39,138 nt of DNA from Arthrobacter sp. Br18 (GTDB lineage Bacteria > Actinomycetota > Actinomycetes > Actinomycetales > Micrococcaceae), in assembly GCF_000520555.1 (NCBI RefSeq), contig NZ_KI914863.1:41188-80325 (forward strand), given 5' to 3'. Under the pieces are notes generated by a model. It saw nothing but the letters and a program-made list of their open reading frames with translations. It was not told where the DNA came from and searched no databases. Made by a program: the position numbers and the translations under genes. How positions within the stretch are numbered: the stretch's first letter is position 1; each line of letters opens with the position of its first letter. Of this stretch, positions 1 to 39,138 are shown one piece after another.

Positions 1-213
1 TGCCGCGGCGACCGCGATGAGGATCCAGGGGTTGGGCACGCCCTGGGCGATGATCAGGGAGGCGAGGCCGACGACCACCGACTCGCTCGGGAAGGGCGGG
101 AAGAAGCCGTCCACGGTGCAGCAGACAAAGACCAGGAGGTACACCCAGGGCTGTTCCGCGGCGGCCACCACCAGATCGCTGATACCGGTGGTGACAGCGT
201 TCCAAACGTCCAC
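1..213 (-). CDS. DedA-family membrane protein, N-terminal part (runs off left edge)
   Basis: The first 71 codons of a leftward gene are visible; the rest lies outside the window. The protein starts MDVWNAV and has a long hydrophobic segment, then GFFPPFPSESVVVG, which matches the conserved DedA/SNARE-associated region (an F-PxxPSE motif inside the membrane). The GTG start has a good GAAGGAG ribosome site just upstream. DedA proteins are integral membrane proteins now linked to lipid scrambling and envelope homeostasis; the substrate here cannot be told. If position 1 is a true contig end, this may be the only copy that could be full length, because the second copy (451-741) is truncated by the duplication junction. 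Confidence 0.7.
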   Translation of the reverse strand, partial: MDVWNAVTTGISDLVVAAAEQPWVYLLVFVCCTVDGFFPPFPSESVVVGLASLIIAQGVPNPWILIAVAAA

Positions 214-350
214 GCGCCGGGCTCCTTCGGGTTGATTCCGCGCCCGTTCACCGATGGAGTGGCGAAGGGGTCCCGTTAAGTCTGGCGGCGGCCAGGCCTG
301 CCCGCATCAGGTATACCCCTGACGGGGTGCCGGAATTCGACGGAAAACCC

Positions 351-485
351 CTAGGAAATGCGGTCGAGAATGAGCCGGCGCGCCGGGCGGGAACCCTCGG
401 GCGCGATGGTGACCGCTCCGGCCAGCGCGTCGCGCGCTCGGTCGAACCTCTCAGGAGTATCGGTGAGCAGGGTCATCAGCGGCTC
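351..485 (-). pseudogene. deoA 3'-end remnant in duplication copy 1
   Basis: This stretch equals 879-1013, the last 44 codons plus stop of deoA. It has no start and no upstream part, because the duplication junction at 485/486 replaces the body of deoA with dedA sequence. It cannot encode a working phosphorylase. It is identical to the intact copy, so it is either newly made or an assembly artefact. Confidence 0.85.
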
Positions 486-741
486 CCCTGCCGATCGCAT
501 AGGCGATGTTGTCGCCGGTGAACGCCCCTGCCGCGGCGACCGCGATGAGGATCCAGGGGTTGGGCACGCCCTGGGCGATGATCAGGGAGGCGAGGCCGAC
601 GACCACCGACTCGCTCGGGAAGGGCGGGAAGAAGCCGTCCACGGTGCAGCAGACAAAGACCAGGAGGTACACCCAGGGCTGTTCCGCGGCGGCCACCACC
701 AGATCGCTGATACCGGTGGTGACAGCGTTCCAAACGTCCAC
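451..741 (-). pseudogene. Truncated dedA-like ORF fused to out-of-frame deoA remnant
   Basis: This frame repeats the GTG start and ribosome site of the left-edge dedA gene and runs through the first transmembrane and PFPSE region to GDNIAYAIGRG. That matches the conserved DedA GDxxxYxIGR motif at about residue 85. At position 486 it crosses the duplication junction into the deoA remnant in a different frame and stops after about 12 unrelated residues. DedA proteins are normally about 200 residues, so this 96-residue product lacks the C-terminal half. It still has its own translation start and could be expressed as a fragment. Confidence is high for the truncation and moderate for the family. 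Confidence 0.8.
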
Positions 742-878
742 GCGCCGGGCTCCTTCGGGTTGATTCCGCGCCCGTTCACCGATGGAGTGGCGAAGGGGTC
801 CCGTTAAGTCTGGCGGCGGCCAGGCCTGCCCGCATCAGGTATACCCCTGACGGGGTGCCGGAATTCGACGGAAAACCC

Positions 879-2165
879 CTAGGAAATGCGGTCGAGAATG
901 AGCCGGCGCGCCGGGCGGGAACCCTCGGGCGCGATGGTGACCGCTCCGGCCAGCGCGTCGCGCGCTCGGTCGAACCTCTCAGGAGTATCGGTGAGCAGGG
1001 TCATCAGCGGCTCGCCCGCGCGCACCACGGCTCCGGGCTTGGCATGCAGCCGGACCCCGGCGCCCGCCTGCACCACGTCCTCCTTGCGGGCGCGGCCCGC
1101 TCCGAGGCGCCATGCTGCCACTCCGACGGCGAGCGCGTCGAGTTCCACCAGCACGCCGTCGGCCGGGGCGAGAATCACCTCGGATTCGCGGGCGACGGGA
1201 AGCGCGGCACGTGGATCCCCGCCCTGCGCCTCGATCATGCGGTTCCAGAGGTCCATGGCCCTGCCGTCCTTCAGCGCCGCAGCGGGGTCCGCGTCGGTCA
1301 CGCCTGCGCAGGCGAGCATCTCCTCCGCCAGGCGGACGGTGAGTTCGACGACGTCGGACGGTCCGCCGCCGGCGAGCACCTCCACGGATTCCTCGACCTC
1401 GATGGCGTTGCCGGCGGTGAGGCCGAGCGGCGTCGCCATGTCGGTCAGCAGGGCGACCGTGGTGACTCCGGCGTCCCTGCCGAGCGCCACCATGGTGCGC
1501 GCGAGCTCCCGCGCCTGCTCCACGTCCTTCATGAACGCACCGCTGCCCACCTTGACGTCGAGGACCAGGGATCCGGTTCCCTCGGCGATCTTCTTGCTCA
1601 TGATGGAGGAGGCGATGAGGGGGATGGCTTCGACGGTTCCGGTGACGTCACGCAGCGCGTACAGCTTCTTGTCGGCGGGCGCCAGGCCGGTTCCTGCGGC
1701 GCAGATCACCGCTCCCACGTCGGCGAGCTGGCGCATCATGTCCTCGTTGCTGAGGTGCGCACGCCAACCCGGGATGGCTTCCAGCTTGTCCAGCGTTCCG
1801 CCGGTGTGGCCGAGGCCGCGGCCGGACAGCTGGGGAACGGCGACACCGAACACCGCCACCAGCGGGGCGAGCGGCAGCGTGATCTTGTCCCCCACGCCCC
1901 CGGTGGAGTGCTTGTCACTGGTGGGCTTGCCGAGGCCGGAGAAGTTCAGCCGCTCCCCCGAAGCGATCATGGCCGCCGTCCACCGGGAGATCTCGGCGCG
2001 GTCCATGCCGTTGAGGAGGATCGCCATGTTCAGCGCGGCCATCTGCTCGTCGGCGATGGCGCCGCGGGTGTAGGCGTCGATGGTCCAGTCGATCTGTTCA
2101 GGGCTGAGGGTGCCCCTGTCGCGTTTGATGCGGATGATGTCGACGGCGTCGAATGCTTCAGTCAT
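879..2165 (-). CDS. deoA: Thymidine / pyrimidine-nucleoside phosphorylase
   Basis: This 428-residue protein is full length for the family. It should cleave thymidine or deoxyuridine (and uridine, if of the broader Pdp type) with phosphate, giving the base and (deoxy)ribose-1-phosphate in the cytoplasm. The phosphate-binding KHSTGGVGDK lies at about residues 85-94 and the family signature SGRGLGHTGGTLDKLE at 114-129. The C-terminal third fits the anticodon-like PYNP domain. The ATG start lies 35 bp downstream of cdd, so it is the last gene of the leftward nucleoside operon. Its final 44 codons are repeated at 351-485. Whether it prefers thymidine or acts on all pyrimidine nucleosides cannot be read from the motifs. 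Confidence 0.95.
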   Translation of the reverse strand: MTEAFDAVDIIRIKRDRGTLSPEQIDWTIDAYTRGAIADEQMAALNMAILLNGMDRAEISRWTAAMIASGERLNFSGLGKPTSDKHSTGGVGDKITLPLAPLVAVFGVAVPQLSGRGLGHTGGTLDKLEAIPGWRAHLSNEDMMRQLADVGAVICAAGTGLAPADKKLYALRDVTGTVEAIPLIASSIMSKKIAEGTGSLVLDVKVGSGAFMKDVEQARELARTMVALGRDAGVTTVALLTDMATPLGLTAGNAIEVEESVEVLAGGGPSDVVELTVRLAEEMLACAGVTDADPAAALKDGRAMDLWNRMIEAQGGDPRAALPVARESEVILAPADGVLVELDALAVGVAAWRLGAGRARKEDVVQAGAGVRLHAKPGAVVRAGEPLMTLLTDTPERFDRARDALAGAVTIAPEGSRPARRLILDRIS

Positions 2166-2200
2166 GGGAAGTACCTATTCTGGAGGAAGGAGTGGAGGTT

Positions 2201-2596
2201 TCAGGCGAGGTGCTGCGGGCCGAAGGCATCCGGCAGCACCTCGTCGATCGTTCGGATGCCGCTCACGGTCATCAGGACCATTCCGGGCGCCCGGAACTCG
2301 TAGAGCAGCTGGCGGCAGCGCCCGCAGGGCATGAGCGTGTTGCCCGCACCGTCCACGCAGCTGAAGGCCTCGATCCGGCCGCCTCCGGTCATCGCGAGGC
2401 TGCTGACAAGCGCACATTCGGCGCAGAGCGTGAGCCCGTAGGACGCGTTCTCCACGTTGCAGCCCGAGATGATGCGCCCGTCGTCGATCAGCGCGGCGGC
2501 TCCGACCGGGTAGTTGGAGTAGGGCACGTAGGCCCTCCCCATGGCGGCAGTGGCCGCCGCTGTGAGTTCTTCCCAGGGGATTCCGGTGTCCGGCAT
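2201..2596 (-). CDS. cdd: Cytidine deaminase
   Basis: This 131-residue homotetrameric-type cytidine deaminase converts cytidine and deoxycytidine to uridine and deoxyuridine. Zinc ligands are visible at Cys58, Cys91 and Cys94, in CAE (58-60, with catalytic Glu60) and PCGRC (90-94). The substrate-binding segment GCNVENASYGLTLCAE is standard. The ATG is 8 bp after the stop of the upstream permease gene, which supports one transcript with the importer. Its product feeds DeoA just downstream, so the operon takes cytidine from import through deamination to phosphorolysis. Confidence 0.96.
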   Translation of the reverse strand: MPDTGIPWEELTAAATAAMGRAYVPYSNYPVGAAALIDDGRIISGCNVENASYGLTLCAECALVSSLAMTGGGRIEAFSCVDGAGNTLMPCGRCRQLLYEFRAPGMVLMTVSGIRTIDEVLPDAFGPQHLA

Positions 2597-2604
2597 GATG
2601 CGTC

Positions 2605-3894
2605 CTAGCCCTTGACGTAGGGGATGCCGCTGGCCGCCGGAGCCCGCGAGCGTCCGACGAGGCCGGCGACGGCGAAGATGGTGACCACGTACGGCAGCAT
2701 GCGAAGGAACTGGTCCGGCACGGGTGTGCCCAGCAGGCTGAGCACGTTGGAGAGGTTCGTGGCGAATCCGAAGAGAAGCGCCGCGAAGAACGCGCCGATC
2801 GGGTTCCAGCGTCCGAAGATGAGCGCCGCGAGGGCGATGTAGCCCTGTCCTGCCGTCATGTCCCGCCCGAAGCCGGAGACCAGCACGAGCGTGAAGAAGG
2901 AACCGCCGACACCGGCCACGACGCCGGCGAGCAGCACGTTGGTGAAACGCATGCGGTTCACGTTGACGCCGAGGGTGTCGGCGGCCTTGGGGTGCTCACC
3001 CACCGCTCGGGTACGCAGGCCCCACCGCGAGTGGTAGAGAGCGACATACACCACCGCCACCGCCAGGTACATGAGGTAACCCACGATGGTCTGCTCGAAC
3101 AGGATGGGACCGAGGATGGGGATCTCCGAGAGGCCCGGGATGCTGAGGACGGGCAGCTGGGGCGGACTGTTCCACGTTTCGGAGTCCTCGCTGAGTACCG
3201 CGGAGAACAGGAAACCGGTGAGCCCGGACACCAGGACGTTGAGGACGACGCCCACGATCACCTGGTTCACGAGGTAGCGGATACTGAAGACCGCCAGGAC
3301 GAGGGAGACCATCACGCCTGCCACCGCGGCGGCGAGAAGGCCGACGATTGCGCTGCCGGACAGCGACGCAGCGACGGCCGCAGCGAAAGCACCGAACAGC
3401 AGTTGCCCCTCGATGGCGATGTTCACGACGCCTGAACGCTCGCACAGGACGCCCGAGAGGGAACCGAAGATCAGCGGCACCGCAAGGGTGACCGACCCGG
3501 CCAGCAGTCCGTACAGTGCCACGTTGGGCGTCCGTGCACTGCCGACCACCCAGGTGAGGAAACCGATCAGGAAGAGGACGGCGAAGGCCGCGAGGAGCCA
3601 GCGCGGAGCAGGCTCGCCACGGCGCGTCCGGGCGACGACGAAAGCTGCGAGCGCCAGCATGCCCAGTGCCGTGATCCAGCCGATCAGCGGTGCGGACAGG
3701 ACGAGTTCGGGCAGCGCCAGGGCGTCCCCGGGATCCGACAGGCGGAACGTGACGTCGTTAGCGGGCGCTCCGAGGGCGAACACGAGCAGCGCAAGCAATG
3801 CGAGCACCGACAGGAGGATGGGGTTCTTCCAGTTGCGGACGCCTCCGGAAGGGGCGTCCGCGCGGACGGGCGCTGCTGTGGCGGATGTACTCAT
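2605..3894 (-). CDS. Nucleoside ABC transporter permease (second)
   Basis: This 429-residue inner-membrane permease belongs to the BMP-linked nucleoside importer group (NupQ/YufQ-like, related to the RbsC/LivH fold). After a short hydrophilic N-terminus (MSTSATAAPVR) there are many hydrophobic segments, and the region around SLSGVLCERSGVVNIAIEGQ is the conserved cytoplasmic-loop motif of this group. The frame is open further upstream, but the ATG at 3894 is preferred: it has a GGAGG site six bases upstream and overlaps the stop of the preceding permease by four bases (ATGA), typical of coupled translation. It should pair with the permease at 3891-5126 to form the channel. Confidence 0.9.
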   Translation of the reverse strand: MSTSATAAPVRADAPSGGVRNWKNPILLSVLALLALLVFALGAPANDVTFRLSDPGDALALPELVLSAPLIGWITALGMLALAAFVVARTRRGEPAPRWLLAAFAVLFLIGFLTWVVGSARTPNVALYGLLAGSVTLAVPLIFGSLSGVLCERSGVVNIAIEGQLLFGAFAAAVAASLSGSAIVGLLAAAVAGVMVSLVLAVFSIRYLVNQVIVGVVLNVLVSGLTGFLFSAVLSEDSETWNSPPQLPVLSIPGLSEIPILGPILFEQTIVGYLMYLAVAVVYVALYHSRWGLRTRAVGEHPKAADTLGVNVNRMRFTNVLLAGVVAGVGGSFFTLVLVSGFGRDMTAGQGYIALAALIFGRWNPIGAFFAALLFGFATNLSNVLSLLGTPVPDQFLRMLPYVVTIFAVAGLVGRSRAPAASGIPYVKG

Positions 3895-5126
3895 GCTGTG
3901 CCTCCAGTGGCTGCGCTCGTGCGGTCCTTGGCGGATTTCGGAGCAGGGAAGGCTCCGGGCACCGGCAGCCGGAAGAGGGACCGGACCAGCGGCGGGGCCG
4001 CGATGAAGAGGACGATCAGGGACTGGACGACCAGCACGATGTCGATGCTGGTACCCGTTGACGCCTGCATGGTGACGCCTCCGGCGCGGAAAGCGCCGAA
4101 CAGCAGGCCCGCGGCGAAGGTGCCCCAGGGGCTCGACCGTCCGAGGAGCGCGACGGTGATGGCGTCGAAGCCGAAGCTCGCCGCAACACCCGAGGTCAGG
4201 ACCTTCTCCGTTCCCGACACCTGGGCCACCCCGGCAAGCCCTGCGAGGGCACCTGCGATCGCCATGGCGAGGATGTAGCCCTTGCTGACGCTGATGCCCG
4301 CAGTGCGCGCGGCACTGGCGTTGGCTCCCACCGCACGGAACTCGAACCCGACGGTGGACCGGTTGAGGAGCCACCACACGAAGACCGTTGCCAGGACGGC
4401 CACCACGAAGCCCCAGTGCAGCCGGAACTCCGGGCCGAGCAGGGGCGGGTAGAGCGCCGTCGCGTCGAGCTGCGGGCTGATCGGGTTGGTCGAGCCGGGC
4501 CGCTGGAACGCTGGAGTGCTGAGGAAGTACAGCACCAGGTTGACCGCCACGTAGTTGAGCATGATCGTGAGGATCACCTCGTGCGCGCCGGTGCGCGCCT
4601 TCAGGACACCCACCAGTCCCGCCCAGAGCGCCCCGCCGAGCATTCCCGCAAGGATCACGAGGAGCAGGTGGATGCCGGCGGGGAGATCAAGGGTGAAACC
4701 CACCCAGCCGGCGAAGGTTGCACCGATCAGGATCTGGCCCTGCGCGCCGATGTTGAACAGGCCCGCCCGGAAGGCCAGGGCCACCCCGAGGCCGGCACAG
4801 ATCAGCGGCGTGGCCACGGTCAGCGTCTGCGTCAGCGGGTAGATCATGCGGGTGAACGTTTCACCCTCGAAGTTGAAGATCGAGCCCTGGAACAGTGCGA
4901 GATACGCGCCCGAGGCGGCGGACCACGCGGCAGCCAGGGTGTCCTGCGGACGGCTGAAGAAGTACGACGCCGCGGAGGCGACGTCGGGATCCGTCAGCGC
5001 GATCAGCAGACCGCCGAGGATCAGCGACATCACGACGGCGAGCACCGCGACGAGCGCGTTGCCGGTCATGACGCGGTGCATCACGGTCGGTGATCCTGCG
5101 ACCGGCTGGCTTTCCTGCACACTCAC
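3891..5126 (-). CDS. Nucleoside ABC transporter permease (first)
   Basis: This 411-residue multi-spanning permease is NupP/YufP-like. It has an N-terminal transmembrane segment near residues 25-45 and a large extracytoplasmic loop. The region around LICAGLGVALAFRAGLFNIGAQGQ is the hallmark of BMP-system permeases. The GTG start has a GAGGAGA ribosome site and overlaps the ATPase stop by four bases (GTGA). Together with the neighbouring permease, ATPase and BMP lipoprotein it makes a complete importer. Family members transport purine and pyrimidine nucleosides; pyrimidine use is inferred here from the linked cdd and deoA. Confidence 0.9.
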   Translation of the reverse strand: MSVQESQPVAGSPTVMHRVMTGNALVAVLAVVMSLILGGLLIALTDPDVASAASYFFSRPQDTLAAAWSAASGAYLALFQGSIFNFEGETFTRMIYPLTQTLTVATPLICAGLGVALAFRAGLFNIGAQGQILIGATFAGWVGFTLDLPAGIHLLLVILAGMLGGALWAGLVGVLKARTGAHEVILTIMLNYVAVNLVLYFLSTPAFQRPGSTNPISPQLDATALYPPLLGPEFRLHWGFVVAVLATVFVWWLLNRSTVGFEFRAVGANASAARTAGISVSKGYILAMAIAGALAGLAGVAQVSGTEKVLTSGVAASFGFDAITVALLGRSSPWGTFAAGLLFGAFRAGGVTMQASTGTSIDIVLVVQSLIVLFIAAPPLVRSLFRLPVPGAFPAPKSAKDRTSAATGGTA

Positions 5127-6667
5127 TGCATTTCTCCTCGAACGTTGGTGGCCTGCGCCAGTGCTTCATCGCCCGGCATACCGGCCATCATCAGGCCGAG
5201 GACGTCCCGTGACACGGTTCCTGGCACGATGCCCATGAGCCGTCCGCGATACAGCACCGCGATGCGGTCCGCCAGCTCGAGCACCTCGTCGAGTTCGGTG
5301 GACACGATGATGACCGGGGTGCCGCCGTCGCGCTCCTGGAGGATGCGCCGGTGGAGGAACTCGATGGAGCCGACGTCGACGCCACGGGTGGGCTGGGACG
5401 CGATGAACAGCTTGAGCGGCCGCGAGAGTTCACGTGCCATGACGAGCTTCTGCTGGTTGCCGCCGGAGAGCGTGCCGGCCGCCGCCGCGGCCGACTGCGT
5501 CCTCACGTCGTACTCGGCAATCTTCTCGTCGGCATTCTTCTCGATGATGGCGGAGGACATCGAGAGGCCCCTGGCGAACGGCGCCTGGTCGTAGCGGTTC
5601 AGGATCAGGTTCTCGGCGACGGAGAAACTTCCCACGAGGCCCTCGACACTGCGGTCCTCGGGAACGAAGCCGACCCCGGCCCGGATGATGTCCTTGACTC
5701 CCCGGCCCAGAAGCTCCTGCCCGTCCAGCAGAATGGAGCCGCGGACATGGTTCTGGAGTCCCAGGATGGCTTCGGTGAGTTCGGTCTGTCCGTTGCCCTG
5801 GACGCCGGCAATAGCAAGGATTTCGCCCTGCGCCACGTCGAAGCTCAGCCCGTCCACGACGCGCTGGCCGTTGGCGGCCTGAACCACGAGGTCCCGGACG
5901 CTGAAGGACACCTCTCCCGGATGCGCCGGCTCCTTTTGGAGCGTCAGGCTGACAGCGCGGCCCACCATGAGGGACGCAAGCTCGGTGGTGGAAGCCCCCG
6001 GGTCTGCCGTTCCCACCACTTTTCCGCGGCGCACCACGGTGATGACGTCGGAGACCGCCTTCACTTCGCGCAGCTTGTGGGAAATGAAGACGATGGACTT
6101 GCCGTCCGCCTTGAGCTGACCCATGATGCCGAGCAGTTCGTCGGTTTCCTTGGGTGTGAGGACGGCGGTCGGTTCGTCGAGGATCAGCACCTCGGCGTTC
6201 CGGACGAGTGCCTTGATGATCTCGACGCGCTGCTGGACACCGACGGGCAGGTTCTCGACCACGGCATCGGGATCGACGTCGAACCCGTACTGGTCGGAAA
6301 TCGCCCGGATCTTCGCCCTGGTGTCGGAGAGATCGAGCATTCCGCCGGCCTTGGTCGCCTCGTTGCCCAGCGCCACGTTCTCCGCGACGGTGAAGACCGG
6401 CACCAGCATGAAGTGCTGGTGCACCATGCCGATGCCCGCGGCCATGGCGTCGCCGGGACCCCGGAAGGTGACAGATTTGTCATTGACGAGGATCTCCCCC
6501 TCGGTGGGGTCGTACAGTCCGTAGAGGACATTCATGAGCGTGGACTTGCCCGCTCCGTTTTCTCCGAGCAGGCTGTGCACCTGCCCCGGCTCCACCACGA
6601 GGTCGATATGGTCATTGGCGACCAGCGTTCCGAATCGTTTGGTGATGCCCTTGAGTTCGAGTTTCAC
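5123..6667 (-). CDS. Nucleoside ABC transporter ATP-binding protein (two ABC domains)
   Basis: This is a 514-residue tandem ATPase of the RbsA/NupO type. Domain 1 has Walker [10 protein letters not shown] at residues 35-43, a degenerate signature LPVGVQQR and Walker [11 protein letters not shown]. Domain 2 has the degenerate Walker A GVQGNGQTEL normal for this family, then a canonical signature LSGGNQQK. The frame extends to a TTG at 6697, but that start has no clear ribosome site; the GTG giving MKLELKGITKRF is the family's usual start, so I use 6667. It lies 147 bp downstream of the BMP gene with a hairpin between them, and its stop overlaps the next start. Confidence 0.92.
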   Translation of the reverse strand: MKLELKGITKRFGTLVANDHIDLVVEPGQVHSLLGENGAGKSTLMNVLYGLYDPTEGEILVNDKSVTFRGPGDAMAAGIGMVHQHFMLVPVFTVAENVALGNEATKAGGMLDLSDTRAKIRAISDQYGFDVDPDAVVENLPVGVQQRVEIIKALVRNAEVLILDEPTAVLTPKETDELLGIMGQLKADGKSIVFISHKLREVKAVSDVITVVRRGKVVGTADPGASTTELASLMVGRAVSLTLQKEPAHPGEVSFSVRDLVVQAANGQRVVDGLSFDVAQGEILAIAGVQGNGQTELTEAILGLQNHVRGSILLDGQELLGRGVKDIIRAGVGFVPEDRSVEGLVGSFSVAENLILNRYDQAPFARGLSMSSAIIEKNADEKIAEYDVRTQSAAAAAGTLSGGNQQKLVMARELSRPLKLFIASQPTRGVDVGSIEFLHRRILQERDGGTPVIIVSTELDEVLELADRIAVLYRGRLMGIVPGTVSRDVLGLMMAGMPGDEALAQATNVRGEMQ

Positions 6668-6743
6668 GACCCAACCAGCCTGTTCTTTGCGTATCAATTC
6701 AGGTGAAGAATACCGGTTCTACATGGAGTGCAGGCAACGGCGG

Positions 6744-6799
6744 CAAAAACAGACCGCTTCCCTCGCCGCGGGTTTCTCCGCGGGAGGGAAGCGGTCTGT
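6744..6799 (-). terminator. Intra-operon intrinsic terminator after the BMP gene
   Basis: A 16-bp perfect inverted repeat (6749-6764 with 6784-6799) has an inner GC-rich extension. Read leftward it is followed by a five-T run (plus-strand AAAAA at 6745-6749). It lies just past the stop of the BMP lipoprotein gene and before the ATPase gene. It could stop most transcripts so the binding protein is made in excess, with read-through supplying the ATPase, permeases, cdd and deoA. Confidence 0.85.
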
Positions 6800-6814
6800 C
6801 GATGAGTGCTGAGC

Positions 6815-7924
6815 CTACTGCTCGGGACTTGCCCCGGACTCGACAGTGATGTCGCCGGAGATGATCTGCTCCGTGATCTCGTCGAGCTGCGCCTGCAGGT
6901 CCTCGGGAACATTCGCTTCCTGGTCGTGGAACGGAGCCAGTGCAACTCCGCCGTTCTCGAGCGTCCCGACATAGGGGGTGCTGTCGAAGTTGTCCTCGAC
7001 GTCGGTGCTGATGACTTCCTCGACGGCGTCACCCATGAGCTTCATGACGGAGGTGAGGATGAACTCCTCGCCCTTTCCTGCAGTTTCATAGCCGTCGGAA
7101 TCCACCCAGACCACCCGTGCGTTGCCGCCCGCCGCGTTGGCTTCGATGACGGCGTCGAGCGTGCCGAGACCCACCGGGCCGGCAACCGGCATGATGATGT
7201 CGGCGCCCTCGTTGATGAAGTTCTGGGTGTTGGTCTTGCCGGCGCCCTGGTCGTTGAAGTTGCCGATGAACGTGCCGTTCTGGGCTTCCTTGTCCCAGCC
7301 GAGGAGCTCCACCGCCGCACTGTTCTGCTCGTTGTAGTAGGTGATGCCGTCCGCGAAGCCGTCCATGAAGATGGTGACGGTGGGAATGTTGACTCCGCCG
7401 TAGGTGGCCACCTTGCCGGTTTCGGAGGTGGCGGCCGCGGCGTAGCCGGCGAGGAAAGCCGCCTGCGCCGTGTCGTAGATGATCGGCTTGACGTTCGGAA
7501 GGTCGATGGAGTTGTCATCGACGATCGCAAAGTTCACGTCCGGATTGGCCTCGGCCGCGGCCTTCGTGGTGTCGGCCAATAGGAAGCCGACGGTGACAGT
7601 GATGTCGCAGCCGCCCTGCACCATGCTGTCCACGTTGGGACCGAAGTCGGTCTCGGCCTGGGACTCGGCCTGGTTGATCTGGATGCCGAGGTCCGCTTCG
7701 GCCTGCTTCAGGCCCTCATAGCTGGACTGGTTGAACGAGCGGTCATCGAATCCGCCGGAATCGGACACGATGCACCCGAGGTAGTCGGTTTCGGCTGCAG
7801 CCGTGGCGCCTGCAGCCTCCTCGGCCGGCGGGGTGCCGCAACCGCTGAGGACGAGGGCAGATGCGCCGAGGACGGCGGCCGACAGGACGGTGCCGCGCGG
7901 GAATTTGCGCAGTGAGTTCTTCAA
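6815..7924 (-). CDS. BMP-family nucleoside-binding lipoprotein
   Basis: This 369-residue extracellular lipoprotein should capture nucleosides for the ABC importer downstream. It has a positively charged N-terminus, a hydrophobic segment and the lipobox LSGC with the lipidated cysteine at about residue 29. The mature part carries the BMP motif GGFDDRSFNQSSYEGL, and later NFAIVDDNSIDLPNV. The frame is open to 7987, but the TTG at 7924 follows a GGAGGAA site at ideal distance and gives a normal signal peptide, so it is chosen. It is the first gene of the operon. Family members (PnrA, BmpA) bind purine or pyrimidine nucleosides. Confidence 0.92.
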   Translation of the reverse strand: MKNSLRKFPRGTVLSAAVLGASALVLSGCGTPPAEEAAGATAAAETDYLGCIVSDSGGFDDRSFNQSSYEGLKQAEADLGIQINQAESQAETDFGPNVDSMVQGGCDITVTVGFLLADTTKAAAEANPDVNFAIVDDNSIDLPNVKPIIYDTAQAAFLAGYAAAATSETGKVATYGGVNIPTVTIFMDGFADGITYYNEQNSAAVELLGWDKEAQNGTFIGNFNDQGAGKTNTQNFINEGADIIMPVAGPVGLGTLDAVIEANAAGGNARVVWVDSDGYETAGKGEEFILTSVMKLMGDAVEEVISTDVEDNFDSTPYVGTLENGGVALAPFHDQEANVPEDLQAQLDEITEQIISGDITVESGASPEQ

Positions 7925-8067
7925 AGTTCCTCCAGGAAAAGAGATATGCCACCCGGGTGATTGCCAGTGAGTGTCCGCCTTCGACACCCGAGGGTGCAGG
8001 AAGCTCTGTTTTCACCGGGAACCGGTTGTGGCGCTTGCGACACCGTCGGTGCAGCGCGTATGCGAAT

Positions 8068-8097
8068 ACTCTAGGGGCAGGTGACGGACAACACTAA
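8068..8097 (-). promoter_or_regulatory. Possible promoter of the nucleoside operon
   Basis: On the minus strand, a TTAGTG hexamer (8092-8097) and a TAGAGT hexamer (8068-8073) are 18 bases apart, a fair match to a housekeeping promoter. It would give a leader of about 140 nt before the BMP start. This is pattern inference only. Confidence 0.35.
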
Positions 8098-8185
8098 CGG
8101 GACGCGCCCGCCGCCCACCGATCGTTCGGTATTCGTTATCAACTCCGGTGTCGAGCGGTTGGGCGTGGCGCCGCGCCTACCGTCC

Positions 8186-8247
8186 CATCCAGTGCGCGGA
8201 AATAACGTCGCGGAGCCACTTTTGCCGTAATTGCTGCGCACTGGATG
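8186..8247. promoter_or_regulatory. 12-bp inverted repeat in the 343-bp gap upstream of the BMP gene
   Basis: Bases 8186-8197 and 8236-8247 are perfect 12-bp reverse complements separated by 38 bases. The pair sits at the upstream end of the gene-free stretch 7925-8267, between the amidohydrolase stop and the probable operon promoter. It could be an operator for the nucleoside operon or a loose stem after the amidohydrolase gene; no T-run follows, so a terminator is less likely. The rest of the gap holds only the possible promoter and the BMP leader; I see no gene or RNA in it. Confidence 0.4.
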
Positions 8248-8267
8248 CCGGTTCGTGCCGGAAAAGC

Positions 8268-9470
8268 TCAGTGGCGCAGGCCGAGCACCGCCCGCAGCGC
8301 CGCCGCGGCCATCACTCGGACTCCATAGCCGATCGCGAGCTCATCCGGTGCATAGTCTCCCCGGTGGAGGTCGAAGGTCTCGCCGCCGGGGGTGCGGGTC
8401 CCGAGCCGCATCATGGCACCCGGTACGGCCTGGGTCATCCAGGCGAAGTCCTCGCCGCCCATGGACTGCGGGGTCAGCATGACGGCGTCGTCGCCCAGTT
8501 CGGCGCGCGCGGCGGCCTCGAGCAGGCCGGTCTCGGCCTCGGAGTTCACCACCGGAGGCACTCCGCGGATGTGTTCGAGCTTCACGTCGACGCCGAAGGG
8601 CGCGGCCACCTGCCGTACCGCACTGTCGAGGAGCTCACCCGCGGACTCCCATGCTTCGCCATCAAGGCAGCGGAGCGTTCCCGACAGAAAGCCGTGCGCG
8701 GGGATGGCATTCGGTGCTGAACCGGCATGGATCTGGCCCCACACCACCGATACGGCGCTGCGCACGTCGATGCGCCGCGAAAGGACCGCAGGGACGTTGA
8801 CGGCGATGGTCGCGAGAGCGAACACGAGGTCCTCGGTCAGGTGCGGACGGGACGTGTGACCACCGCGGCCGATCAGCTCGACGCGCACCGTGTCGGAGGC
8901 CGAGGTGATGGCGCCGATCCGGGTGCCGACCTGTCCTACGTCGATGCGGGGGTCGCAGTGCAGCGCGAGGATCCGGGGTACGTCGTGCAGGATGCCCTGC
9001 GCGATGATGTCGAGGGCACCGCCCGGCATCATCTCCTCGGCGGGCTGGAAGATGATGCGCACCGTTCCGGCCAGGGGAACCTCCTCGTGCATGGAGGCGA
9101 GGACGAGCGCCACTCCCAGCATCACCGTGGCATGGATGTCGTGGCCACAGGAGTGGGCCACGCCCGTGGTCGCGGAGCTGTAGGGCAGGCCCGTTTCCTC
9201 GATGATCGGCAGGGCGTCGATGTCGGCCCGCAGCCCGATGCGGAGCGGGCCGTCTCCGATGTCGACGTACACCCCGGTGTTCTCCAGCCGCTTCGGCATC
9301 AGTCCCGCCTGCTCGAGGCGCTCCACGAGGCGGTCCGTGGTCCGGTGTTCCTCATAGGACAGCTCCGGGTGCTCATGAAGGTCGCGGCGGAAGCGCGTCA
9401 GTTCCCCGAGCACCGGTGCGAGCCACACGCCGACAGGGGGGACGGCTCCGTCTGAGCGAGTAGTTTCCAC
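8268..9470 (-). CDS. M20-family amidohydrolase (N-acyl amino acid / hippurate hydrolase-like)
   Basis: This 400-residue cytoplasmic metallohydrolase is predicted to cleave an amide bond in an N-acyl amino acid or similar compound. Visible motifs are RADIDALP (81-88), the metal-binding AHSCGHDIH (105-113), the catalytic-base region QPAEE (142-146) and a late GGEDFAWM metal-ligand motif. The length is normal for the HipO/AmaA/YxeP branch. The start is a GTG with a poor ribosome site. The gene lies 20 bp after manC on the same strand, so they may be cotranscribed, though no shared pathway is obvious. The substrate cannot be deduced. Confidence 0.9.
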   Translation of the reverse strand: METTRSDGAVPPVGVWLAPVLGELTRFRRDLHEHPELSYEEHRTTDRLVERLEQAGLMPKRLENTGVYVDIGDGPLRIGLRADIDALPIIEETGLPYSSATTGVAHSCGHDIHATVMLGVALVLASMHEEVPLAGTVRIIFQPAEEMMPGGALDIIAQGILHDVPRILALHCDPRIDVGQVGTRIGAITSASDTVRVELIGRGGHTSRPHLTEDLVFALATIAVNVPAVLSRRIDVRSAVSVVWGQIHAGSAPNAIPAHGFLSGTLRCLDGEAWESAGELLDSAVRQVAAPFGVDVKLEHIRGVPPVVNSEAETGLLEAAARAELGDDAVMLTPQSMGGEDFAWMTQAVPGAMMRLGTRTPGGETFDLHRGDYAPDELAIGYGVRVMAAAALRAVLGLRH

Positions 9471-9490
9471 CGGTACAGCCTACCGGCGCC

Positions 9491-10642
9491 CTACAGGACG
9501 TCGGTGTCGCCGCTGGCCCTCAGGTGCTCCACGGCCTTCTTGACTTCCTGCGCGTGCTCCTTGGTGGTGACCAGCAGGGCGTCCGGCGTGTCCACGATGA
9601 CGACGTCCTTGATCCCGATCAGAGCGATGACGCGCTTGGTGTCCGAGACCACGATGCCCGAGGCGTTCTCCGAGAAGACCCTGGCGCCCTCGCCCATCAC
9701 TTTCAGTTCCCGGTTCTCGGTCGCCGGGTTCAGCCGCCCGATGGCCGCGAAGTCGCCGACGTCGTCCCAACTGAAGGAACCGGGGATCATGGCGACGTCG
9801 CCTTCCGCTGCCGCCGGTTCCGCCACCGCGTAGTCGATGGCGATCTTCGGCAGACCGGGCCAGACCCGACGGGCCACCTCCACGCGCCGCGGGGTGTCCC
9901 AGGCAGCTGCGATCTCGGTCAGTCCCTCGTACAGCACCGGCTCGTTCGCCTCGAGGTGCTTCAGCATCAGGGCCACGGGAGCCACGAACATCCCCGCGTT
10001 CCAGCTGTAGCTTCCGCTGTCGAGGTAGCCGAGGGCCACCTCCTCGGACGGCTTCTCGACGAATTCGATGACGGCGTGCGCGCTGGGCGCCCCCGGAACG
10101 TCGAGTGCCGCGCCTGCGCGGATGTAGCCGAATCCGGTGGACGGGTGGGTCGGCTCGATGCCGATGGTCACGATATAGCCCTGTGCTGCGGTGTGGATCG
10201 CTTCACGCACCGCCGCCTGGAAGACCTCGACCGGGGTGATGACCTGGTCCGCGGCGAAGGATCCCATGATGGTGTCGGGGTTCCGTTGGTGCAGGATCGC
10301 CGCGGCGAGCCCGATCGCTGCCGCTGAATCCTTCGGCTCACTCTCGAGCACCAGGTCCCGGTCCTCGATCTCCGGCAGCTGCTTGAGCACTGCGCGCCGG
10401 TGTGCGATGCCCGTGACCACCATGGTGCGCCCGCCGCACAGGGGGCGAAGGCGGTCATAGGTGGCGCGGATCAGGGTGCTTCCGGAGCCTGTGAGATCGT
10501 GGAGGAACTTCGGGGCGGCGGCGCGCGAGAGCGGCCAGAGCCTCGTGCCGGTGCCGCCTGCCGGTATCACACCGTAGAACCGGTCAAGCACACTGTCGGG
10601 CACACTGTCGGGGTTTTGGGCAGCAGCCCTCTCGGTAGTCAT
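9491..10642 (-). CDS. manC: Mannose-1-phosphate guanylyltransferase
   Basis: This 383-residue nucleotidyltransferase makes GDP-mannose from mannose-1-phosphate and GTP, for mannosylated glycans and lipids. The N-terminal signature GGTGTRLWPLSRAAAPK (residues 29-45) is the pyrophosphorylase motif with its catalytic lysine. FVEKPSEEVALGYL and SYSWNAGMFV match the sugar-binding region of ManC-type enzymes. There is no C-terminal isomerase domain, so this is the short monofunctional form. The frame is open further upstream to 10726; the ATG at 10642 (MTTERAAAQ) is preferred because the longer N-terminus is low-complexity and not family-like. Confidence 0.9.
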   Translation of the reverse strand: MTTERAAAQNPDSVPDSVLDRFYGVIPAGGTGTRLWPLSRAAAPKFLHDLTGSGSTLIRATYDRLRPLCGGRTMVVTGIAHRRAVLKQLPEIEDRDLVLESEPKDSAAAIGLAAAILHQRNPDTIMGSFAADQVITPVEVFQAAVREAIHTAAQGYIVTIGIEPTHPSTGFGYIRAGAALDVPGAPSAHAVIEFVEKPSEEVALGYLDSGSYSWNAGMFVAPVALMLKHLEANEPVLYEGLTEIAAAWDTPRRVEVARRVWPGLPKIAIDYAVAEPAAAEGDVAMIPGSFSWDDVGDFAAIGRLNPATENRELKVMGEGARVFSENASGIVVSDTKRVIALIGIKDVVIVDTPDALLVTTKEHAQEVKKAVEHLRASGDTDVL

Positions 10643-10775
10643 TACTTCCACGTTAGACCACGTGTTCAACTCGGTGCCCGGCCTGCGGCCCGCCACGATC
10701 CTGCGAGGCCCGGAAATCGGCGGCACGCAGACAGCGTCGGAATGTAAACAACGTCACAGGGTAGGAGTGCCTACA

Positions 10776-10804
10776 TTGAACCGGAACGGCCCCCGGCCTA
10801 GATT
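10776..10804 (+). promoter_or_regulatory. Probable promoter of sdhCDAB
   Basis: TTGAAC (10776-10781) and TAGATT (10799-10804) are separated by exactly 17 bases, a good housekeeping-type promoter. It lies 88 bp upstream of the sdhC start codon and is followed by an AT-rich stretch unusual for this GC-rich region. Confidence 0.6.
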
Positions 10805-10891
10805 ATCCTTAAGTTATAAGAGTGCTCTCGCCCCGGCGTAATCCCTGCGTGGAACGCGCTAACGCCGCTGCGATGCAGGGAGGTAATTTCA

Positions 10892-11275
10892 ATGTCGAAG
10901 ACACTGGTACCAGCAGGCACCCTCTACCGCGGCCGGGAAGGCCAGTGGTCCTGGGTGGCGCACCGCATTACCGGGGTAGTGATTTTCTTTTTCCTCCTCG
11001 TGCACGTTCTGGACACGTCCCTGGTGCGTGTCTCACCCGAAGCGTATGACGCCGTCATCGCCTCCTACAAGAATCCCATCATGGGACTCGGCGAGCTGGG
11101 CCTCGTGGCAGCCATCGTCTTCCACGCCTTCAACGGGCTCCGCGTCATTGCAGTGGACTTCTGGAAGCAGGGCCCCCGCTACCACCGCCAGATGCTGTGG
11201 GGCGTCGTCGGCCTGTGGGCCGTCACCATGATCGCGTTTTCGATCCGCCATCTCTCGCACGTATTCGGAGGTTAG
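10892..11275 (+). CDS. sdhC: Succinate dehydrogenase cytochrome b556 subunit
   Basis: This 127-residue membrane subunit anchors the catalytic pair SdhAB and helps bind haem b and menaquinone. Three hydrophobic helices are visible. WSWVAHRITGVVIFFFLLVHV is the first helix with its family signature, and FHAFNGLRVIAVDFW holds the probable haem-ligand histidine. The ATG follows a GGGAGGT site. It is first in a compact rightward sdhCDAB operon with a good promoter upstream. Confidence 0.95.
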   Translation: MSKTLVPAGTLYRGREGQWSWVAHRITGVVIFFFLLVHVLDTSLVRVSPEAYDAVIASYKNPIMGLGELGLVAAIVFHAFNGLRVIAVDFWKQGPRYHRQMLWGVVGLWAVTMIAFSIRHLSHVFGG

Positions 11276-11280
11276 AAGCC

Positions 11281-11748
11281 GTGGCCGTTCCCATCATTGA
11301 AAGCCCCCGCTCCGGCAGGGTAGCCCCCGAGTATTCGCGGACCAGTTCCTCCCGGGGCAACTTCGAGATGATCGCGTGGCTCTTCATGCGTCTCTCCGGA
11401 GCCATTCTCGTGGTCCTGATCTTCGTCCACCTCTGGACCAGCATGGTCGCCGGTGACGGCATCAACGGTGTCGACTTCGGCTTCGTCGCCGGCAAGTGGG
11501 CCAGCCCGATCTGGCAGATCTGGGACCTCACCATGCTGTGGCTGGCGATGCTCCACGGCACCAACGGCGTCCGCGTGATCATCAACGACTACGCGGAGAA
11601 GAACTCCACACGCATGGGGCTCAAGGCAGTCCTGTACGCCTCGACCGTGGTGATCGTGATCCTCGGCACCCTGGTGATCTTCACCTTCGATCCCTGCCCC
11701 GTGATCGACGGCGTCGCGCACGTTGCCGAGTACTGCCCCACCTCCTAG
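11281..11748 (+). CDS. sdhD: Succinate dehydrogenase membrane anchor subunit
   Basis: This 155-residue hydrophobic subunit pairs with SdhC. Three helices are apparent, and LHGTNGVRVIINDY carries the second conserved histidine region (compare FHAFNGLRVI in SdhC), fitting a split SdhC/SdhD pair with haem between them. The frame is open upstream, but the GTG at 11281, five bases after the sdhC stop and with a GGAGG site overlapping the end of sdhC, is the sensible start. Expression is probably coupled to sdhC. Confidence 0.93.
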   Translation: MAVPIIESPRSGRVAPEYSRTSSSRGNFEMIAWLFMRLSGAILVVLIFVHLWTSMVAGDGINGVDFGFVAGKWASPIWQIWDLTMLWLAMLHGTNGVRVIINDYAEKNSTRMGLKAVLYASTVVIVILGTLVIFTFDPCPVIDGVAHVAEYCPTS

Positions 11749-11846
11749 GGACTCCCAGGGATCAGCCCCCGAGCAGCAAGCCAGCCACTCCGGTCCCCGG
11801 GGTGGCTGGCGCAGCACACTTCCAGCCAACAGAAAGAGCGACCAGT

Positions 11847-13625
11847 ATGCAGGTCCACAAGTACGACGTCGTCATCGTCGGCGCCGGCGGCGCCGGGATG
11901 CGGGCAGCGATCGAATCCGGTCAGCGCGCACGGACGGCGGTACTGACCAAGCTGTATCCGACGCGGTCCCATACGGGCGCCGCGCAGGGTGGGATGTGCG
12001 CCGCCCTGGCCAATGTCGAGGAAGACAACTGGGAATGGCACACCTTCGACACGGTCAAGGGCGGCGATTACCTGGTGGACCAGGATGCCGCCGAGGTCAT
12101 GGCGAAGGAAGCGATCGAAGCTGTCCTCGACCTTGAGAGGATGGGGCTTCCGTTCAACCGGACGCCGGAGGGCCGGATCGACCAGCGGCGTTTCGGTGGA
12201 CATACCCGCGACCACGGCAAGGCCCCGGTCCGCCGGTCCTGCTATGCGGCCGACCGCACCGGCCACATGATCCTCCAGACTTTGTACCAGAACTGCGTGA
12301 AGCACAATGTCGAGTTCTACAACGAGTACTACGTGCTCGACCTCCTGATGGTGGACCAGGAGGAGACCATCGACGGCGTGACCCGCATCGCCAAACGCGT
12401 TGCCGGGGTCGTGTCCTACGACCTGGCGACGGGCGAGCTCCACATCTTCCAGGCCAAGTCCGTAGTCTTCGCGTCCGGCGGCGTGGGCAAGGTCTACAAG
12501 ACCACCTCGAATGCGCATACCCTGACCGGCGACGGCATGGGCATCGCGTTCCGGCGCGGCATCCCCCTCGAGGACATGGAGTTCTTCCAGTTCCATCCGA
12601 CAGGACTGGCGGGCCTCGGCATCCTCCTCTCGGAGGCGGCTCGCGGCGAGGGAGCGATTCTCCGCAACTCGGAGGGCGAGCGCTTCATGGAGCGCTACGC
12701 ACCGACCATCAAGGACCTGGCGCCCCGTGACATCGTGGCCCGGTCGATGGCGAACGAGGTCCGTGAGGGCCGCGGGGCCGGCCCGAACAAGGACTATGTC
12801 CTGCTGGATCTGACCCACCTCGAGCCGGCACACATCGACGCGAAGCTTCCCGACATCACGGAGTTCGCACGCACCTACCTCGGCGTGGAGCCCTACACCG
12901 AGCCGGTGCCCGTCTTCCCCACGGCCCACTACGCCATGGGCGGCATCCCCACGAACGTCAAGGCGGAGGTGCTCTCCGACAATGACACCGTGGTGCCGGG
13001 CCTCTACGCCGCCGGCGAGGTGGCCTGCGTATCGGTGCACGGGTCCAACCGCCTCGGCACCAATTCGCTCCTCGACATCAACGTCTTCGGCAAGCGCGCC
13101 GGCCTGGCCGCCGCCGCGTATGCGCTGACTGCCGATTTCGTGGAGATTCCCGACAACCCGCTCGCCGATACCGAGGCCCTGCTGAATACGGCCCGGAGCT
13201 CGGAGGGCGGGGAGCGCGTGGCCCTGATCCGCAAGGAACTGCAGGACATCATGGATGCCAATGTCCAGGTGTTCCGCACCGAAGAAACCCTCCTCGAAGC
13301 CCTCGCCGTGATCGACGGCCTCGAGGAGCGCTACACCCGCATTTCCGTCCAGGACAAAGGCAAGCGCTTCAACCTGGATCTCCTCGAAGCCGTGGAGCTC
13401 GGTTTCCTGCTCGACATGGCCAAGGTCATGACGGCGGCTGCCCTGCACCGCAAGGAATCCCGCGGGGGCCACTTCCGCGAGGACTACCCGGAGCGCGACG
13501 ACGAGAATTTCATGACCCATTCCATGGCCTACAAGGACCCGAGCGCAGTGAGAACCAGCGGCGTGCGCCTTGAGACCAAACCGGTGGTCTTCACCCGATA
13601 CCAGCCCATGGAGCGTAAGTACTGA
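11847..13625 (+). CDS. sdhA: Succinate dehydrogenase flavoprotein subunit
   Basis: This 592-residue flavoprotein oxidises succinate to fumarate on the inner face of the membrane. The dinucleotide fold GAGGAG is at residues 12-17. The covalent-FAD histidine is His42 in RSHTGAAQGG. HPTGL and HGSNRLGTNSLLDINVFG carry substrate-site residues. The C-terminal region with RGGHFREDYPERDDENFM is typical. The ATG at 11847 is preferred over a long open upstream extension because MQVHKYDVVIVG begins the flavin fold correctly. The stop overlaps the sdhB start by one base. Confidence 0.97.
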   Translation: MQVHKYDVVIVGAGGAGMRAAIESGQRARTAVLTKLYPTRSHTGAAQGGMCAALANVEEDNWEWHTFDTVKGGDYLVDQDAAEVMAKEAIEAVLDLERMGLPFNRTPEGRIDQRRFGGHTRDHGKAPVRRSCYAADRTGHMILQTLYQNCVKHNVEFYNEYYVLDLLMVDQEETIDGVTRIAKRVAGVVSYDLATGELHIFQAKSVVFASGGVGKVYKTTSNAHTLTGDGMGIAFRRGIPLEDMEFFQFHPTGLAGLGILLSEAARGEGAILRNSEGERFMERYAPTIKDLAPRDIVARSMANEVREGRGAGPNKDYVLLDLTHLEPAHIDAKLPDITEFARTYLGVEPYTEPVPVFPTAHYAMGGIPTNVKAEVLSDNDTVVPGLYAAGEVACVSVHGSNRLGTNSLLDINVFGKRAGLAAAAYALTADFVEIPDNPLADTEALLNTARSSEGGERVALIRKELQDIMDANVQVFRTEETLLEALAVIDGLEERYTRISVQDKGKRFNLDLLEAVELGFLLDMAKVMTAAALHRKESRGGHFREDYPERDDENFMTHSMAYKDPSAVRTSGVRLETKPVVFTRYQPMERKY

Positions 13626-14413
13626 TGAGCACTGAAACCATTGAGAAAGAGCCGGCCTCCAAGATCGAGCTGGCACCGGGTGTAGGCGGCGGCGGGGAGA
13701 TCCCCACCTTCGACATCACCCTGAAGGTCCGCCGCTACAACCCGGAGGTGTCGGATGACGCCCACTGGGATGAATGGAAGCTGACCATGTACGGCACCGA
13801 CCGTGTGCTGGACGCCCTGCACAAGGTCAAGTGGGAGCACGACGGTTCCGTCTCCTTCCGCCGCTCGTGTGCGCACGGCGTGTGCGGTTCCGATGCCATG
13901 CGCATCAACGGCCGCAACCGTCTGGCCTGCAAGACACTCCTCAAGGACCTCGACACGTCCAAGCCCATCCTGGTGGAGCCTATCAAGGGACTTCCCGTGG
14001 AGAAGGACCTCATCGTGGACATGGAGCCGTTCTTCCAGTCCTACCGCGAGATCATGCCGTTCCTTGTCAGCAAGGGACACGAGCCCACGTCCGAGCGCCT
14101 GCAGTCCGCCGAAGAGCGGGAACGCTACGACGACACCACCAAGTGCATCCTGTGCGCGGCGTGCACGTCGTCGTGCCCGGTGTTCTGGACCGACGGCCAG
14201 TACTTCGGCCCGGCTGCGATCGTCAACGCGCACCGATTCATCTTCGACTCGCGCGACGACGCAGGAGACATGCGGCTGGAGATCCTCAACGACAAGGAGG
14301 GCGTGTGGCGCTGCCGCACCACCTTCAACTGCACCGAGGCATGCCCGCGCGGCATCCAGGTGACGAAGGCCATCTCCGAAGTGAAGCAGGCCATCCTCAC
14401 CCGCAAGGTCTAG
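13625..14413 (+). CDS. sdhB: Succinate dehydrogenase iron-sulfur subunit
   Basis: This 262-residue electron-transfer subunit carries electrons from SdhA to the quinone site. The [2Fe-2S] site is Cys82, Cys87, Asp90 and Cys102, with aspartate as third ligand as in Escherichia coli. The C-terminal domain has CILCAACTSSCP and CRTTFNCTEACPRG for the [4Fe-4S] and [3Fe-4S] clusters. It starts in a TGATG overlap with sdhA, so translation is coupled. A strong terminator follows within 30 bp, ending the operon. Confidence 0.97.
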   Translation: MSTETIEKEPASKIELAPGVGGGGEIPTFDITLKVRRYNPEVSDDAHWDEWKLTMYGTDRVLDALHKVKWEHDGSVSFRRSCAHGVCGSDAMRINGRNRLACKTLLKDLDTSKPILVEPIKGLPVEKDLIVDMEPFFQSYREIMPFLVSKGHEPTSERLQSAEERERYDDTTKCILCAACTSSCPVFWTDGQYFGPAAIVNAHRFIFDSRDDAGDMRLEILNDKEGVWRCRTTFNCTEACPRGIQVTKAISEVKQAILTRKV

Positions 14414-14439
14414 GATCGACGGTTCCCTCCGGGGACGGC

Positions 14440-14476
14440 AGGAGGCAGTCCACGACAGTGGACTGCCTCCTTTTTT
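14440..14476 (+). terminator. Intrinsic terminator after sdhB
   Basis: A perfect 14-bp stem (14440-14453 with 14458-14471) has a four-base GACA loop and is followed by a run of six T (14471-14476), 26 bp after the sdhB stop. This is a textbook rightward rho-independent terminator. Confidence 0.95.
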
Positions 14477-14489
14477 GGGGAACGCACAT

Positions 14490-14550
14490 CCGACGCCGCC
14501 GCACACCAGTCATGTGGGGCCACCCGCCCGACGCCGCCGCACACCAGTCA
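14490..14550. repeat. 23-bp direct repeat, two copies 38 bp apart
   Basis: Bases 14490-14512 are repeated exactly at 14528-14550, with 15 bases between. The right copy includes the stop codon of the YihY gene. It lies in the short convergent space after sdhB and probably arose from local slippage; only two copies exist, so it is not an array. Confidence 0.85.
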
Positions 14551-15645
14551 GGCGCGGGACGCGCGCCTGCTCTGCTGGCGGAGAGTGCCCGCCTTGGTGC
14601 CGGCGCTGCGTTCGGCGTCCGCTGCCGCATCGGCGGCACCCACGGCGCACCATGCCGCGGCCAGCAGGTACACCTGGCTGAGGAGGAAGAACCAGATGAA
14701 CAGGCCGAGGATCACGGCAAACGGCAGGAGGAACGGGTTCCGCTCCACGCCGCTGCCCAGCAGTTGGGTGCTGAAGGTCCGCAGGATGGTGCTTCCTCCC
14801 CCAGCGATCAGCGCCCCCTGCAGAAGGACGTTTCGCGGCATGTCGATCCGCGACGCGGAGTGGAGGAGGATCACCGCAACCGCGGTATCGAGGATCAGCA
14901 TCACCGCGAACCCGGCCAACTGCGTCATCGGACGTGCGGCTTCGGAGAGGTCCAGCCAGGTCAGGGCGAGATCCAGCACCGTGTTGGCGACCACGCCCAC
15001 GCCCGTCGTGATGACCAGCACCACTCCCAGGATCAGGAGGATACCGGCGTCCTTCACCCGGACGAGCACCGGATGGAAGAACGTCGGCTCCAGGCCGAAG
15101 ATGCTCCTCATCCCTTGCCGGACTCCGGAAATCCAGCCGAGGGAGGTGAAGACCATGACCACGGTGGAGATCACCAGGGCAAGTCCATAGCCGTTCGTCG
15201 CCCCGAACAGCTCCTCGGGGGTGGCCAGGCCCACCTCCCCTTCCTCTCCGTCCGTGTCGATCAACCCTGGAGTCGTCGAATCGACCGTGGTGACGAGAAG
15301 TTCCTGGAGCTCGGTGTCGCCGGAAATCACGAGGCCCAGGGTCGAGAAGCCCACCACGAGCAGGGCGCCGACCGCGAAGAACATCCGGTAGGCGACACCG
15401 GCAGCCAGGAGCGGTCCCCTGCGCCATGCGTACAGCTGGAGGATGCGGACCGGCTTCAGGGTATTGAGGCGCGCAAGGCCAATGAAGGCCCGTGCGGTGC
15501 CGAGCGCCACTGCCCCCGCGCCCTCGCGCTTCTGCCTGCCGAGGTTCCGGCGCGCTTCGAGCACCTTCCGGTTCAGCTCATGCCGATCAGCCGGCGACGG
15601 CTGGTCAACGACCGGAGGTTTCGCTGCCTTCAGTGTCTTCGCCAA
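14548..15645 (-). CDS. YihY/BrkB-family inner-membrane protein
   Basis: This 365-residue integral membrane protein has unknown biochemical function. After a basic N-terminal tail of about 70 residues, AYRMFFAVGALLVVGFSTLGLV begins the first membrane segment and matches the YihY family start (AYYxxFSLxPLL-like). About five further hydrophobic segments follow, with a short charged C-terminus rich in Ala and Arg. The family was once misnamed ribonuclease BN. The TTG start has a GGAAGAG site nine bases upstream and lies inside the upstream RNA-ligase-like gene, overlapping its last 41 bases. It is the last gene of the leftward xthA-trpS group. Confidence 0.85.
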   Translation of the reverse strand: MAKTLKAAKPPVVDQPSPADRHELNRKVLEARRNLGRQKREGAGAVALGTARAFIGLARLNTLKPVRILQLYAWRRGPLLAAGVAYRMFFAVGALLVVGFSTLGLVISGDTELQELLVTTVDSTTPGLIDTDGEEGEVGLATPEELFGATNGYGLALVISTVVMVFTSLGWISGVRQGMRSIFGLEPTFFHPVLVRVKDAGILLILGVVLVITTGVGVVANTVLDLALTWLDLSEAARPMTQLAGFAVMLILDTAVAVILLHSASRIDMPRNVLLQGALIAGGGSTILRTFSTQLLGSGVERNPFLLPFAVILGLFIWFFLLSQVYLLAAAWCAVGAADAAADAERSAGTKAGTLRQQSRRASRA

Positions 15646-16207
15646 AGCTCAGCTCTTCCCTTAGCTTCCAGACTCCGGATGGTTGATGCTCGTACAGCCC
15701 CATACTACGGACCGGGAACGACGCCTCGAAGGACTCCAGTTCCACCACGGCAGCGTCCATTCCGGCATCGCTGACGTCATGGGCCACGGTGACGTGGGGA
15801 TGGAACGGGAACTCGGGATCGCGCTCCAAGGGGCCGGCCTGCAGCTTCCCGTGAAGCTCGACGCACTCCTCGAAACCCTCGTCCACCCTGAGGAAGACCA
15901 CGGGCGACAGGGGGCGGAATGATCCGGTGCTCCGAAGCGTGACCGTGAAGGCGCGCTGCTCCTTCGCCACACCGCGCACATGCTCGATGGTGTCCTGCCA
16001 ATCCGTGGCAGGCGTCGTCGTGATCAGCGTGATGTGGGGTGGAACCAGGACGGCCATCGGATCACCGAACGAGGCCCGCCACCTTTCGAGCTCGGTGGCA
16101 AGCGGTTCCGGGATCGGGATGGTGATGCCCACACAGCTCGTGGCAGGCAGCTGTTCCGGCCCTGCGCCGTTCGGCGCGCCGAGCGGCCGGTAGGTGGAGG
16201 CGCACAT
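15605..16207 (-). CDS. 2'-5' RNA ligase / cyclic phosphodiesterase family protein
   Basis: This 200-residue protein of the 2H phosphoesterase superfamily has both catalytic histidine motifs: HITL at 58-61 and HVTV at 138-141. Members (ThpR/LigT) hydrolyse 2',3'-cyclic phosphates or make 2'-5' links in RNA; the real substrate is usually unknown. The frame continues upstream inside trpS, but the ATG at 16207, one base after the trpS TAG, gives the expected start. The 3' end overlaps the YihY gene start by 41 bp. The N-terminal 24 residues before CVGITIP may be a short extension. Confidence 0.82.
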   Translation of the reverse strand: MCASTYRPLGAPNGAGPEQLPATSCVGITIPIPEPLATELERWRASFGDPMAVLVPPHITLITTTPATDWQDTIEHVRGVAKEQRAFTVTLRSTGSFRPLSPVVFLRVDEGFEECVELHGKLQAGPLERDPEFPFHPHVTVAHDVSDAGMDAAVVELESFEASFPVRSMGLYEHQPSGVWKLREELSFGEDTEGSETSGR

Positions 16208-16208
16208 C

Positions 16209-17285
<1,077 letters not shown>

Positions 17286-18119
17286 CTAGATCCGGTAGTC
17301 GATGACGAGCGGCGCGTGGTCCGAGAATCGGGTGTCCCAGCTCGGGGCCCGATCCACCACCGCGTTCGCTGCCGCGTCGGAGAGCTGCTTCGTTGCCAGG
17401 TGGTAGTCGATCCGCCAGCCGACGTCGTTGTCGAAGGCCTTCCCGCGCCAGGACCACCAGGTGTAGGGACCGTCGACGTCGCCCGAGAGTGCCCGGTGGA
17501 CATCGACGTACCCGCCTTCCTGGGAGAAGAACGAGTCGAAGTACTGCCGCTCCTCCGGAAGGAAACCCGCCTTCTTCAGGTTTCCCTTCCAGTTCCGGAT
17601 ATCGCGCTCGGTGTGCCCGACGTTCAGGTCACCCACGACCAGGGCGTAGTCGGACGACGCTCGGAGTGCCTGCAGGCGCAGGCTCATCGCGTCGAGGAAA
17701 AGGTACTTGTCGTCCTGCTTCGGGGTTCCGGCGTCACCCGAATGGACGTAGGCGCTGGCAACCGTCAGGGTGCTCCCGCGAAGATCGAGGTCAGCTTCGA
17801 CCCACCGGCCCGAGGTGTCGAAATATTCGTCGGAAAGACCGATGCGGGTCCCGGTGAAGGGTTGCCGGGAGGCGATCGCCACTCCTGCCCGCCCCTTGGC
17901 TTCCGCCTCGGCATGCACCACGTGCCAGGTATCCCCCAACAGATCGCTGAGGACCTCCCCGGGCGCCCTCACTTCCTGGAGGCAGAGCACATCGATGCCT
18001 CTGTCGGTCAGCCACTCCTGCATGCCCCGCTTGTAGGCGGCACGTATCCCGTTGACGTTCACGGACGCGATCCGCAGGGGTCTGATCGATGTATCGGAAG
18101 CGAGACTCACCTGATCCAC
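17286..18119 (-). CDS. xthA: Exodeoxyribonuclease III
   Basis: This 277-residue DNA repair nuclease of the EEP fold (AP endonuclease and 3'-5' exonuclease) shows the N-terminal RIASVNVNGIRAA and LCLQE (45-49, metal-binding Glu). GDLNVGHTERDIRN holds the Asp-Asn pair, and the C-terminus ends in SDHAPLVIDY with the catalytic Asp-His. The start is a GTG with a weak site; a second GTG three codons later is also possible. First gene of the compact leftward group xthA-trpS-RNA ligase-yihY. Confidence 0.93.
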   Translation of the reverse strand: MDQVSLASDTSIRPLRIASVNVNGIRAAYKRGMQEWLTDRGIDVLCLQEVRAPGEVLSDLLGDTWHVVHAEAEAKGRAGVAIASRQPFTGTRIGLSDEYFDTSGRWVEADLDLRGSTLTVASAYVHSGDAGTPKQDDKYLFLDAMSLRLQALRASSDYALVVGDLNVGHTERDIRNWKGNLKKAGFLPEERQYFDSFFSQEGGYVDVHRALSGDVDGPYTWWSWRGKAFDNDVGWRIDYHLATKQLSDAAANAVVDRAPSWDTRFSDHAPLVIDYRI

Positions 18120-18178
18120 CCTACCCCGGGCCCTCGGTGAATCCTGCTGGATCCGCCGGTGCGCCGCAGCCTCCGGGG

Positions 18179-18676
18179 TCAGGAAATGACGGTGCCCTCC
18201 ACCGGATCGTCGTCGTTCCCCTTCATCATGGACCGCGCGTTCGATGAGGTGATTTCGATGGTCTCCAGCGCGCGCTCCACCATGCCCTCGTCCTTGCCCA
18301 GGTACTCGCGGACCACACCCGCCTGCACCTGGACGATCTTGAAGCTGTGGTCGAGCTTCTTGTCCCGCACGAGGGTTGCCTGGTCGGGAACCCGGGAGCC
18401 CTGCCCACCTGCGGAACCCTTGCCCTGAAGCTGGACCTCGTTGATCTTGTCAGCCGCCCTTCGTGCCGCTGAGCGGAGGCTGAACACCACGAAACTGAAG
18501 ATGAGCAGCCAGCCGAGCGAAATGATCGCGACCAGCCATCCGACCACCTCGTTCTGGTTGGCCGCGAAGACGACGGCGACCAGGAACACCACCAACATGA
18601 CCGCCATGCCGGCGCTGCCCATGCGCATGCTGACTCCGCGGCCCGCTGGCCGTTTACTGCTTCCCAATGACTGCAT
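18179..18676 (-). CDS. Small two-helix membrane protein, unknown function
   Basis: The 165-residue product has two hydrophobic helices (about 22-39 and 46-67) joined by a short QNEVVG loop. A cytoplasmic tail follows that is basic at first (RSAARRAADK) and then acidic, ending near MMKGNDDDPVEG. The helices plus long polar tail suggest a membrane-anchored soluble domain; I do not recognise a named family. The frame is open to 18811. I use the ATG at 18676 (MQSLGSSKRP), but the ATG at 18628 has a better ribosome site (CGGAG) and would remove 16 residues. It diverges from the secreted protein gene at 18851. Confidence 0.7.
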   Translation of the reverse strand: MQSLGSSKRPAGRGVSMRMGSAGMAVMLVVFLVAVVFAANQNEVVGWLVAIISLGWLLIFSFVVFSLRSAARRAADKINEVQLQGKGSAGGQGSRVPDQATLVRDKKLDHSFKIVQVQAGVVREYLGKDEGMVERALETIEITSSNARSMMKGNDDDPVEGTVIS

Positions 18677-18772
18677 TGCACCAGTCTCGCAAACAACGCG
18701 CCGAATTCCCGCAGGCGTCCACCGCAGGCGAACGGTCAGGCATTTCGAAGAAACTTCCCACCCTCGCCCATC

Positions 18773-18803
18773 CGTGATGATCATCACGCCGAAGTACCGG
18801 TAC
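18773..18803. promoter_or_regulatory. Two adjacent perfect palindromes in a divergent promoter region
   Basis: A 16-bp perfect palindrome covers 18773-18788 (half-site CGTGATGA) and a 10-bp perfect palindrome covers 18794-18803 (GTACCGGTAC). They lie between the divergent genes starting at 18676 and 18851, about 50-80 bp upstream of the latter. This layout fits binding sites for dimeric regulators, but which protein binds is unknown. Confidence 0.55.
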
Positions 18804-18850
18804 GCGCGCATCCACAGCGCGCTTCATTCGCACTCATGGAGGATTTTCCG

Positions 18851-19627
18851 ATGAACAAGAAGATGCGTTTCCTCGCAGTCCCAGCCCTGGCCCTCAGCGC
18901 TGTCGCCATGTCCGGCGCCCCCGCGATGGCCGCCCACGACGGCACCTACTCCTCGACCCTGGGCCAGCTCAGTGGCACCACCGGTTCCGGAACCATCACC
19001 CTGGACGTCACGGGCGACCAGGCCAAGGTGAAGCTGCAAGTTTCCGGTCTCGCCGAGACCTTCATGGACGCGGCATACCCCCACGTCCAGCACATCCACG
19101 GCGGAGCCATGGGCGAATGCCCCACGACCGCTGACGACGCCAACGGCGACGGCATCCTCAGCACCACCGACGGTGCTGCTTCCTACGGTGGAATCCAGAC
19201 CACGCTGACCACCTCCGGTGCGACGACCCCGGCTGAGGGCCTGAACCTGGCGCTCGGCGGCCAGGGTGGCAGCTACACCATCGACCGCACCATCACCATC
19301 GATGAGGCCACTCAGAAGTCCCTCGCCGCCGGCACCGCCGTCGTCGTCGTCCACGGCCTGGATCCCGCCACGGTCACCGCCACGGCAGAGGCCTTCAACG
19401 CACCCAGCGACCTGGAGCCCTCACTTCCCCTCGGCGCCACCTCCCCGGCACTGTGTGGAGTCCTCGTCGAGTCACAGATGGGTGACATGCCTGCCGGTGG
19501 CGCCGATACCGGTGTCGCCCAGGAAACTGGTTCCAACACCGCCATACTCGCCCTCGGTGGCGGCCTGGTCCTGGCAGCAGCAGCCGGCGGAACTTTCATG
19601 GTCCGTCGCAGCAACGCCAAGGCGTAA
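18851..19627 (+). CDS. Secreted CHRD-like domain protein with C-terminal membrane anchor
   Basis: This 258-residue exported protein has a signal peptide with likely cleavage after AMA (about residue 27). The mature domain contains HVQHIHGG (78-85), the histidine motif of CHRD-type domains, followed by Cys90. A calcium-loop-like DxNxDG lies at 96-101, and a second cysteine in ALCGV could pair with Cys90. The C-terminus has GADTG and AQETG, then a hydrophobic helix and RRSNAKA, shaped like a sortase signal but without a clean LPxTG or LAxTG. The ATG at 18851 has a GGAGG site. Probably a surface-anchored protein; its role is unknown. Confidence 0.75.
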   Translation: MNKKMRFLAVPALALSAVAMSGAPAMAAHDGTYSSTLGQLSGTTGSGTITLDVTGDQAKVKLQVSGLAETFMDAAYPHVQHIHGGAMGECPTTADDANGDGILSTTDGAASYGGIQTTLTTSGATTPAEGLNLALGGQGGSYTIDRTITIDEATQKSLAAGTAVVVVHGLDPATVTATAEAFNAPSDLEPSLPLGATSPALCGVLVESQMGDMPAGGADTGVAQETGSNTAILALGGGLVLAAAAGGTFMVRRSNAKA

Positions 19628-19656
19628 TCGCGCCAGCGCAACACCAGTAGGTGAAC

Positions 19657-19702
19657 CGGCCGCCGCCGGGGCTTCCAGGCTCCGGCGGCGGCCGTTTCTT
19701 TT
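19657..19702 (+). terminator. Intrinsic terminator after the CHRD-like gene
   Basis: Perfect 13-bp GC-only arms (19657-19669 and 19682-19694) with a 12-base loop are followed by TTTCTTTT. It lies 30 bp past the stop of the secreted protein gene. Confidence 0.92.
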
Positions 19703-19736
19703 GGACCGCCGAACCATGGCGACGTGTCCAGGTGTC

Positions 19737-20567
19737 CTACCGGAGGAAGAGCTTCCGCAGCCTCAGGGTGGTGAGGAGCATCCCGAAGGCGATCAGGACC
19801 AGGAAGTAGGACACGTGGATCAGCGTGGCAGGGCTGAAGATCCCCACGCTGAGCTGGCGCAGCAATTCAACCCCGTGCCACAGCGGCAGCGCCTGGATGA
19901 ACCACTGGATGGGCTGCGGGTAGACACTCAGGGGGTAGAAGGTGGCCGAGAAGAGGAACATCGGCAGCATGACGAAGTTGATCCACTCCATCTGCTGGAA
20001 CGTCTTCAGAAAGCTCGTGATGCCCATGCCGAATGACGCGAACCCGAATGCGATCAGCACTGCCGCGGGAACCATCAGCAGCGCCCAGGGCGTGGTGATC
20101 AGGCCCATCAGTCCCATGACCGCGGTGAAACCCGTGGCATACAGTGCGCCGCGCAGCAGGGCCAGGAAGGTTTCACCGATGGCGACGTCCAGCGGACCGA
20201 GCGACGTGGAGAGCATGCCCTGGTACAGCTTCGCGAAGTTCATCTTGAAGAACACGTTCCAGGTGCTGTCGTAGACGGCGCCGTTCATGGCCGAGACTGC
20301 CAGCAATGCGGGTGCAATGTAGGCCGCGTAGCTGATCTCCTCACCGCCGGGCCCGACGACGGCGCCCACCAGCGCTCCGAGCCCCACCCCCATCGACACC
20401 AGGTAGAGCACCGGCTCGAAGAAGCCGGACACCATGATCAGCCAGTTGCTGCTGCGTGTGGCGAGCAGGCCCCGTGAGATGACGGCGCGGGCGTTCCGCG
20501 CATACAGCCCGCGAAAGGCCCGGCTCCCCTGATCCACCCGGTAATCCTCCGCCGGTCGGGTGGTCAT
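19737..20567 (-). CDS. ABC-2 type transporter permease (second)
   Basis: This 276-residue membrane protein has about six hydrophobic segments. LPMFLFSATFYPLSVYPQ is the conserved ABC-2 loop (FSGxFFP-like), and the region ending LPLWHGVELLRQ matches the NodJ/DrrB group. The ATG at 20567 overlaps the stop of the upstream permease by four bases (ATGA). With that permease and the ATPase it forms a three-gene exporter. Homologues include antibiotic and lipooligosaccharide exporters; the cargo here is unknown. Confidence 0.88.
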   Translation of the reverse strand: MTTRPAEDYRVDQGSRAFRGLYARNARAVISRGLLATRSSNWLIMVSGFFEPVLYLVSMGVGLGALVGAVVGPGGEEISYAAYIAPALLAVSAMNGAVYDSTWNVFFKMNFAKLYQGMLSTSLGPLDVAIGETFLALLRGALYATGFTAVMGLMGLITTPWALLMVPAAVLIAFGFASFGMGITSFLKTFQQMEWINFVMLPMFLFSATFYPLSVYPQPIQWFIQALPLWHGVELLRQLSVGIFSPATLIHVSYFLVLIAFGMLLTTLRLRKLFLR

Positions 20568-21469
20568 TTTCCGAGCCTCCGCGCATAGGTCCGCTGCGCC
20601 AGGCGCCATCCGATGAACGCCAGCACCGACAGATAGAGCACGTGCACCAGGACCAGCCCCAGCGGCTGTTCATACCCGTAGGTCAGGGTCCGCCCCAGTT
20701 CCGTGCCGTGCCACAGCGGGGAGATCCAGCCGATCCACCGAAGGAAGACCGGGAGCGTCTCCAGGGGGAAGAAGGTCCCCGAGAAGAGGAACAGCGGCAT
20801 GACGATGAACCGCATCACCAGGGCGAACTGTCCCTTGTCCTCCTCCACACTTGCCGCGTACGCCAGAAGCGGCAGGCCGAAGGAGAGCCCGCAGAGGACC
20901 GCGACCGGGATGGCGGCCCAGCCCCAGGGCGACGGCGAGGCGCCGAACGCCGCGACGATCGCGAAGTAGATCGCGGTGGTCAGCAACAGCCGCAGCGCAA
21001 CGGCGGTGATGTGCCCGTTGACGATCTGGTGGGTGCCGAGCGGGGAAGCGTGGGGTCCGTAGTAGACCCGGCGCCACTTGAACCCGTCCATCACGGGGTA
21101 GGTGAACTCGGTGGCTGCGGTCATGATGGTTGCCGAGGCAAGCAGCGCCGGGGCGATGAACGCAAGATAACCCACGCCGCCGAACGCTTCCCCCGCCTGC
21201 TGGTCGACCAGCGTTGCCAGGCCCACCCCCATGGCGAAGAGGTACATCACGGGAGTGCCGACGCTCGAGGCGAGCAGGGTCCAGCGGTAGCTGTTCATGG
21301 ACCGCAGGACGTGTTCTGCGTAGTACCAGGACCCGAACTTCCGGGCGCGGGCGGCGGAGACGGCAGGCGCGTGGACGCGGAGGACCGGTGCGCCCGGGGA
21401 GGGTGACGCCGTCGTCGGCCCGGCGGATTCCTCACCTGGACGGTCCTCGCTCGGACGGTGTGTGCTCAC
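20564..21469 (-). CDS. ABC-2 type transporter permease (first)
   Basis: This 301-residue permease starts with a 45-residue polar, Pro/Ser-rich tail followed by about six membrane segments. MPLFLFSGTFFPLETLP is the ABC-2 signature loop and PLWHGTELGR is the NodJ-like C-terminal motif. The two permeases share this organisation and probably form a heterodimer. A TTG at 21484 inside the ATPase stop is also possible, but the GTG at 21469 has an AGGGA site and is preferred. Confidence 0.86.
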   Translation of the reverse strand: MSTHRPSEDRPGEESAGPTTASPSPGAPVLRVHAPAVSAARARKFGSWYYAEHVLRSMNSYRWTLLASSVGTPVMYLFAMGVGLATLVDQQAGEAFGGVGYLAFIAPALLASATIMTAATEFTYPVMDGFKWRRVYYGPHASPLGTHQIVNGHITAVALRLLLTTAIYFAIVAAFGASPSPWGWAAIPVAVLCGLSFGLPLLAYAASVEEDKGQFALVMRFIVMPLFLFSGTFFPLETLPVFLRWIGWISPLWHGTELGRTLTYGYEQPLGLVLVHVLYLSVLAFIGWRLAQRTYARRLGK

Positions 21470-21476
21470 TGGATCC

Positions 21477-22418
21477 CTACTCAACGAGGCTCCGTCCCGT
21501 CAGCCGGAGGAACACGTCCTCCAGGGAGGAGCGCCGGACCAGTGAGGTGACCGGCCGCAGACCGCGGGAGGCGACCTCCTCGAGTGCGGCTTCGCCGTCG
21601 TGCGCGTAGATCAGGATGCGGTCCGGAAGTACCTCCAGGCGCTCCCCGATCCCGCCGAGTTCCGGGGCCACCGTGGTGTTGCGCTCCGAGCCGAAGCGCA
21701 GCTCGAGCACCTCACGGGTCGAGTGCTCCTTGATGAGCCGCGCGGGTGAGCCCTCGGCCATGATCCGGCCCTTGTCCACGACCACGAGGCGGTCACACAG
21801 CTGTTCCGCCTCGTCCATGTAGTGGGTGGTCAGGATGAGGGTCACGCCGGATTCCTTGAGCCGGAAGAGCCGGTCCCACAGGATGTGCCGCGCCTGCGGA
21901 TCGAGCCCGGTGGTGGGTTCGTCGAGCAGCAGGATCTTCGGTTCGTTGATCAGCGACCGGGCGATGGTGAGCCGGCGTTTCATGCCGCCCGAGAGCGAGT
22001 CCACCCTGGCGGAGGCCTTGTCCGTCAGCTGGGCGAATTCGAGGAGCTCGTCGGCCTTGGGCTTCAGGTAGCTCAGGGGAAGGCCGAAGTAGCGCCCGTA
22101 GACGATCAGGTTGTCGCGGACCCGCAGTTCCTCGTCGAGGTTGTCCTGCTGCGGAACCACGCCGAGGTGCGCGCGTACCTCGGGTCCGTGCTGCTCGGGG
22201 TCCAGCCCCAGGATCGCAAGGTGGCCCGAGGTTCGCTGGGACACGCCGCCGACCATGCGCATCGTGGTCGATTTCCCCGCGCCGTTGGGCCCCAGGAGCC
22301 CGAACGACTCCCCGGCGGGAACCTCGAACGAGATCCCGTCCACGGCCCGGAACTCGCCGTAGTGCTTGCTGAGGTCGTGCGCGGAGATGACCGGTTGTCC
22401 GGCGAGGTTGTGTGGCAC
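21477..22418 (-). CDS. ABC transporter ATP-binding protein (NodI/DrrA-like)
   Basis: This 313-residue ATPase powers the two ABC-2 permeases downstream. Walker A GPNGAGKST is at 43-51, and VPQQDNLDEELRVRDNL is the Q-loop region typical of NodI-type proteins. The signature LSGGMKRRL and Walker B LLLDEPTTGLDP follow, then a switch His in TTHYMDEAE. The C-terminal 90 residues (ending SSLEDVFLRLTGRSL) match the DrrA-type extension. It starts with GTG. The family suggests export of a lipid-linked or hydrophobic molecule; nothing nearby identifies it. Confidence 0.92.
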   Translation of the reverse strand: MPHNLAGQPVISAHDLSKHYGEFRAVDGISFEVPAGESFGLLGPNGAGKSTTMRMVGGVSQRTSGHLAILGLDPEQHGPEVRAHLGVVPQQDNLDEELRVRDNLIVYGRYFGLPLSYLKPKADELLEFAQLTDKASARVDSLSGGMKRRLTIARSLINEPKILLLDEPTTGLDPQARHILWDRLFRLKESGVTLILTTHYMDEAEQLCDRLVVVDKGRIMAEGSPARLIKEHSTREVLELRFGSERNTTVAPELGGIGERLEVLPDRILIYAHDGEAALEEVASRGLRPVTSLVRRSSLEDVFLRLTGRSLVE

Positions 22419-22500
22419 CCGCCAAGCCTAGGCCACGGAAGCGATTGGGACTGGCCAATGGGGTGGTAGACGGTCCGTGTCGCAGCTTCCCGGGGGCCTG

Positions 22501-23385
22501 CTAGCCCCGCTCGGCGGCCTCCACCACGTTGGCCAGGAGCATGGCCCTGGTCATCGGGCCCACTCCGCCGGGATTCGGCGACAGCCAGGAGGCTACTTCC
22601 CCGGCAGCGGGCTCGACATCGCCGGTCAGTGCGGCCTTGCCCGTCCGGGCATCGACCACGCGGCTGACGCCGACGTCGAGCACGATGGCGCCAGGTTTCA
22701 GCTGACCGGCCTTGATCATGTGCGGGATGCCTGCAGCCGCAACGACGACGTCGGCCCGTCCCAGGTGGTCGGCGAGGTCCACCGTCCCGGTGTGTGCGAG
22801 TGTCACCGTCGCGTTGATGGCTTTCCTCGTGAGCAGCAGGCCGAGTGGCCGCCCCACCGTCACTCCCCTGCCCACCACGAGGACGTTCAGCCCCTTGAGC
22901 GCCACGTCGTGGCGCTGCAGCAGTTCGATGATCCCGTGCGGGGTGCAGGGCAGCGGCGAATCCATCGGCGCATTGACGTTGAGCACCAGCTTGCCGAGAT
23001 TGGTGGGATGGAGACCGTCGGCGTCCTTCGCGGGGTCCATCCGTGCGAGGACGGCGTTGGTGTCGAGGTGCGCGGGAAGAGGAAGCTGCACGATGTAGCC
23101 GGTGGTGGCGGGGTCGGCGTTCAGCTCATCGATGAGCGCTTCCAGCTCTTCCTGGGAGATGGTGGCGGGAACATCGCGGCGCACCGAGGTGATTCCCACC
23201 TGGGCGCAGTCGCGGTGCTTGCCTGCCACATAGGAGTGGCTGCCGGGGTCGTCCCCCACGAGGACGGTCCCGAGGCCCGGGGTGATGCCCCGGGCCTTCA
23301 GTGCGCTGACCCTCTCCGTGAGCTCCTCCCGGATCCGGGCCGCTGTGGCCTTGCCGTCAAGAATGCGGGCGGTGGTGGTGCTCAT
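22501..23385 (-). CDS. folD: Bifunctional methylene-THF dehydrogenase / methenyl-THF cyclohydrolase
   Basis: This 294-residue enzyme interconverts 5,10-methylene-THF and 10-formyl-THF with NADP+. The active-site YVAGKHRDC holds the Tyr and Lys expected for FolD. QLPLPAHL and the dinucleotide-binding [11 protein letters not shown] are present, and [14 protein letters not shown] is the second signature. The ATG at 23385 follows GGAGACC and overlaps the stop of the small ORF upstream by four bases (ATGA). It is cotranscribed with glyA, which produces its methylene-THF substrate. Confidence 0.96.
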
Positions 23386-23564
23386 GGTTGGTCTCCGGTT
23401 TCCAGTCGTTCGTTCTCCAGCTGTTCGTTCTCCAGCTGTTCGAGCAGGAAGGCCTTCCCTCGCTCGCAGCAGCCGGTGAAGCAACACTCCGTTGCGGGGA
23501 TCCCGTACTCGGACGACGCCGCTGCCCGCGAGGCCAGCGCACCTTCCGGGAGGGCCTCTACCAT
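23382..23564 (-). CDS. 60-residue cysteine-rich small protein between glyA and folD
   Basis: This frame starts with an ATG that overlaps the last codons of glyA (the bases ATGGTAG hold both the start and the glyA stop). It ends in an ATGA overlap with the folD start, so it fills the gap exactly. AGGAGG lies one base upstream of the ATG, too close for best initiation but suited to re-initiation after glyA. The protein has a small N-terminal part, then [11 protein letters not shown] with Cys27, 28, 32 and 33, and a Leu/Glu-rich helix containing the repeat [10 protein letters not shown]. CCxxxCC suggests metal or cluster binding, but no family is recognised. Conservation in relatives would decide whether it is real. 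Confidence 0.6.
23408..23442. repeat. 15-bp tandem repeat, about 2.3 copies
   Basis: The unit CGTTCTCCAGCTGTT occurs at 23411-23425 and 23426-23440, with partial matches on both sides and a degenerate copy further left. The period is a multiple of three, so in the small ORF it encodes LENEQ then LENER without breaking the frame. Confidence 0.9.
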
Positions 23565-24871
23565 TCCTCCTGGCCCGGATACAGCGGAAAGTCAGCCGTG
23601 AGGACTGAAACCCTTGCGCGCAGCGCGTCGACGTCGGCCGCGGGTTTCAGGGCGGCGGCGATGATGTCGCCGACCTCCGTGAATTCAGGCGCTCCGAAGC
23701 CGCGGGTTGCGAGCGCCGGCGTCCCGATGCGCAGTCCCGAGGTGACCATGGGCGGGCGCGGATCGAACGGCACCGCGTTTCGGTTGACGGTGATGCCGAC
23801 CGAGTGCAGGAGGTCCTCCCCCTGCTGTCCGTCGAGAACCGAGTTCCGCAGGTCGACGAGAACGAGGTGGACATCGGTGCCGCCGGTCAGCACGGAGATC
23901 CCGTGGTCCGCGACGTCGGCGGAGGTGAGGCGCTCGGCGATGATCCGTGCACCCTCCAGCACCCGCTCCTGGCGCTCCCTGAATTCCGGGGAACCTGCGA
24001 TCCGGAAGGCGGTGGCCTTGCCCGCGATCACGTGCATGAGGGGGCCGCCCTGCTGGCCGGGGAACACGTTCGAGTTGATCTTCCGAGCCCACTCCTGCTT
24101 GGCCAGGATGACGCCGGAGCGCGGGCCGGCGAGCGTCTTGTGGACCGTGGAGGTGACGACGTCGGAGTAGGGCACGGGACTGGGGTGCACTCCGGCGGCA
24201 ACGAGGCCTGCGAAATGGGCCATGTCGGTCCAGAGGAGCGCGCCCACCTCGTCGGCGATGGACCGGAAGGCGGCGAAGTCCAGTTGGCGCGGGTAGGCGG
24301 ACCAGCCGGCGATGAGGACCTGGGGTTTCTCGGCCAGTGCCTGCGCGCGGACGCGCTCCATGTCGAGCCGATGGGTGTCCTCCTCGACACCGTAGGCCGC
24401 CACCTTGTAGAGCTTGCCGGAGAAGTTCAGCTTCATGCCGTGCGTCAGGTGGCCGCCGTGGGCCAGTGAGAGGCCCATGATCTTGTCGCCGGGCTGAATC
24501 ATCGCGGACAGCGCTGCGGCGTTGGCCTGTGCGCCGGAGTGCGGCTGGACGTTGGCGAACTCGGCACCGAAGAGGGTTTTCACACGTTCGATGGCAAGGT
24601 TCTCCGCCACGTCGACGTGCTCGCACCCGCCGTAGTAGCGGCGCCCGGGATAGCCCTCCGCGTACTTGTTCGTGAGGACCGAGCCCTGGGCTTCGAGGAC
24701 TGCGCGGGGCGCGAAATTCTCGGAGGCGATCATTTCGAGGGTGTCGCGCTGCCGGGCCAGTTCATCGCGGAGCACTGCCGCGATTTCGGGATCCACCTCG
24801 GACAGCGGCGCGTTGGTCACGGAATCGGCGCCGTGGGAAAGCGCGGGCGTCGATGACGGCGAAGTGGTCAC
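23558..24871 (-). CDS. glyA: Serine hydroxymethyltransferase
   Basis: This 437-residue PLP enzyme converts serine and THF to glycine and methylene-THF in the cytoplasm. The PLP lysine is Lys245 in [13 protein letters not shown]. Family regions include [24 protein letters not shown] and PHSGAQAN. The frame continues upstream to 24949, but the GTG at 24871 follows an AAGGA site at seven bases and removes an unrelated Arg/Pro-rich extension, so it is chosen. It heads a leftward operon glyA - small ORF - folD, and diverges from the flavin monooxygenase-like gene. Confidence 0.95.
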
Positions 24872-25154
24872 GGAGGAATCCTTCTGTGGGAGTCGCGGGG
24901 GTCGGTGAGCCGTCCGCAGCGCCGGAGCCCTTCCGGTGTGGTTGCCCACCCCAGCCCGGTTCCGGCGCCTTTCATGCTAGTCGCAGGGCAACCCGTGCCG
25001 CCACCGCGAGCCCCGCCGGAACGGGCGAGCCGGACCGGCACGGATGGAATACGGCAGTGGCCGGAGCGGTTTCACCGGGAGTGGCCGAACACCGGCCAGT
25101 GCCTCCCGGCCTTCCCCGCGGCACTTCAGGACGTCAGGGAACGGACGTCTCACG
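24872..25154. promoter_or_regulatory. Divergent intergenic region with structured glyA leader
   Basis: On the minus strand, a TAGCAT hexamer near 24973-24978 could be the -10 of a glyA promoter, giving a leader of roughly 95 nt. An 8-bp inverted repeat in that leader (GCGCCGGA pairing with TCCGGCGC, near 24920-24967) could fold into a hairpin. I see no conserved riboswitch core (see rejected items). No convincing promoter for the rightward gene is visible. Confidence 0.3.
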
Positions 25155-26242
25155 GTGGCAGAACAGCAGGGGGCAGGGGTCGTCGTGATCGGTGCGGGCC
25201 AGGCAGGCCTGAGCAGCGCCTATCATCTGCTCCGGAAGGGCCTGGCGCCTGGAAAAGACTTCCTCGTGCTGGACGCGAATGAGGGCCCGGGAGGTGCCTG
25301 GCGGCACCGCTGGCCCTCCCTCACCTTCGATGCCGCCCATGCCCTGCATGATCTGCCGGGCATGCCGCTCGGGACGCCGGACCCGCACGAACCCGCGTCA
25401 GGCGTGGTAAGCCGCTACTACGCTGGCTTCGAGGAGCGCTTCGGCGTTCCGGTCCTTCGGCCCTCGCAGGCCTCGGGCGTGCGCCGGGTGGCCGACGGAC
25501 TGGAGGTAGACCTTCGGGACGGCCGGTCCTGGCGGGCGGAAGCGGTCATCAATGCGACCGGCACGTGGACCCGTCCCTACTGGCCCTCCTACCCGGGACG
25601 GGAGGAGTTCGCCGGAGCGCAGCTGCACACGGCCGATTTCCTCACTGCCCGGGCCTTCTCGTGGTGGGCGGTGGAACCTCCGCGGTCCAGTTCCTCCTCC
25701 AGCTGGCCGCTGCGGGCGCGGACACCCTCTGGTCCACCAGGACCCCGCCGCGCTTCACCCGGCGTGCCTTCGACCCCGAATGGGGCCGGGATGTCGAGGC
25801 GGAAGTGGACGCCCGCACCCGGGCCGGCCTTCCGCCGTCGAGCGTGGTCTCCGTCACCGGGCTGCCGCTGACACCGGCCTACCAGTCAGGGATCGACGCC
25901 GGTATCCTCGCCTCGCGCGGACCCCTGGAGCGCCTCACCGAGCGGGGCGTCGTCTTCGGGGACGGCAGCGCCGGGGAGGTCGACGTCGTGCTGTGGGCCA
26001 CCGGCTTCCGTCCCGAACTCGACCACCTTGCTCCGCTCCGCCTGAGGGAACCCGGCGGCGGCATCCGGATGGACGGGGTTCGGGTCCTCCGCGAGCCGCG
26101 CCTGTTCCTGGTGGGGTACGGCGCCTCGGCGTCAACCCTCGGGGCAACGCGTGCGGGACGCGCGGCGGCGCTCGCTGCGGTGGCGGTCCTGGATCCACCG
26201 GGCTCGGAGCGGCCGGTCGGCGCAGGTAGCCTTGCGCTGTGA
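25155..26242 (+). pseudogene. Flavin-containing monooxygenase-like gene with an internal frameshift
   Basis: The N-terminal half (from GTG 25155) shows the FAD fold GAGQAG at residues 13-18, then ANEGPGGAWRHRWPSLTFD, typical of CzcO/FMO-like enzymes, and INATGTWTRPYWP. After LHTADFLTAR (near 25650) that frame turns to nonsense. The second half continues in another frame from GLLVVGGGTSAVQFLLQLAA (the NADPH fold) to ATGFRPEL and the C-terminus, stopping at 26242. The shift equals one lost base (modulo three) between about 25640 and 25660. It is either a disrupted gene or a sequencing error; both halves otherwise look intact. The stop overlaps the purU start (GTGA). Confidence 0.85.
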
Positions 26243-27120
26243 CCTCTCCGCTGACAGCTCCGGCACCTTCCGCTGAAATCCGCTCGTACTCGCTCAGCCT
26301 TTCGTGCCCCGACCGGCCCGGGATCGTCCACGGAGTCTCGGGCGCCCTCGTGGCGGCCGGCGCCAACATCACCGAATCACAGCAGTACGGGAGCCCCGAC
26401 ACCGGCACCTTCTTCATGCGGGTGGCCCTTGCGACGGACGCCGGCGAAGCCGGAGTGCGCGGCCATCTTGCGGCCGTGGCGGCGAAGTTCGGGATGGAGT
26501 TCTCGCTTGCCCCCGAGGGTGCACGCACCCGGACGATGATTCTGGTGTCCAAGGCGGACCACTGCCTCAACGATCTCCTCTTCCAGCACAGGTCGGGTAT
26601 CCTGCCGATCAACATCCCCGTCATCGTGTCCAACCATCCGGACCTCGCCGGACTCGCCGCCTTCCACGGGATCGAGTTCCACCACATCCCGGTGACCTCG
26701 TCGACCAAGGACACTGCCGAGGCGGCCCTGAGGGCCCTCATGGCGAAGCATGACATCGAGCTGGTGGTGCTCGCGCGGTACATGCAGATCCTCAGCGACG
26801 AGCTGTGCGCTGACCTCCGGGGACGGGCCATCAACATCCACCACTCGTTCCTTCCCTCCTTCAAGGGCGCCCGCCCGTATCATCAGGCCCACACCCGGGG
26901 CGTGAAGCTGATCGGCGCCACTGCCCACTACGTCACCGGAGCCCTCGATGAGGGGCCCATCATCGAGCAGGAAGTCATCCGGGTGGACCACGGCCGCACC
27001 GCCGGGCAGTTGGCCACGATCGGGCGGCAGCTCGAAGGCCGGGCGCTGGTGCAGGCCGTCCAGTGGCACGCCGAGCACCGTGTGCTCCTCGACGGCACCA
27101 GGACCATCGTCTTCGGCTGA
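26239..27120 (+). CDS. purU: Formyltetrahydrofolate deformylase
   Basis: This 293-residue enzyme hydrolyses 10-formyl-THF to formate and THF, balancing one-carbon pools. An N-terminal ACT domain (about 17-95; SCPDRPGIVHGVSGAL) precedes a formyltransferase-like catalytic domain. That domain has INIHHSFLPSFKGARPYHQ and GATAHYVTGALDEGPIIEQ, holding the catalytic His and Asp. The GTG start overlaps the preceding stop by four bases. Position next to glyA and folD fits a one-carbon cluster, though it is on the opposite strand. Confidence 0.96.
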   Translation: MTSPLTAPAPSAEIRSYSLSLSCPDRPGIVHGVSGALVAAGANITESQQYGSPDTGTFFMRVALATDAGEAGVRGHLAAVAAKFGMEFSLAPEGARTRTMILVSKADHCLNDLLFQHRSGILPINIPVIVSNHPDLAGLAAFHGIEFHHIPVTSSTKDTAEAALRALMAKHDIELVVLARYMQILSDELCADLRGRAINIHHSFLPSFKGARPYHQAHTRGVKLIGATAHYVTGALDEGPIIEQEVIRVDHGRTAGQLATIGRQLEGRALVQAVQWHAEHRVLLDGTRTIVFG

Positions 27121-27165
27121 ACCGGATTCAGTCCGGCCGGCGTGCCCTGGGGTTAGGCTGGCGCC

Positions 27166-27687
27166 ATGGCACATCTGATTTCCATCAACGGCAAGACACC
27201 CCGTATCTCCGACTCGGCCTTCGTGGCTCCGACGGCATCCATCATCGGCGATGCGGTCCTCGAGCCGGGCTCGAGTGCCTTCTACGGAGTGAGCGTCCGG
27301 GCTGACACCTCCCCCATCCGCATCGGAGAAGGCAGCAACCTCCAGGACAACGTGGTGGTCCACGCGGATCCCGGTTTTCCCGCCACGATCGGCCGGGGCG
27401 TGAGCGTCGGCCATACCGCCGTGGTGCACGGCTGCACCATCGAGGACGACTGCCTGATCGGCATGAGTGCCACCGTCATGAACGGGGCGGTGATCGGGGC
27501 GGGATCACTGGTGGCGGCCGGAGCGCTGGTCCTGGAAGGGATGATCGTGCCGCCGCGCTCGCTGGTGGCCGGTGTGCCGGCGAAAGTCCGCCGTGAACTG
27601 TCCGACGACGAGGTTGCCGGGGTGAAGGACAACGCCGCGCGGTACCTCGTCACTGCGGCAAAACACCGTGATGCGTTAACTTCTTGA
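27166..27687 (+). CDS. Gamma-carbonic-anhydrase-like hexapeptide-repeat protein
   Basis: This 173-residue left-handed beta-helix protein forms trimers in its family. Three putative zinc-ligand histidines are seen: His66 (VVVHAD), His83 and His88 (GHTAVVHGC). Hexapeptide repeats run from about 20 to 135, followed by a C-terminal helix. Relatives such as YrdA/PaaY-type proteins bind metal and some show carbonic anhydrase or thioesterase activity; the true role is often unknown. The ATG lies 45 bp after purU and may be on the same transcript. Confidence 0.9.
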   Translation: MAHLISINGKTPRISDSAFVAPTASIIGDAVLEPGSSAFYGVSVRADTSPIRIGEGSNLQDNVVVHADPGFPATIGRGVSVGHTAVVHGCTIEDDCLIGMSATVMNGAVIGAGSLVAAGALVLEGMIVPPRSLVAGVPAKVRRELSDDEVAGVKDNAARYLVTAAKHRDALTS

Positions 27688-27722
27688 CTACATCCGTGGT
27701 GTGGGGCACCCTGTAGTACATG
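27684..27722 (+). promoter_or_regulatory. Possible promoter/operator of the ROK gene
   Basis: TTGACT (27684-27689) resembles a -35 element, but no -10 sits at normal spacing. A 6-bp inverted repeat, ACTACA (27687-27692) and TGTAGT (27712-27717), flanks 19 bases and ends just before the ATG. Autoregulation is possible; the evidence is weak. Confidence 0.25.
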
Positions 27723-28931
27723 CCCGTAGATGCCGCCTCGCCGACGAGGCACCCTCCCGGTGCCCTGCCGTCGAGGCCGGGCTCGCAGCCGGCACTCCGC
27801 GAGCAGAACCAGCAGCGGATCGTCCGCGCCCTCGTCAGCAGCGGGCCGCAGACCCAGGCCGAACTCGCCCGCCAAACGGGCCTGTCCACCGCGACGGTTT
27901 CCAACATCGTGAAGATCATGGCGGCCAGTGGAGTGGTCAGCACCGCACCGACCACGAGTTCGGGGCGCCGCGCGCTGTCCGTCATCCTCAACGACAACGG
28001 CTCGGTGGCGGCCGGCATCGATATCGGCCGGCGCCACCTCCGGGTGGTGCTCGCGGGGCTCGACTACCGCGTGCTGCAGGAGGAATCGACGGAGCTGCCG
28101 CTCGGGCACAGTGCGGCGCAGGGAGTCGAGGCGGCCTCGGATCTGCTCGACAAACTCCTGCACCAGGGGCGGATCGAGCGTTCAGCGCTGCTCGGGGCCG
28201 GAATCGGTATTCCCGGTCCCATCGACCGGCGGACCGGCACCGTGGTCCAGGGCGCGATCCTGCCTGAGTGGGTGGGCATCAACATCCAGGAAACGCTCGG
28301 GAAACGGCTTCGGGTACCGATCTTCGTCGACAACGACGCGAATCTCGGTGCACTGGCGCAGGTGGCCTGGGGGCCCCACAGCGCAGTGGACAACCTGATC
28401 TTCGTGAAGATCGGCTCCGGCATCGGTGCCGGGCTTGTCCTCAACGGCGCCCTGTTCTACGGGAATGTGGGCATCACCGGCGAACTGGGCCACACGACGA
28501 TCCATGAACACGGCCAGGTGTGCCGCTGCGGAAACCGGGGCTGTCTTGAGACCGTCGCGTCGACGTCCACCATGATCGAGCTGCTGAGCCGCGGCACCGC
28601 CGACACCGTGAGCACCTCCGACATCATTCTGCAGGCCCTCGCCGGTGACACCGCCACCCTTCGGGTGATCGACGACGCCGGTCTCGCCATCGGCCGGGCA
28701 GTCGCCCATGTGGCCAACCTCATCAATCCCGAACTGGTGGTGGTAGGCGGCCCGCTGACCGGCCTCGGCGAGATCCTGCTCCAGCCGATCCGACGCGGAC
28801 TCCTCCGCCACGCCGTCCCGATCGTCGGGGAGACCACCACCGTGCGCATGTCGTCGCTCGGCGACCGCGCCGAGGCGCTCGGGGCCGCCGCTGTGGTGCT
28901 CTCTCAACCCTCCGCCCTCGCTCCCCTGTAA
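27720..28931 (+). CDS. ROK-family transcriptional repressor
   Basis: This 403-residue regulator joins an N-terminal winged helix-turn-helix (about 30-85; [20 protein letters not shown]) to a ROK sugar-kinase-like domain. The ROK domain shows [37 protein letters not shown] and [10 protein letters not shown], then the zinc-binding [10 protein letters not shown], the ROK hallmark. Such proteins (NagC, XylR, Mlc type) usually repress sugar-uptake genes until a sugar binds. The importer genes begin 124 bp downstream on the same strand and are its likely targets. No clear ribosome site precedes the ATG, so a downstream start cannot be excluded. Confidence 0.93.
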
Positions 28932-28954
28932 CTTTCGCGTCTCGTTTGCGTGCA

Positions 28955-28975
28955 CCTTGTGTTCAAGCCTTGACG
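28955..28975 (+). promoter_or_regulatory. Putative operator overlapping a -35 element of the sugar importer
   Basis: The stretch contains CTTG-tgtt-CAAG and an 11-bp palindrome TCAAG-C-CTTGA (28963-28973) that overlaps TTGACG (28970-28975), a good -35 hexamer. The octamer GTGTTCAA occurs again about 30 bp further on. A repressor bound here would block transcription of mmsA. The -10 is not obvious. Confidence 0.4.
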
Positions 28976-29055
28976 CCAAACCGGTTCGTAGTGTTCAATT
29001 CTTTCGGGTCGAGGTTGGCCTGCACGAGACGACGCTGTCACCGCGGAAGGCTGCC

Positions 29056-30594
29056 ATGGACCACCACACCATCCTTGAGATGCGATCGATCACGAAGGAA
29101 TTCCCAGGAGTCAAAGCCCTCTCCGAGGTATCCCTCGAGGTGACCGCCGGCGAGATCCACGCGATCTGCGGTGAGAACGGCGCGGGAAAGTCCACCCTGA
29201 TGAAGGTGCTCTCCGGGCTCTACCCCCACGGGGACTACCAGGGCCAGATCATCTTCCAGGGCAAGGAGGTGCAGTTCCGGGACATCCGGTCCAGCGAAGC
29301 CGCCGGAATCGTCATCATCCACCAGGAACTCGCGCTGATCCCCGAGCTCTCCATCGCGGAGAACATCTTCCTCGGCAACGAACCGACCCGCTTCGGCGTC
29401 ATCGACTGGGACAGGGTGAACACCTCGGCCCTCGAGCTCCTCGCCCGCGTCGGGCTGAGCGAGGATCCCACCACCAAGATCAAGGACATCGGCGTCGGCA
29501 AGCAGCAGCTGGTCGAGATCGCCAAGGCGCTCAGCAAGTCCGTCAAGCTGCTCATCCTGGACGAGCCCACGGCCGCACTCAACGAAGCCGACTCCCAGCA
29601 CCTGCTCGACCTCATGGCGGGTCTCCGTTCCAAGGGGATCTCCTGCATCATGATCTCCCACAAGCTCAACGAGATCGAGCAGATCGCCGACTCCATCACC
29701 ATCATCCGCGACGGCAAATCCATCGAGACGCTGCATGTGAAGAACGACGGCGTCGACGAGGACCGCATCATCCGCGGCATGGTGGGGCGGTCCCTCGAAT
29801 CGCGGTTCCCTGACCACACTCCCAAGATCGGCGAAACCTTCTTCGAGGTCCGCAACTGGACGGTGGGCCACCCCACCGTCGCGGACCGGCTGGTGTGCAA
29901 GAACTCGAACTTCAAGGTGCGGCGCGGTGAGATCGTCGGCTTCGCGGGCCTGATGGGCGCAGGGCGGACCGAACTGGCGCGCTCCGTCTTCGGCCGCTCC
30001 TACGGAAACTTCAAGTCCGGGCAGATCTTCAAGGACGGCAAAGAGATTTCCCTGAAGTCCGTGCCGCAGGCGATCAATGCCGGGCTCGCCTACGTCACCG
30101 AGGACCGCAAATCACTCGGCCTCAATCTCCTCGACGACATCAAGTCGACGACCGTTTCGGCGAATCTGCAGAAGATCACCCGCGGCCTGGTGGTGGACCG
30201 GGACGAGGAATTCAAGGTGGCCGAGGAGTACCGGAAGTCGCTGAGGACCAAGACGCCCAGCGTGAACGAGGGAGTCTCGAAACTGTCCGGCGGAAACCAG
30301 CAGAAGGTGGTGCTGGCGAAATGGATGTTCACCGATCCCGACCTGCTGATCCTCGACGAGCCGACCCGCGGGATCGACGTCGGGGCCAAGTACGAGATCT
30401 ACGGCATCATCCAGCGGCTTGCCGACCAGGGGAAAGGCGTGATCGTCATCTCCTCCGAACTCCCCGAACTGCTCGGCCTCTCAGACCGCATCTACACCAT
30501 TTTTGAGGGAGCAATCACCGGCGAGGTGACCCGCGAGGCCGCCAACCAGGAATCCCTCATGAAACTCATGACCGCCAGCAGAAAATCCGCCTGA
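29056..30594 (+). CDS. mmsA: Sugar ABC transporter ATP-binding protein (MmsA/GguA type)
   Basis: This 512-residue two-domain ATPase belongs to a monosaccharide importer. Walker [10 protein letters not shown] is at 39-47 and the first signature is the degenerate [11 protein letters not shown], with Walker [11 protein letters not shown]. The second domain has [10 protein letters not shown], then LSGGNQQK and [12 protein letters not shown]. The ATG at 29056 follows GGAAGG; an open stretch upstream is non-coding in character. It belongs to the branch paired with ChvE-type binding proteins (arabinose, xylose, galactose, glucose and related sugars), judged from its partners. Confidence 0.93.
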
Positions 30595-30617
30595 TCGAAC
30601 TCCCAAGGACAATCGAC

Positions 30618-31910
30618 ATGGACTCACTCAAGAAACTGTTCGGTGGCAATACGCGCCAGTTCGGGATGATCTTCGCCCTGATCGCGCTGGTGATCTTCTT
30701 CCAATGGCGGACCGGCGGAAAGACGCTGACGTCGGCGAACATGATGAACCTCTTCAACGGCAACTCCTACATCCTCATCCTCGCGATCGGCATGGTCCTG
30801 GTGATCATCGCCGGGCACATCGACCTGTCGGTGGGATCCATCGCCGCCTTCGCAGGCATCGTGGTGGCCATCGTCATCCGGGACTGGGGTATCCCCTGGT
30901 ACCTCGGCGTCCTGGTCGGGCTCGCCCTCGGCGCCCTGATCGGCATCTGGCAGGGTTTCTGGGTCGCCTACGTGGGCATCCCCGCGTTCATCGTGACCCT
31001 GGCCGGCATGCTGCTGTTCCGCGGCGCCAACCAGTTCGTCGGCAAATCCAACACGGTTCCCGTGCCGCCCGAGTTCCAGTACATCGGGTCGGGTTACCTC
31101 CCCGAGGTCGGGCCGGTCACGGGCTTCAACAACCTGACGCTGCTGATCGGGTTCGTCCTGGTGGGCTTCGTCGTCTACAACGAACTCAAGACACGCCGCC
31201 GTCTCGAGCGGGTCGGGGCGGAAGTCCCCCCACTGGGTGTCTCGGTCCTCAAGGTGGTGCTCGTTTCCGCAGCCATCCTCTACGCCACCTACCTCTTCGC
31301 CACCGGCCGCCCGGGCACGTCGTTCCCGATTCCGGGCCTCATCCTCGGCGTCCTCGTGATCGTCTACGGCTTCATCTCCAACAAGACCATCGCCGGCCGC
31401 CACGTCTACGCAGTGGGCGGAAACCGGCATGCGGCGGAGCTGTCCGGCGTGAAAAGCCGGCGCATCAACTTCCTGGTCATGATGAACATGTCCATCCTCG
31501 CCTCGCTTGCCGGGATGATCTTCGTGGGCCGCTCCACCGCCTCCGGCCCCTTCGACGGCGTGGGCTGGGAGCTCGACGCGATTGCCGCTGTCTTCATCGG
31601 CGGTGCCGCAGTCACCGGCGGAGTCGGAACAGTCGTGGGGGCCATCATCGGCGGCCTCGTCATGGCCGTGCTCAACAACGGCCTGCAGCTGCTGGGCATC
31701 GGCGCCGATATGACACAGATCATCAAGGGCCTGGTGCTGCTGATCGCCGTCGCTTTCGATGTCTACAACAAGAGCCAGGGGAAGCCGTCCATCACCGGTC
31801 TTCTCACTCGAAACTTCGGCGGCCGGCCCAAGCCGGAGCAGCCTGCCAAGACACCCGAGCCCGGCGAACAGGGTGTCGGAACCAAGGAAGTCATCACCCA
31901 TAATTCCTGA
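30618..31910 (+). CDS. mmsB: Sugar ABC transporter permease (MmsB/GguB type)
   Basis: This 430-residue inner-membrane permease has about ten hydrophobic segments. AGHIDLSVGSIAAFAG is the conserved RbsC/XylH-type motif, and IAAVFIGGAAVTGGVGTVVGAIIGG is the cytoplasmic coupling region. The hydrophilic C-terminal tail (about 35 residues, Pro-rich) is longer than usual. It starts 23 bp after mmsA. The following 85-bp gap to the binding-protein gene includes a small GAGGGCCCTC palindrome but no strong terminator. Confidence 0.93.
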   Translation: MDSLKKLFGGNTRQFGMIFALIALVIFFQWRTGGKTLTSANMMNLFNGNSYILILAIGMVLVIIAGHIDLSVGSIAAFAGIVVAIVIRDWGIPWYLGVLVGLALGALIGIWQGFWVAYVGIPAFIVTLAGMLLFRGANQFVGKSNTVPVPPEFQYIGSGYLPEVGPVTGFNNLTLLIGFVLVGFVVYNELKTRRRLERVGAEVPPLGVSVLKVVLVSAAILYATYLFATGRPGTSFPIPGLILGVLVIVYGFISNKTIAGRHVYAVGGNRHAAELSGVKSRRINFLVMMNMSILASLAGMIFVGRSTASGPFDGVGWELDAIAAVFIGGAAVTGGVGTVVGAIIGGLVMAVLNNGLQLLGIGADMTQIIKGLVLLIAVAFDVYNKSQGKPSITGLLTRNFGGRPKPEQPAKTPEPGEQGVGTKEVITHNS

Positions 31911-31995
31911 CCGAAGAGGGCCCTCCCGCCCCGTCAGCGCGGCGTCACCGATGCCCGTCCCACCACACCAAGAATGCTAACGAAAGAGACACGGA

Positions 31996-33090
31996 ATGCG
32001 TAAATTCGCAAAATCCTTTGCAACCGTCGCCGCGATTTCAGCCCTGGCGCTGACCTCCTGCGGTCGTGAAGATCCGGGCACCGGGACCGAAGGCGGCGGC
32101 GAGGCTGCCGCCGGCTTCGAGGAAGGTGCCGCCATCGGCGTCGCGCTCCCCCAGAAGACGTCCGAGAACTGGGTGCTCGCGGAGAAGCTGTTCAACGAAG
32201 GTCTGACGGAGGCCGGTTACGAGCCCTCCGTGCAGTTCGCCAACGGTGGTGTCTCGGAGCAGCAGAACCAGATCAGCTCCATGATCACCAACGGCGTGGA
32301 GGTCCTCGTGGTCGGCGCGATCGACGGCGCCCAGCTGGGCACCCAGCTGCAGCAGGCAGCAGATGCCGGCATCACGGTCATCGCCTATGACCGCCTCCTG
32401 ACCAACACCGAGAACGTCGAGTACTACGTGGCCTACGACAACTTCCAGGTGGGCGAGCTCCAGGGCCAGGCGCTGCTGGACGGCATGGCCGAGCGCGGCG
32501 AAGGACCCTACAACATCGAGCTGTTCGCCGGATCTCCGGACGATGCAAATGCCCAGGTGTTCTTCGACGGCGCGATGAGCATCCTCCAGCCCAAGATCGA
32601 CGACGGCACGCTGAACGTTGTGTCGGGCCAGACGGAGTTCAACCAGGCCGTCACCCAGGGCTGGGAAGCCGGCAATGCACAGACCCGCATGGACACGCTG
32701 CTCACTGGCAACTACACCTCCGAGGAACTGGACGGCGTGCTCTCGCCCAATGACACGCTTGCCCGCGCCATCCTCACCTCGGTCAAGGCGAGCGGAAAGG
32801 AACTTCCCGTCGTCACCGGCCAGGATTCCGAGATCGAGTCTGTGAAGTCCATCATGGCGGACGAGCAGTACTCCACGATCAATAAGGACACCCGCAACCT
32901 CGTGGCGCAGGCCATCACCATGGTGGAAGGCCTCGCGTCCGGCGAGGAACCCGAGATCAACGATACCGAGTCCTACGACAACGGCGTAAAGGTTGTTCCT
33001 GCCTACCTGCTCGAGCCGCAGATCGTCACCAAGGAAAACGCAGCGGACGCCTACGCCGATGATCCGACGCTGTCCGAGCTGACCAAGTAG
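31996..33090 (+). CDS. chvE: ChvE-type sugar-binding lipoprotein
   Basis: This 364-residue extracellular binding protein delivers monosaccharides to MmsAB. The lipobox LTSC puts the lipidated cysteine at residue 22, after a basic and hydrophobic signal segment. An acidic Gly/Glu-rich linker follows, then a type I periplasmic-binding fold (GVALPQKTSENWVLAEKLF, VVGAIDGAQLG, VIAYDRLL, SGQTEFNQAVTQGW). In ChvE relatives such residues contact pyranoses; exact specificity cannot be read. The gene ends the importer operon, followed by a long hairpin. Confidence 0.93.
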   Translation: MRKFAKSFATVAAISALALTSCGREDPGTGTEGGGEAAAGFEEGAAIGVALPQKTSENWVLAEKLFNEGLTEAGYEPSVQFANGGVSEQQNQISSMITNGVEVLVVGAIDGAQLGTQLQQAADAGITVIAYDRLLTNTENVEYYVAYDNFQVGELQGQALLDGMAERGEGPYNIELFAGSPDDANAQVFFDGAMSILQPKIDDGTLNVVSGQTEFNQAVTQGWEAGNAQTRMDTLLTGNYTSEELDGVLSPNDTLARAILTSVKASGKELPVVTGQDSEIESVKSIMADEQYSTINKDTRNLVAQAITMVEGLASGEEPEINDTESYDNGVKVVPAYLLEPQIVTKENAADAYADDPTLSELTK

Positions 33091-33128
33091 CACTAGCGGG
33101 ATAGCGGCCTCTTTCGGGCCGAACCGCA

Positions 33129-33168
33129 CAGAAAGCTCCGGGCTGCACCTGCAGCCCGGAGCTTTCTG
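33129..33168 (+). terminator. Long perfect hairpin after chvE
   Basis: Nineteen-base arms (33129-33147 and 33150-33168) pair perfectly with only two formal loop bases. The hairpin ends in TTTCTG inside the arm and has no separate T-run. It lies 38 bp past the chvE stop and could act as a terminator or as a 3' RNA-stabilising stem. Confidence 0.75.
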
Positions 33169-33215
33169 CATGCGCACCGGTGGACGGCTGCGGAGTGAGC
33201 GGCAAGAATGGGAGC

Positions 33216-34292
33216 ATGCCTGCCTCCCGCCTAGCGCTTCCTCCCTGCCTTGAACCAGATGCCCCCAGCCCCGTTACCGCAACGGGCAGGCCCCTGCGCT
33301 GGGGTGTGGTGTCGACCGGGGGCATCGCAGGCAAGGTCACCGCCGATATCGCACTCCTTGAGGACGCCATCCTTCACGGCGTCAGCTCCCGGAACGCCGA
33401 CAGTGCCGCAGCGTTCGCCGCGCGATTCGGGTTCGCCACGAGCCACTGGGACTCCGACGGTCTGCCCGGCTACCAGCACCTTTTCGACGATCCCCGCGTC
33501 GACGTCGTCTATATCGCCACCCCGCACGGCCAGCATCACGAGGTGGCCAGAGCCGCCCTGACCAGCGGCAAGCACGTGCTCTGCGAGAAGACCTTCACCA
33601 TGAATGCCTCCGAAGCCGAAGAGCTCATCGATCTGGCACGGGAGAAGAACCTGTTCCTCATGGAGGCGGTGTGGACGCGGTTCCTGCCGAGCATCAACCG
33701 GGCCTGGGACATCATTCATTCGGGTGAGCTGGGCCGGATCGGCTGGGTCCAGGCCGACCTCGGTTTCCCTGCACCGGCAGACCCCTCGAGCAGGCTGTGG
33801 GACCCGCGAGCCGGCGGAGGCGCACTGCTCGACCTCACCGTGTACCCCCTGACGTGGGCGCTCGGTGCCCTCGGCTTTCCGTCCTCGGTGGCGGCCAGCG
33901 GAAGCCTCAACGACGACGGCGTCGACACCCGGAATGCTCTCACCCTCGGCTACGAGGGCGGTGCCCATGCCCAGCTGACGTCGTCGTTGGTGACCTCCTG
34001 CCCCGGAACCGCGACCGTCGCCGGAAGCAAGGGATGGCTCCGCACCGGGAACGGACACCTTCACAGTCCGGGTGAGCTCACCGTCGCCCGAAACCGGGAG
34101 GAGCCGCGCGTCGAGACCTTCGGCGTGGTGGGCGGCGGGTACACCTACGAGCTCCGTGAAGTCACCCGGTGCATCCAGTCCGGGCTCCTGGAGAGCCCCA
34201 CCATGCCGCTGGAGGACACGCTCCAGACCCTCCGCCTGCTCGACGGCGTCCGGGCACAGCTCGGCCTGCGCTACGCGAACGACGCCGCGTAG
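33216..34292 (+). CDS. Gfo/Idh/MocA-family oxidoreductase
   Basis: This 358-residue NAD(P)-dependent dehydrogenase is probably for a sugar or polyol. The N-terminal Rossmann motif reads RWGVVSTGGIAGKV. The usual EKP motif is EKT here (HVLCEKTFTMNASEAEEL), a variant known in dihydrodiol-dehydrogenase-like members. RLWDPRAGGGALLDLTVYPL is the conserved C-terminal-domain region with the catalytic His replaced by Tyr-Pro context. The ATG at 33216 has a GGGAG site. Location after the sugar importer hints at sugar catabolism, but the hairpin at 33129-33168 separates the transcripts. Confidence 0.88.
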   Translation: MPASRLALPPCLEPDAPSPVTATGRPLRWGVVSTGGIAGKVTADIALLEDAILHGVSSRNADSAAAFAARFGFATSHWDSDGLPGYQHLFDDPRVDVVYIATPHGQHHEVARAALTSGKHVLCEKTFTMNASEAEELIDLAREKNLFLMEAVWTRFLPSINRAWDIIHSGELGRIGWVQADLGFPAPADPSSRLWDPRAGGGALLDLTVYPLTWALGALGFPSSVAASGSLNDDGVDTRNALTLGYEGGAHAQLTSSLVTSCPGTATVAGSKGWLRTGNGHLHSPGELTVARNREEPRVETFGVVGGGYTYELREVTRCIQSGLLESPTMPLEDTLQTLRLLDGVRAQLGLRYANDAA

Positions 34293-34459
34293 CGCTCACT
34301 GCCTCGCGGAACCGGATGCCTCCACGGGGTCATCGTGATCGGCAGAGGCTGACAGGACGACCCGCCCACAAGTCCCGGCCGGAACAGGGGCATGCCGAGT
34401 CCCGTCCGACGCCTGACCAACCCGGTGGGACCGTCCATCAGCGACGGGACGCCGAGCCG

Positions 34460-35875
34460 TCACCAGTGGCCGGCGCGTTCGATCGACTGGCCGAGGATGC
34501 GCGCTCCGTCCTGGAATGCTGCGGGGTTCGGTCCGGCATAGTTGAGGCGGATGAAGGGGCCGGCAGGTTCGGCGGGGAACCATTCGGTGCCGGGGGCGAC
34601 GATCACTCCGGCCGATTCGCATTCGCGGGTGAACCGTTCGAGGTTTGTTCCGTCGGGGAGGCGAGCCCAGAGGTTGAGGCCGCCCGTGGGCAGGTGTACG
34701 ACGTGAATCCGCGGGGCGTATTGACGGAGGCTGGTGATCAACAGGTCCCGGCGGGATTGCAGGTGGTGACGCAGCCCCCGGAGGTGTGTCTGCCAGGCGG
34801 GTTGCGTGACGACGTCGAGCGCGGCGGCCTGAAGGACGCCGCTGACGTACATCGATTCGGCGCCCCTGTCGGCCAGGAGGCGGTCCCTGGCCGGGCCGCG
34901 CGCGATCACGGCGGCGACGCGGATGGCCGGAGACACGCTCTTGGTCAGGGAGCGGAGGTAGATGACATGACCGGAGTCCTCGCGTGCTGCGACGGGAACC
35001 GGGGTGGTGCTGATGCCGAAGTCGTGAGCCCAGTCATCCTCGATGAGGAAGGCACCATGGTGGCGCACGATGTCCAGAACCTGTTCACCTCGTTGGTGTG
35101 ACCACTGCGCTCCGGTGGGATTCGCGTAGTTCGGTTGGGCGTAGAACAACCGTGCCCCGGTCTCGTCGAAGGCTCGTGCCAGCTCTTCCGGATCGGGCCC
35201 GTCGGGTCCGCTGGGTACGGGAACGATGTCCACCCCGGCGTGTGACGCGGCGAGGATAGCTCCCCAGTAGGTGGGGGATTCCATGAGGACAGGGCGCCCG
35301 CTGCCGGCCAGAACCCGAAAAATGGAGCTCAGCCCACTCTGGCTTCCCGGCACCACGATGACGTCGCTGGCCGTGGGCGGCGTGAAGCCGGAGGGGGTTG
35401 CGGTTCGTAGTTCGCGTGCGAACCACGACTGCAATTCCGGCATGCCCGCCACGGGGGGCCTCGAGAAGGCGGTGTCGGTCCTGGCTGCCCTGGTCAGCGC
35501 CGCACGGACCAGCCGTTCGGGGAGGAGCTCCCGGTCCGGGTAGCCGGAGTGGAACGCGATGACATCGTTGGACGCGCTGCGCAGCGCGGTGGGGATCGGC
35601 CGGACGGGGTGTGGTGGGGAGCGCAGTGCCGCGCTCTGCCAACCGTAGTCCGACGGGTACGCAGTCCGGGCCGCCCGCACGAAAGTCCCGATCCCCGGCC
35701 GGCTTTCGACGAGGCCCCGCCCGGCGAGGGTGCGCAGAACCTTCTGAACCGTGACGGGACTGACGTTGTACTCTGCTACCAGGGCCCGGGTCGATGGCAG
35801 ACGGGACCCCGGTGGGGCGCCTGCGATCCACTGTTCGAGGCGCACTGCCATACGCGAACTGGTATCGTTGATCAT
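34460..35875 (-). CDS. MocR-type (GntR/aminotransferase) transcriptional regulator
   Basis: This 471-residue regulator fuses a GntR winged helix (about 10-70; SRLPSTRALVAEYNVSPVTVQKVL) to a class I aminotransferase fold that binds PLP. The PLP lysine is in SLTKSVSPAIR; FYAQPNYANPTGAQWS and IEDDWAHDF are typical cofactor contacts. The ATG at 35875 overlaps the ATG of the divergent transporter; an ATG at 35851 (MAVRLEQW) would still give a full helix-turn-helix and leave room for a promoter. MocR proteins often control the adjacent divergent gene, here an EamA transporter, with an amino acid or PLP-linked effector. Confidence 0.9.
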   Translation of the reverse strand: MINDTSSRMAVRLEQWIAGAPPGSRLPSTRALVAEYNVSPVTVQKVLRTLAGRGLVESRPGIGTFVRAARTAYPSDYGWQSAALRSPPHPVRPIPTALRSASNDVIAFHSGYPDRELLPERLVRAALTRAARTDTAFSRPPVAGMPELQSWFARELRTATPSGFTPPTASDVIVVPGSQSGLSSIFRVLAGSGRPVLMESPTYWGAILAASHAGVDIVPVPSGPDGPDPEELARAFDETGARLFYAQPNYANPTGAQWSHQRGEQVLDIVRHHGAFLIEDDWAHDFGISTTPVPVAAREDSGHVIYLRSLTKSVSPAIRVAAVIARGPARDRLLADRGAESMYVSGVLQAAALDVVTQPAWQTHLRGLRHHLQSRRDLLITSLRQYAPRIHVVHLPTGGLNLWARLPDGTNLERFTRECESAGVIVAPGTEWFPAEPAGPFIRLNYAGPNPAAFQDGARILGQSIERAGHW

Positions 35876-36800
35876 GAAGCACAAGAGTAGCGCTACTACA
35901 AATATTCACCTACCGCTACCGCGGAAGTCCGTCCCGGGATTGTGGTGGGGGCTACTCGGGGTAACGGCCTTTTCCTTCACCGTGCCCTTCACCCGCGTGG
36001 CAGTGGAGGGAATGTCGCCATTGTTCATCGGCTCGGGCCGGGCGGTGGTAGCAGCAATACTGGCCGCTGCCGCGCTCCTTCTGACCCGGCAGCACCTGCC
36101 CCACGGTGCGCAGTGGGGACGGCTTGCCGTCATCGCCGGCGGAATCGTCGTGGGTTTCCCGCTTCTGACCTCCTTTGCCCTGACGACGGCAGACGCCAGT
36201 CACGGGGCGGTCGTAATCGCATTACTGCCAGCGGCAACCGCTACCGTGGCGGTGCTCCGTGGGCGGGAGCCGGCCCGGTCCGCTTTCTGGGTCGCGACTG
36301 CCGTGGGCGCGATCGCCGCTCTCGTCTTCGCCTCGATTCAGTCTGGCGGTCCCGGGCAGCTGGGCTGGGCGGATCTCCTGCTGATCGGGGCGGTCATCGC
36401 CGCTGCTGTCGGATACGCCGAAGGTGGTCTGATGGCACGTGAACTTGGTGCCTGGCAGACCGTGTCGTGGGCGTTGGTCCTGGCCTCACCGCTCATGGTC
36501 CTCCTCGCAGTCGTCTCGGTGGTCCAGGAACCACCATCGGGGACGCCCGTTCAATGGGTGTCCTTCGGCTACCTCGGCGTAGTGAGTATGTTCCTCGGAT
36601 TCTTCGCCTGGTACCGCGGTCTTGCCCTCGGACCCATGGCGCAGGTGAGCCAGATCCAACTCGTTCAGCCGGTACTCAGCATCTGCTGGGCGGGCCTCCT
36701 GCTCGGTGAGAATCTCACCAGAACCACCCTCGTTGGAGGTCTCGCCGTCGTTGTGTGCGCCGGTGTCGCCGTGCGCATACGGCTGAAGCCGGCGCCCTGA
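35874..36800 (+). CDS. EamA-family (DMT superfamily) transporter
   Basis: This 308-residue protein has about ten transmembrane helices in two EamA repeats (WWGLLGVTAFSFTVPFTRVA begins the first; LLIGAVIAAAVGYAEGG begins the second). Members export amino acids or other metabolites. The ATG at 35874 overlaps the divergent MocR start, and codons 5-8 lie in a 12-bp palindrome, so the true start may be later; no better in-frame start with a ribosome site is evident before the first helix. Pairing with MocR suggests effector-controlled export. Confidence 0.82.
   Translation: MKHKSSATTNIHLPLPRKSVPGLWWGLLGVTAFSFTVPFTRVAVEGMSPLFIGSGRAVVAAILAAAALLLTRQHLPHGAQWGRLAVIAGGIVVGFPLLTSFALTTADASHGAVVIALLPAATATVAVLRGREPARSAFWVATAVGAIAALVFASIQSGGPGQLGWADLLLIGAVIAAAVGYAEGGLMARELGAWQTVSWALVLASPLMVLLAVVSVVQEPPSGTPVQWVSFGYLGVVSMFLGFFAWYRGLALGPMAQVSQIQLVQPVLSICWAGLLLGENLTRTTLVGGLAVVVCAGVAVRIRLKPAP
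35886..35897. promoter_or_regulatory. 12-bp perfect palindrome at the divergent MocR/EamA start
   Basis: The perfect palindrome AGTAGCGCTACT lies 11 bp from the putative MocR start. A related half-site TACCGCTAC follows at about 35911-35919. It is a plausible MocR operator controlling both genes. Confidence 0.5.
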
Positions 36801-36913
36801 ATCTCGACGAGAGCTGATCGTGGACCCGGAGGAGCTCCACCGGGGATAACCGGCGATCCGGGGGTTGCAGGACAGAGCGAGTCTTCCTACACCCTGGCAA
36901 GGCCCGACAACGC

Positions 36914-37651
36914 CTACGCCTCCTTCTGGAGGTGGGGAGCGAGCTCACGTCCTTTTCTCAGGGTGTGCAGGAGATATCCATAGGACAGGGTTTCCCGGTC
37001 GGGGTGTGCTTCGATCCATGGACGAGCGCTTCCCTTGGGGAATTCCATGCTGATGACGGCCTGGAGCTCCTGGGGTGATGTGAAAGTCCAGCTGCTCATG
37101 ATGCGTTCCGTCGTTGCGCCCCGCTCTTTCCACCATCGCTGAATGTACTCGCCCGGTCCCTGGTGCGCGGCGGTGTTGGCGGTGTGGAGAAGTTCGGCGA
37201 ACTCGCCGTCCTGCTGGTCGTTGTCGATGACGACGAGCGTTCCGCCGGGCCGGAGCACGCGAAGGGCCTCGCGCAGGCCAGGATCGCAGTCGTTGGTGGG
37301 TGACGGGAAAAAGTAGGCGAACCGGGCATGGATGACGTCGATCGAAGCATCAGGAAGGGGGATGTGCTCAGCCGACCCGTGAAGGACGTCCGCCGCCGAG
37401 GTACGAGCCCGCGCCAACCCCAGGAGCGATCCGTCGGGCTCGACCCCGAACAGGCAGCGGGCGGTTCCTGCGTATCTGGTGAGCCAGAATCCGCTGCCGC
37501 ATCCCAGATCCAGGAGGTCCTTGTCCGACCAGGGCGCAGCGGCAACAAGGCCACTCCACAGGTTCCCGGCATGATCAATCGCTTCGTTCTCCGTCTCGTA
37601 GAGTTCGACATTGCGGCCTTGGTTCCACGCCTGGATGAAGTCGGACAGCAT
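36914..37651 (-). CDS. Class I SAM-dependent methyltransferase
   Basis: This 245-residue cytoplasmic methyltransferase has motif I LLDLGCGSG at about 46-54 and an acidic residue Glu71 after the second strand (LFGVEPDGS). ARFAYFFP and LRVLRPGGTLVVIDND are the later conserved motifs. The N-terminal 40 residues (FIQAWNQGRNVELYETEN) may form a lid. The ATG at 37651 with an AGGA site is chosen. The substrate is unknown; it is convergent with the EamA gene and divergent from the truncated glycosyltransferase. Confidence 0.85.
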   Translation of the reverse strand: MLSDFIQAWNQGRNVELYETENEAIDHAGNLWSGLVAAAPWSDKDLLDLGCGSGFWLTRYAGTARCLFGVEPDGSLLGLARARTSAADVLHGSAEHIPLPDASIDVIHARFAYFFPSPTNDCDPGLREALRVLRPGGTLVVIDNDQQDGEFAELLHTANTAAHQGPGEYIQRWWKERGATTERIMSSWTFTSPQELQAVISMEFPKGSARPWIEAHPDRETLSYGYLLHTLRKGRELAPHLQKEA

Positions 37652-37841
37652 GGTCCTAGCCTTGCACACCGCGCACAGCTACTCTGCCATCACGACTCTG
37701 CTCGGGCGGAAACCCGGTTATTCTCCGTATCGACACCGGCCTTTGGACCGGTGGAAATACTGACCATGTGCTCGCGCAGTCATCGATGAAGAAATCAGCC
37801 CCGGGACTCCCTGCCGGGGGACGAACGGACGGAGCAAATCG

Positions 37842-38369
37842 ATGAGACTAATGCTGGCCACGGCCGGGTCACAGGGTGACGTTGCGCCATTCGCCGAGCT
37901 GGCACGCCGCGCGATGACCGCGGGTCATGAGGTACGACTGGTCGCTCCCGACAACTCCGGAGTAGATCTGGTGGGGATCGATGTTGTCAGCATGGGTGTC
38001 GATTACGCCCGGATGATCGGGCAGCAGGGCGTATCGGTTGCTGCGGCGGTTCGCTCGTACCGCTCCGTGGTGCGGCCCATCATGCGCGGGGTCATTGTCG
38101 GCTCGGCGAGAGCCGCTCTTGAATTCCGCCCCGATGTGCTTGTTGTGCACCCGAAGGTACTTTCCGCGCCCCTGGTCGCCGACGTTCTCGGAATCCCGTA
38201 CGTGGTGGTCGAGATCGTTCCAGCGATGACCCCAACGGCAGCCTTTCCCGCCGCCGGCACCATCAGCCGCAGCGTCGGTCGCCTCAATCGCCTCACCTAT
38301 GGGGCCGCGACGGCGAGTGAGGCACTGTTCCGCCAGGACCTCGATGAGGTAGCAAGGCTCTTAGCCTGA
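37842..38369 (+). pseudogene. Glycosyltransferase (GT28/YjiC-like) N-terminal domain, truncated by an IS element
   Basis: The 175-residue frame begins MRLMLATAGSQGDVAPFAELARRA, the start of UDP-sugar glycosyltransferases of the GT1/GT28 type, including GSxGDxxP. It continues with RPDVLVVHPKVLSAPLVADVLGIPYV, the acceptor-domain helix-strand pattern. Full proteins are about 400 residues with a C-terminal donor domain; that half is missing. The frame stops (TGA, 38367-38369) just inside sequence I take as the IS1380-like left end. The remnant cannot bind the sugar donor. The ribosome site GGACGGAGC is present. Confidence 0.8.
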
Positions 38370-39138
38370 ATCCACCGGTCGGGTTTGGGCCGGGTCGGCG
38401 TTTTAAACGCGAAATGCCCGTCTGATCAAGGAAAATTTGACTTGTCTAGAGTTCAATTTCACCGATCAGAGGAGCATCCCGCAGATGCAAGTTTTCCATA
38501 GACCGGCCGCTGTTTCCAGCGCCTTTGATGATCCGAATCTTGTGTCTTCTGCCGGGCTGGTCCCGGCCATGGGCCTGGCACAGGCGACCGGGCTCGGCGA
38601 ACTGGCCGACGAACACGTGAAACTACCGGACTACTTCGGGGCGAACGCCGGCCTGAAAGTCACGGCACTCGTCGCGGGCATGGTCGCCGGAGCCGATTCC
38701 ATCGATGACATGGCCATGCTGCGCCACGGCGGAATGGGCAAACTCTTCAAAGGCACCTACGCGCCTTCCACGCTGGGATCATTTCTGCGTAAGTTCACCT
38801 TCGGGCACGTCCGCCAGCTCGAGGCGGCAGCGTCTCGCTGGCTCCCGGCTCTGGCCGCGGCGGCCCCGATCACCACCGGGATCGATGAGCTGGCCCTGGT
38901 GGATATCGATGACACGATCAAAGCGAGCTACGGATACAAGAAACAGGGCGCCGGTTACGGTTACTCCGGGGTCAAGGGCCTGAACGCGCTGATCGGCACC
39001 GTTACGACCACCGAGACCGCGCCGGTCATCGTCGGGGCCCGCCTGCGCAAGGGCGCCACCAGCTCAGCGCGGGGCGCCGGTAAATTCGTGGCCGACACCC
39101 TGGCCGCCGTGGGTAGGCTGCGGTCGGCCGATGCGGAG
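38365..39138 (+). mobile_element. IS1380-like insertion sequence (right part outside window)
   Basis: The left boundary is inferred near 38365, where glycosyltransferase similarity ends and the 115-bp leader of the transposase begins. The leader has a 7-bp inverted repeat TCTGATC (38421-38427) with GATCAGA (38464-38470). The terminal inverted repeat and target duplication cannot be confirmed because the right end is outside the window. Confidence 0.75.
38485..39138 (+). CDS. IS1380-family transposase, N-terminal part (runs off right edge)
   Basis: The first 218 codons are open and reach the window edge. The helical N-terminus includes GLGELADEHVKLPDYFGANAG and MLRHGGMGKLFKGTYAPST, and LVDIDDTIKASYGYKKQGAG holds the first catalytic aspartate region of IS1380 transposases. 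ATG at 38485 follows a GAGGAG site. The remaining catalytic residues would lie in the missing half. Whether the element is active cannot be judged. Confidence 0.93.
   Translation, partial: MQVFHRPAAVSSAFDDPNLVSSAGLVPAMGLAQATGLGELADEHVKLPDYFGANAGLKVTALVAGMVAGADSIDDMAMLRHGGMGKLFKGTYAPSTLGSFLRKFTFGHVRQLEAAASRWLPALAAAAPITTGIDELALVDIDDTIKASYGYKKQGAGYGYSGVKGLNALIGTVTTTETAPVIVGARLRKGATSSARGAGKFVADTLAAVGRLRSADAE

Follow-up and report, generated by a model that had tools for sequence, protein, structure and literature searches.

The junction between glyA and folD in Arthrobacter sp. Br18 contains a genuine small gene, which, judged by sequence comparison, lies far beyond chance. The core of its cysteine-rich product is under extreme purifying selection, tighter than in the stretches of GlyA and FolD that were measured. 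The product is read here, at roughly even chances, as a small soluble tetracysteine protein of metal or thiol chemistry, which would have been acquired into the glyA-folD operon and would not belong specifically to either enzyme. The evidence comes from the window, i.e., the whole stretch of 39,138 nucleotides that was analyzed, and from comparison with related genomes.

Structure of the glyA-folD junction

The small ORF is located on the minus strand, with glyA upstream and folD downstream. The features of the junction are the following:

23382..23564, minus strand: small CCxxxCC ORF of 60 aa, ATG start, TGA stop
23451..23489, minus strand: core of the ORF, residues 26-38, in which only residue 34 varies (E/D) among 30 aligned rows
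23481..23486, minus strand: codons of Cys27 and Cys28, invariant in 30 rows
23466..23471, minus strand: codons of Cys32 and Cys33, invariant in 30 rows
23558..23564, minus strand: overlap of the ORF start with the glyA end, ATGGTAG, 7 bases, containing the Trp codon TGG and the stop TAG
23382..23385, minus strand: overlap of the ORF stop TGA with the folD ATG, ATGA, 4 bases, a geometry found in 8 of 30 genus loci
23393..23396, minus strand: Shine-Dalgarno-like GGAG, 7 nt upstream of the folD ATG, within the end of the ORF
23408..23442, minus strand: 15-bp tandem repeat, 2.3 copies, codons 41-53, extending into the variable tail
23558..24949, minus strand: glyA, serine hydroxymethyltransferase (NF000586.1, 582.7 bits, above the cut-off), given as the longest ORF with a putative start
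22501..23385, minus strand: folD, methylenetetrahydrofolate dehydrogenase/cyclohydrolase (NF010789.1, 463.7 bits, above the cut-off)

The window sequence bears out the predicted 60-residue frame between glyA and folD, with cysteines at positions 27, 28, 32 and 33, and the four Cys thiolates sit within seven residues. The genome contains one strong copy of the ORF and one weak match (E 0.797). The surroundings are a one-carbon neighborhood, as purU (formyltetrahydrofolate deformylase, 26239-27120, TIGR00655 above the cut-off) is encoded close by, on the plus strand, opposite to glyA and folD.

The ORF overlaps both of its neighbors, by 7 bases with glyA and by 4 with folD. The ATG, which had been described as sharing bases with the glyA stop, shares them with the Trp codon TGG and not with TAG; it is the second codon of the ORF that runs into the stop (A-TGG-TAG read as ATG GTA G). 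The double overlap had also been taken for a rare and telling signature, an argument that is weakened by the comparison of loci. Since GlyA ends with Glu or Gln followed by Trp, and A or G always stands before TGG, an ATG or GTG at this place is forced. Within the genus, the ORF starts with ATG at 9 and with GTG at 21 of 30 loci, and 23 of 27 loci from other genera, all without the ORF, have one of the two codons at the same place. In 12 of these 23 loci (L059, L060, L062, L064, L065, L068, L069, L072, L075, L079, L084 and L085), FolD can be read without interruption from that codon onward, and likewise in G020 and G031, two genus members devoid of the ORF. In those 12 loci folD may start at the glyA-overlapping codon, and it is plausible that the small ORF took over a start codon usable by folD.

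At the folD end, the 30 genus loci show a 4-nt overlap (8 loci), abutting genes (7), an overlap of 23-29 nt (12), a 1-nt gap (1), a 170-nt overlap (L018) or an in-frame fusion (L019). In the last case, found in genome G005, the small ORF reads in frame and with no stop into FolD (about 1498-2547 of the oriented locus), giving a predicted fusion of 349 residues, known from one genome and from its assembly sequence.

The overlaps had further been proposed to point to coupled translation. On the glyA side such coupling is likely from the start geometry, because the glyA-overlapping ATG is the sole ATG, GTG or TTG before the core of the window ORF and a well-spaced Shine-Dalgarno site is missing: an upstream AGGAG is present at 17 of the 30 loci, always only 2 nt from the start, and absent from the other 13. 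Coupling to folD need not be obligate, since folD has its own Shine-Dalgarno-like site at 26 of 30 loci (5-9 nt from the start in 25 of these) and the geometry of its junction varies. The proposal is thus likely for glyA and unsupported as obligate coupling for folD.

Selection and distribution within Arthrobacter

A functional protein was expected to show conserved cysteines, a conserved frame and a low Ka/Ks among relatives, and all three were found within the genus. The codon analysis is based on 30 genus rows, L050 not being included. At all 30 loci, the open frame runs from one common point and without gaps up to residue 26, the E of ECCFTGCC. The pooled dN/dS of the ORF is 0.198 over codons 3-45, 0.361 over codons 3-25, 0.049 over codons 26-45, and 0.017 over codons 26-38, which encode the core ECCFTGCC[DE]RGKA. 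As yardsticks from the same 30 genomes, the last 100 codons of GlyA gave 0.087 and 100 codons of FolD 0.153. The pN/pS of the ORF frame over codons 3-45 is 0.305 (30 rows), while the two shifted same-strand frames, measured over nearly the same stretch, gave 1.75 and 1.86 and contain stops in 4 and 11 of the 30 rows, respectively. In codons 26-45, changes at the third position amount to 0.345, against 0.012-0.050 at the other positions. Further alignments differ in their rows: A1 leaves out L018, which has the same core and a frame running 170 nt into folD, adds L050, and cuts the row of L019 before FolD; A3 and A4 contain the core only, and A5 omits L101, L106, L107 and L108.

These values bear on the idea that the stretch encodes no protein and is a conserved DNA or RNA element or a frameshift extension of GlyA. 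The frame does continue without a stop into glyA, over anything from a few codons to many. Dominance of third-position changes in codons 26-45, pN/pS above 1.7 in the other same-strand frames, and the absence of any Rfam match at gathering scores make this idea scarcely credible. That all 30 loci begin the frame with ATG or GTG also speaks against it, although such a codon is expected from the GlyA Trp codon.

A cis-acting role has to be considered as well. A cysteine-rich leader ORF could sense the cysteine supply or stall, controlling folD in the manner of mycobacterial polycysteine attenuators. In the class of cysteine attenuator sORFs, as it is understood here, the Cys codons alone would be constrained and the peptide otherwise free; a 2020 study by Canestrari, to go by its title, reportedly treats cysteine-rich regulatory sORFs of mycobacteria. 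The pattern of the small ORF differs from this class, as its 18 invariant columns include, besides the four Cys, E26, F29, T30, G31, R35, G36, K37, A38 and L41, and the core dN/dS is as low as noted above. Synonymous changes are present in core Cys, Thr, Gly and Arg codons, so that many non-Cys residues are invariant while their codons vary. Given these non-Cys residues, it is the peptide and not merely the Cys codons that appears to be selected, which makes a cysteine attenuator unlikely. The leader reading draws on the consecutive Cys codons just upstream of folD and on the conserved cysteine-rich regulatory sORFs reported for mycobacteria (PMC9094748). It is further weakened by the separate Shine-Dalgarno-like site of folD, by a spacing to folD that ranges from a 1-nt gap to a 29-nt overlap and beyond, by the Rfam result, and by distant relatives that precede or follow unrelated genes. 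On balance it is judged improbable, and the small ORF may nevertheless act as an arrest peptide.

Of the 38 genus genomes, 31 have a strong match to the small ORF (E 1.8e-16 or better), the window's own among them. In all 31 carriers, the ORF directly follows glyA and fills the junction with folD. The orthologues are roughly 50-65 residues long; L050, the 31st carrier, is one residue shorter before the core, and tails differ in length, to which small duplications like the 15-bp repeat at 23408-23442 may in part have contributed. The other seven genomes keep glyA and folD; their junctions, which were read, leave about 1-81 nt between the genes and contain no frame of this kind. Among named genomes, a scan gave 23 small-ORF loci, 22 of them labelled Arthrobacter, including A. 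agilis, A. subterraneus, A. ruber, A. bussei, A. crusticola and A. cheniae. One record labelled Vibrio cholerae 35D (L101, WNZI01000031.1) encodes a small protein identical to that of the Arthrobacter-group genome G025 (L009), and is probably mislabelled or contaminated.

Outside the genus, the ORF is absent from 27 of 27 glyA-folD loci examined in 17 genera, which are the best-scoring 27 of 57 GlyA-matching genomes of other genera out of 58 searched and include no locus of g15, the second genus treated below. The small ORF is therefore a genus-level gain and not a feature of Micrococcaceae. Accordingly, the gap frame and its CC motif are kept in relatives within the genus and missing from the other genera, where the original prediction had looked to the whole family.

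A tree of GlyA and FolD was built from 48 rows: the 31 carriers, the 7 genus non-carriers, and 10 outgroup rows taken from the 27 other-genus loci. It is a quick tree with SH-aLRT support only, and its G020 row contains a partial GlyA (168 of 391 residues). The presence of the ORF requires three changes on this tree. They are most naturally read as a single gain within the genus after the split of G020, one loss in G031, and one loss in the clade of G010, G011, G018, G029 and G034. Both losses are nested within starred branches of the tree, while G020 branches at the base from an open fork. With this fork open and the GlyA of G020 partial, the history may instead comprise a gain before G020 and a third loss.

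The distribution weighs directly on a dedicated partner of the one-carbon enzymes, i.e., a small protein which would bind one of the two enzymes and adjust its activity or assembly in response to metal or thiol state. The place between the two genes in every carrier, the 7-base overlap with glyA and the in-frame 349-residue fusion with FolD in G005 are consistent with it. The start overlap, however, exists even where the small ORF does not; the single fusion among 30 loci may have arisen by a plain indel; glyA and folD are kept by the seven genus genomes devoid of the small ORF; and none of the 27 other-genus junctions contains the ORF. In addition, six relatives in another genus of the family are found away from glyA-folD, beside bioB, bioD, tdk or purA. 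The one-carbon role suggested originally thus retains the fixed position and a single FolD fusion and is weakened by these relatives and the apparent losses. A dedicated GlyA or FolD partner ranks second after the metal or thiol protein, as a possible but unproven and, on present evidence, rather unlikely role.

Distant relatives and known families

Searches of family collections returned no assignment. No Pfam family was found for five members at E up to 10, a setting at which most matches weaker than E 0.1 are already removed by the HMMER filters. NCBIfam gave 0 matches for five proteins and PHROGs 0 for two, both at E up to 10, and the best match among PDB sequences reached merely E 0.49. 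The window protein had no match in phages; in plasmids, neither it nor a protein of the second genus had one. A literature search for a small protein at glyA/folD in Arthrobacter found nothing, which does not imply its absence from print. One resemblance concerns the Oxidored-like domain PF09791, which presumably has a CCxxGC stretch ahead of an acidic segment, as does the window ORF. Identity with this domain was rejected with the Pfam search of the five members; a search of 70 phylum genomes for PF09791 gave no match, and the positive controls likewise gave none.

Distant relatives with the core [DE]DCCLGGCCxKGxAY were found in the second genus (g15) of the same family. The window protein alone recovered four of six g15 loci at E 0.006-0.044 and missed the other two at E up to 1. 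A mixed profile, two rows of which are from g15, detected six g15 genomes among 295 family genomes (E 2.4e-12 to 7.1e-14) and, in this sample, no convincing member of a further genus. When a profile from the genus of the window (g1) was compared with a g15-only profile, the probability was 95.1% and E 2.9e-8 over 23 columns; both alignments are of low diversity (Neff below 2), and these roughly 23 columns are rich in Cys and Gly. The sequence evidence for homology between g1 and g15 is good but not conclusive. The window ORF has [DE]CCxxGCCx[KR]GxA[FY] in a short stand-alone frame, by which the g1/g15 family is defined here. Both forms share the core, in most rows preceded by [FY][DE][IL], while the g15 ORF has a longer N-terminus, L-G-G in place of the F-T-G of the window, other neighbors and no visible link to glyA or folD.

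Wider searches added few candidates. In 386 order genomes, the A4 profile matched g1 and g15 (G051) alone at E up to 0.01; the 396 phylum genomes yielded just the genome of the window and one weak match antisense to a likely rtcB, judged to be chance. A g1-only profile against 396 order genomes matched three genus genomes and one sequence with an internal stop. Among the weak matches, L039 and L035/L036 were kept as real relatives. L032-L034, L037, L038 and L040-L042 were rejected, as they lack the CCxxGCC core or contain stops; L032 and L033 are flanked by other genes and one of the two contains a stop, while L042 runs antisense to a gene resembling a transporter.

In g15, the ORF precedes bioB at L138 and L139 and follows it at L141; it lies after bioD and before purA at L136, between tdk and purA at L137, and before purA at L140. 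The names bioD, tdk and purA were recognized from sequence by eye, and BioB was confirmed by profile at L035, the same place as L138. The g15 BioB of L035 (frame 1714-3084) has a Cys/Gly-rich C-terminal tail, SSGGCCGSGGCGGEGE. The bioB gene was found in the genomes of L136, L138, L139 and L141, and lies less than 1 kb from the small ORF in G080, G103 and G184.

These g15 copies beside bioB suggest a helper of biotin synthase resembling BsaP, and the ORF adjoins bioB or bioD in 4 of 6 g15 carriers. BsaP (Rv1590), the biotin synthase auxiliary protein, is a small cysteine protein that mycobacterial BioB requires; many actinobacteria have homologs next to bioB, and an atypical Fe-S cluster has been proposed for it (PMC11099021). 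The likeness to the small ORF extends to size, cysteine content and, in g15, the neighboring bioB. The cysteine pattern, however, is another one: the tuberculosis protein has three conserved Cys (44, 47 and 64), whereas the window ORF has CCxxxCC and no CxxC-x16-C spacing. BsaP also needs BioB, and TIGR00433 (BioB) matched nothing in the 98% complete genome of the window, so that a BioB to serve is apparently lacking. A bioB above the cut-off is present in 2 of 38 genus genomes, G013 with the ORF and G020 without it; four further genomes have only partial matches below the cut-off. In g15, two of six carriers are without bioB and three of four checked non-carriers have it, though further g15 non-carriers may exist. 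With bioB above the cut-off missing from 36 of 38 genomes, the link is rejected for the genus; it is unsupported in g15, and a biotin helper is very improbable as an account of the family.

The nearest known thing in style, by analogy, would be TrpM, the product of a small ORF of Streptomyces coelicolor, which binds PepA and affects tryptophan metabolism (PMC7042404). Its Cys 19 and 24 are suggested by the authors, as a proposal, to form a dimeric 2Fe-2S site (PMC7042404). Both are small actinobacterial proteins tied to amino-acid metabolism, and the two TrpM cysteines are spaced by five positions, like the pairs 27/32 and 28/33 of the window ORF. For TrpM, only two Cys are discussed in the paper, against the four of the window ORF.

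Proposed function and significance

Taken as a small metal or thiol protein, the product would be translated by re-initiation as ribosomes finish glyA, if the coupling suggested by the start geometry holds. The CCxxxCC cluster, together with the short segment that follows, would form a compact four-thiolate site. Judged by the motif, this site would most likely bind a metal ion or a small metal cluster, or buffer thiols; Zn, Cu, Fe-S and thiol chemistry appear equally compatible with it. One Arthrobacter lineage probably acquired the gene a single time, between glyA and folD, and the operon would serve as its expression site; the distant g15 relatives lie beside other housekeeping genes. The constant position after glyA in the 31 carriers counts against this reading, and the G005 fusion would fit a FolD-linked role as well.

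A further-reaching proposal combines both lines and is held to be quite unlikely. It describes an undescribed tiny tetracysteine family of two genera, which would move between glyA-folD, tdk-purA and biotin operons and, in response to metal or redox state, act on whichever enzyme is made alongside it. In Arthrobacter, it would tune FolD and consequently the supply of formyl-folate, the CC-FolD of G005 being its natural covalent form.

The family is in none of Pfam, NCBIfam, PHROGs or the PDB sequences, and small Cys-rich operon proteins are already known as a kind. Proteins of this size tend to escape notice when their genes lie within housekeeping operons. A lineage-specific four-cysteine protein fixed in a universal one-carbon operon provides a test case for how small regulators or metal handlers are recruited, and the sister species naturally devoid of the ORF are its built-in controls.
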